A stretch of DNA of 64,000 bases from positions 1 through 64,000 of the IMG/VR virus record IMGVR_UViG_3300042519_004024. The stretch is one strand, 5' to 3'. Positions 1-64,000 of the stretch are shown here, piece after piece. This stretch comes from a virus. Positions within the stretch are counted from its first letter, which is position 1. The number at the start of each line of letters is the position of its first letter. The translations under genes and the position numbers were made by a program. The notes beneath the pieces are model-generated. The model did no database searches. It was not told the DNA's origin and saw nothing but the letters and a program-made list of their open reading frames with translations.

Positions 1-462
1 TTATCCAAAATATTTTTCCAATTTTGATTTATCATGGTCAGATAAAGAATCCCACCATTCATCAACTTCAATTTCACTTAAATGCATATTATCATCAAGT
101 GTGATTCCAGAATCCACACAAATTTCTGTACCAACACTTTCTAAATCGATGGTATCATAACAATCATTATAATCATCATAATTATTATACCCAAATTCAA
201 TAAAATATGGACTTGAAAGATACTCTGAATCATTTTGTAACATCCGTCTAATTGATCCGGGATAATCGTATCTACCGTACCCCCAACCGTTAAAATCATA
301 GTTTCTTAAAGTCAAAGGAATATCTTCAACGGTTTTGACTATAAGTATATCTTCATCTAAACCAATAATTTTAAATGTTAAATCAATACCATATTTGTTC
401 TTAACACTTTCACGAGTAAGAGTGTTAAATAATTTTTCAAGAGTATTAATATTAAAATCCAT
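1..462 (-). CDS. Hypothetical acidic protein, distal gene of a late unit
   Basis: Predicted 153-residue protein with no domain I recognise. The ATG at 462 (MDFNINTLEKLFNTLTRE) is preferred because the upstream gene ends at 464, giving tight coupling; the longer frame only runs back into that gene. The first 18 residues form an amphipathic helix like the neighbouring tags but end in Thr-Arg-Glu, not Leu/Ile-x-Glu. The rest is rich in Asp, Tyr and Asn, like many cargo-type proteins here. Its stop codon is at the window edge, so the gene is complete. Function unknown. Confidence 0.7.
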   Translation of the reverse strand: MDFNINTLEKLFNTLTRESVKNKYGIDLTFKIIGLDEDILIVKTVEDIPLTLRNYDFNGWGYGRYDYPGSIRRMLQNDSEYLSSPYFIEFGYNNYDDYNDCYDTIDLESVGTEICVDSGITLDDNMHLSEIEVDEWWDSLSDHDKSKLEKYFG

Positions 463-463
463 A

Positions 464-889
464 TTAATTAAATTTAAATCTTTTTTTCTTTTTAATATTA
501 TATGCAAAACGTGTATACCCAAAAGAAACCTCAGAATCCTTAGAATCATCGTAGTTGTAGTCAATACAATCACATTTTACACCCAAATAATCATATACAT
601 AATCAACCATAACTTCAGAAAATATTTTACGTCTAAAGTGGGGAATATATTTTATTAAATCTTCAACAAAATCACTGCTCAATGACAAATCATTTTTACA
701 ACCAGGACTTTTACCTGATTTTTTTCCATAAAAAATTGTCATTATATCACTCCCATTAGAATCATTAATGTCAACCCATTGCTTATTATTACGATCAGAC
801 TCACCAAATGAAAGTTTACCACCTGTGATGGTATCAAGTAAAGTATAAACAAGAAGTTTATATTGTTTTTTTGTGATAATGATTTTCAT
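464..889 (-). CDS. Type C-tagged hypothetical protein
   Basis: A 141-residue protein starting MKIIITKKQYKLLVYTLLD. This is the type C tag, although the usual Leu-x-Glu cut site is not obvious. The body has cysteines near residues 62 and 110-112 and a very basic end (KKKKRFKF). No known domain is recognised. It is first in a two-gene unit with the gene ending at position 1 and has a TATTTAT box 5 bases upstream of its start. Probable virion cargo by analogy; function unknown. Confidence 0.75.
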   Translation of the reverse strand: MKIIITKKQYKLLVYTLLDTITGGKLSFGESDRNNKQWVDINDSNGSDIMTIFYGKKSGKSPGCKNDLSLSSDFVEDLIKYIPHFRRKIFSEVMVDYVYDYLGVKCDCIDYNYDDSKDSEVSFGYTRFAYNIKKKKRFKFN

Positions 890-894
890 ATAAG

Positions 895-901
895 ATAAAT
901 A
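895..901 (-). promoter_or_regulatory. Late-type promoter box TATTTAT
   Basis: TATTTAT in the sense strand, 5 bases before the ATG at 889. Confidence 0.55.
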
Positions 902-907
902 TTACCC

Positions 908-1354
908 CTATAAATAAATTTCACCGTATTTGCGATACATTCCTGAATCTTTATACATTGAAATTTTTTCTGAATATAAATCAGGAAATAGATTAATAAG
1001 TCCTTTTATTAAATCAATATTATAGACGTTATATAATGCATACGCATCTTCACCAAATCTATGTTTAAGATAATCATCAAACACAACTGCACCGACAAAC
1101 CCTGATTTTCTAATAAGTGTTAAACCACGATCCATTAAAAGAATATCACCACCCCTTCTTTCTAAATGTAAATCATCATAATGACTAATAAGATATGAAA
1201 CTATATTTTCTTTATTATTTCCGATGATATCAAGCAAGTTTCCAACCCCACCAACAAGTTCGGCGGTTTCATTCCACCCATCTTGTTCAATTCTATCAAG
1301 AAGTGTGTTATCTAAAGTTTCTTCCTTTAATATTTTTTTAATTAAATTTTTCAT
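908..1354 (-). CDS. Type A-tagged protein with DGW/LVGG repeat motif
   Basis: A 148-residue protein starting MKNLIKKILKEE, a textbook type A tag with Leu-Lys-Glu. It is followed by LLDRIEQDGWNETAELVGG, a short helical motif shared with the genes at 1689, 9348 and 21136, so these are paralogues beyond the tag. No enzyme motif is visible. A TATTTAT box lies 13 bases upstream of the start. It is probably a packaged internal protein (inference); biochemical role unknown. Confidence 0.8.
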   Translation of the reverse strand: MKNLIKKILKEETLDNTLLDRIEQDGWNETAELVGGVGNLLDIIGNNKENIVSYLISHYDDLHLERRGGDILLMDRGLTLIRKSGFVGAVVFDDYLKHRFGEDAYALYNVYNIDLIKGLINLFPDLYSEKISMYKDSGMYRKYGEIYL

Positions 1355-1367
1355 ATAGTCTACTTTA

Positions 1368-1374
1368 ATAAATA
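1368..1374 (-). promoter_or_regulatory. Late-type promoter box TATTTAT
   Basis: Sense TATATTTAT, 13 bases before the ATG at 1354. Confidence 0.5.
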
Positions 1375-1382
1375 TATCAAAA

Positions 1383-1410
1383 TAAAAAACCCCACTTGAT
1401 AGGGTGGGGG
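1383..1410 (-). terminator. Intrinsic terminator
   Basis: CCCCAC/GTGGGG stem, followed on the minus strand by a T tract, just after the gene at 1420-1671. Confidence 0.75.
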
Positions 1411-1419
1411 ATGTATAAT

Positions 1420-1671
1420 TTAAATTTTAGAATCAATTTGTTGAATAACGTCTTTTAGTTTACGAACAAGTCTTCGAATGTTATCCACCTCGTCACCCAT
1501 TTTTTTATAATCTCCTTTTCTTTGTAATGCACCATAGTCATCCATAGATGCTGTTAATCTTCGTGTCACACTTCTTAGTTCATCTTTAACACCTTCTAAA
1601 GACGGGGTATTCTCATTTAACACTTTTTTTACAATTCTTGTAACGTCGTTTTCTGTTATTCTAGTTCTCAT
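1420..1671 (-). CDS. Type B-tagged coiled-coil protein
   Basis: An 83-residue protein starting MRTRITENDVTRIVKKVLNE, a type B tag ending in Leu-Asn-Glu. The remainder (residues 25-83) is highly charged and predicted to be helical, probably coiled coil, with repeated Arg and Lys; no catalytic motif. It is a single-gene unit with a TATTTAT box 5 bases upstream and a terminator immediately downstream. A small DNA- or core-binding internal protein is plausible but not shown. Confidence 0.8.
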   Translation of the reverse strand: MRTRITENDVTRIVKKVLNENTPSLEGVKDELRSVTRRLTASMDDYGALQRKGDYKKMGDEVDNIRRLVRKLKDVIQQIDSKI

Positions 1672-1676
1672 AGTTT

Positions 1677-1683
1677 ATAAATA
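1677..1683 (-). promoter_or_regulatory. Late-type promoter box TATTTAT
   Basis: Sense GTATATTTATAA, box 5 bases before the ATG at 1671. Confidence 0.55.
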
Positions 1684-1688
1684 TACGT

Positions 1689-2087
1689 TTATATATAAAT
1701 TTTACCAATAGAGTTTATTTCAATCCCGTGACGATCAAACAACCAATCTTTAATTACATTTCTTGCTCCGTCCTTATCAAGTTTAAATCCAAAACGTAAA
1801 AAATCTGAAAGTTCACTATTAACCTCAACTATTTCAATATCTCGTGTAAATTGCAAAAACAATTTATTCTCATGATTACCAAAATAGTCACCATATTTTC
1901 CATTAACCCTTTTTGTCACCAATAAATCCATAAATTGTATGGGATCATTATCAAATGCCAATTGTGCCAAGGTTTCAGGATCACCAACCAAAGGGTACGT
2001 ACTTTCCCAACCATCCAAATTAACCATACGTTTTAAATCAGATTTAATATTTTCTTCTTTTAATATTTTTTTAATTATATGTTTCAT
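1689..2087 (-). CDS. Type A-tagged DGW/LVG-family protein
   Basis: A 132-residue protein starting MKHIIKKILKEE (type A tag). The next segment, LKRMVNLDGWESTYPLVG, matches the DGW...LVGG motif of the gene at 908-1354, so they are paralogues. The C-terminal part (DWLFDRHGIEINSIGKIYI) resembles ends of other tagged proteins here, such as the IYL end at 908. It lies 3 bases after the stop of the type B gene 2091-2564 and is probably co-transcribed with it. Function unknown. Confidence 0.78.
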   Translation of the reverse strand: MKHIIKKILKEENIKSDLKRMVNLDGWESTYPLVGDPETLAQLAFDNDPIQFMDLLVTKRVNGKYGDYFGNHENKLFLQFTRDIEIVEVNSELSDFLRFGFKLDKDGARNVIKDWLFDRHGIEINSIGKIYI

Positions 2088-2090
2088 TTT

Positions 2091-2564
2091 TTACTTGGTA
2101 CACCAAGGTCTGTTTTTTATGTTTAAAGGTTTACCGGTTCTATCCATACCTTTTCTAAAATATTCACATCTTATATCAGTGTAGTAATCTTGGATTTGAT
2201 TTTTATTAATACCAATTTGATCATACTCACCAAAAAAATCTTTAAAAGGACCATTTACAATTTCATCCTTAACTGAATTAATAGAATCAACTTGATTATT
2301 CTCCTCGTCGGATCCAACCAAAATACTTTCGATTTTTGTTTTATAGTAAGGACCCAACTTTTTAACGGTTTCAGGGCTAATCTCCTTATTTAATTCCTTA
2401 TCGATAACTTTACCATCTATAATTGTATAGTAATCCAATACCTTTTCAATTTGATTTTTAATGTCAGTTATTTTTTGTATCCCCTTTATTTCCGTATCTT
2501 CAGCAATGATACGTTTAACAACACGGATTAATTCTGATTCTGTTAATCTTATAATTTTTTTCAT
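2091..2564 (-). CDS. Type B-tagged hypothetical protein
   Basis: A 157-residue protein. The ATG at 2564 is chosen because the longer frame needs a TTG start inside the promoter box. It begins MKKIIRLTESELIRVVKRII and then AED, so the tag ends Ile-Ala-Glu, close to the T4 consensus. The body contains two Lys/Asp-rich helices and ends KNRPWCTK. No known domain. Leads a two-gene unit with the type A gene at 1689. Confidence 0.8.
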   Translation of the reverse strand: MKKIIRLTESELIRVVKRIIAEDTEIKGIQKITDIKNQIEKVLDYYTIIDGKVIDKELNKEISPETVKKLGPYYKTKIESILVGSDEENNQVDSINSVKDEIVNGPFKDFFGEYDQIGINKNQIQDYYTDIRCEYFRKGMDRTGKPLNIKNRPWCTK

Positions 2565-2569
2565 ATACA

Positions 2570-2576
2570 ATAAATA
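2570..2576 (-). promoter_or_regulatory. Late-type promoter box TATTTAT
   Basis: Sense GGGTATTTATTG, 5 bases before the ATG at 2564. Confidence 0.55.
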
Positions 2577-2639
2577 CCCACAAATAAAAAAGAGGGTGGC
2601 TGGAGAAGATTAAGTGTAAAAAAAATTAGAAATAATGAT

Positions 2640-3329
2640 TTAACAAAGAATCGATTTTCCATTGTCATCCTTTGCGAGAAAATCATTTGTAAAATACATG
2701 TATGTATTATCAAATAAAAGAGGGTTATTTACAAGCTCTCTTGTAAAGGGTACCATTAAATCAAACTGATAATCCTGAAAACTATCGTTATAAAAAAGTT
2801 CACAAATAGCTGCAACATATTTGTCACTAAAGTCCTCCAATTCTTCACCTTTATAAACCACGTTAGACATTATACAATCATACCCAATGTATATATCTTC
2901 GCCACCTGAGGTGTCTATAGTAAAATCCACGAAATCAATATCGCAGTGAAATTGTTTATAGTTTATTTCAGAAATATTAAATAATATATCATCTAATTTT
3001 TTTCTATCATTACCATTAATGTACATCCCCCATTTTGGGAATATATCTGTTTGCAATTTACAAAGTCTTTTCCAATTGTGCCTATATAAATTGTATTCAC
3101 TGTTACTAACAAGTGTTGAGAATTCATTGATAATGTCGTGAATGTAATCAACAACAATAGTTTCGTTACAGGATATGTTTTTTTTATTTTCTAATTCCCA
3201 AAATATTTCATAACCATTTCTACCATCATATAAAACAGGTTTTAAAGTTAACCCATTAAAATCATAGGACTTCTCCAAAAATTGATTATAACAAATTTTT
3301 ATGATTTTATTTATTTCATTGTCATTCAT
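2640..3329 (-). CDS. Hypothetical protein with tag-like N terminus
   Basis: A 229-residue protein starting MNDNEINKIIKICYNQFLEK. It is amphipathic and ends Phe-Leu-Glu, so it may be a diverged tag, although it fits none of the four types closely. The rest is acidic with many Tyr and Asn residues; no recognised family. Single-gene unit with a TATTTAT box 4 bases before the start. Late expression is likely; function unknown. Confidence 0.72.
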   Translation of the reverse strand: MNDNEINKIIKICYNQFLEKSYDFNGLTLKPVLYDGRNGYEIFWELENKKNISCNETIVVDYIHDIINEFSTLVSNSEYNLYRHNWKRLCKLQTDIFPKWGMYINGNDRKKLDDILFNISEINYKQFHCDIDFVDFTIDTSGGEDIYIGYDCIMSNVVYKGEELEDFSDKYVAAICELFYNDSFQDYQFDLMVPFTRELVNNPLLFDNTYMYFTNDFLAKDDNGKSILC

Positions 3330-3333
3330 ATAG

Positions 3334-3340
3334 ATAAATA
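3334..3340 (-). promoter_or_regulatory. Late-type promoter box TATTTAT
   Basis: Sense TATATTTATC, 4 bases before the ATG at 3329. Confidence 0.55.
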
Positions 3341-3346
3341 TAACAT

Positions 3347-3376
3347 AATAAAAACCCCCAATCTTATTAGGAATGG
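3347..3376 (-). terminator. Intrinsic terminator
   Basis: Minus-strand ACCCCATTC...GATTGGGGG hairpin followed by a T tract, downstream of the gene 3404-4021. Confidence 0.65.
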
Positions 3377-3403
3377 GGTAACTTATAGTTTTAATTATTT
3401 TTA

Positions 3404-4021
3404 CTAATTCATTTGTTGCAATTTTTCAACAATATAATTAAAAACTTCTTCACCACTTTTCCCATCTTGTACATGTAATTTTGATTGTACAAAAACTCCA
3501 TTGGCTAACCCCCTGTCACCCTCAAATGAATATACCTCACCAAATCCATTATCATCATCACTAATATATAATTCAAAAATTCCATTCATGGTTTCTTTAA
3601 CACTAATAAAAACACCGTTCTCATTTGTCTTTTTGTGAAATAGTTCTTCTTGTTCTTTAATAACACGTTTAAAAATTTCCATTTCATTTAATTTGTTATA
3701 TTCTGTATTTTCTAATTCTAACATAGATTCTTCATAACAATCAGAAATTTTTTCATAATCATCTGATGATATTAATTTTTTTCTCAAGTATCTACTTGCG
3801 GTATTCATGTAATCATCCAGTATTTGAATAATTTTTTCTTTGGTTATCATTCCACTTGGAAAATCGGCATGTACAAGGTATTCCATATTTCTACACAAAT
3901 CATAAGGTATCAACTCATTTTCCGAATCAAATTCTTCGTCATCAGAAAATCTCATCTCACTAATGGTTCGTTTAACAATACGAGTTAAATCAGATTCTGT
4001 AAGTCTTATTATTCTTTTCAT
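3404..4021 (-). CDS. Type B-tagged hypothetical protein
   Basis: A 205-residue protein starting MKRIIRLTESDLTRIVKRTI followed by SEM, so the tag ends Ile-Ser-Glu. The DNA of the tag is nearly identical to that of the gene 5376-5792, while the bodies differ completely. The middle (residues 60-130) is helical and charged; residues 140-205 look like an alpha/beta unit. No known family. A TATTTAT box lies 14 bases upstream and a terminator follows. Confidence 0.8.
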   Translation of the reverse strand: MKRIIRLTESDLTRIVKRTISEMRFSDDEEFDSENELIPYDLCRNMEYLVHADFPSGMITKEKIIQILDDYMNTASRYLRKKLISSDDYEKISDCYEESMLELENTEYNKLNEMEIFKRVIKEQEELFHKKTNENGVFISVKETMNGIFELYISDDDNGFGEVYSFEGDRGLANGVFVQSKLHVQDGKSGEEVFNYIVEKLQQMN

Positions 4022-4035
4022 AATTATTTTTATTT

Positions 4036-4042
4036 ATAAATA
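4036..4042 (-). promoter_or_regulatory. Late-type promoter box TATTTAT
   Basis: Sense CATATTTATAAA, 14 bases before the ATG at 4021. Confidence 0.5.
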
Positions 4043-4099
4043 TGATGACACACCAAAAAGGAAGGGGGCGGGGGGATGGTTCGGTGTAAAAAAAATTTT

Positions 4100-4357
4100 T
4101 TATTTTACATCATCATTTACACCCAAATCACTAAATGAATCGGGATTAATAAATTCAGATTCCAAATGTGAAATAACATCCCGCATTGCCTTTGCCTGAA
4201 GTTCAGGTGTCTTCTCCCCACGTATGGATAATGCAACACCCCCAACAAGAATAGAACGAATATCTTCCATATACAATCCCTTATCTGCCATTATATCAAA
4301 ATAGAATCTCCCGTCTTTAACAGTCACGGAAACTCCAACAAACATTTTATCACCCAT
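4100..4357 (-). CDS. Hypothetical protein
   Basis: About 85 residues if the ATG at 4357 (MGDKMFVGVSVTVKDG) is used; that start lies 4 bases after the upstream stop, whereas the longer frame would overlap the neighbour by about 110 bases. The sequence is a small alpha/beta pattern with GVSVTVKDGRFYFDI and a C-terminal helix. No domain recognised. Co-transcribed with 4362-4658. Confidence 0.6.
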   Translation of the reverse strand: MGDKMFVGVSVTVKDGRFYFDIMADKGLYMEDIRSILVGGVALSIRGEKTPELQAKAMRDVISHLESEFINPDSFSDLGVNDDVK

Positions 4358-4361
4358 ATGA

Positions 4362-4658
4362 TTAAGAATAAATTTTAGAGATAACTTCCTTACATAATTC
4401 AAACCCCTTATAGAAGTCCTTATCCTTTTCTGATACATCGCTAACATATCTGGCAGAGTGGGTAAACCCAAGGGTGTATTTAGAAAGAAGGTGGTTAAAC
4501 GATCCGTCAGAGTTCATTACCTCCACAGTAAGTCCTGAAGACCCGTTTCTACATTCATACAAAATCTTAAATTTCTTTTCAAACATGGATATAATCTTTG
4601 TTCCAAAGTAATCGCTACTGTTAACGTGTTTTGATTCAAATAATATTTTACATTTCAT
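4362..4658 (-). CDS. Hypothetical protein with short FES tag-like start
   Basis: A 98-residue protein starting MKCKILFESKHVN. The Leu-Phe-Glu-Ser ending matches the end of the gene 35872 tag (MERIFLFES) and resembles a shortened type C tag. The body has an alternating beta pattern and a C-terminal helix (ELCKEVISKIYS). No known domain. First of a two-gene unit with 4100-4357. No TATTTAT box was seen near its start. Confidence 0.65.
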   Translation of the reverse strand: MKCKILFESKHVNSSDYFGTKIISMFEKKFKILYECRNGSSGLTVEVMNSDGSFNHLLSKYTLGFTHSARYVSDVSEKDKDFYKGFELCKEVISKIYS

Positions 4659-4682
4659 ATAATAAATTTTTTAAGATGTTAA

Positions 4683-4856
4683 CTATTTCAATTTTTGACT
4701 AAATCCCCTACTTGTAAAGTAAATAAAAAGTATTATACAGGACATTCCAATGTTTGTTGAGATATGAACAAACTTTCCGTTGGTATAATAACAAATTACA
4801 TTACACAATAAAAGAAAAAGTAATGAGAAGAATAAATCGAATTGATACCGTGTCAT
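4683..4856 (-). CDS. Small two-helix membrane protein
   Basis: A 57-residue ORF starting MTRYQFDLFF. It has two hydrophobic segments, around residues 8-24 and 38-48, joined by a polar YYTNGKF loop, and a basic tail (SRGFSQKLK). A TATCTTTG promoter box lies 25 bases upstream of the ATG, which supports expression as a separate early-type gene. Holin, anti-holin and superinfection-exclusion roles are possible; nothing in the sequence decides between them. Confidence 0.55.
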   Translation of the reverse strand: MTRYQFDLFFSLLFLLLCNVICYYTNGKFVHISTNIGMSCIILFIYFTSRGFSQKLK

Positions 4857-4881
4857 AATAGTTGATATTTAATGTTGAATA

Positions 4882-4889
4882 CAAAGATA
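4882..4889 (-). promoter_or_regulatory. Bacteroidota-type -7 box TATCTTTG
   Basis: TAnnTTTG match upstream of the small membrane protein at 4683-4856. Confidence 0.5.
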
Positions 4890-4983
4890 ATATAATAGTT
4901 GGGATTTACCAAAAATTTTATGGAAATTTTTTTTGAGATTTGGGGGTATAAAAGATGTGAAAAGTTTTTAGGGGGAAATAATA

Positions 4984-5316
4984 TTATACAGGGTTTACAT
5001 CTAATGTCCAAACAGCAGTATACGTATAATCTTTCATTGGAAAAAACATATCCATTATAAAATCAATCTCTCCTACTAATTCTGAAAAATCACTTGTTGT
5101 TACAATATCATCTTCATCAGAAATATAAATTGTAATTTTAATTTCTGGAGTTGGGATTAAATTTGAATTAAACCAAGTACCCATTTCAAAATCAACGTCT
5201 TTAAACCAATCTACATCAGAAAAGTATTCTATAATAAAGTTCTTTAATACTTTAATTACTTTACGAAACTCTGTCTCGGTTTCTTCTTTGAGTATACGTT
5301 TAATAAGATGTTTCAT
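4984..5316 (-). CDS. Type A-tagged small acidic protein
   Basis: A 110-residue protein starting MKHLIKRILKEETE, a type A tag with Leu-Lys-Glu. After the tag come a helix (FRKVIKVLKNFIIEYF) and a beta-rich segment with ITIYISDEDD, an architecture shared in outline with repeats in the 635-residue protein at 17367. No catalytic motif. A TATTTAT box lies 6 bases upstream. Probable internal virion protein (inference). Confidence 0.8.
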   Translation of the reverse strand: MKHLIKRILKEETETEFRKVIKVLKNFIIEYFSDVDWFKDVDFEMGTWFNSNLIPTPEIKITIYISDEDDIVTTSDFSELVGEIDFIMDMFFPMKDYTYTAVWTLDVNPV

Positions 5317-5322
5317 ATAAGA

Positions 5323-5329
5323 ATAAATA
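5323..5329 (-). promoter_or_regulatory. Late-type promoter box TATTTAT
   Basis: Sense TATATTTATTC, 6 bases before the ATG at 5316. Confidence 0.55.
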
Positions 5330-5340
5330 TAAGGGGAAAT

Positions 5341-5370
5341 AAAAAACCCCTCTGTTGGGAGGGGGGGTTA
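5341..5370 (-). terminator. Intrinsic terminator
   Basis: Minus-strand CCCCTCCC...GAGGGG hairpin plus T tract after the gene 5376-5792. Confidence 0.75.
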
Positions 5371-5375
5371 AACTA

Positions 5376-5792
5376 TCAATTGTTTTTTATATTTTTTTCC
5401 ATCCATATAAAGACCGTTTCAGTCAATGCGGAGGATAAATCACTAACATCAATATTTCTTCCATCAAGACTCAAAAAGGAATCAATATGTTCATTGTAAA
5501 TTGATGCATCCATGTTAATGTATTTTCCGTATTTTTGAATAAACTCATTTTGATAATCTGAAATCATTTTTGGTAAATTCATGTTTTTAATACAATTAGC
5601 AAACTCATTTTCAATATCCAAATTCAAGTCCCAATATAAATCATTAGCATACTCATCGGCCTCAACATAAGACTCAATAAATGATTCCTCATCTTCAAAT
5701 CCAAAACCTTCCCAATGGTTTTCATTTTCTTTAACCACCCGTTTAACAATACGTGTTAAATCTGATTCTGTAAGTTTTATAGTTCTTTTCAT
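5376..5792 (-). CDS. Type B-tagged hypothetical protein
   Basis: A 138-residue protein from the internal ATG at 5792 (MKRTIKLTESDLTRIVKRVV, then KENE). The upstream part of the longer frame is non-coding and contains the promoter. The tag ends Val-Lys-Glu. The body is strongly acidic (EDEESFIESYVEADEYAND) with mixed helices and no known domain. TATTTAT box 17 bases upstream, terminator downstream; single-gene late unit. Confidence 0.8.
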   Translation of the reverse strand: MKRTIKLTESDLTRIVKRVVKENENHWEGFGFEDEESFIESYVEADEYANDLYWDLNLDIENEFANCIKNMNLPKMISDYQNEFIQKYGKYINMDASIYNEHIDSFLSLDGRNIDVSDLSSALTETVFIWMEKNIKNN

Positions 5793-5809
5793 AATATAAT
5801 GTTTTATAC

Positions 5810-5816
5810 ATAAATA
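5810..5816 (-). promoter_or_regulatory. Late-type promoter box TATTTAT
   Basis: Sense GGGTATTTATG, 17 bases before the ATG at 5792. Confidence 0.45.
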
Positions 5817-5890
5817 CCCCGATTTTTCATAAAATTTTTCCAGAATTTTTTTTAATATCATAGGGACTTTTTTCTTATGAATACTTTGCA

Positions 5891-5915
5891 AAGGGGACTG
5901 TCCCCCCTTTTTACC
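5891..5915. terminator. Hairpin with T tract at edge of gene-poor region
   Basis: GGGGAC-T-GTCCCC is a perfect 13-base palindrome (5893-5905), extended by AAGG/CCTT and followed on the plus strand by TTTTT. It could terminate plus-strand transcription or seed a structured RNA. Confidence 0.45.
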
Positions 5916-5920
5916 CCTGA

Positions 5921-6043
5921 CAATGTGTCATATCGGAGGGGGGATACGGGGGAGGGGGCCCCAAATATATAGGGGGGTGGGGTATGCCAAAGTATAGAGG
6001 GGGGTATATAGTCCCCGTCATTTATTAACAGTCAATGTGTCAT
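5921..6043 (+). repeat. Direct repeat CAATGTGTCAT, two copies
   Basis: Copies at 5921-5931 and 6033-6043 flank the G-run cluster. Short, so chance is possible, but related TGTCA-type words recur nearby (6974-6980 and 7040). Confidence 0.4.
5936..5982 (+). other. G-run cluster (G-quadruplex candidate)
   Basis: Runs of 6, 5, 5, 6 and 4 G within 47 bases, against a very AT-rich background. The cluster includes the palindrome GGGGCCCC (5955-5962). It sits between the palindromic hairpin and the structured element near 6164. Confidence 0.5.
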
Positions 6044-6163
6044 GTTAATAACTCTCTAAAAATATATGGGGGAATGTTTTGTAGTCTCATATATAATCCG
6101 TACCTTTATGATTGTCAGTGGTTCAGTCCGAGACGGGTCAGGGAAACAAGTTCTTCTCTAAGA

Positions 6164-6221
6164 GGGTGGACTCCAACCTGCCTTATAGTTTACAAAAGTT
6201 GGGACGTGTTGGAGTCTACTC
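6164..6221. ncRNA. Possible structured RNA or DNA stem-loop
   Basis: GGGTGGACTCCAAC (6164-6177) pairs with GTTGGAGTCTACTC (6208-6221) over 14 positions, two of them G-U, around a 30-base loop. The flanking sequence (6115-6260) is more GC-rich than the genome and does not read like a protein. It is not a tRNA: no T-loop or CCA-type acceptor stem is seen. Confidence 0.35.
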
Positions 6222-6322
6222 GGTCCCCATCGTTAGTGACAGTTACAGAGCTAAGGTACGAAAAAGATTTGACATATACAAACTTGACTGATAAGATATT
6301 TATCATTATTAATTATCATTGT

Positions 6323-6418
6323 ATGAAAGAGGATGTTGTTACTTTATTTATGTGTATGTTATCCCTATTCATATCTTACTTAATAGTTTACATATCTAAC
6401 CATGATGACAATCGTTAA
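6323..6418 (+). CDS. Tiny membrane peptide
   Basis: A 31-residue ORF (MKEDVVTLFMCMLSLFISYL, then IVYISNHDDNR) with one hydrophobic helix at residues 6-23 and a charged tail. Its end overlaps the start of the next ORF at 6402, an arrangement common in this genome. The longer frame starting at 6035 covers the stem-loop region and looks non-coding. One of very few plus-strand ORFs in this region; moderate to low certainty. Confidence 0.35.
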   Translation: MKEDVVTLFMCMLSLFISYLIVYISNHDDNR

Positions 6419-6572
6419 TTATCTTCTTATCTCTCTTGGGATTATCTTCTCCCTCTTTTGGGTTGTGATGTTGTACTGTGTGTTCATAGTTGAATACATG
6501 AAAGGATCCAAACAATACTATTGGATTATAAAACATATCCTTACAGACGAGGACTTAGAACCTCTTGATTAA
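6402..6572 (+). CDS. Small membrane protein
   Basis: A 56-residue ORF starting MMTIVNYLLISLGIIFSLFW. One long hydrophobic segment spans residues 5-29, followed by a polar tail ending TDEDLEPLD. It overlaps the preceding tiny ORF by 17 bases and converges end to end with the minus-strand gene 6569-6892. No family recognised; a holin-associated or envelope peptide is possible. Confidence 0.5.
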   Translation: MMTIVNYLLISLGIIFSLFWVVMLYCVFIVEYMKGSKQYYWIIKHILTDEDLEPLD

Positions 6573-6892
6573 TCTTCCCCTCCGAAGAACTTATCTATAT
6601 GTGACATTGCCATATCGATGATTACTTTTCTAACCGTTGGGAAGTCATCCTCAGATAGATTGTAGTATGTGTTTAGAAATGTTAACACGTCAGTCATATC
6701 TGCATCCACTATAACAAACTGTTTTTTATTCATGATGGGTTTCTTACTCCATGACTTCTTAGCAAACTCAAAAAATACAACCCCATCTTCCACTAAGTTG
6801 TTCTTATGTTTGAATAAACATTTGATTCCCTGTTTATCTTCTACTACCTTGGGGATGAATTCTTCCTTTAAAAACTTCTCTACTCCTTCCAT
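6569..6892 (-). CDS. Hypothetical protein with possible short tag
   Basis: A 107-residue protein starting MEGVEKFLKEEFIPKVVED. The FLKEE segment resembles the type A tag end, and two overlapping TATTTAT boxes lie about 50 bases upstream, but the tag match may be chance. The body has an alpha/beta pattern with KKQFVIVDADMTDVLTF and a C-terminal helix. No known domain. It is isolated, between the G-rich stretch and a 960-base gene-free stretch. Confidence 0.65.
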   Translation of the reverse strand: MEGVEKFLKEEFIPKVVEDKQGIKCLFKHKNNLVEDGVVFFEFAKKSWSKKPIMNKKQFVIVDADMTDVLTFLNTYYNLSEDDFPTVRKVIIDMAMSHIDKFFGGED

Positions 6893-6942
6893 ATTCCTTA
6901 ATGTTGTAACGGTTTACCATTAATTATATTAATGTTTTGTTG

Positions 6943-6953
6943 ATAAATAAATA
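6943..6953 (-). promoter_or_regulatory. Two overlapping TATTTAT boxes
   Basis: ATAAATAAATA on the plus strand, about 50 bases upstream of the gene starting at 6892. Confidence 0.4.
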
Positions 6954-6964
6954 CTAAATTGGTG

Positions 6965-6982
6965 TCTGACAGTATGTCAGGG
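6965..6982. repeat. Hairpin CTGACA-GTA-TGTCAG
   Basis: Perfect 6-base inverted repeat with a 3-base loop; TGTCAG recurs near 7040. Part of the gene-free stretch 6893-7855. Confidence 0.45.
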
Positions 6983-7341
6983 GGAATGTTGATAACTTTT
7001 TTTTAAAAAAATATGTCATTTTATTTGTTTTTGTCAAAATGTCAGTCGAGCTTCACACAGGGGACAATCCTTTTTACCACTTTTCCCCACCATATTATTC
7101 CACTATTTACCACCATAATCCTTGCTGGTTATAGCTGTACCCTAAAAAATCCCCTCTGTAGGTATCTGTAGACGTATTTTTTTTACTATATACATTTTCC
7201 AGCTAATTAATGTATTAACTATGTAGTTAGCGCGGAGACGAAGTCCTTAAGTATTTCCAACGAATGGAACATGTAAATGTGACATATAATATACCCCAAC
7301 GTATAAAGGATCACTTAGATAAGATATTATAATAGTGGGAA

Positions 7342-7406
7342 AACGTGGGACAATTTAAAGGAATATGGTACATATAAAATAAACGTGTCCCTTTCTGTCC
7401 CACGTT
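7342..7406. repeat. 11-base inverted repeat AACGTGGGACA / TGTCCCACGTT
   Basis: Arms at 7342-7352 and 7396-7406, perfect, with a 43-base spacer that itself contains ACGTGTCCC. Confidence 0.55.
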
Positions 7407-7433
7407 ATATGGTTCGTTTATATAATACTTTAT

Positions 7434-7486
7434 TGTTCACCATACACTATTGTTCAGTTACACTGAACATCCCCTTTTAGTGAACA
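7434..7486. promoter_or_regulatory. Four-site symmetric array (TGTTCAC/TGTTCAG)
   Basis: TGTTCAC at 7434-7440 and TGTTCAG at 7451-7457 mirror CTGAACA at 7463-7469 and GTGAACA at 7480-7486. Both pairs share the exact dyad centre 7460, and neighbouring sites are 17 bases apart on each side. The inner pair forms an 8-base hairpin with a TAC loop. This looks like a protein-binding array such as an operator, an origin or a recombination site. Confidence 0.6.
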
Positions 7487-7588
7487 CCTCATCAGTATAG
7501 TATAAGAAACATACATATACATCTTATATAGATTATCCATATAGATAATGGGGGACAGTTTATTAAACCCACTGAATGGGGGGAATTT

Positions 7589-7616
7589 GTTTACAATAGA
7601 TAGTTTACTGTAAACT
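7589..7616. repeat. Palindrome AGTTTAC-T-GTAAACT plus extra GTTTAC
   Basis: Perfect 15-base palindrome at 7602-7616, with a further GTTTAC at 7589-7594. Confidence 0.5.
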
Positions 7617-7855
7617 TATTAATGTGTATTATATTTTAGTGTTGTATGATTATTATATTTTAATGCTAAATGTAAATACTTTTTACAATTGTAAGGTATT
7701 TTGTTAATAGTATATTACATTATGATTTAAGATATGTCCTAAGAATTACCACATAACCTTTATAGAAATGTAAGAGTATAGGATTAAGTTATGAAACGAA
7801 TGTCGTAGTGAATGAAATGAACGGTAGAGATGAGTGAGTAAATTAAATCTATACT

Positions 7856-8569
7856 CTACACATTAATGATAAACCACTCACCATTAAAATCTTCTACTAA
7901 ACAAGTGGAGTTCTCACAAAAGTCTCCTGAGTTCATATAATCTTTATCTAACTTAGGGTGATGAATATGTCCACATACCGCAACATCATATCCCTTCTGT
8001 ATTGTTAGTTGTTTTGCGTTTGTTTCAAAATCAGATACAAAGTTAATTGCTCCCTTTACTGATTGTTTAATTGTGTTTGCTAATGAATGATATGGTAGAT
8101 TAAACTTTCTTCTTATGTAGTTGTATATTGTATTTAATCTTATAACAAAATCATAACTCCATCCACCTATTACCGCTAACCATCTTACTTTCATTATAAC
8201 AAAGTCTAATACATCCCCGTGAAAACAAAAATACTTTCTTCCGTCTAATCCTTTGTGTACATACTTTCTTACAATCTCTATGTTATTCATCTTAAACGGG
8301 ACGAATGGTTTTAAAAAATCGTCGTGATTTCCTCTTATGTATATTACCTTTGTTCCCTGTTCACTTCTTTTCATAAACCTTCTAAATATCTTTGAACAAT
8401 CCTTACTCCATTTACCTTTTGATTTCATTGCCCAACCATCTATTATGTCACCATTTAGAATTAATATATCTGATTCATTCTTCTCTAAGAATTGTAGTAT
8501 CTTAGTTGTTTGTGATTGTCTTGCTCCTAAGTGTAAATCACTCATTATAATTGTTCTCCACTTTTTCAT
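7856..8569 (-). CDS. LpxH-like metallophosphoesterase
   Basis: A 237-residue protein from the ATG at 8569, whose ATGA overlaps the stop of the upstream glycosyltransferase. It has the full calcineurin-like motif set: DLHLG near residue 12, GDIIDGW, GNHDD, a histidine in CFHGD and CGHIHHP near the end. The layout matches the UDP-2,3-diacylglucosamine diphosphatase (LpxH) type, but the substrate cannot be read from sequence. With the glycosyltransferase it could modify host lipid A or cell-surface sugar. Untagged, so unlike the surrounding cargo genes. Confidence 0.85.
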   Translation of the reverse strand: MKKWRTIIMSDLHLGARQSQTTKILQFLEKNESDILILNGDIIDGWAMKSKGKWSKDCSKIFRRFMKRSEQGTKVIYIRGNHDDFLKPFVPFKMNNIEIVRKYVHKGLDGRKYFCFHGDVLDFVIMKVRWLAVIGGWSYDFVIRLNTIYNYIRRKFNLPYHSLANTIKQSVKGAINFVSDFETNAKQLTIQKGYDVAVCGHIHHPKLDKDYMNSGDFCENSTCLVEDFNGEWFIINV

Positions 8570-9270
8570 TTCCAATATGTGTTATCGTCTGAAAAGAATT
8601 GTTTATTGTTTCTATTCAAAAATGATTTAATCATTAACCTCATCATATACATTACCCCCTTGTTATCAAATCTTCTTGGTGGCGTGAATACTGTGGTGTT
8701 TATTATTTTAAATCTATTTGGTTTAATTTGTTTTGATAGTAGGTAATCCTCTGCAACCTTCGCTTCTTCGTCAAATCCCCCTAATTCGTTAAATGTGTTC
8801 ATTTTAAATAACATAAACCCACCTAAACAAAATGGTGATATGAACTTGGATATCTTCTGTATAAAATCAAACGTTCTAAACACATAGTTATATTTCCCGT
8901 TTGTTGTTCTTATCTTCGTTGTAAGTAAATCAATTCCTCCATATAACATCATTCTTGTTACTGTATTTAAAAGTGTCGGATCAAGTAAATACATATCCGA
9001 ATCAATAAATAAAACGTATGGTGTTTTTACGTATCTTGCTCCGTTGTTTCTTGCCTTTGCTGGTAGTCCCCCTTCTATTATTTTTAAATCAAACTTATCG
9101 TTTGTTCTTGATTCCAATTGATATGTGGTTTCATCGGTGGATGAATCTGAAATAATAACTTTTACGTTATCTATGTTATCTTGGAAATTTAATAGGGATA
9201 GTGTGGAGTCTATTGTTTTTGATTCGTTTTTACACGGAATGACTATTGTTAAAAATTTAGATAGTTCCAT
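8566..9270 (-). CDS. Family 2 glycosyltransferase (GT-A fold)
   Basis: A 234-residue protein with LTIVIPCKNESKTID at the start, SDSSTDET, and DSDMY as the metal-binding DxD. The later GGFDEEAKVAEDYLLSKQI corresponds to the acceptor and catalytic region of GT2 enzymes. No transmembrane helices are evident, so it is cytoplasmic or peripheral. It forms a two-gene operon with the LpxH-like phosphoesterase, which suggests changes to host envelope glycans or lipids during infection. Possibly acquired from a bacterium. Confidence 0.88.
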   Translation of the reverse strand: MELSKFLTIVIPCKNESKTIDSTLSLLNFQDNIDNVKVIISDSSTDETTYQLESRTNDKFDLKIIEGGLPAKARNNGARYVKTPYVLFIDSDMYLLDPTLLNTVTRMMLYGGIDLLTTKIRTTNGKYNYVFRTFDFIQKISKFISPFCLGGFMLFKMNTFNELGGFDEEAKVAEDYLLSKQIKPNRFKIINTTVFTPPRRFDNKGVMYMMRLMIKSFLNRNNKQFFSDDNTYWK

Positions 9271-9347
9271 ATAATATAACTATCTTTGTAATTGGGTATT
9301 TGGTATTAACAAATCGTTAATAAATTATTTAGTCTTATACTCTTTTA

Positions 9348-9788
9348 TTACATCTCATTTTTGATATAATAATTAATAACCATATTAAATATATCCTTTA
9401 ACACACGACTTGTTAATATGTCATAATTTATATATGCCTCATCTGCCGATTCTTCATCATATCCATAATAATAAAATACAGCAACATCATGTGGGTATAA
9501 CATTTCTATTTGTGTTAATAGATCATCTTCATCCGTTAAAACTAATGGGTTTTCATTCATCTCTATAAAAGTTAGATACTCTTCTTCTGTAGTAAGTACG
9601 ATCTCTTTAATTAATTTAATCTTAATGTCATCTGTAAAATATTCTTTACCTAAAAGATAAATTAGTTCTTTTAACCCCCCGACTAATCTGGATGTATCTA
9701 ATATACCATTATCTTTAATTTGATTAATTAAAAATTGGTTTAGGTTTTCCTCCCTTAATACTTTTCTGATATGTTCTTGTAGGTTCAT
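9348..9788 (-). CDS. Type D-tagged DGI/LVGG-family protein
   Basis: A 146-residue protein starting MNLQEHIRKVLREENLNQFL, tag end Leu-Arg-Glu. The next motif IKDNGILDTSRLVGG matches the paralogues at 908 and 21136, so this body type is found behind both A and D tags. The rest is acidic with many Tyr residues. It is the last gene of the six-gene type D operon reading from 13288. No enzyme motif; probable packaged protein. Confidence 0.8.
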   Translation of the reverse strand: MNLQEHIRKVLREENLNQFLINQIKDNGILDTSRLVGGLKELIYLLGKEYFTDDIKIKLIKEIVLTTEEEYLTFIEMNENPLVLTDEDDLLTQIEMLYPHDVAVFYYYGYDEESADEAYINYDILTSRVLKDIFNMVINYYIKNEM

Positions 9789-10451
9789 TTAAGTTAATTT
9801 TGTTATAATTTCATCAACAAGTTCTTCTGTTGTTTTTCTTTGTCCGTTTTCAGTGAAAGGATTTATATTTTGTTTACCCATATAAAATTCCCTTACACTG
9901 TTAATTGATTGTTGTATATCATCATCTTTGATTCCATCCTCTAAATTAGGTTGTCCCATCTTTTCCGCTCTGTCTTTTCTAGTTTGTTTTAGGAATTGGA
10001 TGTATGGTTTATCGTTTTCAGGTGAAAAAGGTAAACCAAAAACAAATAAGTTTGGTAGAGTATCTAATAGATCAGAATTTTTTATACTATCCCCACCAAT
10101 ATCCAAAACTACTTTGGTGTCACCATATTTTTGTAACAATTTAGTAAGAACACATCTCTTGTATTCATCATTTGTTGACCCATAATTATGTCCGTCTTCA
10201 GTTCTTGTAATATTAACTTCTACACCAGGTTCTCCCTTACATAATTCTTCATATTCTATACTACCTTCCATTTCATCAACATCTATATGAGGTATTCCCA
10301 ATTTTTCAGCAACCGCTTTAGCAGTTGTTGATTTACCAGCACCTGCCGTTCCAACAAATACAATAGGTTTGCTTTCGTAAACCCTTTGTTCTTCCTCAAT
10401 GATTAACCCCATCATTGATTTCATTCTTGATATGTGCTCTTGTAGGTTCAT
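9789..10451 (-). CDS. Type D-tagged P-loop kinase
   Basis: A 220-residue protein starting MNLQEHISRMKSMMGLIIEE. After the tag a kinase domain begins at about residue 29: IVFVGTAGAGKSTTAKAVAE (Walker A) followed by GIPHIDVDEMEG, as in shikimate kinase and related small-molecule kinases. It ends in a helix with KTTEELVDEIITKL. The domain is complete, so the tag is an addition to a normal kinase. The substrate is unknown. Part of the type D operon. Confidence 0.82.
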   Translation of the reverse strand: MNLQEHISRMKSMMGLIIEEEQRVYESKPIVFVGTAGAGKSTTAKAVAEKLGIPHIDVDEMEGSIEYEELCKGEPGVEVNITRTEDGHNYGSTNDEYKRCVLTKLLQKYGDTKVVLDIGGDSIKNSDLLDTLPNLFVFGLPFSPENDKPYIQFLKQTRKDRAEKMGQPNLEDGIKDDDIQQSINSVREFYMGKQNINPFTENGQRKTTEELVDEIITKLT

Positions 10452-10454
10452 ACT

Positions 10455-11252
10455 CTATAAATCTTTAACGTACCCATCAATACCATTTTCGTTTATAAAC
10501 TCTTTAAAATAAATTTGTTTTGTACTACCTATTCCTTTAGTGACAAATTCACCTTCATCATACATCTCACCGAACTTATCATTAACCCATTTTAATACAA
10601 CATCTATAAGTCTTTTCTCATCATCTTTAAAATTATTTAAATTATACCATCTAAATAATAAACCTTCATTCTCATACGAGTCTTTTATATTTTGATCGGT
10701 AGTTGTATCAACATAATTTTTAATAAATTTACTAATTGGAAGTATGTGTCCCGCCGTAGAGAAAAATATATTTCTATCACTATTTAATAAGTTATATTCG
10801 GTGGCTAAAATACAAATATTCACACCTTGAGTTGTATAACCAACCATAGTATATTTATTTAACAAGGTTGCCTTTTCTTCATCCTCGTCATCCCCTCTCA
10901 TTCTTCTCATAGTCTTAAATAACTTAAGAAATTCAGGTGATCTTTCTATTTGTTTGGATCCTCGGACATAATATGAATTTTTAAAAAGCTCATTTAAATA
11001 GTTATATATTAATTTATTTAATAAACTTTCATAATCAATTTCTCCCGATTCTTCTTTTGCCACTTCAGGTTCATAATTAAAATCTTGTTCATTTCCTCCT
11101 GAATTTAAATGGGTGTTATATGCATCCATTTTATCTTTATCTTCTTTAGATAATTCTTCTCCTCGTCCAATCTTATCTAAGATATCGTCAATGTTTTCAT
11201 TAACTAATCCCATCATTGATTGTATTCTATTTATTTGTTCTTGTAAATTCAT
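10455..11252 (-). CDS. Type D-tagged hypothetical protein
   Basis: A 265-residue protein from the ATG at 11252, which overlaps the upstream stop (ATGA). The tag MNLQEQINRIQSMMGLVNE ends Val-Asn-Glu. It is followed by a short helical unit (ILDKIGRGEELSKEDKDKMD), an acidic linker, and a C-terminal domain of about 190 residues that I do not recognise. There are no obvious catalytic residues. Fourth gene of the type D operon from its promoter. Confidence 0.78.
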   Translation of the reverse strand: MNLQEQINRIQSMMGLVNENIDDILDKIGRGEELSKEDKDKMDAYNTHLNSGGNEQDFNYEPEVAKEESGEIDYESLLNKLIYNYLNELFKNSYYVRGSKQIERSPEFLKLFKTMRRMRGDDEDEEKATLLNKYTMVGYTTQGVNICILATEYNLLNSDRNIFFSTAGHILPISKFIKNYVDTTTDQNIKDSYENEGLLFRWYNLNNFKDDEKRLIDVVLKWVNDKFGEMYDEGEFVTKGIGSTKQIYFKEFINENGIDGYVKDL

Positions 11253-12022
11253 TTTGTTATATCTATATACCAAACTTTTATTGGTTCTATCCCCATCTGT
11301 AATGCTGTTGATGTTCTTTTGAATCCACCAATTAAAACATAATCATTACCTTCTTTTTGTGTGAAGTATTTTACAACAAATGCTGGTGGTAGTTTTCTTT
11401 CTTCACCCCTTCTTGCGTAATCTCTATAATCATCTATGTTTTTTGCCAATCTTCTTGGGTCTTCTTCATCTGAATCTTTTAGTCGTTGTGATACTCTTGA
11501 CGATACGCCTTTTTCTGGTGATTTATTCCATAAGAAATCTGTTATTTTTCCCATATAATCTGTGTTGTCCACATTGTCAACATATTCACCGGTTTCTGGA
11601 TCTATCCCTTTCCATACTTTCATTTCACCAAGACCAAAGAATTTATACCCTTCTTCTATACATTGTTGGTCATTCATCAATATATCTTTTAATTCATTCC
11701 ATCTTTTTTCTTCTTTTAAAAGAGATATCATATTTTGATTTAAAAGTATGTCCTTAATTTCACCTTCACTTTCTACTTCTTCACCTTTGGCAAATTCAGC
11801 AATTGTTTTAAATGTGTGTGGCATAATACGATAAACAGTATCGTAGTTGTCGGGATTAAAAAACTCTTGTTCTGTAAACCTACCAGGGTTTCCTAGTAAC
11901 TCACTTAATTCTTGTGTAAAATATTCCTTTGTTGGGTATTCCCATTCAACTTTGTATGGGTTTGATACTTCATTTAATCCCATCATTGACTGTATTCTTG
12001 ATATTTGTTCTTGTAAGTTCAT
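11249..12022 (-). CDS. Type D-tagged ParB-like protein
   Basis: A 257-residue protein starting MNLQEQISRIQSMMGLNE (tag end Leu-Asn-Glu). The C-terminal 45 residues, with LPPAFVVKYF and VLIGGFKRTSTALQMGIEPI, then VWYIDI, match the ParB/sulfiredoxin-like fold, where a GGxxR motif binds nucleotide. The middle (residues 40-190) is unassigned. ParB-like proteins can be nucleases, CTPases or regulators; which applies is unclear. In the type D operon between 10455 and 12024. Confidence 0.7.
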   Translation of the reverse strand: MNLQEQISRIQSMMGLNEVSNPYKVEWEYPTKEYFTQELSELLGNPGRFTEQEFFNPDNYDTVYRIMPHTFKTIAEFAKGEEVESEGEIKDILLNQNMISLLKEEKRWNELKDILMNDQQCIEEGYKFFGLGEMKVWKGIDPETGEYVDNVDNTDYMGKITDFLWNKSPEKGVSSRVSQRLKDSDEEDPRRLAKNIDDYRDYARRGEERKLPPAFVVKYFTQKEGNDYVLIGGFKRTSTALQMGIEPIKVWYIDITK

Positions 12023-12023
12023 A

Positions 12024-12797
12024 TTATTTAGACTCAGGTAATTTCATATCCTTTATAAATTTATCGTGAGACTTTTTATAAGATTTCTGTGACTCATCAT
12101 TTGAATCTTTAGTGTATTGCCAATTCCAATAAAGTTTGTTGTTAGGTTTGAACCCATAATACTCATGACTTTCTTTTTGTGTTTCAGTAACATTCTCACC
12201 ATTCCAATTTTGTCCAACACAAATAAATCCTGATTCAATATCTTTAATTAAATTAGACTCACCTAAGGTTGAGTGTCTATTTTGAATCCATGTAAGTCTT
12301 TCCATTAAGTTTTGGTAATACATATTTGCTTGTCCCCATCTTACAGATGAAAAGAATACCACCGCATCTGATTCAAATAATTCTTTACTAACCTTCCATA
12401 GTTCATCTGATGGTTCATTAATATTTACCCAACATCTATGATGTCCTGTGGGGTTCTTTTTCTTGTCTTTAAGAGCCGCTTTTAATAATCCACAAGAGTT
12501 TCCATCAGCTCTTGATACATTACCCTCACATGGTAATATTTTAAGTTCTGTGATATCCATATAAGTTGCCTTGTTACCCAATTCTTCTTTAATGTGTAAT
12601 GCCAACAATCTTGATTTAGGAATGTCCATATTATTCTCATCCCAATTATATCTATTGGAACAACTTAGTAATAAAACTTTCTTTTTATTTTTAAGTATTT
12701 TAATTGTTTCTTCTAATACTTTCCATCCGTCAGATTGTACCATCTCTTCGGATAACATTATTGATTTCATTCTTGATATTTGTTCTTGTAGATTCAT
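12024..12797 (-). CDS. Type D-tagged NADPH-dependent FMN reductase-like flavoprotein
   Basis: A 257-residue protein starting MNLQEQISRMKSIMLSEE (tag end Leu-Ser-Glu). From residue 40 it has a flavodoxin-like fold: VLLLSCSNRYNWDE, a central SDAVVFFSSVRWGQANMYYQ segment that would contact FMN, and ESGFICVGQNWNGE. Four cysteines at about residues 46, 84, 98 and 117 are unusual and could bind metal. A packaged redox enzyme would be new among phage internal proteins (inference). Confidence 0.75.
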   Translation of the reverse strand: MNLQEQISRMKSIMLSEEMVQSDGWKVLEETIKILKNKKKVLLLSCSNRYNWDENNMDIPKSRLLALHIKEELGNKATYMDITELKILPCEGNVSRADGNSCGLLKAALKDKKKNPTGHHRCWVNINEPSDELWKVSKELFESDAVVFFSSVRWGQANMYYQNLMERLTWIQNRHSTLGESNLIKDIESGFICVGQNWNGENVTETQKESHEYYGFKPNNKLYWNWQYTKDSNDESQKSYKKSHDKFIKDMKLPESK

Positions 12798-13288
12798 TAT
12801 TTTTTCTTTTTAACACAATTAGGGTATTGTTTACCAAACATTGTTTTCATTCCTTTTTGAGTATATCCTTTCCAACACTTTTCTGTTAACTCACCTTCTT
12901 TCATTTCAATTTCAGAAGAATCTGTATCAAAAATTATATCACCTATTACATCTAATGTTTTTTTGTTTGTGGCGTTTTTAATTACCTTCGGGGCTTTTCC
13001 TTCATCGTATGCTTCTTTCCATCTTTTTGCACATAAACACCATCTATCTCCGCTTTTTAACATAGATAAATCATTTCCTTTTGATTTTGTAAACTCAAGG
13101 AATTCATCATCCACTTCACTACAAACCGTGTGTGTACCTCCATCTGTACTATCTGTCTTGCAATAACCATCCCTGAAATAACCTGTAATTGGATTTTTCC
13201 CGCATATTTGTAATGGTTTATCTAATATATTCATATCAGATATATCCATCATTGATTTCATTCTTGATAATTGTTCTTGTAGGTTCAT
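12797..13288 (-). CDS. Type D-tagged DUF2237 protein with CWKGY tail
   Basis: A 163-residue protein from the ATG at 13288 (MNLQEQLSRMKSMMDISD). The body has the DUF2237 signature: ICGKNPITGYFRDGYC, THTVCSEVDDEFLEF and GDRWCLCAKRWKEAYDEGKA. After it comes the tail CWKGYTQKGMKTMFGKQYPN and CVKKKK, a motif I know from the ends of other phage proteins. First gene of the six-gene type D operon; TATTTAT box 4 bases upstream. The biochemical role of DUF2237 is not established. Confidence 0.88.
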   Translation of the reverse strand: MNLQEQLSRMKSMMDISDMNILDKPLQICGKNPITGYFRDGYCKTDSTDGGTHTVCSEVDDEFLEFTKSKGNDLSMLKSGDRWCLCAKRWKEAYDEGKAPKVIKNATNKKTLDVIGDIIFDTDSSEIEMKEGELTEKCWKGYTQKGMKTMFGKQYPNCVKKKK

Positions 13289-13292
13289 AGTA

Positions 13293-13299
13293 ATAAATA
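13293..13299 (-). promoter_or_regulatory. Late-type promoter box TATTTAT
   Basis: Sense AGTATTTATTA, 4 bases before the ATG at 13288; drives the first type D operon. Confidence 0.6.
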
Positions 13300-13306
13300 C
13301 TATAAA

Positions 13307-13338
13307 AATAAAAAACCCCACCTATAATGGATGGGGAC
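13307..13338 (-). terminator. Intrinsic terminator
   Basis: Minus-strand GTCCCCATCC...GGTGGGG hairpin plus T tract after the nitroreductase gene. Confidence 0.7.
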
Positions 13339-13343
13339 TTTTA

Positions 13344-13973
13344 TTATTTTTTAATGAAGAACTTTTCGTTATCCCACCTTACTTTCTTTAGTGACGCAAG
13401 ATAATCATTTTCACCATCTCTATATCCTAATGGTAGAAGTGCTACTGACATTAAACCTAATTCTTGTAATCCTAAGATTCTATCTACCGCAGCAGGATTG
13501 AATCCTTCCATTGGTGTTGAATCCACTTCCTCTGTTGCTGCCGCCACTAAAGCAAATCCTAAACCAATATATGCTTGTCTTTGTGCCCATGTAACTTTTT
13601 GTTCATGTTCCATATTAGATAGTGAACCCTTAACCATATCACCTAATCCATTTAACGATTCTACAGGGATTTCTCTTTGTCTTGCAATCTCATTCATATA
13701 AATGTCTACCGCATCGTCTGATACGTCGTCCCATGTAGCAAACACAAGTACTGCCGATGAGTCTGCTAATTGTGATTGTCCGTAAGCGGCTCCTTGTAGT
13801 TCTTCTTTTAATTTCTGATCCTCTACAACAATAACATTGTATGGTGTAAGTCCGTATGAGCTCGGTGCAAGTCTTGTGACTTCTAAGATTCTTTCTAATT
13901 TATCCTGTGGGATTTTCTCCCCATTCATTTTCTTGGTGGCATATCTCCACTCTAATGATTTTAATAGTTCCAT
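13344..13973 (-). CDS. NAD(P)H nitroreductase family protein
   Basis: A 209-residue protein from the ATG at 13973 (MELLKSLEWRYATKKMNGEK). It shows the nitroreductase FMN-binding layout: RYATKKMN at the start, RLAPSSYGLTPYNVIVVED, then a dimer helix region with WAQRQAYIGLG and a C-terminal LPLGYRDGENDYLASLKKVR. Length and pattern are those of NfsB-like enzymes. It has neither a tag nor a TATTTAT box and has its own terminator, so it is an insert between two type D operons, probably of bacterial origin. Confidence 0.9.
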   Translation of the reverse strand: MELLKSLEWRYATKKMNGEKIPQDKLERILEVTRLAPSSYGLTPYNVIVVEDQKLKEELQGAAYGQSQLADSSAVLVFATWDDVSDDAVDIYMNEIARQREIPVESLNGLGDMVKGSLSNMEHEQKVTWAQRQAYIGLGFALVAAATEEVDSTPMEGFNPAAVDRILGLQELGLMSVALLPLGYRDGENDYLASLKKVRWDNEKFFIKK

Positions 13974-14075
13974 AATTATTTTTGTTTTACTCTCAATTAT
14001 AGAACTTTTAAATTTTATTGTAAACAAAAAATAGGGTTATTTACCCCCATCGATATTTGTTTTTGTATATTCATA

Positions 14076-14537
14076 TTATATAATTATTAAATCCCAAGCT
14101 TTACACCCATACTTATCGTTTATTAAATTTAAAAGACTTTCTTTCCAATTCATTTGTGGACCAAAGTAGTTTTCAATATCTTCGGCAAAGTCCTGATAAA
14201 ATACAATTACATTAAAACGTGGATCTTTAACATCAGGGAAATCATAACAAGGTTCAGGTAATTCATCTCTTAATTCTTTAGGGTAATCCCCATCATCATC
14301 GTATTTAGTATCATCAACCAATTTAAATATATAATCTTCATAATGATGTGTCGGTAAAACAAACCCGATAGCATATGGATCACAACATACCCCCATACCA
14401 CAGTTATAGTTTGCCCAATCGTAGTACATATCATCAAACCCATCAAACAACATATTAAGTAGGTTGTGTAGTACGGGTTTAATGTTTGTTTCTTCCCTTA
14501 ATACTTTTTTTATGTGTTCTTTTTTACTTCTCATCAC
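14076..14537 (-). CDS. Type D/A-hybrid tagged hypothetical protein
   Basis: A 153-residue protein starting MMRSKKEHIKKVLREE. It keeps the EHIKKVLREE half of the type D tag but has a different first part. The body is rich in Asp, Tyr and Cys (CGMGVCCDPYAIGFVLPTHH) and ends KYGCKAWDLIII. Its start overlaps the end of the upstream gene by 14 bases. Last gene of the second type D operon. Function unknown; the Cys and His residues may bind metal. Confidence 0.75.
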   Translation of the reverse strand: MMRSKKEHIKKVLREETNIKPVLHNLLNMLFDGFDDMYYDWANYNCGMGVCCDPYAIGFVLPTHHYEDYIFKLVDDTKYDDDGDYPKELRDELPEPCYDFPDVKDPRFNVIVFYQDFAEDIENYFGPQMNWKESLLNLINDKYGCKAWDLIII

Positions 14538-14826
14538 AATTTGTGTTTGTTATAATAGCAAATAAGGATACAGGTATATATGCTTTTAAAGAAACTTCCA
14601 ATTTTTCATTTAAATAATTACCTGAATCCCCATTATATAGTACAAGTATTATATATGTATTTTCCACATACACAGCAACTACATCACATACATTTTCCTC
14701 ACCAAGATAACTTATTGTGAGTTCCTCCAAAAGATCAGAAAATTTACCTTTATTTACAGTTTCTTTTTTAAACTTCTTTATGGTTTCTTCCCTTAATACT
14801 TTTATTATGTGTTCTTGTAGGTTCAT
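14524..14826 (-). CDS. Type D-tagged small hypothetical protein
   Basis: A 100-residue protein starting MNLQEHIIKVLREE, tag end Leu-Arg-Glu. The remaining 85 residues have a helix, then beta-rich VVAVYVENTYIILVLYNGD, and a hydrophobic C-terminal stretch. No domain recognised. Overlaps both neighbours by a few bases, so it is translated as part of the second type D operon. Confidence 0.75.
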   Translation of the reverse strand: MNLQEHIIKVLREETIKKFKKETVNKGKFSDLLEELTISYLGEENVCDVVAVYVENTYIILVLYNGDSGNYLNEKLEVSLKAYIPVSLFAIITNTNCDEK

Positions 14827-15422
14827 TGCTGTAATTGGTTTTTAACCGTATTATAAAAATATTCACTAACTTTTTTTGGTGAGTCAATATTTTTTCCTTT
14901 CATGTCTCTTTTATAATGACTAATCATCATTGATATTTGTTGTAATGAAATATTTTTGTACATTTGTGGTGGTGTAAATGAACCAATTAGTCCCATCTTT
15001 TGAAGTTGTCTGATTTTCCTTGCCGCGAATTCATCTGCAACTTCCTCTGTATTTTTCATAAACTCAGCGGCATGTCTTTCTGAAACATCACCCAAATAAC
15101 AACGATACATAAGTTCTTCACCATACTTTTTAAATTGATATTGGTGCGCAACTTCGTGAAGTATAACAAACAACAAAAATGGTAATGGTCTATTAAGTAC
15201 TGTTGAATTAATTAAAACCCCAGTTTCTAATGCGATACCTAATGCTGGTACACTAAAACTTGAGAAGTTTATTCTTTTACAGTTTGATTCTTCAATAAAC
15301 TTTTTTACGAATTCTTTTAGTTCATCTGACATATCATGTGTATTTGATAATTCATCTAAGAATACATCAATACCTTCTGTCTCTTCCTTTAATATTCTTC
15401 TTATATGTTCTTGTAAATTCAT
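14823..15422 (-). CDS. Type D-tagged zinc metalloprotease-like protein
   Basis: A 199-residue protein from the ATG at 15422 (MNLQEHIRRILKEE). A zincin motif HEVAH lies at residues 89-93 in LLFVILHEVAHQYQFKKYG, and EEVADEF at about residues 126-132 can supply the third zinc ligand. It looks like a complete minimal metallopeptidase behind a tag with Leu-Lys-Glu. One of three HExxH proteins with tags in this window. Target unknown; a host or envelope protein cleaved after injection is possible. Confidence 0.82.
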   Translation of the reverse strand: MNLQEHIRRILKEETEGIDVFLDELSNTHDMSDELKEFVKKFIEESNCKRINFSSFSVPALGIALETGVLINSTVLNRPLPFLLFVILHEVAHQYQFKKYGEELMYRCYLGDVSERHAAEFMKNTEEVADEFAARKIRQLQKMGLIGSFTPPQMYKNISLQQISMMISHYKRDMKGKNIDSPKKVSEYFYNTVKNQLQQ

Positions 15423-15423
15423 A

Positions 15424-15792
15424 TTAATATGTAACGTGTTCTGCTTCTGTATCAAACTCACTATTAAACCAATCTATAACATACGTTGCTGCGTCTTCAC
15501 CTAAATAATTTTCAAGCGTTTTATATATTTCTGGATTCATATGTAGTTCTCTTTTTGTAGGGGTATACGACGCATATATATGATCGGTTTTATTATCAAA
15601 ACATTCATATAAAAAACTATCCCAAAACAATGGTCGTCTTTCTTTTAAGTGTGCACCATCTTTATTAAAGTTTGGATAAAGTGCCTTTAATATTGAATCA
15701 ACGGCACTAATGTTTTTAATTATTTGGTTACTGTAGTCTTCCTGTGGAAACTCCTCGATTAATACTTTTCTTATATGTTCTTGTAGATTCAT
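15424..15792 (-). CDS. Type D-tagged hypothetical protein
   Basis: A 122-residue protein starting MNLQEHIRKVLIEE (tag end Leu-Ile-Glu). The body includes KERRPLFWDSFLYECF and ends EAEHVTY; no recognised domain. First gene of the four-gene second type D operon, ending 2 bases from the protease start, with a TATTTAT box 7 bases upstream. Confidence 0.78.
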   Translation of the reverse strand: MNLQEHIRKVLIEEFPQEDYSNQIIKNISAVDSILKALYPNFNKDGAHLKERRPLFWDSFLYECFDNKTDHIYASYTPTKRELHMNPEIYKTLENYLGEDAATYVIDWFNSEFDTEAEHVTY

Positions 15793-15799
15793 ATTATAG

Positions 15800-15806
15800 A
15801 TAAATA
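15800..15806 (-). promoter_or_regulatory. Late-type promoter box TATTTAT
   Basis: Sense GATATATTTATC, 7 bases before the ATG at 15792; drives the second type D operon. Confidence 0.55.
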
Positions 15807-15837
15807 TATCCCTAACACAATTATGTTGTTGTGTAGG

Positions 15838-16251
15838 TTATATTATATGACAACCGTTAGCCCAATTACTTACTTCACTTGTTATGGGTATACCAACATT
15901 ATTAAATGAAGAACTTCTATGTATATTAACATATGTATCCGCATTGTTTGCCATATCTATACCACCATATAAATCTTTATAGTAATCTGATGATTTTATC
16001 ACAATAGTCTTTGGTTCTGGTAAATTAATTACTTCCATATAGATTTTAAACATCTTTTCAGGTAAGTAAGTTTTTAATTTTGATTCAATTGTTATTTTAT
16101 TTCTTAGTTTAACTAAATGAAAGAGACTACTAAGTGTGTCTGATTTTTTTGCATCAAAAAGTTTTGTGATATGATATACATCATCTTTTACTTCTACCTT
16201 AATATTATCGGCGTCTAATATGTCTATTATATATTTTATTATATGATCCAT
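15838..16251 (-). CDS. Hypothetical protein, early-type promoter
   Basis: A 137-residue protein from the ATG at 16251 (MDHIIKYIIDILDADNIKVE). Although the first helix is amphipathic, it lacks a Leu-x-Glu and the gene has a TAnnTTTG promoter, so I do not count it as tagged. It has an alpha/beta pattern and ends NWANGCHII. The -7 box lies 4 bases before the ATG, so the mRNA is probably leaderless. Function unknown. Confidence 0.7.
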   Translation of the reverse strand: MDHIIKYIIDILDADNIKVEVKDDVYHITKLFDAKKSDTLSSLFHLVKLRNKITIESKLKTYLPEKMFKIYMEVINLPEPKTIVIKSSDYYKDLYGGIDMANNADTYVNIHRSSSFNNVGIPITSEVSNWANGCHII

Positions 16252-16255
16252 TATA

Positions 16256-16287
16256 CAAATATAAAAAAAATCCCTCATTTATACAAA
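16256..16287 (-). promoter_or_regulatory. Promoter TTTG-N20-TATATTTG, 4 bases before ATG
   Basis: TATATTTG is at 16256-16263 and TTTG at 16284-16287 with a 20-base spacer. The upstream terminator hairpin is inside the spacer and the -33 element. Confidence 0.7.
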
Positions 16288-16296
16288 TGAAGGATT
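16262..16296 (-). terminator. Terminator overlapping next promoter
   Basis: AATCCTTCATTT pairs with AAATGAGGGATT (one mismatch, 4-base loop), followed by eight T on the minus strand. It ends the operon that reads through 16331 and overlaps the promoter of 15838-16251. Confidence 0.7.
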
Positions 16297-16330
16297 AACT
16301 ATTTTTATATATACCTAGCTGTTGTCGTTA

Positions 16331-16720
16331 TTAACCATTAAATTCGTCTTGCATTATATGGTAAATTAAAGTTACCTTTGTGTCATTGTTTAAGTTCCAA
16401 TTACAACCAATAAATAACATTTGAAGGTATCTATCATTTGTTTTAACTAATGTCCCATTTGTTTTAAATTCATAATCTTTAATTATGTTATACAGTTCAG
16501 TATCGCATCTATCAATTTCGTGTGTAAACTGCCCCATATCCGGATCTTCACATTGTGTTGATACTTCAAAATAACATTCAAACTGCTGCCATCTATCGTC
16601 ATACCTAACCTCACGAACTGAAATTTCTTTTATAATTTTTGAATTTGATTCAACAATATAACTCAAAGTCTGAAACGACTTTGTTGCATTTTCTATTAAT
16701 TTTTCTACACTATATTCCAT
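16331..16720 (-). CDS. Hypothetical protein at end of type A operon
   Basis: A 129-residue protein starting MEYSVEKLIENATKSFQTLS. The N terminus is helical but is not a clear tag (IVESN at residues 22-26 might be a remote one). The body is beta-rich with conserved-looking cysteines (STQCEDPDMG, RCDTELY). Two bases separate it from the upstream tagged gene, so it belongs to the same transcript. Unknown function. Confidence 0.68.
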   Translation of the reverse strand: MEYSVEKLIENATKSFQTLSYIVESNSKIIKEISVREVRYDDRWQQFECYFEVSTQCEDPDMGQFTHEIDRCDTELYNIIKDYEFKTNGTLVKTNDRYLQMLFIGCNWNLNNDTKVTLIYHIMQDEFNG

Positions 16721-16722
16721 AA

Positions 16723-17361
16723 TTATTGTCCTCTTACTCTTTTCATTTCTTCTGAACGAAGTTTATCTACATATAATTTATCAATATACCCAGGAGTTTC
16801 TTTTTCTTTTTTAATTAAATCGTTTGCTTTCCATAAAGTATTTTTAACAATAAAATCAATCATTTCATCATTTGTAACTCCTTCAGGTTTTGAAACAGGA
16901 GGAACGCAAATTTGAGTTTTTTCTGGATGTACAGAAAATTCATCTACTGTTATATCATTTCTTCCCATTTTATTTTGGATTGTTTCTAAAAATGTGTCTT
17001 CAAACCAATCTTGAATAACATATTTTAAATAGTTTTTTCTTACGGGAATGTCTGAATTTAATTCATCAAATATATCTTTAGGTATTTGTAATTCACCACT
17101 TTCAAAATCTCTTTCTTCCGTTTTTCTTTTATCATCAAAAACATTTTCATCATGGAAGAATAATATAACACTCATTATTTCTTTTCCGTCGTTACACCAT
17201 TCAAAATCATGTCTTGTTTCCCAAGATTTGTCATGATACATTTGCGCACCATCAACATAGTCGTTTAACCACCTATAGATAAGTTTATCCACACTTGGTG
17301 TTGGCTTTGAGTATTTTTTATTTACCTCCTGTAATAATATTTTTTTAATTAAGTTTTTCAT
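16723..17361 (-). CDS. Type A-tagged hypothetical protein
   Basis: A 212-residue protein starting MKNLIKKILLQEVNKKYSKP, tag end Leu-Gln-Glu. The body has a short helix, a beta segment with MSVILFFHDEN, and a C-terminal helix ending RSEEMKRVRGQ. No family recognised. Sixth gene from the promoter of the long type A operon 22070 to 16331. Confidence 0.78.
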   Translation of the reverse strand: MKNLIKKILLQEVNKKYSKPTPSVDKLIYRWLNDYVDGAQMYHDKSWETRHDFEWCNDGKEIMSVILFFHDENVFDDKRKTEERDFESGELQIPKDIFDELNSDIPVRKNYLKYVIQDWFEDTFLETIQNKMGRNDITVDEFSVHPEKTQICVPPVSKPEGVTNDEMIDFIVKNTLWKANDLIKKEKETPGYIDKLYVDKLRSEEMKRVRGQ

Positions 17362-17366
17362 ATTAG

Positions 17367-19274
17367 TTAATTATACATTGGTTTCCACCCACAATTAGGT
17401 TTACCATAACTTCCGACATTTAAATTATCGATTGGTAAATAACTTTTTATTGCTTCTTTAACTACCGTTATTTTTTTCCTAATGTAATGGTATTTCCCAT
17501 CATGTGTAAATTTATCATTTAATTCTTCTGTTCCAAAAACTAAATAAACAGAATACATATCATCTTCGTCGTCATACCACATATCAATATCACAAACACC
17601 CTCATCATTTTTGAATGGTTCGACAATATCTTTTAATAATTCTATATAGTTAGTTTTTTCTTTTTGTTCTCTTAGATAAATGTTTTCTTTTCCACAGTCT
17701 TTAACGTATTTTGAATATATTTCAAGTGAAATCCCTGTATAATCCCAAACCGTTTCCCATATATCGTCTAATACGTCGTCATACATTTTTTGAACCGCCT
17801 GTGTTTGTGGCCACATTTTTGTACCATAACCTCCAATAAATGTTACAGTAACTCCTGGGTAATTAATAACATTATCTAAAGATTTATCGTCAACATTTTT
17901 TAATTCAAATCCACATATAACGTGTTCATATTGTGGTAAAACTAAAGTATTTAAAACTGTGGTAATAAGTTCGTTTGTTGATTTCTCTTTGGATTCATTT
18001 ATATCTCTATCGAAATGTATATAGTATTTGAAGTCCATAGGAAATACTTCCAAGTCTTCCATGACTTGTTTCCCAACTCTTTTAATGACAGAGTTAATTC
18101 CTCCACCCAATCTAATCGAGTCTTCAACATTAAAGAATATATTAACAATAACATCATCGTGTGTGTCATCATAATACACAGTAAATTTTTTAACACTTGG
18201 GTATTCGTTTGTGTTTAAATAATCTTCTATTTTTTGAATCAATTTATTAAACTTTCTTTCTTGTTTAGATTCGTCAGATTCATTCATGAACTCAACCTCA
18301 TCCTCACAATTTTTTACATACCACGGGGTATAGATATATACCCTTATACCCATAGAACTTAGTGTATTTTCTAAAGATTCTAATTCTTGTTCTATGTCAT
18401 TATCACCAAAATAAGATGCTGTAGTTTTTGATCTTATTTCATATTCCTCATCTTCAGGATTGTATTCTACCCATATATCACAAAGTCCGTCCCAACTGAC
18501 TAAAGATAATAATGTGTTTATAACTTTTAGATTCTTTTCTATTTCTGTATCTTTGTTTTCTTTAATTGTTTCCTTACATCTTGTACTATCATATGAAACA
18601 AACGCCATTTCTATTATTGGTAAATATGTTTCTAGTGTATTTTTCATTTCTGTTCGTTTCTCACTGAATACATCATATCCAGGATATCTTCCTTTTTTGT
18701 AATATAAAACAATTTGTAAAGCATCTTCACCTGCATTTAAAAAAAACTCCGTTCTATATCCGCACAAGTCATCTTCATTTACTATACCATAAACAATACT
18801 GTCTATAACATCTTGGTACTGTTTAAACTCCTCTTCTTTTGGGTGCGGTTTTATTCCTTCTACAATATATTCATCACCTTTTCCTGAACCTTCATAAATC
18901 AATTTTATTGCGTCTCTTGGTATGTTTTCAAACGTTACAATGTGTTTTGACCTCGATTCAAAATGTCTATCTTTATACCACTTAACATTTGGTATTTTTG
19001 TTGTATCAATTTCCCATACATCATCGTCATATGTTGAATCGAACCAAGCTCTTTTGTTTGATGAGTTGGTTGCAAATATCGCGGGTTTACATTTTGTTCC
19101 ATATCCAACATATATTCTATAACATTCTCCATCTTTAACCTTTAATCCTTGTTCTTCAATTTTATTTCTAAACATAGGATTTGATTGATGAAATACTTTT
19201 TCATTTGGAATTATTTCTTTTCCTGCCGGTGAATAAGTTTCTTCTCTTAATATATGTCTAATTAGTTCTTTCAT
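17367..19274 (-). CDS. Type A-tagged multi-repeat protein with ART-like N domain
   Basis: A 635-residue protein starting MKELIRHILREETYSP. Residues about 20-130 (KVFHQSNPMFRNKIEEQGLK, a CKPAIFATNSS strand, then DDDVWEIDTTKI) resemble ADP-ribosyltransferase or KptA-like folds that trap NAD in a cleft. After that come about five diverged repeats of 80-95 residues. Each has a helix, a W/C-D-x-beta unit (LCGYRTEF, LCDIWVEY, VICGFELK, VCDIDMWY) and an end with YVKNCED- or YVKDCGK-like words. A large packaged effector is likely; enzymatic activity is not proven. Confidence 0.72.
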   Translation of the reverse strand: MKELIRHILREETYSPAGKEIIPNEKVFHQSNPMFRNKIEEQGLKVKDGECYRIYVGYGTKCKPAIFATNSSNKRAWFDSTYDDDVWEIDTTKIPNVKWYKDRHFESRSKHIVTFENIPRDAIKLIYEGSGKGDEYIVEGIKPHPKEEEFKQYQDVIDSIVYGIVNEDDLCGYRTEFFLNAGEDALQIVLYYKKGRYPGYDVFSEKRTEMKNTLETYLPIIEMAFVSYDSTRCKETIKENKDTEIEKNLKVINTLLSLVSWDGLCDIWVEYNPEDEEYEIRSKTTASYFGDNDIEQELESLENTLSSMGIRVYIYTPWYVKNCEDEVEFMNESDESKQERKFNKLIQKIEDYLNTNEYPSVKKFTVYYDDTHDDVIVNIFFNVEDSIRLGGGINSVIKRVGKQVMEDLEVFPMDFKYYIHFDRDINESKEKSTNELITTVLNTLVLPQYEHVICGFELKNVDDKSLDNVINYPGVTVTFIGGYGTKMWPQTQAVQKMYDDVLDDIWETVWDYTGISLEIYSKYVKDCGKENIYLREQKEKTNYIELLKDIVEPFKNDEGVCDIDMWYDDEDDMYSVYLVFGTEELNDKFTHDGKYHYIRKKITVVKEAIKSYLPIDNLNVGSYGKPNCGWKPMYN

Positions 19275-19286
19275 TTAATAAAAAGA

Positions 19287-20657
19287 TTATACTGTTGTAG
19301 TGGTTGGTTTAGCACAGAATGGTATTTCAAATGGTCCTTTTGGATCACCAATAACATCATAAATTGTTTCACCTTTTGAATTTTTAACTAAGACTCTTAC
19401 GGATTCTTCATGCGCTTTAGGATGACTAGGAGTGCTTTCTAAAATCAAAAATTTATCATTATTTGCAACTGCCTTATCATATATCGCTTTAGCCTTCTCA
19501 TCATCAATTGTAAAGACATTATATCTATAATTCCCTGCAGGAAAACAAGCGGTATTTCTGTCTTTACTTGTTTTAAGTGTTTGGGCGTTTTTAGTAGTTT
19601 CACAACATTCGTGTGTCCTATTCCATTTAAGACTTGTTAACTGTTCTTTATCAGGTAAAACTTGTATATCCATAGTACCAATTTTTCCAGGGGCATTTTT
19701 ATCTTGAACTGAGTTACCTTTGGCATCTTTTACAGTTAAATAAAAATCATTACCCGTATTGTCGTTTTCTTGCCCCGCACTAGCATTGTTAACACTTGCG
19801 TACAATTTACCATCATCTCTGACTATTGGCTCACCATTTAATGTTAATTTAAATCTACCTCTATTACAACAGTGAGCGGCTTTTGGTGTTGCTTCAACAA
19901 CTTCGTCATAGTTAAACTCAACCGTTAATCCTTTAATACAAGCCAAATCAGGATTTCTTTCTCCTTTATACTCACATATTGTCCCGTTGAATAGGACTAT
20001 TTGTCCTGGATTAGGATAACTTGCGGTATCTCTATTTTCGTCTATCCTTCCACCCGTATCAACTATATGAGACTCTATTACTGGCGTATCTATAAACACA
20101 ATTCTGTTTTTTGTTAAAAGGGGTTTCATTGATTTCCATAAGTTATTTGCTCTGTCTGCAGCATATTTAAGATCATCATCAAAAAATACTTGGTATTCTG
20201 GATAATTTAAATCATTTATTCCCGCACCTGATAACACGGTATTATAGGAAGTTTTATCGTATGTTTTTACCACATAATTATTATCCATAGTAGGTAAAAC
20301 TGCTCTACCACCAGTAGATGAATATTGTACATATTTATTATTTCTATCACTTCTCACCCTATTTGATGCACACCCAATTAATGTTACTTTACTAATACCT
20401 AAAAATGTTCCTAATTGCCATTTACTATATAAATCAGGTAAATTTGTATTAACATATTCTAAAATACCATTTATAAATTCTTGAGCTCTTTCATTAGTGG
20501 CTGCCTGAGCGGCACTAAACTCTTTTGAGTAATCTTTAAGATTTAAACACGTTCCCTCAACTGTTGATGTTGCGTCTTTTTCCTCACTAAGAATAATTCT
20601 CTTAATGTTCATTAAATCTTGGATTCTAAATATTTCTTCTTTTAATAAATTTTTCAT
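19287..20657 (-). CDS. Tagged 456-residue protein of unknown fold
   Basis: Starts MKNLLKEEIFRIQDLMNIKR, then IILSEE. It has an A-like front half and a D-like IQDLM element, ending Leu-Ser-Glu, so it looks like a hybrid tag. The body has eight or more cysteines, a segment ADRANNLWKSMKPLL and beta-rich C-terminal repeats, and ends KPTTTTV. I considered a distant OmpA-like peptidoglycan-binding domain but the key motif is not convincing. In the type A operon. Confidence 0.72.
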   Translation of the reverse strand: MKNLLKEEIFRIQDLMNIKRIILSEEKDATSTVEGTCLNLKDYSKEFSAAQAATNERAQEFINGILEYVNTNLPDLYSKWQLGTFLGISKVTLIGCASNRVRSDRNNKYVQYSSTGGRAVLPTMDNNYVVKTYDKTSYNTVLSGAGINDLNYPEYQVFFDDDLKYAADRANNLWKSMKPLLTKNRIVFIDTPVIESHIVDTGGRIDENRDTASYPNPGQIVLFNGTICEYKGERNPDLACIKGLTVEFNYDEVVEATPKAAHCCNRGRFKLTLNGEPIVRDDGKLYASVNNASAGQENDNTGNDFYLTVKDAKGNSVQDKNAPGKIGTMDIQVLPDKEQLTSLKWNRTHECCETTKNAQTLKTSKDRNTACFPAGNYRYNVFTIDDEKAKAIYDKAVANNDKFLILESTPSHPKAHEESVRVLVKNSKGETIYDVIGDPKGPFEIPFCAKPTTTTV

Positions 20658-21139
20658 CTAACAAACATATAATAATTTATATTTATGTCTTTTTCATGAA
20701 CATTTATTTTACCAAAGATATCTTGTCTTTCTTCTTTCATTTTATATTCATTAGGAATCAATTCATACATTTCTTCAAAAAGTGTTTTAATTTTTTTACT
20801 TTCAATATATGGGTCATCATCTAATAAACTAAAATCTAATAAACTAAATGGATAAGCAAAACTTTCTTTTCGCTCAATTTGTTCATCTATTACGTCAGGA
20901 TATTTTAAATAATAATCTTTAAATGGTAAGTCGTAATATTCTTTAACTTTATCAACATTAACCTTTAAATCAATGTATAAATAATACTTACTTTCATCAT
21001 AATCTCCATTTTTTTCCCAACCGACAATAAAAGGAAATGTTTTATTTACTACCTTAACTACAATATCAATACCTTTATCGATCATATTATAATCGTTTTC
21101 AACTTCTTCTTTTAATATTCTTCTAATTAGTTGTTTCAT
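20654..21139 (-). CDS. Type A-tagged hypothetical protein
   Basis: A 161-residue protein starting MKQLIRRILKEEVENDY, tag end Leu-Lys-Glu. It then shows a helix, a strand with YYLYIDLKVN, and an acidic C-terminal half; this outline resembles the repeat unit of the 635-residue protein downstream. Overlaps both neighbours by 4 bases. No catalytic motif recognised. Confidence 0.78.
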   Translation of the reverse strand: MKQLIRRILKEEVENDYNMIDKGIDIVVKVVNKTFPFIVGWEKNGDYDESKYYLYIDLKVNVDKVKEYYDLPFKDYYLKYPDVIDEQIERKESFAYPFSLLDFSLLDDDPYIESKKIKTLFEEMYELIPNEYKMKEERQDIFGKINVHEKDININYYMFVR

Positions 21140-21678
21140 TTTGATTCTAATTTATCTATAATTCTTTGTACATTATCTTTTTCCATTCTTCCGTAAAAGG
21201 CGGATGAGTCTTCTATACTTACACCATTGATTTCCGCTAAGGTAAGAAAGTTATCGGATCTTTTTTTTTCTAATTCAGGACAATCAAAATGAGCAATCTC
21301 AAAAGAACCTTCCTGTTCAAAACTATCTATTATATATGCATTGAAGAAGTCTATTTCCTCTTCTGTTAGTTTAGACTCGTCGTATTTAACATTTATATCT
21401 GCCCAACTATTGGTTCTCCATTTATTCCAATGTTCGTCTACAATATCAAAATCTAAAGTTATACAAGGGCAGTGTGCAAGATCATAATTAATATTAACCT
21501 TACCATTTGCCCCCCCAATTCTTTTTAAAATATTTGGGTTATCCCTGAATATACTTTTTAAGTTATCAACCCCACCAACATATCTTACTACAGAAAAAAT
21601 ACCTTCTCTGTTAATCATATCTAATAAATCATTAGACATGTTAGTTTCTTTTAATATTTTTCTAATCAGTTGTTTCAT
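21136..21678 (-). CDS. Type A-tagged LVGG-family protein
   Basis: A 180-residue protein starting MKQLIRKILKETNMSNDLLD. The motif MINREGIFSVVRYVGG matches the DGW/LVGG paralogues at 908, 1689 and 9348. The middle has two cysteines in AHCPCITLDFD. The C-terminal half is helical and ends in Lys/Glu-rich sequence. Part of the type A operon. Confidence 0.78.
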   Translation of the reverse strand: MKQLIRKILKETNMSNDLLDMINREGIFSVVRYVGGVDNLKSIFRDNPNILKRIGGANGKVNINYDLAHCPCITLDFDIVDEHWNKWRTNSWADINVKYDESKLTEEEIDFFNAYIIDSFEQEGSFEIAHFDCPELEKKRSDNFLTLAEINGVSIEDSSAFYGRMEKDNVQRIIDKLESK

Positions 21679-21680
21679 AA

Positions 21681-22070
21681 TTAAAAATTAACCCAAGCCT
21701 GTGCCTTGAATTCTAAGTCTATTGGACAACCATATAACAAAGTGTCAAAGTCAAAATAATTTTTGAAAATATTTAAAACATCTAACTTTATTGGACTTTT
21801 TGGTCTTATTTCTTCTTTCTTTAAATCTTTAAATTTTAATGTCACAACTAATACCTCCACTCTAGGGTTTTCCATACCTAACCTTATAGATCCTAAAAGA
21901 ACATTTTTTTTTCTGTATTCAACATCAACAAGGTTTGGGTGTTCTGATTTAATGTAATCAATAATTGTATCTTTACTTCTTTCAAACCTTTCAAGTTCAT
22001 TGTAGTAATTATCAATAAACTCTTGTCCTTGAAGTTCCTCTTTTAATATATTTTTAATTAGTTTTTTCAT
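21681..22070 (-). CDS. Type A-tagged hypothetical protein, operon leader
   Basis: A 129-residue protein from the ATG at 22070 (MKKLIKNILKEELQG, tag end Leu-Lys-Glu); the longer frame runs through the divergent promoter region. The body has a helix followed by a beta-rich region with PRVEVLVVTLKFKD. No known domain. First gene of the type A operon, which has seven genes including the possibly untagged last one. Confidence 0.78.
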   Translation of the reverse strand: MKKLIKNILKEELQGQEFIDNYYNELERFERSKDTIIDYIKSEHPNLVDVEYRKKNVLLGSIRLGMENPRVEVLVVTLKFKDLKKEEIRPKSPIKLDVLNIFKNYFDFDTLLYGCPIDLEFKAQAWVNF

Positions 22071-22106
22071 TATCTCATATTTATAGGTTTCCTTAAACCG
22101 TCTTTT

Positions 22107-22120
22107 ATAAATAATAAATA
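22107..22120 (-). promoter_or_regulatory. Tandem TATTTAT boxes, late promoter of type A operon
   Basis: Two adjacent ATAAATA words on the plus strand (22107-22113, 22114-22120), about 40 bases upstream of the ATG at 22070. Confidence 0.5.
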
Positions 22121-22132
22121 TTACTTTAAATG

Positions 22133-22139
22133 TATTTAT
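22133..22139 (+). promoter_or_regulatory. Late-type promoter box TATTTAT, divergent
   Basis: Sense TGTATTTATG, 17 bases before the plus-strand ATG at 22157. Confidence 0.45.
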
Positions 22140-22156
22140 GTTAAAAATAAAGTAAA

Positions 22157-22279
22157 ATGGCAAAGGCAAAAAAAGAAGGTAAAAAAGGTAAGTCAAGAAA
22201 AAGTATTTTAAAAACTATTAGACTAATCGAGAACAATAACAAGTTAATTAAAAAGTACTATGAAGAATTAGAAAAATAG
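22157..22279 (+). CDS. Small basic protein
   Basis: A 40-residue ORF starting MAKAKKEGKKGKSRKSILKT. The first 16 residues are mostly Lys, Gly and Arg, followed by a helix (IRLIENNNKLIKKYYEELEK). It resembles a small nucleic-acid-binding or core peptide. A TATTTAT box on the plus strand supports late expression, divergent from the type A operon. No family assigned. Confidence 0.6.
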   Translation: MAKAKKEGKKGKSRKSILKTIRLIENNNKLIKKYYEELEK

Positions 22280-22291
22280 ACTGTTTTTTTG

Positions 22292-22299
22292 TATCTTTA
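22292..22299 (+). promoter_or_regulatory. -7-like box TATCTTTA, 4 bases before ATG
   Basis: Near-consensus TAnnTTT box exactly 4 bases upstream of the ATG at 22304, the same spacing as in eight minus-strand genes. Confidence 0.5.
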
Positions 22300-22303
22300 C
22301 GAT

Positions 22304-22594
22304 ATGAAAGAACTACTAAAATATCTTATTATTCGTTGCACAACTCGTCACGCAAAAACGGCAATTGAGGTTTATAACACCTTATACCCAAAACAAAAAG
22401 AAATTGTTTACATTGAGAAGCCTATTATCACGCAGGTTGAAAACAATCTATCCGTAACCTCAGTACCAAAAACAAAGTCAAAAAGAGATGAGATTATGGA
22501 ATCACTATCTTATCTTAGAAGTAAAAAAGTAAAAACCAAACAAGATAAGGAATCAATCTACTCTTTAGAAATGGTTTTAAATAATATGAAATAA
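22304..22594 (+). CDS. Hypothetical basic protein
   Basis: A 96-residue protein from the ATG at 22304 (MKELLKYLIIRCTTRHAKTA). The N-terminal half is helical; the C-terminal half (KSKRDEIMESLSYLRSKKVK) is basic and helical. The MKELLKYLI start is not a Leu-x-Glu tag and the promoter is of the TAnnTTT class. No domain recognised. Followed by a strong bidirectional terminator. Confidence 0.68.
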   Translation: MKELLKYLIIRCTTRHAKTAIEVYNTLYPKQKEIVYIEKPIITQVENNLSVTSVPKTKSKRDEIMESLSYLRSKKVKTKQDKESIYSLEMVLNNMK

Positions 22595-22620
22595 AAAAGG
22601 GAGTTTTTTAACTCCCTTTC
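22593..22620. terminator. Bidirectional terminator
   Basis: AAAGGGAGTT-TTTT-AACTCCCTTT, a perfect 10-base stem with A and T tracts on both sides, between convergent genes 22304-22594 and 22624-23376. Confidence 0.85.
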
Positions 22621-22623
22621 TTT

Positions 22624-23376
22624 TTAAATCATCTCTTCAGCAAGTTCCCAAAGTTTTGTGTTTACTTGGTTTACCGCCATTATGTTTTGTAGTCCTCTGA
22701 GTTTAGTTCTTCGTCCGTTTGGTGATGAATACTCCATCCCTCCTCTGACAAACTTCTCCTGTACTACATTGAATACTTTCCACATATCGTCACCTTCATC
22801 CTCAAAACGGTTTGGTGTCAATAGTCCGACGATTTCTAAGTCGTTCAAGACTTTTTCTTTACTGAAACGAATCTCAGCCGACTTACGAACAAAATCAATC
22901 TTCTCGTCCGTTGTCATCTCACGTTCCATCATTCGGTTAACAGATCCTTCAATCTTTGGTAGTTTACCTGCGAATGACTCTGTAAGTCGTTTTACGTCAT
23001 CCAAATCAAATCGTTGGTGTCTTACATTAAATGACTCAGCAAGTGCCGTAGGAACTGTAAGTCCGTTTGAACATACAAGTCGGTGAAGTCCCGCACTTAC
23101 TCCAAGTGTAGTCATACCGTTGTGTGAGTTACGGATGATTGCTTCAACCAATGTGTCACCCACTTTTGGTAGTTCCCCATTACGTAAACGTATCTCGTGT
23201 ACTCCGTGTAATCCACGTCCTGTTTGTTTTGCGGATGCTATTTCCCATCCTTCTCTTTCAAAATTTTCAAGAATGTCCATAGTTGGAACAAATACATACT
23301 TGTCAGACATCTTTGGAGATGCTGAAGTTGCGAATACTGAAGGTGTTGCCGATTTAAGTTGTTCAAGTGTCATCAT
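22624..23376 (-). CDS. DUF932 (phage/plasmid-like) protein
   Basis: A 250-residue protein starting MMTLEQLKSATPSVFATSAS. It has the DUF932 layout: SDKYVFVPTMDILENFEREG near residue 24, then VHEIRLRN, HNGMTTLGVSAGLHRLVCSN and a C-terminal helical region with MWKVFNVVQEKFVRGGM. This family is common on phages and plasmids; its role is unknown and may concern DNA replication or anti-defence. The codon use is less AT-rich than its neighbours. A TATCTTTG box lies about 25 bases upstream. Confidence 0.88.
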   Translation of the reverse strand: MMTLEQLKSATPSVFATSASPKMSDKYVFVPTMDILENFEREGWEIASAKQTGRGLHGVHEIRLRNGELPKVGDTLVEAIIRNSHNGMTTLGVSAGLHRLVCSNGLTVPTALAESFNVRHQRFDLDDVKRLTESFAGKLPKIEGSVNRMMEREMTTDEKIDFVRKSAEIRFSKEKVLNDLEIVGLLTPNRFEDEGDDMWKVFNVVQEKFVRGGMEYSSPNGRRTKLRGLQNIMAVNQVNTKLWELAEEMI

Positions 23377-23400
23377 GTGTATATCGTTTTAATTGTTTTA

Positions 23401-23408
23401 CAAAGATA
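23401..23408 (-). promoter_or_regulatory. -7 box TATCTTTG
   Basis: TAnnTTTG match about 24 bases before the DUF932 start. Confidence 0.5.
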
Positions 23409-23444
23409 TGTAAATTATTATAAACTTCCAAATTTTTTTTAATA

Positions 23445-23451
23445 TATTTAT
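23445..23451 (+). promoter_or_regulatory. Late-type promoter box TATTTAT
   Basis: Sense ATATATTTATC, 4 bases before the plus-strand ATG at 23456. Confidence 0.55.
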
Positions 23452-23455
23452 CATT

Positions 23456-23950
23456 ATGGACAAAAAAATTAAAAAACTAATAGATCAAAACGTTTTCAAT
23501 AGTGACTTATTAGATTATGACATTGAAATAGAAGACGAATATTTTGATGAAGAACTCGTAACACTTAAATTAACAATATATGTAGATTCATATAAGTTAT
23601 ATAAAAGTTCAGGATATTTTAATGAAGAGTATTATAATCTTATTACTGATTTAGCGGAGGGTAATTTTGATGAAGAACTTTTTGATTTTTTACCTATGGT
23701 TGGTTATAGTTTTTCATCTCTTGAGTTATTTTATGATAAATCTAACTTAGGGGGTTATAAACAAATATTTTACGCTCTTGATGAATTGTCATATCGATAT
23801 GAGATGATTGATCGTTATCATTCAAGTCCATGGTTATACATTAAATACAATATCAGTGATAGTAAATTTACTACCGATTTGTATAAAATGATTAATGATG
23901 AATTTGATATTGACGTAGACGACATTGTCCTTATACCATCTCAGTTCTAA
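23456..23950 (+). CDS. Hypothetical acidic protein, late plus-strand gene
   Basis: A 164-residue protein starting MDKKIKKLIDQNVFNSDLLD. It lacks a clear Leu-x-Glu tag but shares the helix-then-acidic-beta layout of tagged proteins (EIEDEYFDEELVTLKLTIYV). Rich in Tyr, Asp and Glu. It has a TATTTAT box 4 bases upstream and a terminator downstream. No enzyme motif. Could be an untagged or diverged internal protein. Confidence 0.7.
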   Translation: MDKKIKKLIDQNVFNSDLLDYDIEIEDEYFDEELVTLKLTIYVDSYKLYKSSGYFNEEYYNLITDLAEGNFDEELFDFLPMVGYSFSSLELFYDKSNLGGYKQIFYALDELSYRYEMIDRYHSSPWLYIKYNISDSKFTTDLYKMINDEFDIDVDDIVLIPSQF

Positions 23951-23976
23951 TTATTGTTTGATGTTATTTAAAAAAC

Positions 23977-24004
23977 AAAAACCACCTCAAGGGTGGTTTT
24001 TTAT
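23977..24004. terminator. Bidirectional terminator
   Basis: AAAACCACC...GGTGGTTTT hairpin with a T tract, between convergent genes 23456-23950 and 24006-24830. Confidence 0.85.
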
Positions 24005-24005
24005 T

Positions 24006-24830
24006 TTAAGCCGTTTGTGCTCCTGATGGTGGTGGTGTTGGTGCTCCTGATAAAGGTGCTGGTTGTGTTGGCGCCGCTGCGGGTGCAGGTGTTGTGGCAC
24101 ATGAAGTTAATCCAGCGGCTTTCATTTGATCTGCAGGTATTACTTCACAACAAGGTTTACCATTAAGAGTGTCTTGGTATTGTTTTAATTGTTCAGGTTT
24201 CATTGTTGCCTTGAACTTAGTTAAATTTTTAAACCAAGTGTTACATTGTTGTTCTTGTTCTTTAGTTGCTCTTTTTTGTTGTCTTGCGTCTTGTCTATCG
24301 TCTCTTTTTTGTTGTCTATCCGCCTTGTTATCGGCTCTTTGTTGTTGTCTTGCGGCTTGGTTAGCATCTTGTCTTTGTTGTCTTAAATCTTGTCTTGATG
24401 CTAATTGTGGTGTTGTTGAACCTGATGCTAGTCCTTGTAATTGTGTTGCTCCTGATGATGTTGTACTCAAACTACTTGCAACTTCAGTAGCGGATTTAGG
24501 TTTTAATTCTAAATTTGGTTGTGTTACTTGTGTAGATTTATCAGGTTGAGCAACATTCAATATTTTATCTTGAATTGCTTTTACACCATCAGGTTTAGTT
24601 TGTTCAATCCATTTAGGTTGTCCGCCATTAGATGTGTCGCCTTTTTTAGCATAAAAAACTTTACCACCTTCACCTTTATATTGGTAAGGATCACCTGCGG
24701 CTCCTTGAACTACTTGTCCGTTTAATGCTTCTTCATGTATGAAATTTTTTTGTATTTCAAACATTGTTTTATGCATATTTAATATCCTACTTTTTTCTGA
24801 TTCCGTAATTAAAAGATTTCTTCTATTCAT
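24006..24830 (-). CDS. Tagged low-complexity Gln/Arg-rich protein
   Basis: A 274-residue protein starting MNRRNLLITESEKSRILNMH and reaching NFIHEEALNG, a type C-like tag (LLITES) with Ile-His-Glu. Residues about 145-195 are a low-complexity RQQ/DRQ-rich repeat (RQQRQDANQAARQQQRADNK), strongly charged, probably helical. A compact segment with two cysteine pairs follows, and the last 30 residues are Pro/Ala/Thr-rich. A structural or DNA-condensing core role is possible. TATTTAT box 13 bases upstream. Confidence 0.75.
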   Translation of the reverse strand: MNRRNLLITESEKSRILNMHKTMFEIQKNFIHEEALNGQVVQGAAGDPYQYKGEGGKVFYAKKGDTSNGGQPKWIEQTKPDGVKAIQDKILNVAQPDKSTQVTQPNLELKPKSATEVASSLSTTSSGATQLQGLASGSTTPQLASRQDLRQQRQDANQAARQQQRADNKADRQQKRDDRQDARQQKRATKEQEQQCNTWFKNLTKFKATMKPEQLKQYQDTLNGKPCCEVIPADQMKAAGLTSCATTPAPAAAPTQPAPLSGAPTPPPSGAQTA

Positions 24831-24843
24831 AATATTTTTTATT

Positions 24844-24850
24844 ATAAATA
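24844..24850 (-). promoter_or_regulatory. Late-type promoter box TATTTAT
   Basis: Sense ATATATTTATAA, 13 bases before the ATG at 24830. Confidence 0.5.
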
Positions 24851-24868
24851 TATATTAAAAAGAAAAAA

Positions 24869-25180
24869 TCAATCAACACTTAATTTAGATGATGATATTT
24901 TTTTCACTAAAAGGTTTGGGTAAGTTTTATTAAAGTATTTCTTAATTGCTATTTTTTTATGTTTAGCAATACTCCTTGAGAACGTATTATTAATTTCTTT
25001 TTCAATTGAGTTCTTATCAAAGAATAGTTCGTATCTTTTTTTATCGTAATACATGATACCTTTATTGTTGGCACCTATCATAACCATGTATTCTTCCTGA
25101 TCTGAGACTTCATCGACGGATTCTAAAATAAAATCCGTCATGTTGTCTATCACTTTTTCAATTTCTTTTAAATTAACCAT
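24869..25180 (-). CDS. Hypothetical protein
   Basis: A 103-residue protein starting MVNLKEIEKVIDNMTDFILE. Helix, then a beta unit (YMVMIGANNKGIMYYDKKRY), then a basic helical tail. No domain recognised and no tag. Its start overlaps the end of the small lipoprotein gene, so the two are coupled. Confidence 0.68.
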   Translation of the reverse strand: MVNLKEIEKVIDNMTDFILESVDEVSDQEEYMVMIGANNKGIMYYDKKRYELFFDKNSIEKEINNTFSRSIAKHKKIAIKKYFNKTYPNLLVKKISSSKLSVD

Positions 25181-25283
25181 TCTTTTCTATATTTGCCTGT
25201 CCGTAAGCATCGCAATTTGTTTTTGTTGACTTACAAGAGACAAAAATAGTCAAAATAATTAATAAAACAATAATTTTTTTCAT
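25173..25283 (-). CDS. Tiny lipoprotein
   Basis: A 36-residue ORF starting MKKIIVLLIILTIFVSCKST. The hydrophobic stretch followed by FVSC is a lipobox, so the mature peptide would be a lipid-anchored 20-mer (CKSTKTNCDAYGQANIEKNG). Phage lipoproteins of this size often act in lysis or superinfection exclusion; here this is inference. Located between thioredoxin and the gene at 24869, same strand. Confidence 0.65.
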   Translation of the reverse strand: MKKIIVLLIILTIFVSCKSTKTNCDAYGQANIEKNG

Positions 25284-25284
25284 T

Positions 25285-25599
25285 TTAATTCAGTAATAGA
25301 TTAGTAACTAATTCTTTGATACTTTGTTCAGCAATCACACCAACTTTAGTTTCTTTAACTTCTTTACCATCAAATACTTTAATTGTAGGAATACTTCTTA
25401 CACCATATTTCATCGCAATTTCTTTATTTTCATCAATGTTTAATGTGTACATTTGAACGTCAGTTTCGTTGTTTTGTGCAACTCTTTCAAAAACAGGTTT
25501 TAACATTCTACATGGTCCACACCAAGGCGCCCACATTTCTACAATAACCTTTTCACCATTTTGGATTTTTTCTTCTAAATCTTTTGCATTAATTTCCAT
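25285..25599 (-). CDS. trxA: Thioredoxin
   Basis: A 104-residue protein with the thioredoxin fold and active site WAPWCGPCRMLKP (Cys-Gly-Pro-Cys, residues about 25-28), the cis-proline segment RSIPTIKVF and the usual length. It would reduce protein disulfides in the cytoplasm and can donate electrons to ribonucleotide reductase; phages often carry one. Overlaps the stop of the upstream gene 25599-25856, so it is second in a two-gene operon. Untagged. Confidence 0.96.
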   Translation of the reverse strand: MEINAKDLEEKIQNGEKVIVEMWAPWCGPCRMLKPVFERVAQNNETDVQMYTLNIDENKEIAMKYGVRSIPTIKVFDGKEVKETKVGVIAEQSIKELVTNLLLN

Positions 25600-25856
25600 T
25601 ACTTTTGTTTTAACATGTTTTTTAAATAATCGTGGATTTTATATGTTTGTTGGTAGTATCCACCATTAAATGATTTATTTACTTCACGATCATAATAACC
25701 TTTCATATAGGAATTATTAACCATGTGTTCTTCGTCTTTTTCTTTACTTTTTATATACTTTTGAACCTCCTCTAAAACATTTTTAACTTCATCATTTGTA
25801 TGTGAATTTTTTTTATCTTCTAACCAAGTGTGTAAGTTTTGTCGGAATGTTTTCAT
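25599..25856 (-). CDS. Hypothetical small helical protein
   Basis: An 85-residue protein starting MKTFRQNLHTWLEDKKNSHT. Mostly charged helix, with a Tyr/Gly-rich middle (KGYYDREVNKSFNGGYYQQ). No known domain. Co-transcribed with thioredoxin from a TTTG-N20-TATATTTT promoter. Confidence 0.68.
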   Translation of the reverse strand: MKTFRQNLHTWLEDKKNSHTNDEVKNVLEEVQKYIKSKEKDEEHMVNNSYMKGYYDREVNKSFNGGYYQQTYKIHDYLKNMLKQK

Positions 25857-25863
25857 AGTGAAT

Positions 25864-25895
25864 AAAATATAATTTATTAATTTATTAATGTCAAA
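25864..25895 (-). promoter_or_regulatory. Promoter TTTG-N20-TATATTTT
   Basis: -7-like box at 25864-25871 and TTTG at 25892-25895 with a 20-base spacer, upstream of the thioredoxin operon. Confidence 0.6.
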
Positions 25896-25910
25896 TAATT
25901 ATTATTTGGT

Positions 25911-26486
25911 TTACATGTACTTACTTCTATAATAATGAATCAATTTTTGTATTGGTTCGAACAGTAATTTAGGATATTCATTATTTAAAAAGTTAATTAG
26001 TTCTGAAATAGATTTAAATTTTTTTGGTGTGTGACTTGTTGTAATTCCTTGGTTGTCATAATCGTCATAACTATCTTTAGATTCCATGTCTTCAAAATAT
26101 GAACCGTCAACAGGTGTTCTGCAATTACCGTCCCAATAAGGTGTTGCAAAACCAACTAATTTAGAATCAATATCTTCATATTCAAAAATAAGATAACCAC
26201 CAAAACCGTCCCATTGTAGTTCTAAACTAACTGTGTCATCTTCAAAACTATACTTTTTATTTACTAAATCAGTGTGACTAAAAAGCATAGATACAAGTTG
26301 ATAAGCAAATCCACAATCAATATGTATTTCTTTATCTTTTAAAAGAAAAAGTATTTGTTCTAAATCTAACCCAGTATATTCTGAAATATCATAAAAATTC
26401 ATCCCATCATTCCACATTTTATAAATGAGTTTAGAATTCTTTTCAAAAAGATTATTATATTGTGATTCTGTTATTATTATTTTCAT
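25911..26486 (-). CDS. Type C-tagged hypothetical protein
   Basis: A 191-residue protein starting MKIIITESQYNNLFEKNSKL, tag with Leu-Phe-Glu. The body begins with a helix-turn-helix-like segment (MWNDGMNFYDISEYTGLDLE) and continues with a beta-rich acidic domain (DDTVSLELQWDGFGGYLIFE) and a C-terminal helix. Last gene of the seven-gene type C operon. Function unknown. Confidence 0.78.
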   Translation of the reverse strand: MKIIITESQYNNLFEKNSKLIYKMWNDGMNFYDISEYTGLDLEQILFLLKDKEIHIDCGFAYQLVSMLFSHTDLVNKKYSFEDDTVSLELQWDGFGGYLIFEYEDIDSKLVGFATPYWDGNCRTPVDGSYFEDMESKDSYDDYDNQGITTSHTPKKFKSISELINFLNNEYPKLLFEPIQKLIHYYRSKYM

Positions 26487-26860
26487 GCATCAATTGTTTT
26501 GATATCGTAGTTAAAATTATCTTTAAACCATTTTTTAAATACAGGTTTCCATAATTCACCAAATTGATTTAATAACTCAATTTTATTGTAGTCTTCAATA
26601 AACAACACAGGACTTTCCATTAAAATATAATCATCCATTTTTTCATAACTTTGTTGGTATAAAATAAATTCCATTGTCCCGTGACTAAAGTCCCCACTAT
26701 AAAAATAAATATCGTCTGATATAACATACTCACGGTTATCAAAATCATATATTTCCTGTTCACCATAAGATATGTCACTAACATCGTACAAATCATTTAT
26801 ATAATCATAAATGTGTTGTTCCATTTCATTAAGTTGGTTCTCTGTAATTATTATTTTCAT
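26483..26860 (-). CDS. Type C-tagged acidic protein
   Basis: A 125-residue protein from the ATG at 26860 (MKIIITENQLNEMEQHIYD); the longer frame needs a TTG. The tag contains Leu-Asn-Glu. The body is very acidic and Tyr-rich with DDIYFYSGDFSHGTMEF; no known domain. The ATG overlaps the upstream stop (TAATG), in the type C operon. Confidence 0.76.
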   Translation of the reverse strand: MKIIITENQLNEMEQHIYDYINDLYDVSDISYGEQEIYDFDNREYVISDDIYFYSGDFSHGTMEFILYQQSYEKMDDYILMESPVLFIEDYNKIELLNQFGELWKPVFKKWFKDNFNYDIKTIDA

Positions 26861-27264
26861 TACCAATTGAAGTCTTTTCTTTTATTAATTATTTCTCCTA
26901 TTTCTAAAGTAACGAATCCACCCCCAATAATGTTTCTTGCCTCCACCTGCAGTTCATAAATAAAGTTATCTAAATTGTTATATTCGTGTATTGAATCAAC
27001 ATAACAATTAACTTTTATGTGTATAACATCCATTTTATTTTTTTCAAAATAATCCATAGATGTTACTTTTGATACGTCTACTACTTTAATTTCTTCAATC
27101 ATATCTACAGGGTCACAAATAAGATTTTGATGTGATCTAATATAATATCCACCTTCACAATTTTCTTTTACCTGATCAAAAGCCATGTCAATAAGACTTT
27201 GCATGGAATCTGTATTTGACTCCAACAACATTTTATACTGACTTTCTGTTAATATTATTTTCAT
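26860..27264 (-). CDS. Type C-tagged hypothetical protein
   Basis: A 134-residue protein from the ATG at 27264 (MKIILTESQYKMLLESNTDS), tag end Leu-Leu-Glu. It has a Gly-Gly-Tyr-Tyr turn near residue 41, and a beta-alpha pattern with MDVIHIKVNCYVDSIHEY. ATGA overlap with the upstream gene. The GGYY/RGGYK feature recurs in the two upstream type C bodies, so these may be distant paralogues. Confidence 0.76.
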   Translation of the reverse strand: MKIILTESQYKMLLESNTDSMQSLIDMAFDQVKENCEGGYYIRSHQNLICDPVDMIEEIKVVDVSKVTSMDYFEKNKMDVIHIKVNCYVDSIHEYNNLDNFIYELQVEARNIIGGGFVTLEIGEIINKRKDFNW

Positions 27265-27821
27265 TCTTTTATCCAACATAAATTTGTGTCAACCATTATT
27301 CCTGTTTTTTTAGTTACTTCTTGATATAATATATCTTCAATTATTCCCCTAATTTCACTATCAATTTCCCACCACAAGTCTTCATTTTCTTCTAAATCTT
27401 TTAAATAGTGGGTTTCGCCATCAGTCATTATTAAAGTTACTTTACCGTCACTTTCAATTGGTCCATTAACAAATATCAAATTATCTTCTTCATAGTCACT
27501 ATGAAACTGCGGTTTAAACTTAAAATTATATCCACCCCTAAAATCATAATCCATAGTGTCAAATGTTCTATCCATTAGTTGGAAAGCCTTTTCAATCATT
27601 TTATCCCAACCACCAAGAAAATCCCTATACATTTCGTAAATTTCTTTCCTGTCTTGTGGTTTATAATTTACGTAATCAGCAATTTTTGGATCGAAATCTA
27701 TCGTACCTGTACTATCCAATTCATTTTGCCAAAGTTTAAAAAACAACTTTTTAGCCATTTTATCTTCTTCAGAATAGGATTCTAATATTTTGTATTGTGA
27801 TTCAGTTATTATTATTTTCAT
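27261..27821 (-). CDS. Type C-tagged hypothetical protein (RGGYNF family)
   Basis: A 186-residue protein starting MKIIITESQYKILESYSEED, tag end Ile-Leu-Glu. The central DYDFRGGYNFKFKP and the order helix-DYRGGY-beta match the neighbour at 27821 (YDYRGGYKHLLQ), showing body-level paralogy. No catalytic residues recognised. In the type C operon. Confidence 0.77.
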   Translation of the reverse strand: MKIIITESQYKILESYSEEDKMAKKLFFKLWQNELDSTGTIDFDPKIADYVNYKPQDRKEIYEMYRDFLGGWDKMIEKAFQLMDRTFDTMDYDFRGGYNFKFKPQFHSDYEEDNLIFVNGPIESDGKVTLIMTDGETHYLKDLEENEDLWWEIDSEIRGIIEDILYQEVTKKTGIMVDTNLCWIKE

Positions 27822-28393
27822 TATTTTACCATTAAATCTACATGTATTGGTAATCCAATAGGTTTTAATACTTTTGAAAAGTATGAATACGCCTCATCTC
27901 TTAAAAACTGTACGAAATCATCGGTGTCGTATTCTAATAGACTATACTGTTCAAATATATCCATGTTTGGTACCATATCCATCATTTCAGTATCTTCATT
28001 ATAAACATACCCATCAACCGTACCGTAAACAACTCTACATATAATATCAACCATACCACCTTGTTCTCTTTCGCCGTAAGAGTAAACTTCATCAATAAAA
28101 ATAACCATGTCTAAGTTACTATCTCCTTTTATTTGTATCTCATCGTGTTCTATTTCATCTTTGATTGATTGTAATAAATGTTTGTATCCACCTCTGTAAT
28201 CATACCATATAGGTCTTATCGTATTATAATCATCATTAGAATCTTTTCTAATGTCAGTAACATGATAAATGATATCATCTAAAACAGGTTCCATTCCTTG
28301 TTTTTTTTGGTTGTCCCAAAAAGAAAATAAAAACTGTCTAAGGTTATCCTCAGTCATTTTTTTATATTCGGCTTCTGTTAAAAATAGTTTCAT
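27821..28393 (-). CDS. Type C-tagged hypothetical protein (RGGYK family)
   Basis: A 190-residue protein starting MKLFLTEAEYKKMTEDN, a diverged type C tag ending Met-Thr-Glu. The body is related to that at 27261 through WYDYRGGYKHLLQSI and a similar final region ending GLPIHVDLMVK. Acidic overall. Third gene of the operon from its promoter. Confidence 0.76.
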   Translation of the reverse strand: MKLFLTEAEYKKMTEDNLRQFLFSFWDNQKKQGMEPVLDDIIYHVTDIRKDSNDDYNTIRPIWYDYRGGYKHLLQSIKDEIEHDEIQIKGDSNLDMVIFIDEVYSYGEREQGGMVDIICRVVYGTVDGYVYNEDTEMMDMVPNMDIFEQYSLLEYDTDDFVQFLRDEAYSYFSKVLKPIGLPIHVDLMVK

Positions 28394-29247
28394 TATTTCT
28401 TGTTTGGCACAACATTTCCAAATTTATGTTTACCTATTGTTATAGTTGGTACCCACTTGGTTGTGTCGGTATTTTTAGTCCATGATGGTGTGACGTATGT
28501 TGCGTGATAATATTGAGCACCTCCCGTTATGTCACTAATAGAGTCTATCGATTTGGCTATTGTTATTGCGTTTTGCATTTGACTATGCTCTCTAAATTTG
28601 TCATAGACATCTTGTAAAACTTCATCCCCTTCATTATAATCATTCCACATTGAAAACTGATAATCAGCTAAAGCTTGACTTTGTGGTGTCGCTCCATAAC
28701 CATTGTGATTTGCGTCCGCTCTATTTTTTAAAACATTAGCAACCGCAGTCATTCCCTTAACCGGATTAGTTTCACCACCAGCTTCACCAATTAATGTACA
28801 AACTATTATTTTTTGAGTTTTTGTTAATTGATTAAAAAGTTTTAGTGCGTCACTTTTGGTTACTTTTTCTGATGTGGTTGTTACTTCTTTTTCAGGTGTA
28901 TCATTTTCAGGTGTTTCGTCCCCTTCTAATTTTTCAACAGTTTTTTTACCTATCTGAGTTCCTTTAACTTCACTGGGTTCCCAAAGTTTTTTAACAGCCT
29001 CTTGTGTTTTCTCACCGTAGTAACCATTATAGCTTTTAGTATCCAACAACCCTTTATCCTGTAACATTTTTTGTATTTTTACAATTGCTGAGGTTTCACT
29101 TGAATTGCAATACCCCTTTTCTATTATTGAACCATTTTTTACTTGATCTAATGTTATTAGTGTGTCTTCTTTTTTACCTTCAGGGCACGGGTTTGTAGAC
29201 TCCTTTAATAGAAGATTAAATTGACTTTCTGTTATTATTATTTTCAT
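28393..29247 (-). CDS. Type C-tagged SleB-like cell wall hydrolase
   Basis: A 284-residue protein from the ATG at 29247 (MKIIITESQFNLLLKES, tag end Leu-Lys-Glu). Residues about 40-110 are a peptidoglycan-binding unit (IQKMLQDKGLL...GYYGEKTQEAVKKLW), then a Thr/Glu-rich linker. Residues about 150-284 are the Hydrolase_2/SleB domain with CTLIGEAGGE (putative catalytic Glu), MTAVANVLKNRAD and AQYYHATYVTPSW. A packaged wall-cutting enzyme fits a role in genome entry or lysis. Confidence 0.86.
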   Translation of the reverse strand: MKIIITESQFNLLLKESTNPCPEGKKEDTLITLDQVKNGSIIEKGYCNSSETSAIVKIQKMLQDKGLLDTKSYNGYYGEKTQEAVKKLWEPSEVKGTQIGKKTVEKLEGDETPENDTPEKEVTTTSEKVTKSDALKLFNQLTKTQKIIVCTLIGEAGGETNPVKGMTAVANVLKNRADANHNGYGATPQSQALADYQFSMWNDYNEGDEVLQDVYDKFREHSQMQNAITIAKSIDSISDITGGAQYYHATYVTPSWTKNTDTTKWVPTITIGKHKFGNVVPNKK

Positions 29248-30776
29248 TCGCATATAACTTTTTCTTTTTCAACATAAGGTACTGTTTTTACCATAGGAAT
29301 TAATTCATCCTTATTTTTATATCTAAAAGTCCTTATTTCATTAATTTTTTCTTTTATTCTAAATCTAATTGATAGTCTTTTTTCGTTACAACCTCTTTGT
29401 CCTTTATTAGACCAATATAAATCGATGTACTCTATAGGTACAATAGTGTCATACTCATATATAATTCCACCTATTTGTGATTTTACTTTTTCTAAGTAAT
29501 CTGTAGCCGACGGGTTTGATACTAACCAGTCAAACACTCTCTGAATTAATTCATTATACATTTCAACATATTCTCCTTTGAATGCTATTTTTTCAGTTTC
29601 TTTAAATATTGAGAAAAATTCAGATAAGTAACTATCAATAAATGGATCCATTTTTTTTACTTCAAAATGTGTTCCTGATGGGAATATTAACTCACCGTTA
29701 TATGTCAAATCTTTTTTGCTAACAATGTCTGCTTTTAAATAATAAGATCCTTGTGTTAATGATTTTTCAATACATCTTGTCATCTGTTCAAAAACAATAT
29801 CTAAAGTTCTTTCTTCAGATTTAACTTGTGTTAGTATATCAAATAATGTTTGTTTTGCATCGTCATCACAATAATGATTTAATCTTAAAAATGTTGATTT
29901 TTTTTCAAAATGATCACCAACAAATCTTTGTTCGTATTTTTGATGTTCGGCAGTTTTTGCTTGTCTGGCTAAATCATCAACATCTTCAATTTCAATATCT
30001 TTTCTATTTTTTTGTCTATTAATGATTCTTTTTGTTTCAGTATCATCATAGTCATCATCCCAAACGAAATCAGAAATTAATTTTAAATAATTTATTGTTC
30101 TACCCTCATCTTTAAGTGCCAAATCAACTATAATTGGAAACATTCCTACATTTTTAAATCTAAAATACCTATCTAAATCTTCCATAGCAACATCTAACTC
30201 CACTTGTTCATCTTCACTTAATTTTTTTCTCATCTCGTAAAGACTACAAAACGGTTTATTTTCTTTTTGGTTATAACATAGTTTTTGAACTACGTTTTCA
30301 TATCTCTTTGCTAATTCATTAAGATGTTCGTATTGTTCTTCTGTAATAATTATATTAATTTTTTTTGAGTTATTAGACATCATAGACTCGTCAGTTTTTT
30401 CTTTCTTTTTTCCTTTTTCAGGTATTTCATGTTCTTTTGGTAAAATATCAATTCCTATTTTTTTACCAAATATTATTAAAAATGGTGTTACAGGAATTGG
30501 TATTGGGATTATTGAGATAACAATCATTAATAAATTTTTAATTACGTCTCCTGATTGTCCTTGGATAAACTCAACATCTTTTTTATCTAAATCAAACTCT
30601 CTTGTTTTTGAATATGATTTAACTGCATGGGTTAATATTCGAGCCAATGCCCTTGTTTCTTCCATTTCAGACTTTGCTCTACTTTTAATGTCTTTGAATT
30701 TGGATAATATTTTTTTTAATACTCCTTCTTCACTTTTATTTTCGGATAGTAATAAATCCCTTTTTTTAAATTCCAT
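29244..30776 (-). CDS. Tagged fusion protein with an internal type C tag
   Basis: A 510-residue protein from the ATG at 30776 (MEFKKRDLLLSENKSEEG). Residues about 30-120 (EMEETRALARILTHAVKSYS, with a hydrophobic IVISIIPIPIPVTPFLIIFG) resemble a LETM1-like segment. Near residue 140 a second tag appears inside the chain, KKINIIITEEQYEHLNELAK, followed by a 350-residue acidic body with three Cys and a DDDYDDTETKR stretch. It looks like two tagged genes fused. First gene of the type C operon. Confidence 0.75.
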   Translation of the reverse strand: MEFKKRDLLLSENKSEEGVLKKILSKFKDIKSRAKSEMEETRALARILTHAVKSYSKTREFDLDKKDVEFIQGQSGDVIKNLLMIVISIIPIPIPVTPFLIIFGKKIGIDILPKEHEIPEKGKKKEKTDESMMSNNSKKINIIITEEQYEHLNELAKRYENVVQKLCYNQKENKPFCSLYEMRKKLSEDEQVELDVAMEDLDRYFRFKNVGMFPIIVDLALKDEGRTINYLKLISDFVWDDDYDDTETKRIINRQKNRKDIEIEDVDDLARQAKTAEHQKYEQRFVGDHFEKKSTFLRLNHYCDDDAKQTLFDILTQVKSEERTLDIVFEQMTRCIEKSLTQGSYYLKADIVSKKDLTYNGELIFPSGTHFEVKKMDPFIDSYLSEFFSIFKETEKIAFKGEYVEMYNELIQRVFDWLVSNPSATDYLEKVKSQIGGIIYEYDTIVPIEYIDLYWSNKGQRGCNEKRLSIRFRIKEKINEIRTFRYKNKDELIPMVKTVPYVEKEKVICE

Positions 30777-30780
30777 AATA

Positions 30781-30787
30781 ATAAATA
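30781..30787 (-). promoter_or_regulatory. Late-type promoter box TATTTAT
   Basis: Sense TGGTATTTATTA, 4 bases before the ATG at 30776; drives the type C operon. Confidence 0.6.
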
Positions 30788-30796
30788 CCATAAAAA

Positions 30797-30830
30797 CAAA
30801 AAAAGTCAGGAGTTAATCCTGACTTTTGAT
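30797..30830 (-). terminator. Intrinsic terminator
   Basis: AAAAGTCAGGA...TCCTGACTTTT, a perfect 11-base stem downstream of 30846-31097. Confidence 0.85.
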
Positions 30831-30845
30831 ATATAATGGATGGGT

Positions 30846-31097
30846 TTAAACTAACCCGTAAAGTGCCGCCTTATCACCCATCAATTCTATTGCTTTAGCA
30901 ACCGCCTCATCTTTAGTTTTTAAATTACCTAAGGACAGTTTTTTTGCGTGTAGGATATTATACACTGTAGATTTTACATCACCTTTAGTGAACTTATACT
31001 TACTTTCTTTTTTTGGTTTCATTGTGTCCTTAGCGTAGATGTCCAAGTAACCAACTTTGCAAATGTAACGTCCTTTGTTTCCTGATTTTGTTGCCAT
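30846..31097 (-). CDS. Small basic hypothetical protein
   Basis: An 83-residue protein starting MATKSGNKGRYICKVGYLDI. Basic first half, then KGDVKSTVYNILHAKKLSLG and a C-terminal helix. No domain recognised; a small nucleic-acid-binding protein is possible. It has a TATATTTG box 38 bases upstream, no tag and its own terminator, so it is an early-type gene between late operons. Confidence 0.7.
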   Translation of the reverse strand: MATKSGNKGRYICKVGYLDIYAKDTMKPKKESKYKFTKGDVKSTVYNILHAKKLSLGNLKTKDEAVAKAIELMGDKAALYGLV

Positions 31098-31135
31098 AAT
31101 TTTTCTTGTTTATGTTTAAATAATTAATACTTGTA

Positions 31136-31143
31136 CAAATATA
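31136..31143 (-). promoter_or_regulatory. -7 box TATATTTG
   Basis: TAnnTTTG match 38 bases before the ATG at 31097. Confidence 0.5.
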
Positions 31144-31170
31144 TATATTCTTTTTTGATTAATCAAACAA

Positions 31171-31833
31171 TCATTCTAAATTTCTTTTGTTAAAATGAAA
31201 GTTATAGTATGGCGTCATACGCTCATCATTATATAAACCCATCATTTCAAGTGTATTAAGTAATTCAACGGAAATTTCGTGTCTATACATTTGTGTTATT
31301 TTATATTCTTTTCCGTCTTTTTTATCAACATCAATGAATAGTTGTAATATTGGTCTTCTAACCCCTTCGTTTTGTTTTAAAAAATAATCATGTAAACTAA
31401 AATCTAAAGGTATCCCCTCACCGTATGTTTCTGAAAGTTGTGACATAACTTTAATTGCTATTTTTATACCTTCAATATTAAACCCATTCTTTTCTATTTC
31501 TTCTTCTTTAGATTCTTTTAAATGTTTCTTTCTTCCTTGGCAATGTGCTCTTTGTGAGAAACCTTTTGGGTTACTACAGTTAATACTTTTTTTATATTTT
31601 TCAGTCCACTTCTCTGTAACCTCTTCTTCTTTTTTATAGTTTTTCCAAAAGTTTTCAAGTTCTTCGTAGTTATGTTTTTCTTTTGCAGAATCATAACCAC
31701 ACATATGACAAAGATATGGGTGTTTGTATTCTTTTTCTATTTTCCAAGAATGGTTACACTTTTCACAACTAAATTTTTTAGTTGCGTTTTCTCTAATTTC
31801 TTCTAATTGTTTTTGCGTTATTATTACTTTCAT
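31171..31833 (-). CDS. Type C-tagged zinc-ribbon protein with NPKGFSQRAHCQGR motif
   Basis: A 220-residue protein starting MKVIITQKQLEEIRENATKK, tag end Ile-Arg-Glu. Next is a zinc ribbon CEKCNHSW...CHMCGY. The central SINCSNPKGFSQRAHCQGRK is a short motif I know from many phage proteins, with role unknown. The C-terminal 110 residues are an alpha/beta domain with LQLFIDVDKKDG. Last gene of the operon that reads from 35061. Confidence 0.78.
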   Translation of the reverse strand: MKVIITQKQLEEIRENATKKFSCEKCNHSWKIEKEYKHPYLCHMCGYDSAKEKHNYEELENFWKNYKKEEEVTEKWTEKYKKSINCSNPKGFSQRAHCQGRKKHLKESKEEEIEKNGFNIEGIKIAIKVMSQLSETYGEGIPLDFSLHDYFLKQNEGVRRPILQLFIDVDKKDGKEYKITQMYRHEISVELLNTLEMMGLYNDERMTPYYNFHFNKRNLE

Positions 31834-32960
31834 TAGATATAATCGTGAAACATTTCATTTATGTTTTTTTTAGTTAAACTCCAATCAGGGTATTCAGGTA
31901 TTCTAAAATCAATACATTCAATGTAATCATTGTAAATCATAGAATTAATTAACTCTTCAAAACTACCATAATAATCTAACTGTGAATCGTTGTACCCACT
32001 TCCTTTATTGTTATCTAAAAAATTTGATACTAAACTTATGAAGTTATTTATTTTAATGTAATTATCATATTTAGTAATTGTGGTGCCGTCACTTCTTTTT
32101 ACTTGTCTTGGTGTTTCTTCTATTCTTCCTTCAAAATATTCATTTAAACCTTCATATACTAAAGAATAAACCTCATCTTCATACGCACTATTTTCTGCCC
32201 AATGATATAAACTTCTTAGATTAGAACCCAATTCCTCTAAGTCTTTTTTACATAATTCGTTAATTGCATTTTCGTCTTTTAATAAATCATCTAAATCTTC
32301 ACTTCTTATAATAAAATAATCTTCAGTTCCTTGTTCTTCTGATAATTGTTCAAAAAAATCAGAATCATAATCTTCAAGAGACATTTCTTGATTTCCTATT
32401 TCTTTAAAAATAATGTTTTTTAAAGATGCAAAGTTAGATTCGTCTAACTCATCTATGGTATCACTAGGGTTTCTATCGTAATCAAAATACCAATCGTGTC
32501 CTAAACCCTCTTCACTAAATATTTGTTTTGCAACGTCTTTAGCTCCATAATCATTTCGTCCACCACCACAAAAGAATTTAGATAAATCTTCACGGTCCCT
32601 TAAATATAAATAAAACCCGTCTTTTCTTACTTGAACGTCGGTTAATAAATTTTGTGTTATATACTCAACGGCCCATTCGTAATTATGTTCTAAATGGTGA
32701 AGTAAAAAGTGATTTTTAAATTCTTCAGGAATGTAGTCATAGTTAGTATTTGATAAAATGTCGTTTTCAACTAAAAACTCAAACAGTTCATCATCAAAAT
32801 CTCTAGATGGTATTTCACCTAAATCAATTTCATCTAATAAATTATATTTTTTTACATAATTTAAAAATGTCATTAAATCATTGAAGTAAGGTTCAATTTC
32901 GTCTACAAATTGTCCATTATTAAATTTTTGTATTAAGTCCCTTACAGCATCTAAACTCAT
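31833..32960 (-). CDS. Large acidic hypothetical protein
   Basis: A 375-residue protein starting MSLDAVRDLIQKFNNGQFVD. The N terminus is amphipathic but has only Val-Asp-Glu at residues 19-21, so the tag call is weak. The body is highly acidic with repeated DD/EE and Tyr (LDEIDLGEIPSRDFDDELFE), largely helical. No known domain. Fourth gene from the promoter at 35076. Confidence 0.7.
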   Translation of the reverse strand: MSLDAVRDLIQKFNNGQFVDEIEPYFNDLMTFLNYVKKYNLLDEIDLGEIPSRDFDDELFEFLVENDILSNTNYDYIPEEFKNHFLLHHLEHNYEWAVEYITQNLLTDVQVRKDGFYLYLRDREDLSKFFCGGGRNDYGAKDVAKQIFSEEGLGHDWYFDYDRNPSDTIDELDESNFASLKNIIFKEIGNQEMSLEDYDSDFFEQLSEEQGTEDYFIIRSEDLDDLLKDENAINELCKKDLEELGSNLRSLYHWAENSAYEDEVYSLVYEGLNEYFEGRIEETPRQVKRSDGTTITKYDNYIKINNFISLVSNFLDNNKGSGYNDSQLDYYGSFEELINSMIYNDYIECIDFRIPEYPDWSLTKKNINEMFHDYI

Positions 32961-32962
32961 TA

Positions 32963-33835
32963 TTAAAATTGTATTGGCTCTTCTTCAAATTGAATGTTTT
33001 TATCGTCTAATATTGTGAACTTACCTTCTGTCTTTTTAAAAACGTAAACTTCGTCTTTATCTGAGGAGGCGAACACAAAATAATCAACAGGTTTTTTATC
33101 TAAATTTTTTATATTGTAACTTTCTATTTTATAACCATTTTTAATTTTTTCAATACTACCTAAAGGTTTAACTTGAAACTTAGCTTCATCGTTATTTTTA
33201 TTAACCATTACAAAGTCAACTCCGTCTCTATCTTTTTTAGAACCAGGTACCGACCTTCCTTTTAGTTTCCAACCCTTTATATTTTTTAAAACGTCACTTA
33301 AAAAGTCATAAGCCTTTCTTTCGTTTAACTCTCCTTGATATAGAGATTCTACGTTTTTTTGTATTAAGTCGTTTAATATTGGTCCGTTTTTAAAAATTTT
33401 ATTTCGGTTTTTTGACATCCACTTTATGAACTCTTCCATTACTTTAGTGTTATCCATAATTTTACCGGTTTCTTTTTCATATAAACCAACAATAGTGTTT
33501 CTAACTTGTGGATTTGTGTCAAAATAATTTAATATTGACCAATCACCACCTTCTGGATCATAATCAGTTAGACCCTTTTTTTGTAATAAATCATAAACGG
33601 TGTGAACGTTAACAACACCTCCACCACCACCAGGCCCTCGACTTCTATCACTATCCCAATTTGATTTATATAAATCTTTTAAAATGAAATATACTTTTTC
33701 TTTAAACCGTAATGTAAATTCATCTGAATTTAAATTAATGGGGGTGGCATCACCAGTAAAAAGAGAAAGTTGATCATCATTTTCAACCAACATTAACTCT
33801 TTAATTCTATTTATATTTTCTTGTAATTTTTCCAT
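32963..33835 (-). CDS. Tagged PD-(D/E)XK-like nuclease candidate
   Basis: A 290-residue protein starting MEKLQENINRIKELMLVEND, a type D-like tag ending Leu-Val-Glu. A glycine-rich RGPGGGGGVVN lies near residue 65. In the C-terminal half, ERKAYDFLSDVLK, then KKDRDGVDFVMVNKNNDEAK and FQVKP, fit the fold of restriction-like nucleases (Asp, then Gln-x-Lys). Metal-binding residues are plausible but not certain. A packaged nuclease could degrade host DNA. Confidence 0.68.
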   Translation of the reverse strand: MEKLQENINRIKELMLVENDDQLSLFTGDATPINLNSDEFTLRFKEKVYFILKDLYKSNWDSDRSRGPGGGGGVVNVHTVYDLLQKKGLTDYDPEGGDWSILNYFDTNPQVRNTIVGLYEKETGKIMDNTKVMEEFIKWMSKNRNKIFKNGPILNDLIQKNVESLYQGELNERKAYDFLSDVLKNIKGWKLKGRSVPGSKKDRDGVDFVMVNKNNDEAKFQVKPLGSIEKIKNGYKIESYNIKNLDKKPVDYFVFASSDKDEVYVFKKTEGKFTILDDKNIQFEEEPIQF

Positions 33836-34593
33836 TAAATTATTTTAACTTCAGTAATCTCTTGATGTTCTGTATCTTCGTAATATTGTGAATGTGATAT
33901 AGTTACTTTCTTTTCTTCTAAATTTATTGTTACTGTTCCATCAGCACCTTCGTTATTTTCCCAACCACCAAAAAATAAATCAATAATTTCGTATGCAATA
34001 TTTAAAACATCGTCGTTATATGATAAACTACTATCTATTTCACCACTATCTCCGTAACCATTATATGGGAATTCAAAAAAAGTTTCTCCATTATGTTTAT
34101 TAATTAACTCTTGAATGTATTCATCACTTTTTAATTTTGTATATACACGGTCTTGATTAGCAGCATACCATGGTAATGGTTGGTTAAAAATTTCATCAAA
34201 TGTTTTATTTTGATAAAAATCTTCAGACTTTTTTACATATGCATCAAATCCTAATGTAAAAATTTTTGTTTGTGGGTTATATGTTAAATATATACTACCG
34301 TTTCTTGCATATTCATCATCTAAATAATCATAAAAATTATCTTCATTTTGTTTAACAATATTATCTGCAAGCTCGCACATGATATCATAACCAGGATCTT
34401 CAGGTGCCAACTCATCTTTTCTTTCCCATCCATGACTTATATTTGGTGTTGGTCCATCTAAGCTCTCCATCCCATCATCATAATATATGTAACTAGTCCA
34501 ACTAACACCATTATCCCCTAAAACAGCGTTTAAATATAAATTATATTTATCAAATATTTTTTTTTGTTCTTCGTTTAGTTTTATTTGTTCCAT
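33835..34593 (-). CDS. Hypothetical acidic protein
   Basis: A 252-residue protein starting MEQIKLNEEQKKIFDKYNLY. LNE at residues 6-8 may be a very short tag. The body is Asp/Tyr-rich with DGMESLDGPTPNISHGWERK, and ends in strands (DGTVTINLEEKKVTISHSQY). No domain recognised. Coupled to both neighbours in the operon. Confidence 0.7.
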   Translation of the reverse strand: MEQIKLNEEQKKIFDKYNLYLNAVLGDNGVSWTSYIYYDDGMESLDGPTPNISHGWERKDELAPEDPGYDIMCELADNIVKQNEDNFYDYLDDEYARNGSIYLTYNPQTKIFTLGFDAYVKKSEDFYQNKTFDEIFNQPLPWYAANQDRVYTKLKSDEYIQELINKHNGETFFEFPYNGYGDSGEIDSSLSYNDDVLNIAYEIIDLFFGGWENNEGADGTVTINLEEKKVTISHSQYYEDTEHQEITEVKII

Positions 34594-34596
34594 ATA

Positions 34597-35061
34597 TTAA
34601 CCAATTTTTTTTATTCGTTCTATTTCATCATCAGTTATTTCAGTGTCATGTACATCGGTATCAAAATTATTTCCTTCGTAATAATAGTACTCATCAGTAT
34701 TATTTAGTTGATATAACATATCAGAATCAACAGGATAATAACTATCAATTATTGATGAGTAATAATTAGTTTGATACCTTCTTTCTGTTTCTGAATGTAT
34801 AACCTCATATTTACCTAATGTCGGTTTCACTATTGGTTCTGTTTCATAGTCAGGATTAAGGTTCCATAATTGAATAAAAAAAGATCTATCTGTATAAGTT
34901 TTTAATTCAATACCAAAATACCCACAAATACTATTTATTTCTTGCTCACAATCAATATCAAATGGTTCATAATCAAAATCGCAATCTCCGTCATCTTGTC
35001 GTTTATGCATTTCTTGAAGTATCATTTTTAAAACGTTATCAGGAAGTGTGCTATAATCCAT
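34597..35061 (-). CDS. Tagged acidic protein, operon leader
   Basis: A 154-residue protein starting MDYSTLPDNVLKMILQEMHK. VLKMILQEM is tag-like with Leu-Gln-Glu. The body is very acidic and Tyr-rich (DGDCDFDYEPFDIDCEQEIN) and has four cysteines. No known domain. First of five genes; TATTTAT box 14 bases upstream. Confidence 0.72.
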   Translation of the reverse strand: MDYSTLPDNVLKMILQEMHKRQDDGDCDFDYEPFDIDCEQEINSICGYFGIELKTYTDRSFFIQLWNLNPDYETEPIVKPTLGKYEVIHSETERRYQTNYYSSIIDSYYPVDSDMLYQLNNTDEYYYYEGNNFDTDVHDTEITDDEIERIKKIG

Positions 35062-35075
35062 AAGTTTTTTTAATT

Positions 35076-35082
35076 ATAAATA
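35076..35082 (-). promoter_or_regulatory. Late-type promoter box TATTTAT
   Basis: Sense GATATATTTATAA, 14 bases before the ATG at 35061. Confidence 0.5.
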
Positions 35083-35096
35083 TATCTTAATTACTT

Positions 35097-35450
35097 TTAG
35101 TCTTCAAACTCTAACTTTTGAGTTCGTGTTGCCCATAAAGGTCTTTGTTTATTTTCTATAATTAAGAACCATTCTCTTGCTGTTGGTATATATCCATCAC
35201 AATCTTCTTTTACATGTTGCTCTCCAACATATCGAGTATAAACAGTTTTACCGTCACTATTTTTAAATTCAGCACCAAACCTTTGTTCCATCTCAAAAAT
35301 ACCTTCTGAGTGGTGTCTCCACATCCTGTGAAAGGAATGTCCGTACCATCCCTTAGTTTCGTCCATCCAGTTATGAAGGTGGATATAATCTTCCCAAATT
35401 CCTCCAAACTTTTTGGCAGAACTTTTTGCATGTAATATTGGGTGAGCCAT
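35097..35450 (-). CDS. DUF6915-like protein
   Basis: A 117-residue protein starting MAHPILHAKSSAKKFGGIWE. The pattern of SSAKKFGG, DYIHLHNWMDETK and HSFHRMWRHHSEGIFEMEQR with many His residues matches what I recall as DUF6915, a small phage/bacterial family of unknown function. Untagged. Clear of neighbours on both sides; no TATTTAT box was noticed. Confidence 0.72.
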   Translation of the reverse strand: MAHPILHAKSSAKKFGGIWEDYIHLHNWMDETKGWYGHSFHRMWRHHSEGIFEMEQRFGAEFKNSDGKTVYTRYVGEQHVKEDCDGYIPTAREWFLIIENKQRPLWATRTQKLEFED

Positions 35451-35467
35451 AATATTTTTTGATTTAA

Positions 35468-35869
35468 TTATAAGTTTTTTTCATCGGAAGGTAAATTAAC
35501 ATATTCTTCTTCACCATAAAAAGTTAGATATATTGATATTGGAAAATCTTTTAACTTGTCTTCGTAGATTGCACTTTCTAATGTTTGTATATACCATTCA
35601 CGATCATCGTAATTGTTTTCAACCCAATCGTAGTAATAGTCATCACCGTCTCTTTGTATGTCACTTATTATAACGTTAATACCCGCAACGGTTCTATCAC
35701 CTTCACCTAAAACTTTACCAACTTCCATATAATATTTGAAGGTGTACTTTTCATAAACCGACTCGTCGTCATTCCAACTATTCACCTCGTCTTCAAAAGA
35801 AGTTTCATGTTCTTGGTTTTCGTAAAGTTTTTTAAGTATGTTTTTTATTTTTAAGTTTTCTTCTATCAT
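35468..35869 (-). CDS. Tag-like hypothetical protein
   Basis: A 133-residue protein starting MIEENLKIKNILKKLYENQE; ILKKLYEN resembles the A tag with Leu-Tyr-Glu. The body is acidic and aromatic with DDDYYYDWVENNYDDREWYI (written with the first D from the preceding GD). No domain recognised. It lies 2 bases after the gene at 35872, in the same unit. Confidence 0.7.
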   Translation of the reverse strand: MIEENLKIKNILKKLYENQEHETSFEDEVNSWNDDESVYEKYTFKYYMEVGKVLGEGDRTVAGINVIISDIQRDGDDYYYDWVENNYDDREWYIQTLESAIYEDKLKDFPISIYLTFYGEEEYVNLPSDEKNL

Positions 35870-35871
35870 GA

Positions 35872-36225
35872 TTATTTTTTTGGCATTATAAAATTTAAAA
35901 AGTGTCTAATTGTTTTAATTATTCTTTGTCTATTTTTATCTAAATAATTAGTGTTGTACACTCCTAAATCAGCTATTTCATTCTCCTCTAACATATTAAT
36001 GATTTTTCTTTCCATATCTTTTCTACTACTAAAAGAATTAAATCCGTAACCTGGTAAATCACTGAATGAAATCTCTATAACATTAATTGGATATTCGTCG
36101 TCACCAATTTGCCTTTCTTTTTTTTCCGCCCTTCTTAATAGAAAATTCATAAGTTTTCTATCAATTTCTTCATGTTTGTTTGTAATGTCTTCTTTGTCAG
36201 ACTCAAATAAAAAAATTCTTTCCAT
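35872..36225 (-). CDS. Hypothetical protein with short FES tag
   Basis: A 117-residue protein. The ATG at 36225 (MERIFLFESDKEDITNKHEE) is preferred because the earlier ATG lies inside the TATTTAT box. IFLFES resembles the start of 4362 (MKCKILFES) with Leu-Phe-Glu. Body: two basic helices and a segment PINVIEISFSDLPGYGF. No known domain. Confidence 0.7.
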   Translation of the reverse strand: MERIFLFESDKEDITNKHEEIDRKLMNFLLRRAEKKERQIGDDEYPINVIEISFSDLPGYGFNSFSSRKDMERKIINMLEENEIADLGVYNTNYLDKNRQRIIKTIRHFLNFIMPKK

Positions 36226-36229
36226 AATC

Positions 36230-36236
36230 ATAAATA
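36230..36236 (-). promoter_or_regulatory. Late-type promoter box TATTTAT
   Basis: Sense TAGGTATTTATG, 4 bases before the ATG at 36225. Confidence 0.55.
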
Positions 36237-36237
36237 C

Positions 36238-36594
36238 CTATTCGTTTAGTATTGGGAATTCATCAACTAATTCATTAAACGCAAAGTTAACTGGAATATT
36301 TTCTTCTAATAGGATATTGAAGAAATCTTTTGATTTTTTTTCTGTGATAATGTCAAAAAAAAGTTTAGCTAGTTCTGATTGAAAATCTTTATGGTGATAT
36401 GGTAACCCGGTTATTTCTTCTATTTTACCCCAAACCAACGTAATCTTTACTCTACCAACTCTACCGATATCTATGTAGTTTCTTTTACTATAAGTTTCGT
36501 TAGAATCATGTAACATAATTTGTTTATGTTTAGGATCATAAGTTATTTCATAAAAATTCCTGACATAATCTCTTATTGCGTTTTTTATTGCCAT
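36238..36594 (-). CDS. Hypothetical protein, late single gene
   Basis: A 118-residue protein starting MAIKNAIRDYVRNFYEITYD. The N-terminal amphipathic helix ending Phe-Tyr-Glu may be a remote tag. An alpha/beta pattern follows with GRVGRVKITLVWGKIEEITG and an acidic C terminus. TATTTAT box 5 bases upstream. No family recognised. Confidence 0.68.
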   Translation of the reverse strand: MAIKNAIRDYVRNFYEITYDPKHKQIMLHDSNETYSKRNYIDIGRVGRVKITLVWGKIEEITGLPYHHKDFQSELAKLFFDIITEKKSKDFFNILLEENIPVNFAFNELVDEFPILNE

Positions 36595-36599
36595 ATAAG

Positions 36600-36606
36600 A
36601 TAAATA
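36600..36606 (-). promoter_or_regulatory. Late-type promoter box TATTTAT
   Basis: Sense CATATTTATC, 5 bases before the ATG at 36594. Confidence 0.5.
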
Positions 36607-36612
36607 TGTTTT

Positions 36613-36993
36613 TTACTTTTTGAAGTTTAATAACGTCTCAACCTCTTGATTTTTTGTTTCTACGATTGGCGCCCACTCCCCTTTATATGTTATACCTCTT
36701 ACAGGTTTATTATCAATCCACACGTATTCTTCATCGTCCATACATCTTGGTTTGTCAGTGATTAGATCGTGAAATTTAAACCCATGTTTCCATAACCAAG
36801 CAAGGGTTAATCCTTTATCTTTATATTCTCTTGCGGTAAAGAAAACTATTTTATTACCTTCATCATAAAGTTTATTAATTTCTTCTTTGGAACCTTCGTA
36901 TGGTTTTGCCTCCTTATATAAATGACTGTCTTCATTTTTTATATCGTCACAGACTGTCCCGTCAATATCAATCAAATAAACTCTTTTTTTCAT
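36613..36993 (-). CDS. HAD-superfamily phosphatase
   Basis: A 126-residue protein with VYLIDIDGTVCDD (motif I, DxDGT, residues about 5-12), IVFFTARE (motif II) and a C-terminal YVWIDNKPVRG. This is a minimal HAD enzyme of the type found in phages. Nucleotide or polynucleotide phosphatase activity is plausible. Third gene of the unit 37879-36613, coupled by overlap; untagged. Confidence 0.85.
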   Translation of the reverse strand: MKKRVYLIDIDGTVCDDIKNEDSHLYKEAKPYEGSKEEINKLYDEGNKIVFFTAREYKDKGLTLAWLWKHGFKFHDLITDKPRCMDDEEYVWIDNKPVRGITYKGEWAPIVETKNQEVETLLNFKK

Positions 36994-37304
36994 ATACCTA
37001 AATTGTTTTTATAGTTCATATCCAAAATATAAGTTTTTAAGTTTTTAACTAAAGATTCGGCATCACTTTTTTCATACATTCCAGGATATCTTTCCGCAAG
37101 TTGATTTGTTTCTTCCATATCACGACAACTATGTAGTATATCCTGTAACATAGATTTTAACATATGTTCTTTATCATAGTTGTCCTGAATGTTTTTTTCA
37201 AATACTTGCCCTTCAAGTTCTTGAGTATATTCAATAAGTTCTTGGACTTCAGGTTTTTCAAGAAGATCAGGTCGTCTACGAAATAGTTGTTTTATGTTTT
37301 TCAC
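36990..37304 (-). CDS. Hypothetical helical protein
   Basis: A 104-residue protein starting MKNIKQLFRRRPDLLEKPEV. All-helical, charged, with a coiled-coil-like centre (LIEYTQELEGQVFEKNIQDN). No domain. Overlaps both HAD genes, so it is translated with them and may be a partner. Confidence 0.7.
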   Translation of the reverse strand: MKNIKQLFRRRPDLLEKPEVQELIEYTQELEGQVFEKNIQDNYDKEHMLKSMLQDILHSCRDMEETNQLAERYPGMYEKSDAESLVKNLKTYILDMNYKNNLGI

Positions 37305-37879
37305 GTTAAATAATTTAATATTTTTTCTTTTACACCTGATTGTTTAATACCTTCGTTTGATTTTGGTGTCAACACAAAATTATCAATTGCCCACTCATCT
37401 TTCCATGGCTCACCAATCTTACCCATATTTAAATCATCTATAGAAACCCAATGAGTAATCTCAGGGTGATCGTGAAGATATTGTTTAATTTCAATAGTTC
37501 GTAATTGTTCTGACTCCCATCGTGGTGACCACATAAATAAATTACCATGAACCGTACAATTCTGTATGTTTGGTGTTAACTCAATCGGTCGTTTGATAAT
37601 ACCTTGACTTTCGTAATAATCACCAAGTTCTTCAAGTGTTGCATATAATTTCCAATCTGAACTTACAACAATTTCAGCTCCCGTTTCTTCAAGTATCTCA
37701 TTAAGAACTTTAACCGCCTTTGTGTCAAAATCATCAAAACGATATTCAACAGGGGCATCTTTTTTTTCCTTACTACTGTCAGGATTTTCACTTCGGTATT
37801 TTGCCCATTTTTTTGTTCGTCCACCCCAATTATTGGAAAGACATATAACTCCGTCGTTGTCTAAAAATATAACTTTCAT
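37301..37879 (-). CDS. HAD domain protein of the RNA-repair (SAK) type
   Basis: A 192-residue protein with MKVIFLDNDGVICLSNNWGG (motif I, DxDG), AEIVVSSDWKLYATLEELGD (motif II Ser) and VSIDDLNMG (acidic motif). The layout matches the HAD domain linked to Swiss Army Knife RNA-repair proteins, which removes phosphate from RNA ends. Together with the RNA ligase, kinase and cREC genes it suggests an RNA-repair set. The -7 box is 4 bases from the ATG. Confidence 0.78.
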   Translation of the reverse strand: MKVIFLDNDGVICLSNNWGGRTKKWAKYRSENPDSSKEKKDAPVEYRFDDFDTKAVKVLNEILEETGAEIVVSSDWKLYATLEELGDYYESQGIIKRPIELTPNIQNCTVHGNLFMWSPRWESEQLRTIEIKQYLHDHPEITHWVSIDDLNMGKIGEPWKDEWAIDNFVLTPKSNEGIKQSGVKEKILNYLT

Positions 37880-37883
37880 AGTA

Positions 37884-37891
37884 CAAATATA
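37884..37891 (-). promoter_or_regulatory. -7 box TATATTTG, 4 bases before ATG
   Basis: Exact TAnnTTTG at 37884-37891 for the ATG at 37879; upstream GTTG 20 bases away as a weak -33. Confidence 0.6.
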
Positions 37892-37907
37892 ATAAAACTT
37901 TTTTAAA

Positions 37908-37942
37908 CAAACAACCCCCCAATATTTCTACTGAGGGGTTTA
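37908..37942 (-). terminator. Intrinsic terminator
   Basis: Minus-strand AACCCCTCAG...TTGGGGGGTT hairpin followed by TGTTTGTTT, whose T tract carries the -33 of the next promoter. Confidence 0.65.
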
Positions 37943-38125
37943 TATGATTTGGTTCAAGTTATTAAAAAAGCTCAAATTTTAAGAGTTTTAAGGTTTAATA
38001 AAATGACTTTTGAGTGTTTGAATTTTCTGTTAAAATTAGGACATTACTTAATCACAATCAATTATCAACTATACAGTTTTCTATGTAGAACAAGCCATAC
38101 TTTTTAACACTATCTTCAAATCATA
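37943..38125 (-). other. Gene-free stretch, possible untranslated RNA
   Basis: About 180 bases without an ORF, between gene 38126-38560 and the terminator at 37908. Transcribed on the minus strand it would be a long 3' UTR or a small RNA ending at the terminator. I saw no strong hairpin inside. Confidence 0.3.
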
Positions 38126-38560
38126 TTATATTGTAGTTGTTGCGTTAAACACATCCAACTCATCTTGAATTTTTTCTACTTTCTCTTCTAACACTTTTAC
38201 CATTTCATTTCTTACAACTAAAGATATTTCTGAAGTTAAAACTATTTCACTTTCAAGACGGTATCTATCTCTATTTGATTTACCTTCGGTGCAATCCATT
38301 TTTTTAAGGGAGGCAATTAAAGATTTTGTTTCTGACATTTCAAAAATCTTATTTAACACGGGTGTGTTTGCTATATGGATTTTAGTTTTTAAAGTCGCTA
38401 ATTCGTCCATATCAAGTGATATTCTATCATATAGTGTTGCTGGACTATATGGTCTTTTATTACCAACTTCAACTGAGTTGTATTGTTGCATCAACTTAGT
38501 ATTTTCAGTAATACTTTTGATTAACTTGTTTTTTTGTTTAAGTGCTTGTTTGATATTCAT
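38126..38560 (-). CDS. Coiled-coil protein, DIP1984-like
   Basis: A 144-residue protein starting MNIKQALKQKNKLIKSITEN. Almost entirely helical with two long coiled coils; the central LKTKIHIANTPVLNKIFEMS and C-terminal LEEKVEKIQDELDVFNATT resemble a phage family distantly like DIP1984/septicolysin. Role unknown. No tag and no TATTTAT box. Confidence 0.65.
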   Translation of the reverse strand: MNIKQALKQKNKLIKSITENTKLMQQYNSVEVGNKRPYSPATLYDRISLDMDELATLKTKIHIANTPVLNKIFEMSETKSLIASLKKMDCTEGKSNRDRYRLESEIVLTSEISLVVRNEMVKVLEEKVEKIQDELDVFNATTTI

Positions 38561-38596
38561 AATGTTAAGTATATAATTTATTTTTTAATATGTCAA

Positions 38597-39133
38597 TTAA
38601 TATTTAATAACTTTTACACACCAAGGATTAAAAAAGTTATCTGTATCGCATTTTTTTATTTCATGGTAATATGCGTCGTAATATAAATCACCATTTTTGA
38701 TTTTACCAAACATGGATGGTTTATACATTTCACCACCTATTTCTATCACATCATTTAAATCTGAATGTACTTGACATAATGTTGTATACCAACCTTTTTT
38801 ATTTACAAGTTTTCCCTCTTTTCCACACAACTCACAAGTTATGGAACTTTCATTGGTATATTCAGAAATAACTTCAAAACCTTTTTTAGGTAACTCGTTG
38901 GTATAAAATCTTAGTGTTCCAAATTTCTCTTTAACCTGTATAATTTGTTTGTCCCATCCAAGTTTAATTAAATCCTTAATAAGGTTTTCTATAATACCTA
39001 ACCAACCGTTACCAACAGAAAAATAACCTCTACTTAAAATTGGTTTCTCGCCAATTCTGTAACCGTTTTCTAATCCATTTATAGATGCTAAAAAATCTTC
39101 AAATTCAGCATCAGTTTTATAATTTTGATTCAT
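38597..39133 (-). CDS. Zinc-binding phage protein
   Basis: A 178-residue protein with VKEKFGTLRFY and a CELCGKEGKL...TTLCQVH zinc-finger motif, a pattern familiar from small phage proteins. The N-terminal half is helical with LGIIENLIKDLIKLGWDKQ. No enzymatic motif. Its start overlaps the end of the HAD gene 39117-39548, so they are coupled. Confidence 0.72.
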   Translation of the reverse strand: MNQNYKTDAEFEDFLASINGLENGYRIGEKPILSRGYFSVGNGWLGIIENLIKDLIKLGWDKQIIQVKEKFGTLRFYTNELPKKGFEVISEYTNESSITCELCGKEGKLVNKKGWYTTLCQVHSDLNDVIEIGGEMYKPSMFGKIKNGDLYYDAYYHEIKKCDTDNFFNPWCVKVIKY

Positions 39134-39548
39134 TTTGTTTTTTTTTCTCCATTTTAATCATAGTTAAAGCATTAAACAATGTGTAATAAGAATCCCAAAA
39201 ACCACCTCTGTCGTCAAGGAATATATTGGCATATATCTTACCATTTATACCATATGGTTTATCCCACTCCGGATGCATTTTATTAACTCCGTGTACAACA
39301 ATTCCAAGTTCTTCCACTTGTTGTTTTGCCTTTTCTAATTGGTATTCACTTCTTGCGGTATTAATTAAAAATATAATACCTTCTTTTTGACACTCTAAAA
39401 TCAAATCAACCATTTTTTTACAGTTGTCTTTAATTTCCTCATTGTAAGGAATAATAGTGTCGTCAAGATCACAACCAATGATAATCTTACCGTTTTTTAA
39501 CCATTCGGTTGTCAATCTATTTACGTAAAAATTTGCGTGGTGTCTCAT
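39117..39548 (-). CDS. HAD-like hydrolase
   Basis: A 143-residue protein with IIIGCDLDDTIIPYNEE (motif I DLDDT, residues about 22-34), IIFLINTARSEYQLEKAKQQ (motif II), and IFLDDRGGFWD (acidic motif III). A third small HAD enzyme in this region, unlike the other two in detail. Probable phosphatase; substrate unknown. Confidence 0.82.
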   Translation of the reverse strand: MRHHANFYVNRLTTEWLKNGKIIIGCDLDDTIIPYNEEIKDNCKKMVDLILECQKEGIIFLINTARSEYQLEKAKQQVEELGIVVHGVNKMHPEWDKPYGINGKIYANIFLDDRGGFWDSYYTLFNALTMIKMEKKKQNESKL

Positions 39549-39698
39549 TTAATCAATTCTAATAACGTCCATAATTCTTAATTGTGCTAGTAACGCACAA
39601 CCCCAACCCATAGCAGCAACCCAGTTTTCTGAGTAAATACACATCCCGGTATTAAGGAGGTAAAGTAATGCCAAAGGTATTTCATATTTTCTATTCAT
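39549..39698 (-). CDS. Small membrane protein
   Basis: A 49-residue ORF starting MNRKYEIPLALLYLLNTGMC. Two hydrophobic segments (residues 6-22 and 26-42) with WVAAMGWGCALLAQL. Starts 8 bases inside the end of the upstream gene and its stop adjoins the HAD gene start, so it fills the gap in an operon. Role unknown. Confidence 0.6.
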   Translation of the reverse strand: MNRKYEIPLALLYLLNTGMCIYSENWVAAMGWGCALLAQLRIMDVIRID

Positions 39699-39876
39699 AA
39701 CAATTTTCTTCTTTTATTATTTTTATTTCACCCATTGTTCTTGAGTAATACTCTTCTAAATCGTAACCACTTTTACCACATTCGCAAACTTGCATATCCC
39801 ATCTTTTATTAGATTGTGATTCGTGTTGTTTGTTACAACTTAAACATTCCCAAGTAACTTTTTTATATTTTCCCAT
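39691..39876 (-). CDS. Zinc-ribbon protein
   Basis: A 61-residue protein with WECLSCNKQHES and MQVCECGKSGYD, two Cys pairs that would form a zinc ribbon. Basic N-terminal strand (MGKYKKVTWE), acidic C terminus. A small regulator or nucleic-acid binder is possible. Within a run of small coupled genes. Confidence 0.7.
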   Translation of the reverse strand: MGKYKKVTWECLSCNKQHESQSNKRWDMQVCECGKSGYDLEEYYSRTMGEIKIIKEENCYE

Positions 39877-39881
39877 CTTTA

Positions 39882-40046
39882 TTAATTAAAATAACCACCT
39901 GTCATTAATAATGTAAAATAAATTCCAACACTAATAAGTGTAACCCAAAAACTGTAATTCCCTGTTCTTTCTTTTCCGTGATAGTGTGCCCCAAATAGTA
40001 AGTTAAGGGTTAATAACACTAACATTATTATTTGACTTGTTCCCAT
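39882..40046 (-). CDS. Small membrane protein
   Basis: A 54-residue protein from the ATG at 40046 (MGTSQIIMLVLLTLNLLFGA); the longer frame needs a TTG inside the upstream gene. Two hydrophobic helices (residues 5-20 and 33-50) with a HYHGKERTGNYS loop. This small two-helix type is common in Bacteroidota phages. Function unknown. Confidence 0.68.
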   Translation of the reverse strand: MGTSQIIMLVLLTLNLLFGAHYHGKERTGNYSFWVTLISVGIYFTLLMTGGYFN

Positions 40047-40065
40047 ATTTTTTTTTATTTTTAAT

Positions 40066-41091
40066 TTATTTTCCAAATCCTACTTTACCACCACCCTTAA
40101 TTGTTGGTGCCTTTTTTAATCCCTCCAAGTTATCGATAGTCTCCTCAAAACTTCTACCCATAACAATAACCGAAATTACAACTTCTTTCAAATGTGACAA
40201 TGACATTCCCTCAGTTTTTTTAATCCACTCTTCAATGTTGATGTTTTTTAAATCATCCTCATTTAATTTATGTTCAATGTATGCTCTTCTGATATCATCG
40301 TTGGGTAACTCAACTTTATATCGTCTGTCAAAACGAGAAGGTCTATTTGTTATTCGTTCTTGTAATTTTTCAGGGTAGTTGGTTGTTGCTATATAAACAA
40401 CCCCCTCAATTTGTTTAACACCATCAAGAATGTTTAATAGTCTTGCCGTCTGATATCTATTTTCGCCAGCAAGTGAATCAATATCCTCCAATAGAACAAC
40501 TAACGGTCTGTTTGGTTCAACCTTTCTGAATGTTGCAATGAATGATGTAAATCTATCAACGTCTTCCTCATCTTTAACATTTATAACAATACCGTCTTTC
40601 TCAATTAACTGCTGAGAAATTAATTGTATAATTCCTGATTTTCCACATCCTGGTTCACCATACATCAGGATTCCTCGTTTGTGTATGTAATTGTATTTTT
40701 TATAATTTTCAGCCCTATTCCAAAAGTTATCAATATCTTTTAAAATGTCGGTAATCTCATAAGATGGTAGATGATACAACTCGTCTGTCTTGAATGGTTG
40801 TTTTTTCAAAGTATGTGTTTGTAAATTTCCATTCCAACCAATTTCATAAACACCGGCAGGGACTTTAGGTACTGTAACGTAAGCCGGAGCATATTCATCA
40901 TTTTTTAAGTTACTCCAACAAGAAGGAACATCAACATCTTTTTTTTCTTCGTTGTTTGGAATATTTATTTTTTTACGGATGATTGGTTCTTCTTCCTCAG
41001 AATAACCTGTATATTCAATAGCCTCATCAATATATTCTTCGCTCATGTTATTTCTTTTTAAAATTTTTTTTAATTCTTCTTTCCATTCCAT
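40066..41091 (-). CDS. AAA ATPase, BCS1-like
   Basis: A 341-residue protein with a Walker A motif GEPGCGKS at residues 145-152, Walker B VVLLEDID at about residues 197-204, sensor motif IATTNYPEKLQ and arginine finger RPSRFDRR. The N-terminal 110 residues are a specific adapter with DEAIEYTGYSEEEE. BCS1-like AAA proteins remodel or unfold protein partners; phages carry several. The start overlaps the next gene by 22 bases. Confidence 0.9.
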   Translation of the reverse strand: MEWKEELKKILKRNNMSEEYIDEAIEYTGYSEEEEPIIRKKINIPNNEEKKDVDVPSCWSNLKNDEYAPAYVTVPKVPAGVYEIGWNGNLQTHTLKKQPFKTDELYHLPSYEITDILKDIDNFWNRAENYKKYNYIHKRGILMYGEPGCGKSGIIQLISQQLIEKDGIVINVKDEEDVDRFTSFIATFRKVEPNRPLVVLLEDIDSLAGENRYQTARLLNILDGVKQIEGVVYIATTNYPEKLQERITNRPSRFDRRYKVELPNDDIRRAYIEHKLNEDDLKNINIEEWIKKTEGMSLSHLKEVVISVIVMGRSFEETIDNLEGLKKAPTIKGGGKVGFGK

Positions 41092-41264
41092 TTTTCAATT
41101 TTTTCCCAATCGTCTTTTTTTACAGCAACTCTTACACCATCAATGGTAAAGAATACCTCATTAGGAAAAACCATAGGATCTTCTATTTTTTCAGGGTTTA
41201 TTTTTATAGAATTATAATAAACCCCCTCATTTGCAAATCTAACTAATACTTCAATCTTTTCCAT
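41070..41264 (-). CDS. Small hypothetical protein
   Basis: A 64-residue protein starting MEKIEVLVRFANEGVYYNSI. Beta-rich with NEVFFTIDGVRVAVKKDDWE and a basic end. Overlaps both neighbours. No domain recognised. Confidence 0.65.
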   Translation of the reverse strand: MEKIEVLVRFANEGVYYNSIKINPEKIEDPMVFPNEVFFTIDGVRVAVKKDDWEKIEKWNGKKN

Positions 41265-41466
41265 TTTTATTATTAAATGCTGACATTATCATACCATATT
41301 CTAAAACTATCAAAATAACTCTACCCCATATACTGGTTAATAACCACCAATTAAACGGATTTAAATCAAAATAAATTAAAGAGAATATAGAATACCAAAC
41401 AAAATTAAAAACAATTAATTCTGTGATTTTTAAACCTAAAGGTTTTTCTTTTTTATCTAAGGACAT
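41251..41466 (-). CDS. Small membrane protein
   Basis: A 71-residue protein starting MSLDKKEKPLGLKITELIVF. Two hydrophobic helices (residues about 15-31 and 38-62), with NWWLLTSIWGRVILI between, and a polar end. Function unknown; typical small phage inner-membrane protein. Confidence 0.68.
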   Translation of the reverse strand: MSLDKKEKPLGLKITELIVFNFVWYSIFSLIYFDLNPFNWWLLTSIWGRVILIVLEYGMIMSAFNNKNGKD

Positions 41467-41695
41467 AACTATGAATAATAATTAACACTTCTTCAATTCT
41501 ATCAGTTTTCATAACAATAGCTCGATCTTCTTTAACAACTATATCCATAATTCCAAGATCCTCTTTTAATCTATCGGATTGTATTTTAACTTCTTTTTTT
41601 GCGTCACCCTCATTTTTAAAGAACCCAAAATATGAGTCACAATTTCCTGTTTTGTCACATACTCCATAAATAATTTCTCTTGCTGGTTGTATCAT
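41453..41695 (-). CDS. Small hypothetical protein
   Basis: An 80-residue protein starting MIQPAREIIYGVCDKTGNCD. Alpha/beta, with two Cys in the first 20 residues and a helix KKEVKIQSDRLKEDLGI. No domain recognised. Overlaps the downstream membrane gene. It lies after the terminator at 41721, so it is probably the first gene of this unit. Confidence 0.65.
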   Translation of the reverse strand: MIQPAREIIYGVCDKTGNCDSYFGFFKNEGDAKKEVKIQSDRLKEDLGIMDIVVKEDRAIVMKTDRIEEVLIIIHSYVLR

Positions 41696-41720
41696 AATTT
41701 TAATTTTTTATAAGTTTAAT

Positions 41721-41752
41721 AAAAAAAGGTGACTCTATCAATGAGAGTCACC
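41721..41752 (-). terminator. Terminator overlapping the RNA ligase stop
   Basis: GGTGACTCT...AGAGTCACC, perfect 9-base stem, followed by T7 on the minus strand; the ligase stop codon at 41738-41740 lies in the loop. Confidence 0.85.
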
Positions 41753-42871
41753 AACATTATTTTTTTCTCCGTATATTAAGTAGTCAGGGTTTATTACTTT
41801 AGATACTTTTCTACGATCACCAGTTACAGATTTCACAACTATACCTTCATGTGGTACTTTACCCCCTTCTATGTTGTTATTAAACACAAAAGTATCTTGT
41901 ATCTCTTTAACCCATATACCTTTGTATAGTAACTCAACTTGTGGTAATTGTAGACAATCAAAGTGTACTGTTTCATTTATGTATGGTTGGTACACTCCAT
42001 CAACTTCAACATCAAATCCTGCGAATTTAACATCGGTCAAACCGTACTCATAGTTTTTTTGTATACCAGCCCCGTATATCTCGCCGTATATAACAACACC
42101 TTCATTTAAGTCAGTTGGTTCGTAAGTATCTTTTACGTGATCCCACAACTTACCTCTTATGTCGTAAGTGTTCGCCACAGTTTTCCATACATCAGTATCG
42201 TAAAACCCTTGTGAATCAGAACCCTTCTCAACGTTATGAGAACCATAAACATATTCAAATGCTGCCCATTGATTTCCAAAGAACATTTTAACACGATCCC
42301 ATATAGATAGTTTTTTCTTTCTAACTATACCGTAACGAGCATTAGTTCCATGAAGTTTACGAGTTATAACAACTTCATCTTCCTCACTGAACATATCAGG
42401 TACGTTCTTTTGGTTAGGGAACTTGTAGTAAACTTTGAAGTTAGGGTTTTGGTGGTATTTTATTTTACGTCCACCAACACTTAACTGAACGGTTTTAACT
42501 GGTGGTTCGTATTTAGTTATACCAAGTATTCCCATCATATCATCACCTTCATTAACGTTGTTCTCCAATGATTTTGGTGCCAAGTATTTGAATGGTATTA
42601 ATAAACATTCAGAGTAAACACCTCGAAGTTTAACGGTACGAACTCTTTGTCCTTTACGAAGGTAGTTAGTTACTTCCATCAAGTCAGATAAAGCTTGTGG
42701 TATTACCGCATCAGTAGTTGCAACAACAACCTTATCGTCTACTTTGTATTCGCCTTTCTTGGTTATGGCGTTCCACCCACCAACAGTAACTAACTCTATG
42801 TTATCGGCGTTTGGTATTTCAGATATAGAACCTATCTTACCAACATATGCAACACTATTTAAATTTTCCAT
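41738..42871 (-). CDS. RNA ligase with N-terminal OB-type module
   Basis: A 377-residue protein. Residues 1-125 form an OB-like module (VTVGGWNAITKKGEYKVDDK). The nucleotidyltransferase domain has motif I KLHGTN with the adenylated Lys at residue 172, an EGVVIYGEIYG motif near 258-268 and EGIVVKS near 343-349. This resembles the Rnl5/NgrRnl type, which seals nicked or broken RNA. A likely use is repair of tRNA cut by host defences. Confidence 0.88.
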   Translation of the reverse strand: MENLNSVAYVGKIGSISEIPNADNIELVTVGGWNAITKKGEYKVDDKVVVATTDAVIPQALSDLMEVTNYLRKGQRVRTVKLRGVYSECLLIPFKYLAPKSLENNVNEGDDMMGILGITKYEPPVKTVQLSVGGRKIKYHQNPNFKVYYKFPNQKNVPDMFSEEDEVVITRKLHGTNARYGIVRKKKLSIWDRVKMFFGNQWAAFEYVYGSHNVEKGSDSQGFYDTDVWKTVANTYDIRGKLWDHVKDTYEPTDLNEGVVIYGEIYGAGIQKNYEYGLTDVKFAGFDVEVDGVYQPYINETVHFDCLQLPQVELLYKGIWVKEIQDTFVFNNNIEGGKVPHEGIVVKSVTGDRRKVSKVINPDYLIYGEKNNVGDSH

Positions 42872-42873
42872 TT

Positions 42874-43134
42874 TTATATATTTTCAAATTCTTTTTTTAC
42901 TGAATCTATTTCTTCTTTCAATCTTTCAAGTTCTTTAGATATCATTTCTTTAATAGCACCTTTGTTATAAAGACTAACCTCATCTTTTCTTGGAAAAGAC
43001 CCCCCTATTGAGTATCCAATTGTTACACCTAAAGAACAAGATTTTAACGCAGATTCTAATTTATACTTCTGTCTTTCCAACCTATCAAGTTCTTCTTTAA
43101 TTTTTTTTGCTTGTTCAAATTTTTCTAATTCCAT
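42874..43134 (-). CDS. Coiled-coil protein
   Basis: An 86-residue protein from the ATG at 43134 (MELEKFEQAKKIKEELDRLE), which overlaps the upstream stop as TGATG. Two coiled coils flank a Gly/Ser-rich hinge (LGVTIGYSIGGSFPRKDEVS). No domain; possibly an oligomeric adapter. Follows the small membrane gene. Confidence 0.68.
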   Translation of the reverse strand: MELEKFEQAKKIKEELDRLERQKYKLESALKSCSLGVTIGYSIGGSFPRKDEVSLYNKGAIKEMISKELERLKEEIDSVKKEFENI

Positions 43135-43265
43135 CAATCTTTCATTTTTAAACCCGGTGTTAATAATAAAGCCCAAAGACAATTACCATTTTGAGTAACG
43201 TACACTGCGGCTCCTATCAATCCGAAGAAACCTAAATAAATTAAACTAATTCCTAAATATTTCAT
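43134..43265 (-). CDS. Small membrane protein
   Basis: A 43-residue ORF starting MKYLGISLIYLGFFGLIGAA. One long hydrophobic helix (residues 3-24) then VTQNGNCLWALLLTPG. It has a TATATTTG box 4 bases before the ATG and couples to 42874-43134 by a TGATG overlap, which supports it being a real gene. Function unknown. Confidence 0.65.
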   Translation of the reverse strand: MKYLGISLIYLGFFGLIGAAVYVTQNGNCLWALLLTPGLKMKD

Positions 43266-43269
43266 ACCA

Positions 43270-43277
43270 CAAATATA
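43270..43277 (-). promoter_or_regulatory. -7 box TATATTTG, 4 bases before ATG
   Basis: Exact TAnnTTTG for the ATG at 43265; no clear TTTG at -33. Confidence 0.6.
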
Positions 43278-43289
43278 TAAATAATTTTT

Positions 43290-43814
43290 CTATTCGTCAC
43301 TATCTTCTTCAAGATAATTTATTTTCATAGATCTTGGTTCAGTAAAGTCCCACTTCTTACTTTCAAACTCTGTGATCCATTCACTAACATCTTCTCTTGT
43401 CCAATGTGGAGCAAAAGAAGGACGATACTTAAATGGTAAATTTTTACTTTCATCCCACTCATCAAGTCGTTTTGTTACATCTTCAATAAGGTTTTTAGTC
43501 TTAGTGTGTTTAATCCACTCTCTGTAATCATCCTCGGATTTAATAAACATAACATCACCATAATTATAAAACTCCATTTCAGGAAATTCTAAATTAGGGT
43601 TGTTGGTATAAACATCAACAATACCATTGTCACCGTAATATGAATCACAAAGTTCTTTTAAACCATATATACTACTTGGTCTTTCTTCCCAAACACTACC
43701 GAACTGACGAACAGAACAGATATACAAATACCCATCTTCATAAGAATTTATTTTATATTCAATTTTATTTCGTAGTGAAATAAGTTCGTCCATTGTTAGT
43801 TTTTCTAAATTCAT
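43290..43814 (-). CDS. Hypothetical protein
   Basis: A 174-residue protein starting MNLEKLTMDELISLRNKIEY. Helical start, then GSVWEERPSSIYGLKELCDS and a C-terminal FAPHWTREDVSEWITEFESK. Aromatic and acidic; no domain recognised. MNLEKL here is not a type D tag: no Leu-x-Glu follows at the right place and the promoter region differs. Confidence 0.7.
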   Translation of the reverse strand: MNLEKLTMDELISLRNKIEYKINSYEDGYLYICSVRQFGSVWEERPSSIYGLKELCDSYYGDNGIVDVYTNNPNLEFPEMEFYNYGDVMFIKSEDDYREWIKHTKTKNLIEDVTKRLDEWDESKNLPFKYRPSFAPHWTREDVSEWITEFESKKWDFTEPRSMKINYLEEDSDE

Positions 43815-43837
43815 ATTGTTCGTGTACTGTTTGCGTT

Positions 43838-44050
43838 TTAAATTAATCTCATTTTTTCAACTATTTCTTCAGGTGTTTCTTTAACTTCAGATACCGAACC
43901 ATTATGCCCTACTTTAGTGAGTTTTTCAATGATTGGTTTACCTTCATAATATTTGTCCCCCATTTGTCTTTCATAGAAGTAATCAATTTTATCAATATTG
44001 ATGTAAATCGGTTCATCGTTTTTATATGATGTTAATTTAATTAGTTTCAT
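43838..44050 (-). CDS. Small FlbD-like hypothetical protein
   Basis: A 70-residue protein starting MKLIKLTSYKNDEPIYINID. The layout IKLTS..EPIYIN...I.Y and the C-terminal VKETPEEIVEKMRLI resemble a small bacterial/phage family (FlbD-like) of unclear role. The -7 box is 4 bases before the ATG, suggesting a leaderless mRNA. Confidence 0.7.
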   Translation of the reverse strand: MKLIKLTSYKNDEPIYINIDKIDYFYERQMGDKYYEGKPIIEKLTKVGHNGSVSEVKETPEEIVEKMRLI

Positions 44051-44051
44051 A

Positions 44052-44474
44052 TTACAAAGATAAATGTTTTTTTGCGTTTTCTAAAAATTTCTCAATATTT
44101 TCTTTTCCTGCAGGATTTGCCGAATGAACCAAATATTTTGGTAATGGTACGTTCTTGTTTACACAATACTCAACAAGGAACTTTGCACAATCAAGTCCAG
44201 TTTTTTCCATAGAACCAAATTTCATATTCATTTCATCTTCAGACATACCTTCATAATCTTCAGGTTTAAAGTCATAGTGAAAATCAGCCAAGTCGTGATC
44301 AAAAGATACAAACTCAGGAACACCATTATCTTCAATGTATTTGACAAACTCATCGTGGTTTGTTACTATATCCCAATCATTCTCCCAATAAAATTTATTG
44401 AATGATGACGGTATTAATCTTATTGCGTCTTTTGGAATTCTGAAGTCATCCAAAAATAATTTATTATTTTTCAT
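44052..44474 (-). CDS. Cyclic-phosphate processing receiver (cREC) domain protein
   Basis: A 140-residue protein with LFLDDFRIPKDAI (motif DD at start), a central FVSFDHDLADF, and LVHSANPAGKENI near the end. This set fits the cREC receiver-like family, thought to act on cyclic phosphate ends in RNA repair. It fits the RNA ligase, kinase and HAD genes nearby. No tag; its stop overlaps the promoter of 43838-44050. Confidence 0.82.
   Translation of the reverse strand: MKNNKLFLDDFRIPKDAIRLIPSSFNKFYWENDWDIVTNHDEFVKYIEDNGVPEFVSFDHDLADFHYDFKPEDYEGMSEDEMNMKFGSMEKTGLDCAKFLVEYCVNKNVPLPKYLVHSANPAGKENIEKFLENAKKHLSL
44055..44062 (-). promoter_or_regulatory. -7 box TATCTTTG, 4 bases before ATG
   Basis: Exact TAnnTTTG for the ATG at 44050. 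Confidence 0.6.
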
Positions 44475-44934
44475 TTGTATATTTTCTTAATAGTTTGAAT
44501 ATCTCTGTAATATCTGTAAATTCAGATGGTGGACTATCGTTTCTACCAGGAAGAAAGATTATTGTAAATCCGTGATTTCCTTCAAATCTTTCAGTCACTC
44601 TTTTACCGCAGATTTCAGTAATATAAACCCAAGGAAAGTTCCCTGATAGTTTTACATCAATTCCAATTTTTTTCAATCTTTCTACAAATACTGTGATTTT
44701 ATCTCCAGTTAGTTTTGTACTTGTTTCTGTTTCCATTTCTGTATATGTTCCAAATTTAGTTTCTTTTATTTTCATACTAGAATTTTTCCATTCTTTCCAA
44801 ACATCAAAGTCTTTAAGTTTTTCTAAAAACTCATTATCCATTTCTTTGGCTTGTTCAATTACTTCATAGATACATTTTCCTTCATTCTCTATTTGGTCAT
44901 ATAACCATTCTACTGCTGTCTGTTTTACTTCCAT
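44464..44934 (-). CDS. Phage protein with AVEWLYDQ start
   Basis: A 156-residue protein starting MEVKQTAVEWLYDQIENEGK. This N terminus is familiar from small Bacteroidota phage proteins of unknown role. The second half is beta-rich with GNFPWVYITEICGKRVTERF and GFTIIFLPGRND, possibly a small binding domain. Start overlaps the upstream Cys-rich gene. Confidence 0.7.
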   Translation of the reverse strand: MEVKQTAVEWLYDQIENEGKCIYEVIEQAKEMDNEFLEKLKDFDVWKEWKNSSMKIKETKFGTYTEMETETSTKLTGDKITVFVERLKKIGIDVKLSGNFPWVYITEICGKRVTERFEGNHGFTIIFLPGRNDSPPSEFTDITEIFKLLRKYTNEK

Positions 44935-45091
44935 AACATTCTAATTTTTTATTTTTAACATTCCACAAATCTTTTTTTCCTTCAGTCATATGACAATTGT
45001 GTTTCTTACCGGTTCTCTCAGCAAAATCAACAATAGTATCGTTGTGACGATTACGAATGAAGTGCGGACATTCTTTACAAGGTTTTTTCAC
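44897..45091 (-). CDS. Cysteine-rich zinc-binding protein with GTG start
   Basis: A 64-residue protein starting MKKPCKECPHFIRNRHNDTI. CKEC and a later HNCHM and LECYG give a possible zinc site. The start codon is GTG; it is fixed by a TACCTTTG box exactly 4 bases upstream with TTTG 20 bases further, the same layout as ATG genes. It overlaps the next gene by 38 bases. Confidence 0.72.
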   Translation of the reverse strand: MKKPCKECPHFIRNRHNDTIVDFAERTGKKHNCHMTEGKKDLWNVKNKKLECYGSKTDSSRMVI

Positions 45092-45095
45092 CTAA

Positions 45096-45127
45096 CAAAG
45101 GTAAGAAATGTTTTTTAATAAAACAAA
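45096..45127 (-). promoter_or_regulatory. Promoter TTTG-N20-TACCTTTG, 4 bases before GTG
   Basis: -7 box at 45096-45103, TTTG at 45124-45127, 20-base spacer. Confidence 0.7.
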
Positions 45128-45493
45128 TTATTTTTTAATTGGTACAGTATCAACAATTTCAAGTGTTACAGGTATTACTCCTCTTTTTAGGAAATCCATT
45201 TGTTTGGCAGTACCATAGGATAAATCAATAATATGACTTGATGACTTTGGTAATCTGTCATTAATTTTAACGTATCTAACAGAGTCATTTATAAGGTTTG
45301 TTACTTTCACTACGGTTCCAAACTTGAATGTTTTGTGTGCTGCGGTTAGACTATCTTTATGGAATCTTTCTCCTGATGCTGTTAATCTACCTGTGTAGTT
45401 TTTACCGTAATATGTTGCGGTTCCTTTATGTACTTTAATAGGGTTAATAAAAGATAGTGTCAGTATTGATATAAGTAATAATATTTTTTCCAT
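45128..45493 (-). CDS. RlpA-like double-psi beta-barrel protein
   Basis: A 121-residue protein with a signal peptide (MEKILLLISILTLSFINPIK) and the RlpA fold: GTATYYGKNYTGRLTASGE, LTAAHKTFKFGTVVKVTNL and YVKINDRLP, then HIIDLSYGTAKQM. RlpA proteins bind or cut peptidoglycan. Here it is an exported protein with no SPOR domain, so only the barrel is present. It could help lysis or cell envelope remodelling. Confidence 0.9.
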   Translation of the reverse strand: MEKILLLISILTLSFINPIKVHKGTATYYGKNYTGRLTASGERFHKDSLTAAHKTFKFGTVVKVTNLINDSVRYVKINDRLPKSSSHIIDLSYGTAKQMDFLKRGVIPVTLEIVDTVPIKK

Positions 45494-45504
45494 ACCATTA
45501 AAAT

Positions 45505-45532
45505 AAAAAATCCTTTACAAAAAGTAAAGGAT
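45505..45532 (-). terminator. Intrinsic terminator
   Basis: ATCCTTTAC-AAAAA-GTAAAGGAT, perfect 9-base stem with a minus-strand T tract, after the protease gene. Confidence 0.85.
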
Positions 45533-45538
45533 CTCATA

Positions 45539-46792
45539 TTAACGTTTGAATTTAAACTCAGTCTCTATTTTTCTTCTTCCGTATTTTTTCTCCATTATCT
45601 TTTGGTGTAGATCCCAATTAATTATAGATTCGTTTGTTTGCTCTTTTTCATCAGGAATAAGTGAATATATTTTACCAAGTCTTTTAATTAATTTTGTTGC
45701 AACATAATTAAATCTTTCACATTCATCAACAAAAAATTGATCCTCTTTCTTTTGGTATCTAGCAAGGTGACTTAAAAACTTGTGTCTGACTTTTTCAAAT
45801 TCTTTGTCATCTTCATTATTTTTTACCATATGCCCCATACCTAACATTCTCATAAATCCTGCCATTCTACTATTACCATCCTCTGTCATTCTATCAAAAA
45901 CATCTCTTTTAGCACTTATTAAATTAATGTAAACCAAATCCATAATTTCTTTTATTTTTTGCTCTTCAGTCATATCTTCATATGGTGCACCCGCATGTTC
46001 TAATAAAGCATCAATACGATCCATTTGTTCGTATAGTTTTTCAATTAAATTAGAATAACTAAAATCTCTAATTTGTTTTAATTCTTTAACAACTTTATCG
46101 TTTTCAAAAAATTCTCTAAATTTTTCTTTTGTGATACCAGTTAATTTCATTCTTGTTGCTATTTCAGTTGGTCTAACAAGGTTTTCAACATGTTGAATGA
46201 AATAACTATATCTCATAAAATCATTGATGACTGGAATTCCAAAGTTTAGTCCTTGACTTGCATAAGCTTGGTAATCAGCGTCTTTTCCTATCAAATCAGT
46301 TTCTTTTTTTTGTTTATCAAACTTATGTTTAATTTCATGAGCGATTACAGATATCATATCAACCTTATCTTTAGTGAAACAATTGTAAACATCTTGCGAA
46401 TCCCAATTATCACCATTTGATGCAAAATTAATAGATAACTCAATAATATTGTCTAATTTATGAACCTTCATTAAAATTTTTCTATCGAATTTAAATTCAT
46501 TTGCAACACCAGCAGAAATCATTTCTAATGGACCATCATAATCATCCATTTCATGAATTTCAACTCGTAACTCTAACTCGTTTATTGTATAATCAGATAT
46601 TATTAAATCTAAATCATCTTCAGTAAATGTTTGTATTGTCTTGTAATCCACCATACCTTTTAATAGGTTTGCAACGATTTCGTATAGTTCTTCAGCCGAT
46701 TCAATAATTCCTTCAGGGACACCAACGGCTTCACTTAATAGATTTTTCACTATTAAATTCATTTGTTTTTCTGTAATAATAATTTTTGCCAT
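45539..46792 (-). CDS. Type C-tagged zinc metalloprotease-like protein
   Basis: A 417-residue protein from the ATG at 46792 (MAKIIITEKQMNLIVKNLLS, then EAVG), tag end Leu-Ser-Glu. The zincin motif HEIKH is at residues 152-156 (ISVIAHEIKHKFDKQ), with RPTEIATR near 200 as a possible third ligand site. A long helical C-terminal half (about 210 residues) is unassigned. The largest of the three tagged proteases. TATTTAT box 4 bases upstream. Confidence 0.85.
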   Translation of the reverse strand: MAKIIITEKQMNLIVKNLLSEAVGVPEGIIESAEELYEIVANLLKGMVDYKTIQTFTEDDLDLIISDYTINELELRVEIHEMDDYDGPLEMISAGVANEFKFDRKILMKVHKLDNIIELSINFASNGDNWDSQDVYNCFTKDKVDMISVIAHEIKHKFDKQKKETDLIGKDADYQAYASQGLNFGIPVINDFMRYSYFIQHVENLVRPTEIATRMKLTGITKEKFREFFENDKVVKELKQIRDFSYSNLIEKLYEQMDRIDALLEHAGAPYEDMTEEQKIKEIMDLVYINLISAKRDVFDRMTEDGNSRMAGFMRMLGMGHMVKNNEDDKEFEKVRHKFLSHLARYQKKEDQFFVDECERFNYVATKLIKRLGKIYSLIPDEKEQTNESIINWDLHQKIMEKKYGRRKIETEFKFKR

Positions 46793-46796
46793 ACAT

Positions 46797-46803
46797 ATAA
46801 ATA
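46797..46803 (-). promoter_or_regulatory. Late-type promoter box TATTTAT
   Basis: Sense CAATATATTTATA, 4 bases before the ATG at 46792. Confidence 0.55.
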
Positions 46804-46817
46804 TATTGGGGTTTGGT

Positions 46818-47471
46818 TTATCCCACAACCCCAACTAAATTGTCTAAATGGTGATCATTAATCATATCTGAAGCAACCATTCTTTTATCCATTATTTTAA
46901 TAATTTCAGAAATACTGTAAGGATCCAATCCATTACCGTCTACTCCAACATCCATTTTTTTACCGTTACCAAATTTACGGTTTTCAGGTAAGTGAACGTG
47001 TCCGTGAAGATGAATAACACCTTTGTTCATACCATTCCAACTTTGAAGTGGGTAGTGGCATAAAACAAAATCTTTTCCCTCAATGTTTACTTCCAAGTAG
47101 TGTTGTACACTTAAAAATCTTCCTTGAACGTAATCACGATTATTTTCAATGTGGTGATCGTGGTTTCCAAGTATTAAATGAATGTTATGACAAACAAGTC
47201 TTTCAAGAAAAATTCCAATGTTATCGAATCCACCGAATGAAACATCACCCAACATAATAAGTGTATCGTCTTGCCCAACAAGATTATTAATACCATCAAC
47301 AAGTCTTTCATTCATTTGTTCAATAGTTTGAAAATCCCTTGTTGATTCAACAGGTACTTCACCATCTTGTGTTCTCCAATTGGTTGCTCCTCTTACAATA
47401 TTTTTATGTCCAAAGTGCGTGTCTGATGTTATCCACACTTTTCCTGACGTTAATAATTTTTTAAAACTCAT
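46818..47471 (-). CDS. Calcineurin-like metallophosphoesterase
   Basis: A 217-residue protein with WITSDTHFGHKNI, IMLGDVSFG, LILGNHDHH, VLCHYPLQSW and LHGHVHLPENR, the full phosphoesterase motif series. This type (with THFGH and LHGHVH) is common in phages; substrates proposed include nucleotides and RNA ends. Untagged; its start overlaps the kinase stop by 4 bases, forming a phosphate-processing pair. Confidence 0.9.
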   Translation of the reverse strand: MSFKKLLTSGKVWITSDTHFGHKNIVRGATNWRTQDGEVPVESTRDFQTIEQMNERLVDGINNLVGQDDTLIMLGDVSFGGFDNIGIFLERLVCHNIHLILGNHDHHIENNRDYVQGRFLSVQHYLEVNIEGKDFVLCHYPLQSWNGMNKGVIHLHGHVHLPENRKFGNGKKMDVGVDGNGLDPYSISEIIKIMDKRMVASDMINDHHLDNLVGVVG

Positions 47472-47857
47472 AACTTTATTTCAAATCTTTGACACATTTG
47501 TTCTATTTTATCTTCCGGCACACCGTGTGTATTTTTACCACCGTGTCTATTTTCGACAACAACTGAAAAAACAGTATACCCATATTCTTTTGCCATATCA
47601 AAATATGGTTTCATTTCCCATTCTTGTGTTGATGTATTTGAAACCACAATCTTTGGATATTCTAAAATCATATCGGATTTTACAAACCCCTGACACCATT
47701 GATGAGCATTTTTGATTTTAGTTGAATCAAATTGGTAGTTACCGTCCACGTCAATGAAGAACATATCAGCTTCGTAGTGTTGCCCACCCAATGTTTTAGC
47801 AAATGTAGATTTACCACTTCCCGGTATTCCTCTTACTATGTATAAAACTTTTTCCAT
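47468..47857 (-). CDS. P-loop kinase, polynucleotide-kinase-like
   Basis: A 129-residue protein from the ATG at 47857 (MEKVLYIVRGIPGSGKSTFA). Walker A is GIPGSGKST at residues 10-18; later EADMFFIDVDG and IVVSNTSTQEWEMKPYFDM give the metal and lid features of AAA_33/PNK-type kinases. It could phosphorylate RNA or nucleoside ends, in line with the RNA ligase. The -7 box is 4 bases upstream with TTTG 20 further. Confidence 0.85.
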   Translation of the reverse strand: MEKVLYIVRGIPGSGKSTFAKTLGGQHYEADMFFIDVDGNYQFDSTKIKNAHQWCQGFVKSDMILEYPKIVVSNTSTQEWEMKPYFDMAKEYGYTVFSVVVENRHGGKNTHGVPEDKIEQMCQRFEIKL

Positions 47858-47861
47858 ATTA

Positions 47862-47893
47862 CAAATATACAATTATTGTTTTAATCTATCAAA
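47862..47893 (-). promoter_or_regulatory. Promoter TTTG-N20-TATATTTG, 4 bases before ATG
   Basis: -7 box at 47862-47869, TTTG at 47890-47893, 20-base spacer; back to back with the plus-strand late box at 47895. Confidence 0.75.
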
Positions 47894-47894
47894 C

Positions 47895-47901
47895 TATTTA
47901 T
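47895..47901 (+). promoter_or_regulatory. Late-type promoter box TATTTAT, plus strand
   Basis: Sense ACTATTTATAAT, 9 bases before the ATG at 47911. Confidence 0.55.
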
Positions 47902-47910
47902 AATATTATT

Positions 47911-48282
47911 ATGGAACATCTGATTAGAAAAATATTATTGCAGGAAACTTTTGGTAGAGATCGTTGGGATGCTGAGTATTCGGATGAATATCCAAAATAT
48001 AAAAATATGTTAACAACAGCAATTAAAATGGATATAACGGCATCAGGTAAAAGTGAAACTTCAATCATGCTTGGTGACTCAAATGGAAATATTTTAATTC
48101 ATTTTAAAATTGGTAGTAAAACTCTTTATTATGACTATAATTGGTCAGAAGACATTGAAAAGTTAATGCCTTGGCATATTTATGTTAGGCATTTTAAATA
48201 CGCATTGGCTGATTATTTTATCAGTATATTTCCTGACGTATTAATAAAAGATGTGACAGGAGCACATATTACATCATACTAA
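47911..48282 (+). CDS. Type A-tagged hypothetical protein
   Basis: A 123-residue protein starting MEHLIRKILLQETFGRDRWD, tag end Leu-Gln-Glu. Body alpha/beta with ETSIMLGDSNGNILIHFKIG and ending GAHITSY. A tagged gene on the plus strand with a TATTTAT box, which shows the tag-promoter link is not a strand effect. First of a two-gene unit with the ART-like gene. Confidence 0.8.
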   Translation: MEHLIRKILLQETFGRDRWDAEYSDEYPKYKNMLTTAIKMDITASGKSETSIMLGDSNGNILIHFKIGSKTLYYDYNWSEDIEKLMPWHIYVRHFKYALADYFISIFPDVLIKDVTGAHITSY

Positions 48283-48284
48283 CT

Positions 48285-49865
48285 ATGAAAATAATTTTAA
48301 CAGAAGAACAATACAAATACATACTTGTTGAAAGTACTTTAAAAGACACGTTAAATGATTTAAAAATAAACTCAGGTGTTTTATTTACCTTTGGTACTGG
48401 TATAGGCGCGTTCATTAATCCAGTTGAAAGATTACTTTCAGGTTCAGGATTCTCAATGGATGAGAAAGATATTATATTACTAATCATAACATCATTTGCA
48501 CTTATTATAAAAGACTCTGAGGGGTCAACATTATTAGAAAAAGTTAGAGAAAAGGGTTTAATGCCGGCACTTAAGGGTGTTATAAACTTTGTTACAAACG
48601 TAAAAGATGTTTTAAACGCAATTTCAAAGAATCTGATTGGCGTAACGTATTCTTTATTAGATATATTAGGTTTCACACTTCTTTTAAACCCAACAATGAA
48701 AATCATAGATGAGGTGATTAAAGATAACAATATCGGTTTAGATAATACCGAACGACTCTTGTCAGGAGCAGCATTAGCAACAACCGTTTATTCACTTAAA
48801 AGTGTGTTTGGTAAACTTAAAGATAAGTTTAAAAAAAATGTAAATGAGGATATTGAACCTTCTGATGAAGCAATAAAAAACATTTGTGATTCAGAAAAGT
48901 TTTGTAATGCTCAAGGTAAAATAACATTCGGACAACTAAAGGCGTTAGTTGAAAACGCATCAACAAATAGATTAATACAACATGTTGGTGAGGGTGGATT
49001 TAAGGCAACTCTTAGATTACTTCCTTGGTTTTTACCACAACTGGCAATCGCAGGATTTGTTACCTCATCAATAAGAGCGGTTAATAAAATATTAAGACCA
49101 ACATTAGAGGAAACAGAAAACTACAAAACTTGGTGGGGTAAGGTTATTTTAAAATCGTTTAATCTATCTGAAGGTGAGCTTGGTTTATCGGATCCCTTAT
49201 CAAGAGTATTTTTTATATCGGACGGTTTAATGACGATGTTAAATGATAGATATAAAGTTAAGTTTGCAAAATATATTGCAGAAATTGCAAGTGAAATGCC
49301 TGATGATGAACCTGTTCCTGAATTTTTTGTTGAAAATGAATTAAGACATTGGTTAAACGATAAGTTCTTACTAAATCCACCTTTACAACCAAAATCATTT
49401 AAGGAAGTCCCTAATGCTGACGAATCTTTAAATGAAAACTATGTTAGATTCACAGAAGATAATACGTCAGATTTAATTGAAGACTTAATGTCTATGGGAT
49501 TTGATAGAGAAACTTCAATACATGAATTTAATGAACTAGTTTCAATTTATGAGAACTTACCAAATACTATGGTTTTGTATCGTTTGGTTTTTTCGGACAG
49601 TCAAGAAGAGATAGATACTCAGTACCCAGGTTACCACTATACCAGAAAGAAAAAAGATTTATTAGATAATCATTATTTTCAAAGTTATAGAGACTCAAGT
49701 ACAGGTGAAAACCCATATATTATTAAAGTTAGAATACAAAAACAAATGATTGATTTTTACGAATCAATAAAGAATAACATCCTTTATCCGGGTGAAAAAG
49801 AAATAACATTAAAGGATAAGGGATTTGGCGCTAAAATAGTAGAAATAATGCCGGTTAATATTTAA
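48285..49865 (+). CDS. Type C-tagged putative ADP-ribosyltransferase with membrane-active region
   Basis: A 526-residue protein starting MKIILTEEQYKYILVES (tag end Leu-Val-Glu). Residues about 25-185 hold several hydrophobic stretches (GVLFTFGTGIGAFI, DIILLIITSFALII). The C-terminal 100 residues look like an R-S-ExE ART domain: MVLYRLVFSD with Arg 433, a HYTRKK segment at the Ser position, and YPGEKEITLKDKGFGAKIVE with Glu 504 and Glu 506. T4 Alt is a packaged ART. The middle Ser motif is weak. Confidence 0.75.
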   Translation: MKIILTEEQYKYILVESTLKDTLNDLKINSGVLFTFGTGIGAFINPVERLLSGSGFSMDEKDIILLIITSFALIIKDSEGSTLLEKVREKGLMPALKGVINFVTNVKDVLNAISKNLIGVTYSLLDILGFTLLLNPTMKIIDEVIKDNNIGLDNTERLLSGAALATTVYSLKSVFGKLKDKFKKNVNEDIEPSDEAIKNICDSEKFCNAQGKITFGQLKALVENASTNRLIQHVGEGGFKATLRLLPWFLPQLAIAGFVTSSIRAVNKILRPTLEETENYKTWWGKVILKSFNLSEGELGLSDPLSRVFFISDGLMTMLNDRYKVKFAKYIAEIASEMPDDEPVPEFFVENELRHWLNDKFLLNPPLQPKSFKEVPNADESLNENYVRFTEDNTSDLIEDLMSMGFDRETSIHEFNELVSIYENLPNTMVLYRLVFSDSQEEIDTQYPGYHYTRKKKDLLDNHYFQSYRDSSTGENPYIIKVRIQKQMIDFYESIKNNILYPGEKEITLKDKGFGAKIVEIMPVNI

Positions 49866-50566
49866 CCGACATTATCTACAAATTCTAACTCATTTGTTTC
49901 AGGATCCCAATCAACAGTCACCGGTTTGTTTCGGAACTCATATCGTCCGTTTAAGACCGCCGCATTTATGAAGTGAGTTGTTCCATCAAACACATATCCA
50001 AAACCTTCATGTATGTGACCACAAACGTGTATCTTTGGTTTTATTTCTTGTATCTTCATTAACAAGTCTTCACATCCAACGTTTAATCCGTCATATGGAA
50101 CAAAATCCAATTTACCATGTGCTGGACCGTGAGTAACCAAGATATCAACATCAGTTGGTATTAAGTTCCACTTTTCCATAAGTTTTTCACCACGAGGAAG
50201 GTTGAACGCCCAATTATGGAACTCAGGTTGCCATGGGCTTCCCCATATTTTAACAAGGTTATCGTATTCTTCACCAACCAACATCCAATCGTCTTGAAGA
50301 TAATCTATGGTTTTGTATCCTGTAAGTAATCCTTTAACTTTTTCATGATCGTCTTGGAATCCAAAGTCGTGATTACCACATATGAACACTTTTGTATCGT
50401 AATTATCTATTTTGTCGTACCACTTAGCAAAGTTTTCTATTTCATTTATGTAACCTCGACTAGTTAAATCACCCGCATGTATTAAGATATCACCACCAGG
50501 TAAAAAACCATCCAATTTATTATGTTTGGTATGAGTGTCGCTTATAAATGTGATTCTTTTTTTCAT
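49862..50566 (-). CDS. Calcineurin-like metallophosphoesterase
   Basis: A 234-residue protein with FISDTHTKH, ILIHAGDLTSRG, FICGNHDFGF, LVTHGPAHGKLD and HVCGHIHEGFG, the complete motif set of small phosphoesterases resembling bacterial/phage MPE proteins. Convergent with the ART-like gene by 4 bases. TATATTTG box 4 bases before the ATG. Second such enzyme in this part of the genome. Substrate unknown. Confidence 0.9.
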   Translation of the reverse strand: MKKRITFISDTHTKHNKLDGFLPGGDILIHAGDLTSRGYINEIENFAKWYDKIDNYDTKVFICGNHDFGFQDDHEKVKGLLTGYKTIDYLQDDWMLVGEEYDNLVKIWGSPWQPEFHNWAFNLPRGEKLMEKWNLIPTDVDILVTHGPAHGKLDFVPYDGLNVGCEDLLMKIQEIKPKIHVCGHIHEGFGYVFDGTTHFINAAVLNGRYEFRNKPVTVDWDPETNELEFVDNVG

Positions 50567-50570
50567 AATA

Positions 50571-50578
50571 CAAATATA
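50571..50578 (-). promoter_or_regulatory. -7 box TATATTTG, 4 bases before ATG
   Basis: Exact TAnnTTTG for the ATG at 50566; -33 not clear. Confidence 0.6.
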
Positions 50579-50581
50579 ATA

Positions 50582-50785
50582 TTATTTTCTTAATATGTTA
50601 CGTAATGTTTTTGTTTTTTCATTATAAAATTTATAAATAAAGTTTACCATATCAAAACACTCCAATTTATTTTCCCACTTTAATTTAAAGTTATCAAACA
50701 TTTTTACAGAAGTTGTTAGTTGTCCTTCTGTTTGTGACGATTTTAAAACTTTTAAGATAAAGTCGAATTGATTTGATGCTGTCAT
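50582..50785 (-). CDS. Small hypothetical protein
   Basis: A 67-residue protein starting MTASNQFDFILKVLKSSQTE. Basic, helical, with FDMVNFIYKFYNEKTKTLRN. No domain. Preceded by a TATATTTG box 25 bases upstream. Confidence 0.6.
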   Translation of the reverse strand: MTASNQFDFILKVLKSSQTEGQLTTSVKMFDNFKLKWENKLECFDMVNFIYKFYNEKTKTLRNILRK

Positions 50786-50810
50786 TTTATAGGTTTTTAA
50801 TTACTCCTAC

Positions 50811-50818
50811 AAATATAA
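50811..50818 (-). promoter_or_regulatory. -7 box TATATTTG
   Basis: Upstream of the gene 50582-50785. Confidence 0.5.
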
Positions 50819-50822
50819 TAAA

Positions 50823-51233
50823 TTATTTTGAATTATTTTCAATTAGTTCTAAAATTCTTTTTCTTCCTTTTTCACCAATAGGGATTGGGTGTCCTTCTTC
50901 ATCAATATGGACAAACTTTATATGTGTTTTTAAAACAACTACTTGTTTACCTGTATATACGTTATGTGCTCTCGCCTCCATATATAAAGTAACGGAACTA
51001 TTTCCCACTTCTGCAGGTTTACCGTATATTTTTAATAATTGTCCTTCTCTTGCTGGTTTTTCAAAATTACACTTATCAATTGAAACGGTAACCATTCTTG
51101 GTGTATCACAAAGTTGCATAGCGTACCCAGCAGCGGAAGCATCTATCCACGCAAGTAACTTTCCACCAAAAAGATTACCGTGAAAACCTAAGTCCGATTT
51201 TTTAATCGGGTGTGAGTTTAATTGTTCCATCAT
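50823..51233 (-). CDS. Acyl-CoA thioesterase (hot-dog fold)
   Basis: A 136-residue protein with GNLFGGKLLAWIDASAAGYA (hot-dog helix with the Asp), TVSIDKCNFEKPAREGQLLK and KTHIKFVHIDEEGHPIPIG. Length and motifs are those of YciA/acyl-CoA hydrolases, which release fatty acids from CoA. An unusual gene for a phage; it may alter host lipid metabolism. Possible host-derived metabolic gene. Untagged. Confidence 0.92.
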   Translation of the reverse strand: MMEQLNSHPIKKSDLGFHGNLFGGKLLAWIDASAAGYAMQLCDTPRMVTVSIDKCNFEKPAREGQLLKIYGKPAEVGNSSVTLYMEARAHNVYTGKQVVVLKTHIKFVHIDEEGHPIPIGEKGRKRILELIENNSK

Positions 51234-51239
51234 TTTAAT

Positions 51240-51386
51240 TTATTTTAAATTTATATCCAAATAAAACTGAAAACATAATAATACTCCCATGACATATACA
51301 CATTTATCCTCATATGATATAGTTAAACCTAAACCAAAACCAGGAAAAAAATTACCAATAAAGTTTATTCTATTTTTATCCATCAT
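51240..51386 (-). CDS. Small hydrophobic protein
   Basis: A 48-residue ORF starting MMDKNRINFIGNFFPGFGLG, with later VYVMGVLLCFQFYLDIN. Its start abuts the stop of the upstream gene at 51387, which favours this minus-strand ORF over the antisense plus-strand reading. Gly/Phe-rich and partly membrane-like. Function unknown. Confidence 0.55.
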   Translation of the reverse strand: MMDKNRINFIGNFFPGFGLGLTISYEDKCVYVMGVLLCFQFYLDINLK

Positions 51387-51758
51387 TTATACTTTTATCC
51401 ATTTATTGTCACTATCTAAAACAAAAGAACCAATGTGTTCGTATTTCCATTCATTAGGACCAATTAATGATAAGAAAGTTTCTTTATTTTTTCCATAGTA
51501 TAAATGATATATTTCACCAACAACAGGTTCAAAATTAAACTTAGATTTATAAATTATATCATTCCAAAGATGTTCTTCTAACAGTTTTTCGTATTCACTT
51601 TTTAATTCTAAAAAACGTTTTTCAAATTGTTTATTAAGTTTATGAACTTTAGATAACTTCCAAGAATGAACATCATCCACTTTAATTGCGGGAGCACCAA
51701 TATTAGAACCATAGGGTAATAAACTTGGATTGTCGGCTACGTTATCCGGTTTTTTCAT
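51387..51758 (-). CDS. DUF2452 family protein
   Basis: A 123-residue protein with the DUF2452 signature: KKPDNVADNPSLLPYGSNIG, then APAIKVDDVHSWKLS and GEIYHLYYGKNKETFLSLIG. Length fits the family. Its role is unknown, but it is common in Bacteroidota, in agreement with the proposed host. Overlaps the upstream start by one base. Confidence 0.9.
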   Translation of the reverse strand: MKKPDNVADNPSLLPYGSNIGAPAIKVDDVHSWKLSKVHKLNKQFEKRFLELKSEYEKLLEEHLWNDIIYKSKFNFEPVVGEIYHLYYGKNKETFLSLIGPNEWKYEHIGSFVLDSDNKWIKV

Positions 51759-52075
51759 TAATACCTATCAATTTGATTTTTAATTTTTTCTAATATTTCT
51801 TTGTTTGAGACATCGGTTAATACTTCTTCCAATAATTCTTTAATGTCTTTCTTAGATCTTTCTTTTGCCTTTCTTGTAGTCTTTAACTCAACTTCATATA
51901 AGTAATAAGCAACTTCGTCAACGGTTTTTAATTTTTGAATGTACTTTTCAATTCTTTGATCAAGTTTTCTACTACCATACACATCAAGTAGTTCAGGAAA
52001 AGATTTGTATAACTCATCCAATCTACCCTTTAGGTATTGTATTTCTCCGTATTTTAAAATATCTTCTTTTGTCAT
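51758..52075 (-). CDS. Helical hypothetical protein
   Basis: A 105-residue protein starting MTKEDILKYGEIQYLKGRLD. Long charged helices (KQ-rich end) with RKAKERSKKDIKELLEEVLT. No domain; possibly a small regulator. Directly upstream of DUF2452. Confidence 0.68.
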   Translation of the reverse strand: MTKEDILKYGEIQYLKGRLDELYKSFPELLDVYGSRKLDQRIEKYIQKLKTVDEVAYYLYEVELKTTRKAKERSKKDIKELLEEVLTDVSNKEILEKIKNQIDRY

Positions 52076-52076
52076 A

Positions 52077-52313
52077 TTAACTTATAATTTTAATTTCACT
52101 TTCAGTTTCAATTACCACTCTTGCGCCACAACTAAGAATTGGTTTTTTATCTCCACTACCACAATACTTTATCTTACTCGGGCCGAGTATTTCTACTTCA
52201 TTACAGTACGTATTTGTTTTACCCTCTTTAATTGTAATAACAGGAAGATCCGTGTCCTTTGTTTTATTGGACCTAACGTGGTGTTGGTTAACGTGGATTC
52301 TTTTTATCCCCAT
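52077..52313 (-). CDS. Hypothetical phage protein
   Basis: A 78-residue protein starting MGIKRIHVNQHHVRSNKTKD. Beta-rich, with VEILGPSKIKYCGSGDKKPI and CGARVVIETESEI. Similar small proteins are frequent in phages. The start overlaps the end of a 27-residue ORF, so translation may be coupled. Confidence 0.75.
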   Translation of the reverse strand: MGIKRIHVNQHHVRSNKTKDTDLPVITIKEGKTNTYCNEVEILGPSKIKYCGSGDKKPILSCGARVVIETESEIKIIS

Positions 52314-52387
52314 CCTCTACCCGATTGTGACATCGCATTTATTCTTTGTTGTTCTAACCAACCTAAAAATTTAAATAGTTTTTTCAT
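52304..52387 (-). CDS. Tiny coupled ORF
   Basis: A 27-residue ORF (MKKLFKFLGWLEQQRINAMS, then QSGRGWG), amphipathic helix with a Gly-rich end. It overlaps the stop of the gene upstream (ATGA) and the start of the gene downstream, which argues for real translation. Confidence 0.45.
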   Translation of the reverse strand: MKKLFKFLGWLEQQRINAMSQSGRGWG

Positions 52388-52554
52388 CTTTTTAACGGTT
52401 CTTTTTTAAAAAAATATCCTGAAATATCCATATATCTCATCACTTCTTTATCGCCTTCAATGGTTGTTGTTCCATTTCCAGCCTTTAACATTATTATTTT
52501 ATAACCAAAACAATTTGACAACCATTTGATAAATTTTACGTGTATTCTTTTCAT
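52384..52554 (-). CDS. Small basic protein
   Basis: A 56-residue ORF starting MKRIHVKFIKWLSNCFGYKI. Basic N-terminal helix, then beta-type TTTIEGDKEVMRYMDISGYF and a Lys-rich end. Coupled by overlap with the tiny ORF at 52304. No domain. Confidence 0.58.
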   Translation of the reverse strand: MKRIHVKFIKWLSNCFGYKIIMLKAGNGTTTIEGDKEVMRYMDISGYFFKKEPLKR

Positions 52555-52555
52555 A

Positions 52556-52978
52556 TTAATCAGTTACATCTGTCAGGTATTGTCCTGAGTTAAGTTTTAC
52601 TTTATAACAACCTTCTTGGTTATCCATCTCATCCATCCAATTATCCCAATTTTTATCCAATAAGTCAACAAAGGAATCGTTATTACCTCTGTCTTTATAT
52701 CTTTGGATATACTCGTCCTTGATGTCTCTATTTGGATATACTAACACATAAGGTATTCCTTTTTTAAGTAGAGCGTCTCTTACGTCTTTATGTGATGATA
52801 CAAGGATCTTATCAACTTTAGGGTCTTGGATGTTTCTTTCAATATGATCAATGTAGTTTGCAGGAAAGTTTTTCTTATCAAACTTTGAACTATCGCTGTC
52901 CAATACGTTTTTATCTGTGGTGTTAAAATAAGTCGTTTTTCCTACACCAGGGAATGCTGAATATACTTTTGTTATCAT
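52556..52978 (-). CDS. P-loop NTPase
   Basis: A 140-residue protein with a Walker A motif SAFPGVGKTTYF near residue 7 and NVLDSDSSKFDKKNFPANYI after it. The overall layout is that of phage nucleotide or RNA-end kinases. Substrate unknown. Overlaps the upstream gene by 4 bases. Confidence 0.78.
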   Translation of the reverse strand: MITKVYSAFPGVGKTTYFNTTDKNVLDSDSSKFDKKNFPANYIDHIERNIQDPKVDKILVSSHKDVRDALLKKGIPYVLVYPNRDIKDEYIQRYKDRGNNDSFVDLLDKNWDNWMDEMDNQEGCYKVKLNSGQYLTDVTD

Positions 52979-53982
52979 TTAATATTATTTTTAATTTTAT
53001 TTATATACCCTTCAAGTAATACGATCTTTCTTCTAATACCAATCTTATCCATATCAGATAACATTTTCAAATAATCGTTTAATTCGTCAAGTTGTGATTG
53101 TGGTTCAACTTCCTTTTGAATTTCAATATCCGGAAATGTGTTTTTAAGTGCGTTCTGTTGTCTGATTGGCATATCACCATCTGATAATTGTGGATCATCC
53201 CACGATGTGTCTCTTTCCATAGTGTTTTCTTTTATAAAGTTTTCTATCTCTTCTGTTGTTGCGGTAGCAATACCACCATTGTCTGTAAACCTTTTAATAA
53301 ATTCATCTTTTAGGTGTTTTGGTATAACCTTTTGTTTCATAATTAGATTCATCTCACCGCCCAATACATATTTTTCCAAATAAAAAGCCATATAACTATC
53401 AGGTTCCATAGGTGTTCCTGTTAAATATGGTGGTTCTTTTCTATCAACACTTTTAGTTTTAAAAACACCTCTTACCATAATACCTCTCTCACCTTTTACT
53501 TTATATTCTTCAGGATTGTCCAATACGTCATCTAATAACTTATGAATATCATTTCTCAATGTTAATTCATCATTAGCTCCTGATACATCTTGAGCCATTT
53601 CAGGTGACCAAGTTAATACAATTTTTTTTGTTGGTTCAAATGTCATTGGATCATATAAAACTGGTGTGATTAATGCACCATTCTTAACCGGTGTATGTAA
53701 TGAGTTTGGATCAAACATTTCAGGAGTAAAACTTAAATTATATAAGAAAACTTTCCCATCAAATTTTGTATTATCACCAAGTTTCATTGTTTGTGCGGAA
53801 TATGTTTTTCCCTCAATTTCTTGTACCGGTATATCCATAAATTCAATTCCATCACATTCAGAAAATTCATCACATTTTAATAGTTCTTCTTTTAGTGGTT
53901 CCAATTTTAATTTTCCTAATTGATCGTTTGGATAAGACACATTTTCACCAAATATGTTAGTTAGTAATTCTTTTAGTTTCAT
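52975..53982 (-). CDS. Hypothetical 335-residue protein
   Basis: Starts MKLKELLTNIFGENVSYPND. The N terminus is tag-like (Phe-Gly-Glu), but there is no TATTTAT box, so I leave it unclassified. Body mixed alpha/beta with DPMTFEPTKKIVLTWSPEMA and GERGIMVRGVFKTKSVDRKE; a C-terminal coiled coil. It may be structural or enzymatic; no domain recognised. Confidence 0.7.
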   Translation of the reverse strand: MKLKELLTNIFGENVSYPNDQLGKLKLEPLKEELLKCDEFSECDGIEFMDIPVQEIEGKTYSAQTMKLGDNTKFDGKVFLYNLSFTPEMFDPNSLHTPVKNGALITPVLYDPMTFEPTKKIVLTWSPEMAQDVSGANDELTLRNDIHKLLDDVLDNPEEYKVKGERGIMVRGVFKTKSVDRKEPPYLTGTPMEPDSYMAFYLEKYVLGGEMNLIMKQKVIPKHLKDEFIKRFTDNGGIATATTEEIENFIKENTMERDTSWDDPQLSDGDMPIRQQNALKNTFPDIEIQKEVEPQSQLDELNDYLKMLSDMDKIGIRRKIVLLEGYINKIKNNIK

Positions 53983-54217
53983 ATTTTAATCCCCATTTTT
54001 CACTTATCTCAGTGAATTTATCGTTTATTGTTTCTTCTTTAATTCCATTTAAAGATGAGAAATCTTTTTCAAATTGTAAACCGTGTTCCTTGTTTGCATC
54101 CATAATTTTTTGTCTAAGAATGGAAAGTTCGTTTGAGGTAAAGAATTCCGTACCATAGTCAACAATTCTAAGTTCCACAAGGATCTTATCATCAAAAGTT
54201 TTTATTTGGTGTGTCAT
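53957..54217 (-). CDS. Small hypothetical protein
   Basis: An 86-residue protein starting MTHQIKTFDDKILVELRIVD. Beta then helix, with SNELSILRQKIMDANKEHGL. No domain recognised. Overlaps the downstream gene by 26 bases. Confidence 0.66.
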   Translation of the reverse strand: MTHQIKTFDDKILVELRIVDYGTEFFTSNELSILRQKIMDANKEHGLQFEKDFSSLNGIKEETINDKFTEISEKWGLKYETKRITN

Positions 54218-54221
54218 AATT

Positions 54222-54470
54222 TTAATTATTTAATAGATAAACAACTGTAGCCCCTAATGCATATCCAATCGCTGACGCCATTGCCATTTTTATTCTTTCT
54301 GTCCATGTTTTTGATTCAACCATATATCCAACAAAAGGTAACCCTAAGAACGGACCCATTGATGCCCAAAATATCATATAGACACTCCTTTCAGCAACGG
54401 TAGCAATATACATTGTTGATGCCGTTTCTAAAATGAATGCTGCTAGACCTATGATAAAGTATTTTTTCAT
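54222..54470 (-). CDS. Small membrane protein
   Basis: An 82-residue protein starting MKKYFIIGLAAFILETASTM. Three hydrophobic segments (residues 4-20, 28-48, 60-80) with a Gly/Ala-rich last helix (SAIGYALGATVVYLL). Adjacent to ThyA by one base. Role unknown; this type occurs beside nucleotide genes in phages. Confidence 0.72.
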   Translation of the reverse strand: MKKYFIIGLAAFILETASTMYIATVAERSVYMIFWASMGPFLGLPFVGYMVESKTWTERIKMAMASAIGYALGATVVYLLNN

Positions 54471-55549
54471 TAATTTGATAATGGTGCTTTAATTGATGGG
54501 TGTGATTGATAATTTTCAACAACAAAATCAGTATTTTCTAAATGATTAAATAAAGATATGTCTTCAGATAGTGATTTAAAAAACTCGTCTGTTTTCATAA
54601 ACTTTAAAGTAGGTAATTGATAAGGTTCTCTTGTAATTTGTTGTCCAGCTTGTGTTAAATGGTTTTCATACAAATGAACATCACCCAAGTTACCAATTAA
54701 TTCATCAGGAACCATATTAACTTCTTTTGCAATGATTTCTAATAACAAGCCGTAAGATGCAATGTTGAATGGTAAACCTAAGAATGTATCTACTGAACGT
54801 TGATTCCACATTAAAGAGATTGCTCGTTTGGGGATGTTTGCCTGATTTACATCTAATTCTGCCAAACTACATTCATACCAACCTGCATTATTTGTTTGGA
54901 TTTTTTCTACACCGTATATTTCAACTCTTTCCTCCAAACTCAACTCTCTTGTATAAACTTGAAATCCATAATGACAAGGTGGAAGGACCATTTGGTCTAA
55001 TTCACCAACATTCCAAGCTGAAACCATTAATCGTCTTGAGTCTGGGTTTGTTTTAAGGTCATTGATTAGGTTTGCGATTTGGTCTATGACCTTTTCCCCA
55101 ACTAATGTATGTAGACCGTTGTGTCCTATTGTTACATTTTCACCAGTTCCCCACTTTCTCCACTGTTTACCATAAATAGGACCTAACTCACCCCACTTCT
55201 TAGCAAACTCATCATCTGTTTTAATTAATTCAATGAATCTTTCCATTGAAGTTTCTTCATCCGTGTAGTAAGTAAACCTTTTATACACGTCACCATTCCA
55301 AATATGACAATTGTTATCAACCAGGAACTTAATGTTTGTATCACCACGTAGAAACCATACTAATTCTGTTGTGATTGTTTTGAATGGCATTTTTTTAGTG
55401 GTAAGCAAAGGAAACCCATCTGACATCTTGTGTCGGATCTGTCTACCAAATACTGATCTGGTTCCCGTTCCTGTTCTATCATTTTTTTTAATACCATTTT
55501 GAATTATATCAAATAATAATTCTTGGTAATTTCTATCTAGTTGGTTCAT
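54470..55549 (-). CDS. thyA: Thymidylate synthase
   Basis: A 359-residue protein with NRDRTGTGTRSVFGRQIRHK-type motifs (KKNDRTGTGTRSVFG), the catalytic cysteine in LPPCHYGFQVYTRE and the dUMP-binding RSVDTFLGLPFNIASYGLLL. It converts dUMP to dTMP for phage DNA synthesis. Longer than the E. coli enzyme (264) through inserts and ends, as in many phage enzymes. No intron. Overlaps the next gene by 17 bases. Confidence 0.97.
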   Translation of the reverse strand: MNQLDRNYQELLFDIIQNGIKKNDRTGTGTRSVFGRQIRHKMSDGFPLLTTKKMPFKTITTELVWFLRGDTNIKFLVDNNCHIWNGDVYKRFTYYTDEETSMERFIELIKTDDEFAKKWGELGPIYGKQWRKWGTGENVTIGHNGLHTLVGEKVIDQIANLINDLKTNPDSRRLMVSAWNVGELDQMVLPPCHYGFQVYTRELSLEERVEIYGVEKIQTNNAGWYECSLAELDVNQANIPKRAISLMWNQRSVDTFLGLPFNIASYGLLLEIIAKEVNMVPDELIGNLGDVHLYENHLTQAGQQITREPYQLPTLKFMKTDEFFKSLSEDISLFNHLENTDFVVENYQSHPSIKAPLSN

Positions 55550-55856
55550 AATGTTCTAATTGATTTTCGTTGAAGATGTGTAATAATCCGTATTCATCCA
55601 TTTCTCCGATTACCCGTACTTCACCAGCAATAGTTTCAAATACACCTACAATTGTACAAGGAAATTTATAACCTTTTGGTTTGTGAGTCTTGTCCCCAAC
55701 TTTAAATTTTGTTTCTGTTTGATTAATGATACCTTTGAGTCGTTTAATTTCCTCAATCACATCATCGCCCAATTCAATCTTGGACATCATTGTTAGATCA
55801 ATTACTTGACCATATAACACATTAATTAACTCGTCTTTTGCTTGTTCTTTATTCAT
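55533..55856 (-). CDS. Hypothetical protein
   Basis: A 107-residue protein starting MNKEQAKDELINVLYGQVID. Helical first half, then a beta-barrel-like second half (KFKVGDKTHKPKGYKFPCTI, GEVRVIGEMDEYG). No domain. Start overlaps the end of 55849-56019. Confidence 0.68.
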   Translation of the reverse strand: MNKEQAKDELINVLYGQVIDLTMMSKIELGDDVIEEIKRLKGIINQTETKFKVGDKTHKPKGYKFPCTIVGVFETIAGEVRVIGEMDEYGLLHIFNENQLEHYEPTR

Positions 55857-56019
55857 CTTTATTTTTATTTAATCTCCTTTCAATTATAGATTCAAGTTCT
55901 GTTATTATTTCTTCCTCAATGTCATCATCCAAGTTATACCACCAATCATCAAATCCATTTCTATCACATAATGAATCTACGATCTCTAAAACACATTTTT
56001 TGATTTCTCGTTTACTCAT
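55849..56019 (-). CDS. Small acidic protein
   Basis: A 56-residue ORF starting MSKREIKKCVLEIVDSLCDR. Helix, then GFDDWWYNLDDDIEEEIITE and a basic end. Overlaps both neighbours by a few bases. No domain. Confidence 0.58.
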   Translation of the reverse strand: MSKREIKKCVLEIVDSLCDRNGFDDWWYNLDDDIEEEIITELESIIERRLNKNKDE

Positions 56020-56246
56020 TTGTATATTGATGGTCTTGAACCATTAAGTTTCTGACTCAATAATGTTTCCTTGAAACACTTAATGAATTCTTCTTTTATG
56101 TCTTCAACAACGATATCGTTACCGTACACCATTACATCTTTCTTAACCCTGTCTTTCCAGTGATAATTTGTTGGGTAGTTGTATAAAAGGAAGTTCTCCA
56201 TTTCCTCCATAGTAAAGGAAAGTTCTATTTTAATTTGTTTACTCAT
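56016..56246 (-). CDS. Small hypothetical protein
   Basis: A 76-residue protein starting MSKQIKIELSFTMEEMENFL. Beta strand, helix and YPTNYHWKDRVKKDVMVYGN. No domain. Its stop overlaps the start of 55849-56019. Confidence 0.66.
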   Translation of the reverse strand: MSKQIKIELSFTMEEMENFLLYNYPTNYHWKDRVKKDVMVYGNDIVVEDIKEEFIKCFKETLLSQKLNGSRPSIYK

Positions 56247-56261
56247 CTTTGTTTTATTTTA

Positions 56262-56441
56262 CTATTTAATACCAATTCCCTCTCCGTCAATGTATGTTAA
56301 CTTTACCGTTTCGCCATCACCTATAATTGTTAAAGTGGGATATTCATCATCTGGAACAGGATAGGTGGGTTTTATTTCATAACGATATTCATAACAAATT
56401 TTATCCACTTTATCAAGAAACTCTTTCATTTTATTTGTCAT
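56262..56441 (-). CDS. Small hypothetical protein
   Basis: A 59-residue ORF starting MTNKMKEFLDKVDKICYEYR. Helix and beta strands with LTIIGDGETVKLTYIDGEGI. Overlaps the next ORF's stop by 11 bases. No domain. Confidence 0.58.
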   Translation of the reverse strand: MTNKMKEFLDKVDKICYEYRYEIKPTYPVPDDEYPTLTIIGDGETVKLTYIDGEGIGIK

Positions 56442-56571
56442 CTTCAGTTTTGTTTAATAACTCCCAACCTTCTTCCCATATTGGTGATCCGTACATATAA
56501 GGATGTTCAATAACATCTTCAAGAAATTCCTCAAGTTCTTTTATTCTATTATCCTTTTCTTCTTCCGTCAT
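56431..56571 (-). CDS. Small acidic protein
   Basis: A 46-residue ORF starting MTEEEKDNRIKELEEFLEDV. Acidic helix then YMYGSPIWEEGWELLNKTED. Overlaps both neighbours. Confidence 0.55.
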   Translation of the reverse strand: MTEEEKDNRIKELEEFLEDVIEHPYMYGSPIWEEGWELLNKTEDDK

Positions 56572-56654
56572 CTTTTAAAATATGATTTAATTTTCATCCA
56601 AACTATTTCAGGATAGTTCCATAACCACCAAAAAAATATATAAAATTTTCTCAT
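56568..56654 (-). CDS. Tiny membrane-like ORF
   Basis: A 28-residue ORF (MRKFYIFFWWLWNYPEIVWM, then KIKSYFKR), rich in Trp and Phe, with ATGA overlaps on both sides. Translation is plausible because of the overlaps. Confidence 0.4.
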   Translation of the reverse strand: MRKFYIFFWWLWNYPEIVWMKIKSYFKR

Positions 56655-56938
56655 CAGTCAATCATTTTATATGTTGTTGATTTAACTTTATTGTCTTCGT
56701 CAATTTGGTATCTATTTTTATGTCCTTCAATTACTTTTAGGGCATCTTCTTCATTACCATATTTTGCAGTAATTGTAGTTGATGCACCAAACGCTTCTCC
56801 AATCTTATGGATATTATACCAAACAAGTTCTTGTGTTTGTCTGAACATTCTTTTTTTTATTTCTAACTTACAAACTTGAGGTATGTAAACCCTTTGTCCA
56901 CTATTTCTTTCTTCAATTTTGATTCTGTAGTAAGTCAT
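56654..56938 (-). CDS. Small hypothetical protein
   Basis: A 94-residue protein starting MTYYRIKIEERNSGQRVYIP. Beta-rich first half, and a C-terminal helix with EEDALKVIEGHKNRYQIDED. No domain. Coupled downstream to the tiny ORF at 56568. Confidence 0.68.
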   Translation of the reverse strand: MTYYRIKIEERNSGQRVYIPQVCKLEIKKRMFRQTQELVWYNIHKIGEAFGASTTITAKYGNEEDALKVIEGHKNRYQIDEDNKVKSTTYKMID

Positions 56939-56941
56939 ATG

Positions 56942-57103
56942 TTATTCTTTTTCAATTTCTATTTCAGGTTTAACCTTTGGTTTACGTCCTCTTTTCTTAA
57001 CTGGTTCTTCATTAACCTCATCTTCAATAACAATCGTTACAGGTTCAGGGAAAAACATATTCAACCCAACACCTAAATTCACTTCAATTTTTTTCATTTC
57101 CAT
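56942..57103 (-). CDS. Small protein with AT-hook-like basic segment
   Basis: A 53-residue ORF starting MEMKKIEVNLGVGLNMFFPE, then acidic DEVNEEPV and KKRGRKPKVK, which resembles an AT-hook (RGRKP). It could bind AT-rich DNA. Overlaps the upstream ORF by 20 bases. Confidence 0.55.
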   Translation of the reverse strand: MEMKKIEVNLGVGLNMFFPEPVTIVIEDEVNEEPVKKRGRKPKVKPEIEIEKE

Positions 57104-57200
57104 ATTTTTTTCTTAAGTATTCTGCCCACGCAGCTTGTTTCCTACCATTAACGAAGAACCATCCAAAGTTCATCTCAAACCATTTTACAATTCTTTTCAT
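57084..57200 (-). CDS. Small basic aromatic ORF
   Basis: A 38-residue ORF starting MKRIVKWFEMNFGWFFVNGR, basic with many Trp/Phe, similar in style to 56568 and 52384 N termini. Overlaps the next ORF. Confidence 0.5.
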   Translation of the reverse strand: MKRIVKWFEMNFGWFFVNGRKQAAWAEYLRKKYGNEKN

Positions 57201-57206
57201 ACTATT

Positions 57207-57392
57207 TTAAAACATTAAACCGATTAATAACCCAACACCAAATCCTGACATAAAAATTGATACCAATGCGATAACTAAATATTTTCTAATTGATTTAAAA
57301 TCAAAAGGTAATTGGTTTGTTGGGGGTTGAAAACTCTTCATCATTTTATCCAAATTCTTCATCATGTTTGGATCGAACATATTGTAATTCAT
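57207..57392 (-). CDS. Small single-span membrane protein
   Basis: A 61-residue protein starting MNYNMFDPNMMKNLDKMMKS. A Met/Pro-rich front and one helix (YLVIALVSIFMSGFGVGLLI). Function unknown. Confidence 0.66.
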   Translation of the reverse strand: MNYNMFDPNMMKNLDKMMKSFQPPTNQLPFDFKSIRKYLVIALVSIFMSGFGVGLLIGLMF

Positions 57393-57407
57393 ACTAATTA
57401 TTTTTTA

Positions 57408-58010
57408 TTAGAAATTTAAACATTTTGGTAGATATAGTAAAGTGGGGTTCTTCTTTTGTATATCAATATCAGGAAATTTTTCTTTAAAAGTTTTAACGTC
57501 AAACTTACTGGTGATTAAGTGATAACCATTTTTAGTCGGTAGTACAGTTTCAACTTTTACACCTTCAGGTTTTAGTGATGTAATAAATCTACTAACTTCC
57601 ATTACCGCATGATAATCTGAGACATCAATATCTACAACCCACCTTTTCTCCATTGTTTTTATTTGTCCAACAACAGAATCAAATAAACCTTTTTGATTTG
57701 ACACACCGTCTCTGATACGTTCAGCAAGTGTTGCCAACATATTTAAGGACACGTCTTTATGGTTTTGTTTTTGAACGTGGATGTACGCACGTGCTTTAAA
57801 CATCTCACACAGTTGTTTAATCTCATCATATCTTTTTTCAAGATATTCAATAGAGTCGACGCAGTAAGTTTTAATTGTTCTTACTGACTGATGATTATCT
57901 CTTTCATCTTCAGGTTGATCCTTTTTACGTTTAAAGACATATAACATGTAAAAATCACCAGGATGCGAGAAGTTTAATAATGGTTTTATAAGTTCTAAAT
58001 TATCAATCAT
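57408..58010 (-). CDS. Hypothetical protein, possible primase-like
   Basis: A 200-residue protein starting MIDNLELIKPLLNFSHPGDF. Motifs KRWVVDIDVSDYHAV (Asp-x-Asp like the metal motif of archaeo-eukaryotic primases), ARAYIHVQKQNH and NGYHLITSKFD resemble AEP-type primases in order, but the match is partial. Alternatively an RNA-binding phage protein. Its start overlaps the end of 58003-58152. Confidence 0.55.
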   Translation of the reverse strand: MIDNLELIKPLLNFSHPGDFYMLYVFKRKKDQPEDERDNHQSVRTIKTYCVDSIEYLEKRYDEIKQLCEMFKARAYIHVQKQNHKDVSLNMLATLAERIRDGVSNQKGLFDSVVGQIKTMEKRWVVDIDVSDYHAVMEVSRFITSLKPEGVKVETVLPTKNGYHLITSKFDVKTFKEKFPDIDIQKKNPTLLYLPKCLNF

Positions 58011-58152
58011 TTTTTACAATTTTGTAATTGTTCAATTTTAACCATTCTAAAAAATTAAGTGCCGTCCATTCTTCAGGATCTAATTCACCAAGAGGACCAT
58101 CACCAAACTGATTAATAAAACCAGGTAAGTAATCGTATTCTATTTCTTCCAT
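58003..58152 (-). CDS. Small acidic protein
   Basis: A 49-residue ORF starting MEEIEYDYLPGFINQFGDGP. Acidic and aromatic, ending LNFLEWLKLNNYKIVKND. Overlaps the upstream start by 1 base and the downstream gene by 8. No domain. Confidence 0.58.
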   Translation of the reverse strand: MEEIEYDYLPGFINQFGDGPLGELDPEEWTALNFLEWLKLNNYKIVKND

Positions 58153-58391
58153 TATTCTTCAATCTTATTTATGAATGATTGTCTTTTAATTCTTACCAAA
58201 TCCTCAAGTGGCCAAATAACTGTATATTGATAATTGTTCCAATATTTATCAGGAGTGTTAGTTCTTAATTGTTTTGCAAAATTACTAATCAATTTTAAAG
58301 CAGTAAATGTCTGTTGGTGTGTCTCACAAGAATCAATTACTTTTTCAATCCAGTTTGATACGTCTCCGTAGTGTGTGCTTCTATTTTCCAT
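58152..58391 (-). CDS. Hypothetical helical protein
   Basis: A 79-residue protein starting MENRSTHYGDVSNWIEKVID. Mostly helices, with DKYWNNYQYTVIWPLEDLVR. No domain. TATCTTTG box 4 bases before the ATG and TTTG 20 bases upstream. Confidence 0.68.
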   Translation of the reverse strand: MENRSTHYGDVSNWIEKVIDSCETHQQTFTALKLISNFAKQLRTNTPDKYWNNYQYTVIWPLEDLVRIKRQSFINKIEE

Positions 58392-58395
58392 AAGT

Positions 58396-58427
58396 CAAAG
58401 ATACAAAACTTTTTTTAAAAAAACAAA
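58396..58427 (-). promoter_or_regulatory. Promoter TTTG-N20-TATCTTTG, 4 bases before ATG
   Basis: -7 box at 58396-58403 and TTTG at 58424-58427, the latter inside the T tract of the upstream terminator. Confidence 0.72.
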
Positions 58428-58450
58428 CCCCAACTTTTAGAATTGGGGTT
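58411..58450 (-). terminator. Terminator fused to next promoter
   Basis: AACCCCAA...TTGGGGTT hairpin followed by a minus-strand T tract that holds the -33 element. Confidence 0.75.
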
Positions 58451-58455
58451 AAATA

Positions 58456-58707
58456 TTATTTCTCAATAGGTTTGACCATCTTTATATTAACGGTTGGTGT
58501 GTCCATCCATTGTCCGTTACACATTTTTATGGTACTCATTCCACTTTCATATGATAATACCTGTGTTGCTTCAATTTGTGATCCATCATTTAATATTACT
58601 AACTCATCACAAACTTCACTCTTTTTGAATGAAAAATAAACCATTCCTGCAGATAATGAAAATGTTAATATTACTATTAAAATTATACCGATGTTTTTTC
58701 TTATCAT
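58456..58707 (-). CDS. Membrane-anchored protein
   Basis: An 83-residue protein starting MIRKNIGIILIVILTFSLSA with one N-terminal helix (residues 6-26), then a periplasm-facing domain with two Cys (SEVCDELVILN and IKMCNGQWMD), perhaps a disulfide. No family recognised. Upstream of the terminator. Confidence 0.68.
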   Translation of the reverse strand: MIRKNIGIILIVILTFSLSAGMVYFSFKKSEVCDELVILNDGSQIEATQVLSYESGMSTIKMCNGQWMDTPTVNIKMVKPIEK

Positions 58708-58723
58708 TTTATTTTTTTACTTT

Positions 58724-59098
58724 TTAATAATTTACAAACACACAATTTTCTAATTCATAAAGATGGTTTCCTCTTGTTGATCTTACGTATAAATTTACAC
58801 TATGTCCATATACTTCAAACTTTTTACGTTCTTCACCTTTTTTAACTGATTTTAATGATTCTTTAAAATTTGTATGAAGTCCCATATTTGGTTCAATATT
58901 TTTAACTTTGTCAGTCCAAGTAGATAACCCATACTTACCGTCATATCTAAACTCTTTACCTACGAGTTTTGACAAATCAAAACAATAGTTATCATCCTCG
59001 TTATCAACTAATAATGGATTTTTTTCTCCTGTTAATTCCTCATAGTACGGATTTAACTCACCCGTATATGGATCGTGGGTTGGTATTTCATGGTTCAT
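58724..59098 (-). CDS. Hypothetical protein
   Basis: A 124-residue protein starting MNHEIPTHDPYTGELNPYYE. Pro/Tyr-rich start, then RYDGKYGLSTWTDKVKNIEP and a basic middle. No domain. Start and stop abut neighbours, as in the other small genes. Confidence 0.67.
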   Translation of the reverse strand: MNHEIPTHDPYTGELNPYYEELTGEKNPLLVDNEDDNYCFDLSKLVGKEFRYDGKYGLSTWTDKVKNIEPNMGLHTNFKESLKSVKKGEERKKFEVYGHSVNLYVRSTRGNHLYELENCVFVNY

Positions 59099-59275
59099 TT
59101 AAAATATACTTTTCATTTGATTCATCAATTCAATTAATCTTTTTTCTAATTTTTCAATTTCTCTCTTATCTTCTTCAGTAAGTTCGAAGTTTCTACCTTT
59201 TATTTCTCCAATTTGGTTGGATACGTTTCTGTGCTGATTTAACAGACTTTCATAAAGTAATTTTTTATTTTCCAT
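59099..59275 (-). CDS. Small coiled-coil protein
   Basis: A 58-residue ORF starting MENKKLLYESLLNQHRNVSN. A coiled coil in the second half (REIEKLEKRLIELMNQMKSI). Adjoins 58724 by one base. No domain. Confidence 0.6.
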   Translation of the reverse strand: MENKKLLYESLLNQHRNVSNQIGEIKGRNFELTEEDKREIEKLEKRLIELMNQMKSIF

Positions 59276-59378
59276 TTTTAAATATTATTGAGGTTAATGA
59301 AAGTATTCCTGTTGCCACTATTGCAAGATACCCTACGGCAAACAGAAAAAACATTCTAAAAATTTTATATACCATCAT
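59265..59378 (-). CDS. Small single-span membrane protein
   Basis: A 37-residue ORF starting MMVYKIFRMFFLFAVGYLAI with one hydrophobic helix and a short basic end. ATGA overlap with the upstream stop at 59375. Confidence 0.55.
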   Translation of the reverse strand: MMVYKIFRMFFLFAVGYLAIVATGILSLTSIIFKNGK

Positions 59379-59623
59379 TTGACAATTGCCTTTGTTAGTT
59401 TATTTATCAATATCTGTACTTCTTCAAAATCATAAAATCTAACCAATGGATCCGTATTAAAAAATTCAACGTACCAATCACCGTCTTTTATTTCATCATT
59501 TGTTGGTGTAATGAATGTTAATCCATCTACGATGTCAAGTACATAGTAATATGAATCATCTTCATCATGTTCTTTTATTTCTTCACTTTTAAGTCCTAAA
59601 AGTATTATTTCTCTTTCTGTCAT
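59375..59623 (-). CDS. Small acidic protein
   Basis: An 82-residue protein starting MTEREIILLGLKSEEIKEHD. Alpha/beta with DIVDGLTFITPTNDEIKDGD, DWYVEFFN and a C-terminal helix. No domain recognised. Adjoins the lipoprotein gene upstream. Confidence 0.67.
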   Translation of the reverse strand: MTEREIILLGLKSEEIKEHDEDDSYYYVLDIVDGLTFITPTNDEIKDGDWYVEFFNTDPLVRFYDFEEVQILINKLTKAIVK

Positions 59624-59624
59624 G

Positions 59625-59876
59625 TTATTTATCTAATGTTTTATCTATTAAAATATATGGTGGTGTGATTCTCACTTCACTTCCATCACTATTAAAGTAA
59701 TAAATCGTGTCTCCATCAAAACTAATAGTGTCGGTGTACCATATGGCATCATGTAAACCACTTACACCGTTTGTTGGTACATAAACCTTACCGTGTATCT
59801 CGTATCTATATTTATCTCTTTCACAAGAAGAAAAAATTATAGTTAACAATATTAATATACTAAATAACTTTTTCAT
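59625..59876 (-). CDS. Lipoprotein
   Basis: An 83-residue protein from the ATG at 59876 (MKKLFSILILLTIIFSSCER; the longer frame needs TTG). Lipobox IFSSC gives an acylated Cys at about residue 18. Mature part beta-rich with HGKVYVPTNGVSGLHDAIWY. May protect the host from superinfection or help lysis; unknown. Confidence 0.8.
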   Translation of the reverse strand: MKKLFSILILLTIIFSSCERDKYRYEIHGKVYVPTNGVSGLHDAIWYTDTISFDGDTIYYFNSDGSEVRITPPYILIDKTLDK

Positions 59877-60033
59877 CTTCAACGATTTTTGTTAGTGATA
59901 AAGATGTGTGCCCCGTAACCCCATTTGGTAGTACGTATACCACTTTTTTTCCACCTAAATAGTGAAAGTCATTTTTAATGGTTGCCTCAACAACTTGTTC
60001 AGAAACCAAAATTTTAATTTTCTTGTTTTTCAT
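59860..60033 (-). CDS. Small hypothetical protein
   Basis: A 57-residue ORF starting MKNKKIKILVSEQVVEATIK. Beta-type with LGGKKVVYVLPNGVTGHTSL. Overlaps the start of the lipoprotein gene by 17 bases. No domain. Confidence 0.6.
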   Translation of the reverse strand: MKNKKIKILVSEQVVEATIKNDFHYLGGKKVVYVLPNGVTGHTSLSLTKIVEDEKVI

Positions 60034-60208
60034 ATTGTATTATTTTATCTGTAAAAATATTATCTTCAGGATCATGTATACCTAAATTGTATGTTATAAA
60101 TGTACCATTTTCAAAGTATACTTTCAACATAAGAAACCCTAATTCTGAAATATAAATTTTATTTAACTCTCCAACACCTTTAGGTGTTTGTATCATCGGG
60201 CTTCCCAT
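60014..60208 (-). CDS. Small hypothetical protein
   Basis: A 64-residue protein starting MGSPMIQTPKGVGELNKIYI, beta-rich (FLMLKVYFENGTFITYNLGI). Overlaps both neighbours by 20-30 bases. No domain. Confidence 0.62.
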   Translation of the reverse strand: MGSPMIQTPKGVGELNKIYISELGFLMLKVYFENGTFITYNLGIHDPEDNIFTDKIIQYEKQEN

Positions 60209-60620
60209 AATTTGAAATTTTATCGTGGATTTTTTGTAATGTGTTAGTAATCTGAGATTTTATTTCTTTCTCGTACTCGGTTCTAATTTCATCAACCTTT
60301 TTATCATATTGTTTTGTAATTTTTTCAGCATCTCTTTTAGCTAATTTAATCACATAATGATAAACATGATTTGTAATTTCAACTTTTTGATCCTCAATGA
60401 TTATAAAAATATCTAAAGACTTATTAATAAGATATCTTTTTCCAGATAATGGTGCGATTGTAAACTTTGTGTCTGAATGATTAATCATTTTTCTAATTAT
60501 AGCGGTACAAATCTGCTCATAACCACTATTTTCATCATAGGTTTTTAAAAATGAACCTTGTTCCCATTTATAAAATTTAACCTTAAATCTTTTATATTGT
60601 CTTCTAAACCATTTTTTCAT
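60180..60620 (-). CDS. Hypothetical basic helical protein
   Basis: A 146-residue protein starting MKKWFRRQYKRFKVKFYKWE. Very basic N terminus, an alpha/beta middle (FTIAPLSGKRYLINKSLDIF, plus IIIEDQKVEI) and a long C-terminal coiled coil (KLAKRDAEKITKQYDKKVDE). Function unknown. TATATTTG box about 18 bases upstream. Confidence 0.72.
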   Translation of the reverse strand: MKKWFRRQYKRFKVKFYKWEQGSFLKTYDENSGYEQICTAIIRKMINHSDTKFTIAPLSGKRYLINKSLDIFIIIEDQKVEITNHVYHYVIKLAKRDAEKITKQYDKKVDEIRTEYEKEIKSQITNTLQKIHDKISNYGKPDDTNT

Positions 60621-60638
60621 ATAACACGTTTAATAGTA

Positions 60639-60646
60639 CAAATATA
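60639..60646 (-). promoter_or_regulatory. -7 box TATATTTG
   Basis: TAnnTTTG match 18 bases before the ATG at 60620. Confidence 0.5.
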
Positions 60647-60669
60647 AAAAAAATAATTTAATCAGACAA

Positions 60670-61596
60670 CTAAGATGGGAGTTTTTTTCCTTTGTGATGT
60701 GTTTTTTCGTTTTCTACTTTAATCTTAATCTTTGGTTCGTGTCCCTTTGGTAGTTTGTTTTTAATTCCTACCATTTCCCCCATGTCATTATCCATTCTAA
60801 CAGTAACTTCTTTTTTGTCAAGATTCAACATTATTTGTCCTGTAGTTTGCATGTTGTACATATTCTTAGTTCTGTATGGATTTAAAAATGGATTCTTATC
60901 GTATTTTTGTTTTAATCTGTCAATTACCTCACTGTCTGTTTTTACATCCTCTAAATGTTTTTTAGCAAAGTCTAATCTCATATGAGATGATTTTTTCTTT
61001 TCACCTTTAGTATAACCAACACTTTTATGGTATATTCCGTGGTTAGTTCTTACAATTACTTTTGTTTCTTTTTTTAATTTTTTAATAATAGGCGAATGTT
61101 TAGATGTCATTTCAATAACATAAACACCATTAGAATCTGAAACAAACGTTTCCCCCTTTAACCCAACATCTTTTTTATCTTTACCACTAAACCCAACAAT
61201 AGATTTTATTACTTGTGGTAATGTTTTTTGTGATAATGCCTTTCTTATTTTTTCACCATCATAAGATTTAATTCTGGTTTCAGTTGCATCGTTATTCCTT
61301 TTCTTTTGTACTTCTTTTCCTTCTTTTTCGTCTTGATTAACAAGTAAGCTAGAATTTACTATACCTATACCATATTCATTCATTCCTTCACTCCAATCAG
61401 TATCAACATCTCTCCAATACACCACTTCAACGCCATCAATAAGTTCGTGAACAATCTCAACTTTTGCTTTATACCCCCTGTCTCTATTTTTTGCAAGAAC
61501 AACACTATCACCAAGCCTAACCGCAGCTATTGTACATTCCTTTATTAACTCAGGTTGGGTTTCTTCTATTAATATTTGTTTAATTAAATTGTTCAT
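60670..61596 (-). CDS. Type A-tagged Ntn hydrolase (linear amidase-like)
   Basis: A 308-residue protein starting MNNLIKQILIEETQPELIKE, then CTIAAVRLGDSVVLAKNRDR. The catalytic Cys (residue 21) directly follows Leu-Ile-Lys-Glu, a perfect prohead-protease-type cut site; NRDR at 37-40 fits the penicillin acylase / acyl-CoA:6-APA acyltransferase and TANGO2-like Ntn group. Cutting there would expose an N-terminal Cys, as needed for activity. Substrate unknown. Confidence 0.82.
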   Translation of the reverse strand: MNNLIKQILIEETQPELIKECTIAAVRLGDSVVLAKNRDRGYKAKVEIVHELIDGVEVVYWRDVDTDWSEGMNEYGIGIVNSSLLVNQDEKEGKEVQKKRNNDATETRIKSYDGEKIRKALSQKTLPQVIKSIVGFSGKDKKDVGLKGETFVSDSNGVYVIEMTSKHSPIIKKLKKETKVIVRTNHGIYHKSVGYTKGEKKKSSHMRLDFAKKHLEDVKTDSEVIDRLKQKYDKNPFLNPYRTKNMYNMQTTGQIMLNLDKKEVTVRMDNDMGEMVGIKNKLPKGHEPKIKIKVENEKTHHKGKKLPS

Positions 61597-62252
61597 TTAA
61601 ATTTTTTCACTCTTTCTTTTGTTCTCATTTTATTTGCGTAGTCTAACCAAACTTCTTTAACTTTTTTCCATTCTTTTTTTGGATTTTTAAACTTTCTTTT
61701 GTTTTCGTCAAACCATTCATCCATGGCGTCCTCCAAAGATATTTTTTTTGTTTTAGATCTTTTTATCAGTCCTCTAACATAAGCAGGTATTTCAACATTA
61801 GATGTTAAATATTTAAAATTATAATCTTCATCTTCTTCATCATATTCTTCATCATTTTTTACATACATATCGTCAAAATTTTGTTGCTCAACATGTTCTA
61901 ATTCATGTTCAATAGTTTCTTTTACTTCAGCAACTAAATCATTCATACTTTTAGGGAACTCGTCAGGGTTGTAGGTTATTTCAATTTCTATTTCTTGCAT
62001 ATCACCAGATCCCCTAACAGAAAACGGATCTTCCATTTTTTTATCTTCTATAAAATAACAAAAGAAATCAAAATTAGCATATTCATCACCTTTTTCAAAA
62101 TGAATATTCTGTAATTCAAAATCTTTTTTATTTTTAAACTGATTAATAACAAATCTAGATAAAGCCAATGATAGTTCATCTGTTTTTCTTTCTGTAATAA
62201 TTTTTTTTGAGATTTTTTTTACAATCCCCTCTAATAGTGTTTTTTTGTACAT
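61593..62252 (-). CDS. Tagged zinc metalloprotease-like protein
   Basis: A 219-residue protein from the ATG at 62252 (MYKKTLLEGIVKKISKKIIT, then ERKTDE), a diverged A tag ending Ile-Thr-Glu. HELEH at residues 116-120 (KETIEHELEHVEQQNFDD) is the zincin motif, with SNVEIPAYVRG near 150 as a possible third ligand. The end is very basic. Third HExxH tagged protein. TATTTAT box 4 bases upstream. Confidence 0.82.
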   Translation of the reverse strand: MYKKTLLEGIVKKISKKIITERKTDELSLALSRFVINQFKNKKDFELQNIHFEKGDEYANFDFFCYFIEDKKMEDPFSVRGSGDMQEIEIEITYNPDEFPKSMNDLVAEVKETIEHELEHVEQQNFDDMYVKNDEEYDEEDEDYNFKYLTSNVEIPAYVRGLIKRSKTKKISLEDAMDEWFDENKRKFKNPKKEWKKVKEVWLDYANKMRTKERVKKFK

Positions 62253-62256
62253 ACTA

Positions 62257-62263
62257 ATAAATA
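62257..62263 (-). promoter_or_regulatory. Late-type promoter box TATTTAT
   Basis: Sense TGATATTTATTA, 4 bases before the ATG at 62252. Confidence 0.55.
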
Positions 62264-62282
62264 TCATTTAAAAAAAAAGTAT

Positions 62283-62290
62283 TATATTTG
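62283..62290 (+). promoter_or_regulatory. -7 box TATATTTG, plus strand
   Basis: TAnnTTTG match 18 bases before the plus-strand ATG at 62309. Confidence 0.5.
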
Positions 62291-62308
62291 TATCTAAATA
62301 AAATAGAT

Positions 62309-62878
62309 ATGAGATTTTTTGTTGTACTTTTTTTCTTGATTATTAATAATTTTTTACTTTCTCAACAAATTAATAATCAAAATTTTAACTCTTCGGAGAT
62401 GAACCGTGTTTTGTTAAAAACTTTTAACGAATTTCGTAAATCTAAAGGTTTGGATACCCTTATTTATTCTGAAACAGTGTTTGATAGTCTTTCTTACCCA
62501 AACTGTGTTGAGGTTTCTTCTTCTTGTAAATTTTACCATCCGTCGCTTACTAATAGATGGAAAAACAAAACTTTAAGAGAGTTAATTGTAAACGAATCTT
62601 ATAATAAAATTGGTGGTAACGTAATGAGACATTCTTCAGGACTTCCTTGGATGGATACTTGGGAAAATGCCTTTAGATCTTATGGAATCTTTACTAGTTA
62701 TGAAGAAATTGCAAAAATAGCAATTGAAAGTTGGGAAAATTCTCTTGGACATAGTAGAGTTCAAAATATGTCTTTTGAGTCTGGTGGGTTACCGGGGTTA
62801 TTTTCTTGTCATTCGGCTTATGGTAAGAACGGTTACATTTACATATATATAAATTTTGTTACCGTACACAGAAATTAA
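62309..62878 (+). CDS. Exported CAP/SCP-domain protein
   Basis: A 189-residue protein from the ATG at 62309 (MRFFVVLFFLIINNFLLSQQ, a signal peptide). The CAP-like pattern includes RVLLKTFNEFRKSKGLDTLI, SSSCKFYHPSL and a C-terminal WENSLGHSRVQNMSF, GKNGYIYIYINFVTV. CAP proteins are secreted and bind lipids or act as proteases or in adhesion. A plus-strand gene with a TAnnTTTG promoter, opposite to neighbours, so it is an untagged, separately controlled unit. Confidence 0.75.
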   Translation: MRFFVVLFFLIINNFLLSQQINNQNFNSSEMNRVLLKTFNEFRKSKGLDTLIYSETVFDSLSYPNCVEVSSSCKFYHPSLTNRWKNKTLRELIVNESYNKIGGNVMRHSSGLPWMDTWENAFRSYGIFTSYEEIAKIAIESWENSLGHSRVQNMSFESGGLPGLFSCHSAYGKNGYIYIYINFVTVHRN

Positions 62879-62881
62879 TTT

Positions 62882-63490
62882 TTACTGTTGTAGATGTGTC
62901 ATAAGAACACCACCTAACGCAGTTGCATGTACTTGTAAATGGTTAATCGATTCCATATCAAGTCTTGTTTTTCTTTTTGTATAATCTAAACCTAAAGTTC
63001 CAATAAACTTATCATCAATTGTTTTAATTGCAAATAAGTAACCAGACTTACAGTTAGTATCTTCTGCAATATATTTTAAACCATATGTAGCAATTGATTC
63101 ATCCTTGTAATCAGGAATTTCAATAACGTCGTTACTTAGTAATTGATTTATAGATTTTGAAAATAGGTTTACTGGTATGTTATGAAAATTTGTTTGGACT
63201 GATGTGACTCCAGGATGTACCGTTTCATACATTATAGAAAACTTAGCCATTGATTTTCCTGTTGGGTAAAAGTTACCCCCATTGTGGAATTGTGTTATCC
63301 AAACCCTATCAGCATTAAACTCTTCTTTTATGTGTTCTATTTTGTTTGTTACAAGCTCTGAAACCCTTAAAGTTTCTTTAACCATATCAGGTTTTTCCTT
63401 CTTCTCAAGCTTACTCTTTATATAAAGAACTAAGATTGGTCCGATAACTCCCGTTATAAATGCAATAATAATCCCCACGTATTCACTCAT
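62882..63490 (-). CDS. Membrane-anchored GAF-like protein
   Basis: A 202-residue protein with an N-terminal membrane helix (YVGIIIAFITGVIGPILVLY), a short coiled coil and a GAF-like sensor domain (DRVWITQFHNGGNFYPTGKS, SGYLFAIKTIDDKFIGTLGL). It is known in phages as a small anchored GAF protein of unknown role, perhaps a lysis-timing or signalling sensor. Follows a type B tag gene. Confidence 0.78.
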   Translation of the reverse strand: MSEYVGIIIAFITGVIGPILVLYIKSKLEKKEKPDMVKETLRVSELVTNKIEHIKEEFNADRVWITQFHNGGNFYPTGKSMAKFSIMYETVHPGVTSVQTNFHNIPVNLFSKSINQLLSNDVIEIPDYKDESIATYGLKYIAEDTNCKSGYLFAIKTIDDKFIGTLGLDYTKRKTRLDMESINHLQVHATALGGVLMTHLQQ

Positions 63491-63499
63491 AATATTTTT

Positions 63500-63748
63500 T
63501 TAATTTGATCCAGAATAATTTCTTTTATTTTCCATTTTTTCATAATAACCTTCTTTAGAACCTTTCCAATCCCAAGGCAAATTATTTTTCATATTGTATT
63601 CCAACTTATCTTTAGAAATTCCTTTTAATTTCATCATAAGTTTTTTATAAAAAGATTCATCATTATTATCCTCCTTATCTTTTTCTAATATAACTTTTTT
63701 GACAATTCTTGTCAAATCAGTTTCGGTTAATCTTGTAAATCTTTTCAT
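63500..63748 (-). CDS. Type B-tagged small protein
   Basis: An 82-residue protein from the ATG at 63748 (MKRFTRLTETDLTRIVKKVI, then LEKDKE), tag end Ile-Leu-Glu. The body is charged with KGISKDKLEYNMKNNLPWDW and ends NKRNYSGSN. TATTTAT box 8 bases upstream. Probable internal protein; function unknown. Confidence 0.78.
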   Translation of the reverse strand: MKRFTRLTETDLTRIVKKVILEKDKEDNNDESFYKKLMMKLKGISKDKLEYNMKNNLPWDWKGSKEGYYEKMENKRNYSGSN

Positions 63749-63756
63749 ACTAATTA

Positions 63757-63763
63757 ATAAATA
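63757..63763 (-). promoter_or_regulatory. Late-type promoter box TATTTAT
   Basis: Sense GGTATATTTATT, 8 bases before the ATG at 63748. Confidence 0.55.
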
Positions 63764-63775
63764 TACCGTTAATCT

Positions 63776-63801
63776 AAAAACCCCCACTTTTGGTGGGGGT
63801 T
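63776..63801 (-). terminator. Intrinsic terminator
   Basis: AACCCCCAC...GTGGGGGTT hairpin, downstream of the holin-like gene. Confidence 0.85.
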
Positions 63802-63823
63802 AGTTACTAATTTTAATAAAAAT

Positions 63824-63991
63824 TTATTTCTTGTCAACAATAGACCAAATAGCCCCTGTTAATGTCATAGCACCACCAACTATTTCAGTAACAGTTGTTT
63901 CATCCACTAAACCTTTCATTACTAAGATACCACCAACAAATGTCAATGCATGTCTGATGATTCCCATAATTTGTTCTTTAGTTAATTTCAT
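63824..63991 (-). CDS. Holin-like membrane protein
   Basis: A 55-residue ORF starting MKLTKEQIMGIIRHALTFVG. Two hydrophobic segments (GIIRHALTFVGGILVMKGLV and IVGGAMTLTGAIWSIV) around DETTV, the layout of short phage holins of the Pam3-gp28 type. It would form lesions in the inner membrane for lysis. Only about 9 bases of upstream sequence are in the window. Confidence 0.8.
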   Translation of the reverse strand: MKLTKEQIMGIIRHALTFVGGILVMKGLVDETTVTEIVGGAMTLTGAIWSIVDKK

Positions 63992-64000
63992 AATATAAAT

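Follow-up and report, generated by a model that had tools for sequence, protein, structure and literature searches.

What is a symmetric array of four short boxes doing in a non-coding part of a phage genome? The window, which is the whole 64,000-nucleotide (64-kb) stretch of viral DNA analysed here, contains such an array (Table 1). It consists of four 7-bp boxes in two pairs, where both pairs have a common dyad centre at 7460, and where the period is 17 in either arm. The first-pass annotation had described these boxes, the shared dyad and the 17-base spacing, and all are exact in the sequence. The region around them, which it called gene-free, indeed holds no plausible gene.

Table 1 Features of the array and its surroundings, in window coordinates.
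Feature	Position	Strand	Basis or remark
Box TGTTCAC	7434-7440		exact match
Box TGTTCAG	7451-7457		exact match
Box CTGAACA	7463-7469		exact match
Box GTGAACA	7480-7486		exact match
Putative orphan AbiEi_2-type operator	7434..7486	.	two inverted 24-bp arms, 5-bp centre
Left arm, 24 bp	7434..7457	+	arm weight matrix; counterpart of one 23-bp AbiEi inverted repeat
Right arm, 24 bp, inverted copy	7463..7486	-	arm weight matrix; counterpart of 23-bp repeat
Non-coding region, ~960 bp, containing the array	6893..7855	.	synteny in relatives
Phage-family block GACTGACATTTTGACAAA	7028..7045	-	47 IMG/VR loci; 389-579 nt from array in relatives
Separate palindrome CTGACAGTATGTCAG, outside the array	6966..6980	.	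sequence

The arrangement had also been called unlikely by chance. As far as geometry goes, this is too strong. The window holds a single 6-mer four-box array, the one in Table 1, and comparable arrays (any 6-mer, any spacing) turned up 4 times in 60 Markov shuffles of all 64 kb. By itself, the geometry is therefore only moderately rare. What is decisive is recurrence in viral and bacterial DNA. The degenerate pattern TGTTCAS-N10-TGTTCAS-N5-STGAACA-N10-STGAACA has exact matches in 23 IMG/VR contigs, where by our own estimate chance would provide about 1e-5. A stricter pattern finds 30 bacterial loci among 84,980 sequenced species. On an array weight matrix the window copy scores 42, and the maximum in 1.28 Mb of shuffled sequence is not above 14. 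The whole 213,924-bp record to which the window belongs has one copy, with up to 3 mismatches permitted.

The 53-bp architecture has the consensus TGTTCAC-N10-TGTTCACGnnnCGTGAACA-N10-GTGAACA. Based on 47 distinct exact arrays, this becomes TGTTCAC-[AGT]WW-N7-TGTTCACGnnnCGTGAACA-N7-WW[ACT]-GTGAACA. A relaxed three-box pattern has 93 matches, mostly with an arm spacing of 10 and a centre of 5 or 6. Two bacterial copies (L161, L189) are perfect 53-bp palindromes save for their central bases. The 30 bacterial loci are mainly from Bacteroidota or Balneolota, and also from Betaproteobacteria, Geothrix and Acetothermia. Another set of viral contigs (L099, L103, L104, L107, L134, L137, L146-L148, L152, L154) shares a distinct conserved element, TGTTCACTNTGTTCACTCATGTTCAC-N6-GTGAACA, which contains four TGTTCAC words and is not of the 17-bp architecture.

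The bacterial copies indicate what kind of site this is. No fewer than 22 of the 30 are found 0-13 bp 5' of an AbiEi_2-like start codon, or overlap it in the case of L165. The genes directly after these 22 arrays encode one family of 320-360 aa. Five members were tested against Pfam, and matched AbiEi_2 (PF09952) with E-values from 1e-19 to 1e-38. A first guess from the N-termini of the downstream genes, a TetR-like operator, was dropped on this Pfam result. The next gene is usually an AbiEii-like (PF08843) nucleotidyltransferase, whose similarity passes the cut-off in L171 and L170 and narrowly misses it in L164 and L178. By predicted function, the bacterial unit runs operator, antitoxin/autorepressor, toxin, which is a type IV toxin-antitoxin operon.

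The association can also be approached from the gene side, by a sample collected blind to the array. This consists of the 18 intact PF09952 loci from 395 Bacteroidota-class genomes (the class of G047). An array-like site, defined as a score of at least 14.5 where shuffled sequence reaches 13.4, is present just 5' of the gene at 17 of the 18. Two of these barely exceed the shuffled maximum (L296, L310), and L308 is the only locus without a site. The window array agrees, box by box, with this four-box, two-arm architecture upstream of AbiEi_2 genes. Together, the 22 of 30 arrays at AbiEi_2 starts and the 17 of 18 array-blind loci make it very likely that the phage array is, by type, an AbiEi_2 autoregulatory operator.

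It might of course be read by something else in the phage. A regulator encoded by the phage, unrelated to AbiEi_2, could recognise the same array by coincidence. Selection does act on the array in phages without AbiEi_2, and many genes in the window have no known family. Such a coincidence is improbable however, because box, arm and centre spacing agree with bacterial AbiEi_2 operators across phyla. Furthermore, about 15 dissimilar clusters of phage copies, grouped by shared flanks, have the site, and one phage regulator is unlikely to link them.

At the protein level, a model of AbiEi_2 compared to PDB folds gave no match at E<=0.001, and a PDB sequence search found none either. The best, weak, fold matches are to winged-helix regulators and EndoMS-like nucleases. 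The AbiEi_2 proteins of family A1, for example L164:2547-3515, have an extra N-terminal domain before the winged helix. Judging by the model and its weak EndoMS matches, this domain looks like a PD-(D/E)XK nuclease fold.

Several bacterial arrays have defence genes beside them: type I restriction (L161), DrmD-like (L162) and HmaA/HmaB-like (L168) genes, while BrxHI- and PglXI-like genes adjoin L172 and L166. Six bacterial arrays are in genomes without a detected AbiEi_2 (L161, L162, L168, L169, L177, L181), and three of these six adjoin restriction or defence genes. Another protein could therefore use the site, which counts against the AbiEi reading.

In the window, the array is not directly 5' of any abiEi gene. 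PF09952 is absent from its own 213,924-bp record, which is why the array is here called an orphan, and also from 35 other array-bearing viral records of up to 336 kb. AbiEii (PF08843) is absent from 28 array-bearing viral records, including its own, and the full-length A1 family profile has no match in these 28. A local profile search, in which the positive control worked, similarly found no AbiEi_2-family match in array-bearing phages. A complete AbiE type IV toxin-antitoxin system is an abiEi and abiEii pair, and the phage has neither family. That array-bearing phages lack AbiE genes is a strong trend and not proof, as records may be incomplete.

The phage copies differ from the bacterial ones in another respect. 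The Bacteroidota -7 promoter element, TAnnTTTG, was searched for within 12 bp of the arrays. It overlaps 27 of 49 bacterial copies, where shuffled sequence leads one to expect 11%, and this is as expected because an autorepressor covers its own promoter. At phage arrays it is found in 6 of 51 (expectation 10%), although phages may use promoters that this search misses. The difference between bacteria and phages has a Fisher P of 5e-6. Neither strand of 6890-7860 has the element. The phage copy therefore retains the boxes but is without the promoter, which was either lost or never present. The host of the window phage is presumably a member of the Bacteroidota.

Boxes without a promoter, at positions that vary between phages, favour a putative site for binding a host protein. 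The best explanation, with a probability of roughly 45 to 50%, is that the phage array is an orphan AbiEi_2-type operator which acts as a DNA decoy or capture site for the AbiEi of the host. In a host with an AbiEi_2/AbiEii locus, AbiEi protomers would occupy both 24-bp arms of the phage array. Phage replication would raise the number of such sites, and AbiEi would be drawn off its own operon and linked defence promoters. One possible gain is that AbiEi would leave any other defence promoters under its control, given that orphan arrays occur near restriction-modification genes. Another is that antitoxin production would be forced. Two points count against a decoy. AbiEi withdrawal might derepress antitoxin and toxin alike, leaving no clear benefit for the phage. 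In addition, the position of the array is conserved within each phage family, which a pure decoy does not need.

This conserved position also fits the main rival, in which the array is a cis-regulatory operator, where host AbiEi_2 serves as sensor or repressor of nearby phage genes, such as tRNA operons or early genes downstream of 6892. Phage genes would then track the AbiE state of the host. In known cases such nucleotidyltransferase toxins act on tRNAs; related MenT toxins extend tRNA 3' ends (PMC10435456), and phage tRNAs have been proposed as decoys or replacements (PMC7725324). This makes the location of the other phage copies relevant. Several are inside tRNA clusters, a few bases away from the tRNA genes on either side (L065-L069, L071, L073, L075-L077, L079, L085). 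Going by genes named from their translations, others separate divergent blocks of genes in phages that look crAss-like (L091, L101), or are 3' of a capsid-like gene (L082) or just 5' of a primase-like gene (L080, L086).

Given that AbiEii relatives act on tRNA, and given the proposal on phage tRNAs, the arrays in tRNA clusters suit the cis-regulatory reading, and so do the copies in divergent intergenic regions or immediately 5' of a gene. The window phage does not. Its 25 tRNA genes are away from the array, at record positions 70389-82201 (70-82 kb), and the next gene start is more than 500 bp from the array. Where copies separate tRNAs of one and the same operon, they are also not in promoter positions, and the -7 element of the host is not enriched at phage copies. 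Control of nearby genes is thus unlikely, if less so than any other rival. The window also has an RNA ligase (PHROG 968) at 41738-42871 on the minus strand. With the 25 tRNA genes, this fits a phage that invests in tRNA supply and repair, which suits pressure from tRNA-targeting host toxins. On the minus strand of 1-20657, many unrelated proteins start alike (MNLQEHIRKVLREE.. or MKxIIRLTESDLTRIVKRxxxE..). This shared motif recalls the capsid-targeting leader peptides of T4-like internal head proteins.

Whether the site matters to the phage at all can be gauged from its conservation. The non-coding region has the same position in related phages (L072, L097 and relatives collected independently of the array), with sequence that has otherwise diverged. 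These independent relatives were collected with the GACTGACATTTTGACAAA block as bait, and the array is present in 11 of the 47 loci, at the distance given in Table 1. Over ten distinct related-phage copies, identity is 97% in the 6-bp cores, 54% in the arm spacers and 35% in the flanks. The first-pass annotation had proposed looking for the array in related phages, and in these roughly ten relatives it is conserved. Among 73 loci fetched by an IHF-like neighbour gene, 9 have a near-perfect array and it is otherwise absent, with no decayed forms. Relatives fetched by the phosphoesterase gene of the window have no array within 5 kb on either side. Isolated phages yielded no useful related match, only generic tRNA or RNA-ligase matches, and no laboratory phage with the array. 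The preserved cores and the pattern of presence and absence point to an array that is kept under strong selection in some phage lineages and is missing from others.

The same data bear on the idea that the array is a relic or hitch-hiker, either left behind when a toxin-antitoxin locus was lost or a small palindrome that moves about, and in both cases without function in the phage. In crAss-like-looking relatives the entire unit has been cleanly inserted or lost, as is seen from the clean empty site in an alignment: '..gctttac ATAT[array]TAATGTG' versus '..gctttac ATAATGTG'. A TA target-site duplication at this empty site was dropped from consideration, as it is not seen at other loci. A relic is nevertheless quite improbable, because the cores are kept while spacers and flanks decay. 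The crAss-like set is also without decayed intermediates, and no remnants of toxin-antitoxin genes were detected in array-bearing phages.

Some relatives without the array (L323, L324, L335, L349, L351, L354) have other palindromes near the same place, upstream of GACTGACATTTTGACAAA. These are ATGTATAG..CTATACAT, AACTTACC-N4-GGTAAGTT and GCAAATATACGGTA-N12-TACCGTATATTTGC, and they could be exchangeable sites. The idea that they are operators of other host regulators found no support: AACTTACC-N4-GGTAAGTT matched 0 of the 395 Bacteroidota-class genomes.

The first-pass annotation had suggested a tetrameric binding site, a replication origin or a resolution site. The comparisons above strongly support a predicted site for a multi-subunit protein. 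An origin, a resolution site or a structured RNA element is very improbable, even though the site is symmetric, non-coding, and embedded in 211 nt whose folding, on either strand, is better than that of shuffled sequence. At AbiEi_2 genes, identical sites serve as operators that overlap the promoter, and the position differs from phage to phage. For an origin, GC skew would matter as well, and at coarse resolution it shows no switch at 7.4 kb. For an RNA, there is no Rfam family at the gathering threshold, and a lax threshold gives weak, implausible matches only (mir-342, E 0.11; CRISPR-DR17, E 3.3). The outer boxes vary asymmetrically (e.g. L097, L334) and not by compensatory change.

Adjoining the array, in 7342-7406, the 11-bp sequences AACGTGGGACA and TGTCCCACGTT form a perfect inverted repeat around a 43-nt loop, and as RNA either strand of this stretch folds well. 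A second non-coding stretch, at 5890-6300 between minus-strand genes, contains G-runs, TGACANNNTGTCA-like palindromes and hairpins, and is possibly an RNA gene.

Taken more widely, it is a tentative and not quite even proposition that diverse phages carry orphan AbiE-type operators as DNA-only anti-defence or host-sensing elements, gained and lost as near-consensus units of 50-60 bp. If host AbiEi does bind the array, phages would manipulate or read a host defence regulator by 53 bp of DNA, with no protein involved. Orphan operator sites escape gene-based searches for anti-defence genes. The analysis also yields a precise, testable AbiEi_2 operator consensus for Bacteroidota and beyond, and links AbiE systems, whose relatives modify tRNAs, to phage tRNA clusters.

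The kind of operator is not new, since AbiE autoregulation is already known. As far as the literature was searched, two things are new: a consensus for the AbiEi_2 operator, and the fact that many phages carry it as an orphan. No report was found there of a phage with the operator, but not the genes, of a host toxin-antitoxin regulator.

Related arrangements exist. The operators of BrxR, a WYL protein of defence islands, are inverted repeats with a 5-bp spacer, and have second sites within the island (PMC9122601). The spacer is alike, as is a regulator that adjoins BREX and other defence genes. The BrxR protein family is unrelated however, and its repeats are 11-bp. The M. tuberculosis Rv2827c operator has two pairs of 23-bp inverted repeats that overlap the promoter (PMC7319586). 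There too an AbiEi-type antitoxin is found on long inverted repeats, but these number four, with 13-bp gaps per pair, where the array has one pair of 24-bp arms.

Closest is S. agalactiae PabiEi. As summarised in PMC7319586, which cites Hampton 2018, AbiEi is autoregulatory, and its monomers bind a pair of 23-bp inverted repeats separated by 3 bp. Compared to that summary, the bacterial arrays similarly have two long inverted repeats near an AbiEi-type start codon, in an autoregulatory position. The likeness is one of architecture. Arms of 24 bp compare with 23 there, and a centre of 5-6 bp with one of 3; in addition, each arm is a direct repeat of a 7-bp box, and the phage copy is without toxin-antitoxin genes. 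A pair of inverted 24-bp arms with 5 bp between them agrees with the two-repeat scheme as summarised there, and by this analogy the left arm is probably the site of one protomer.
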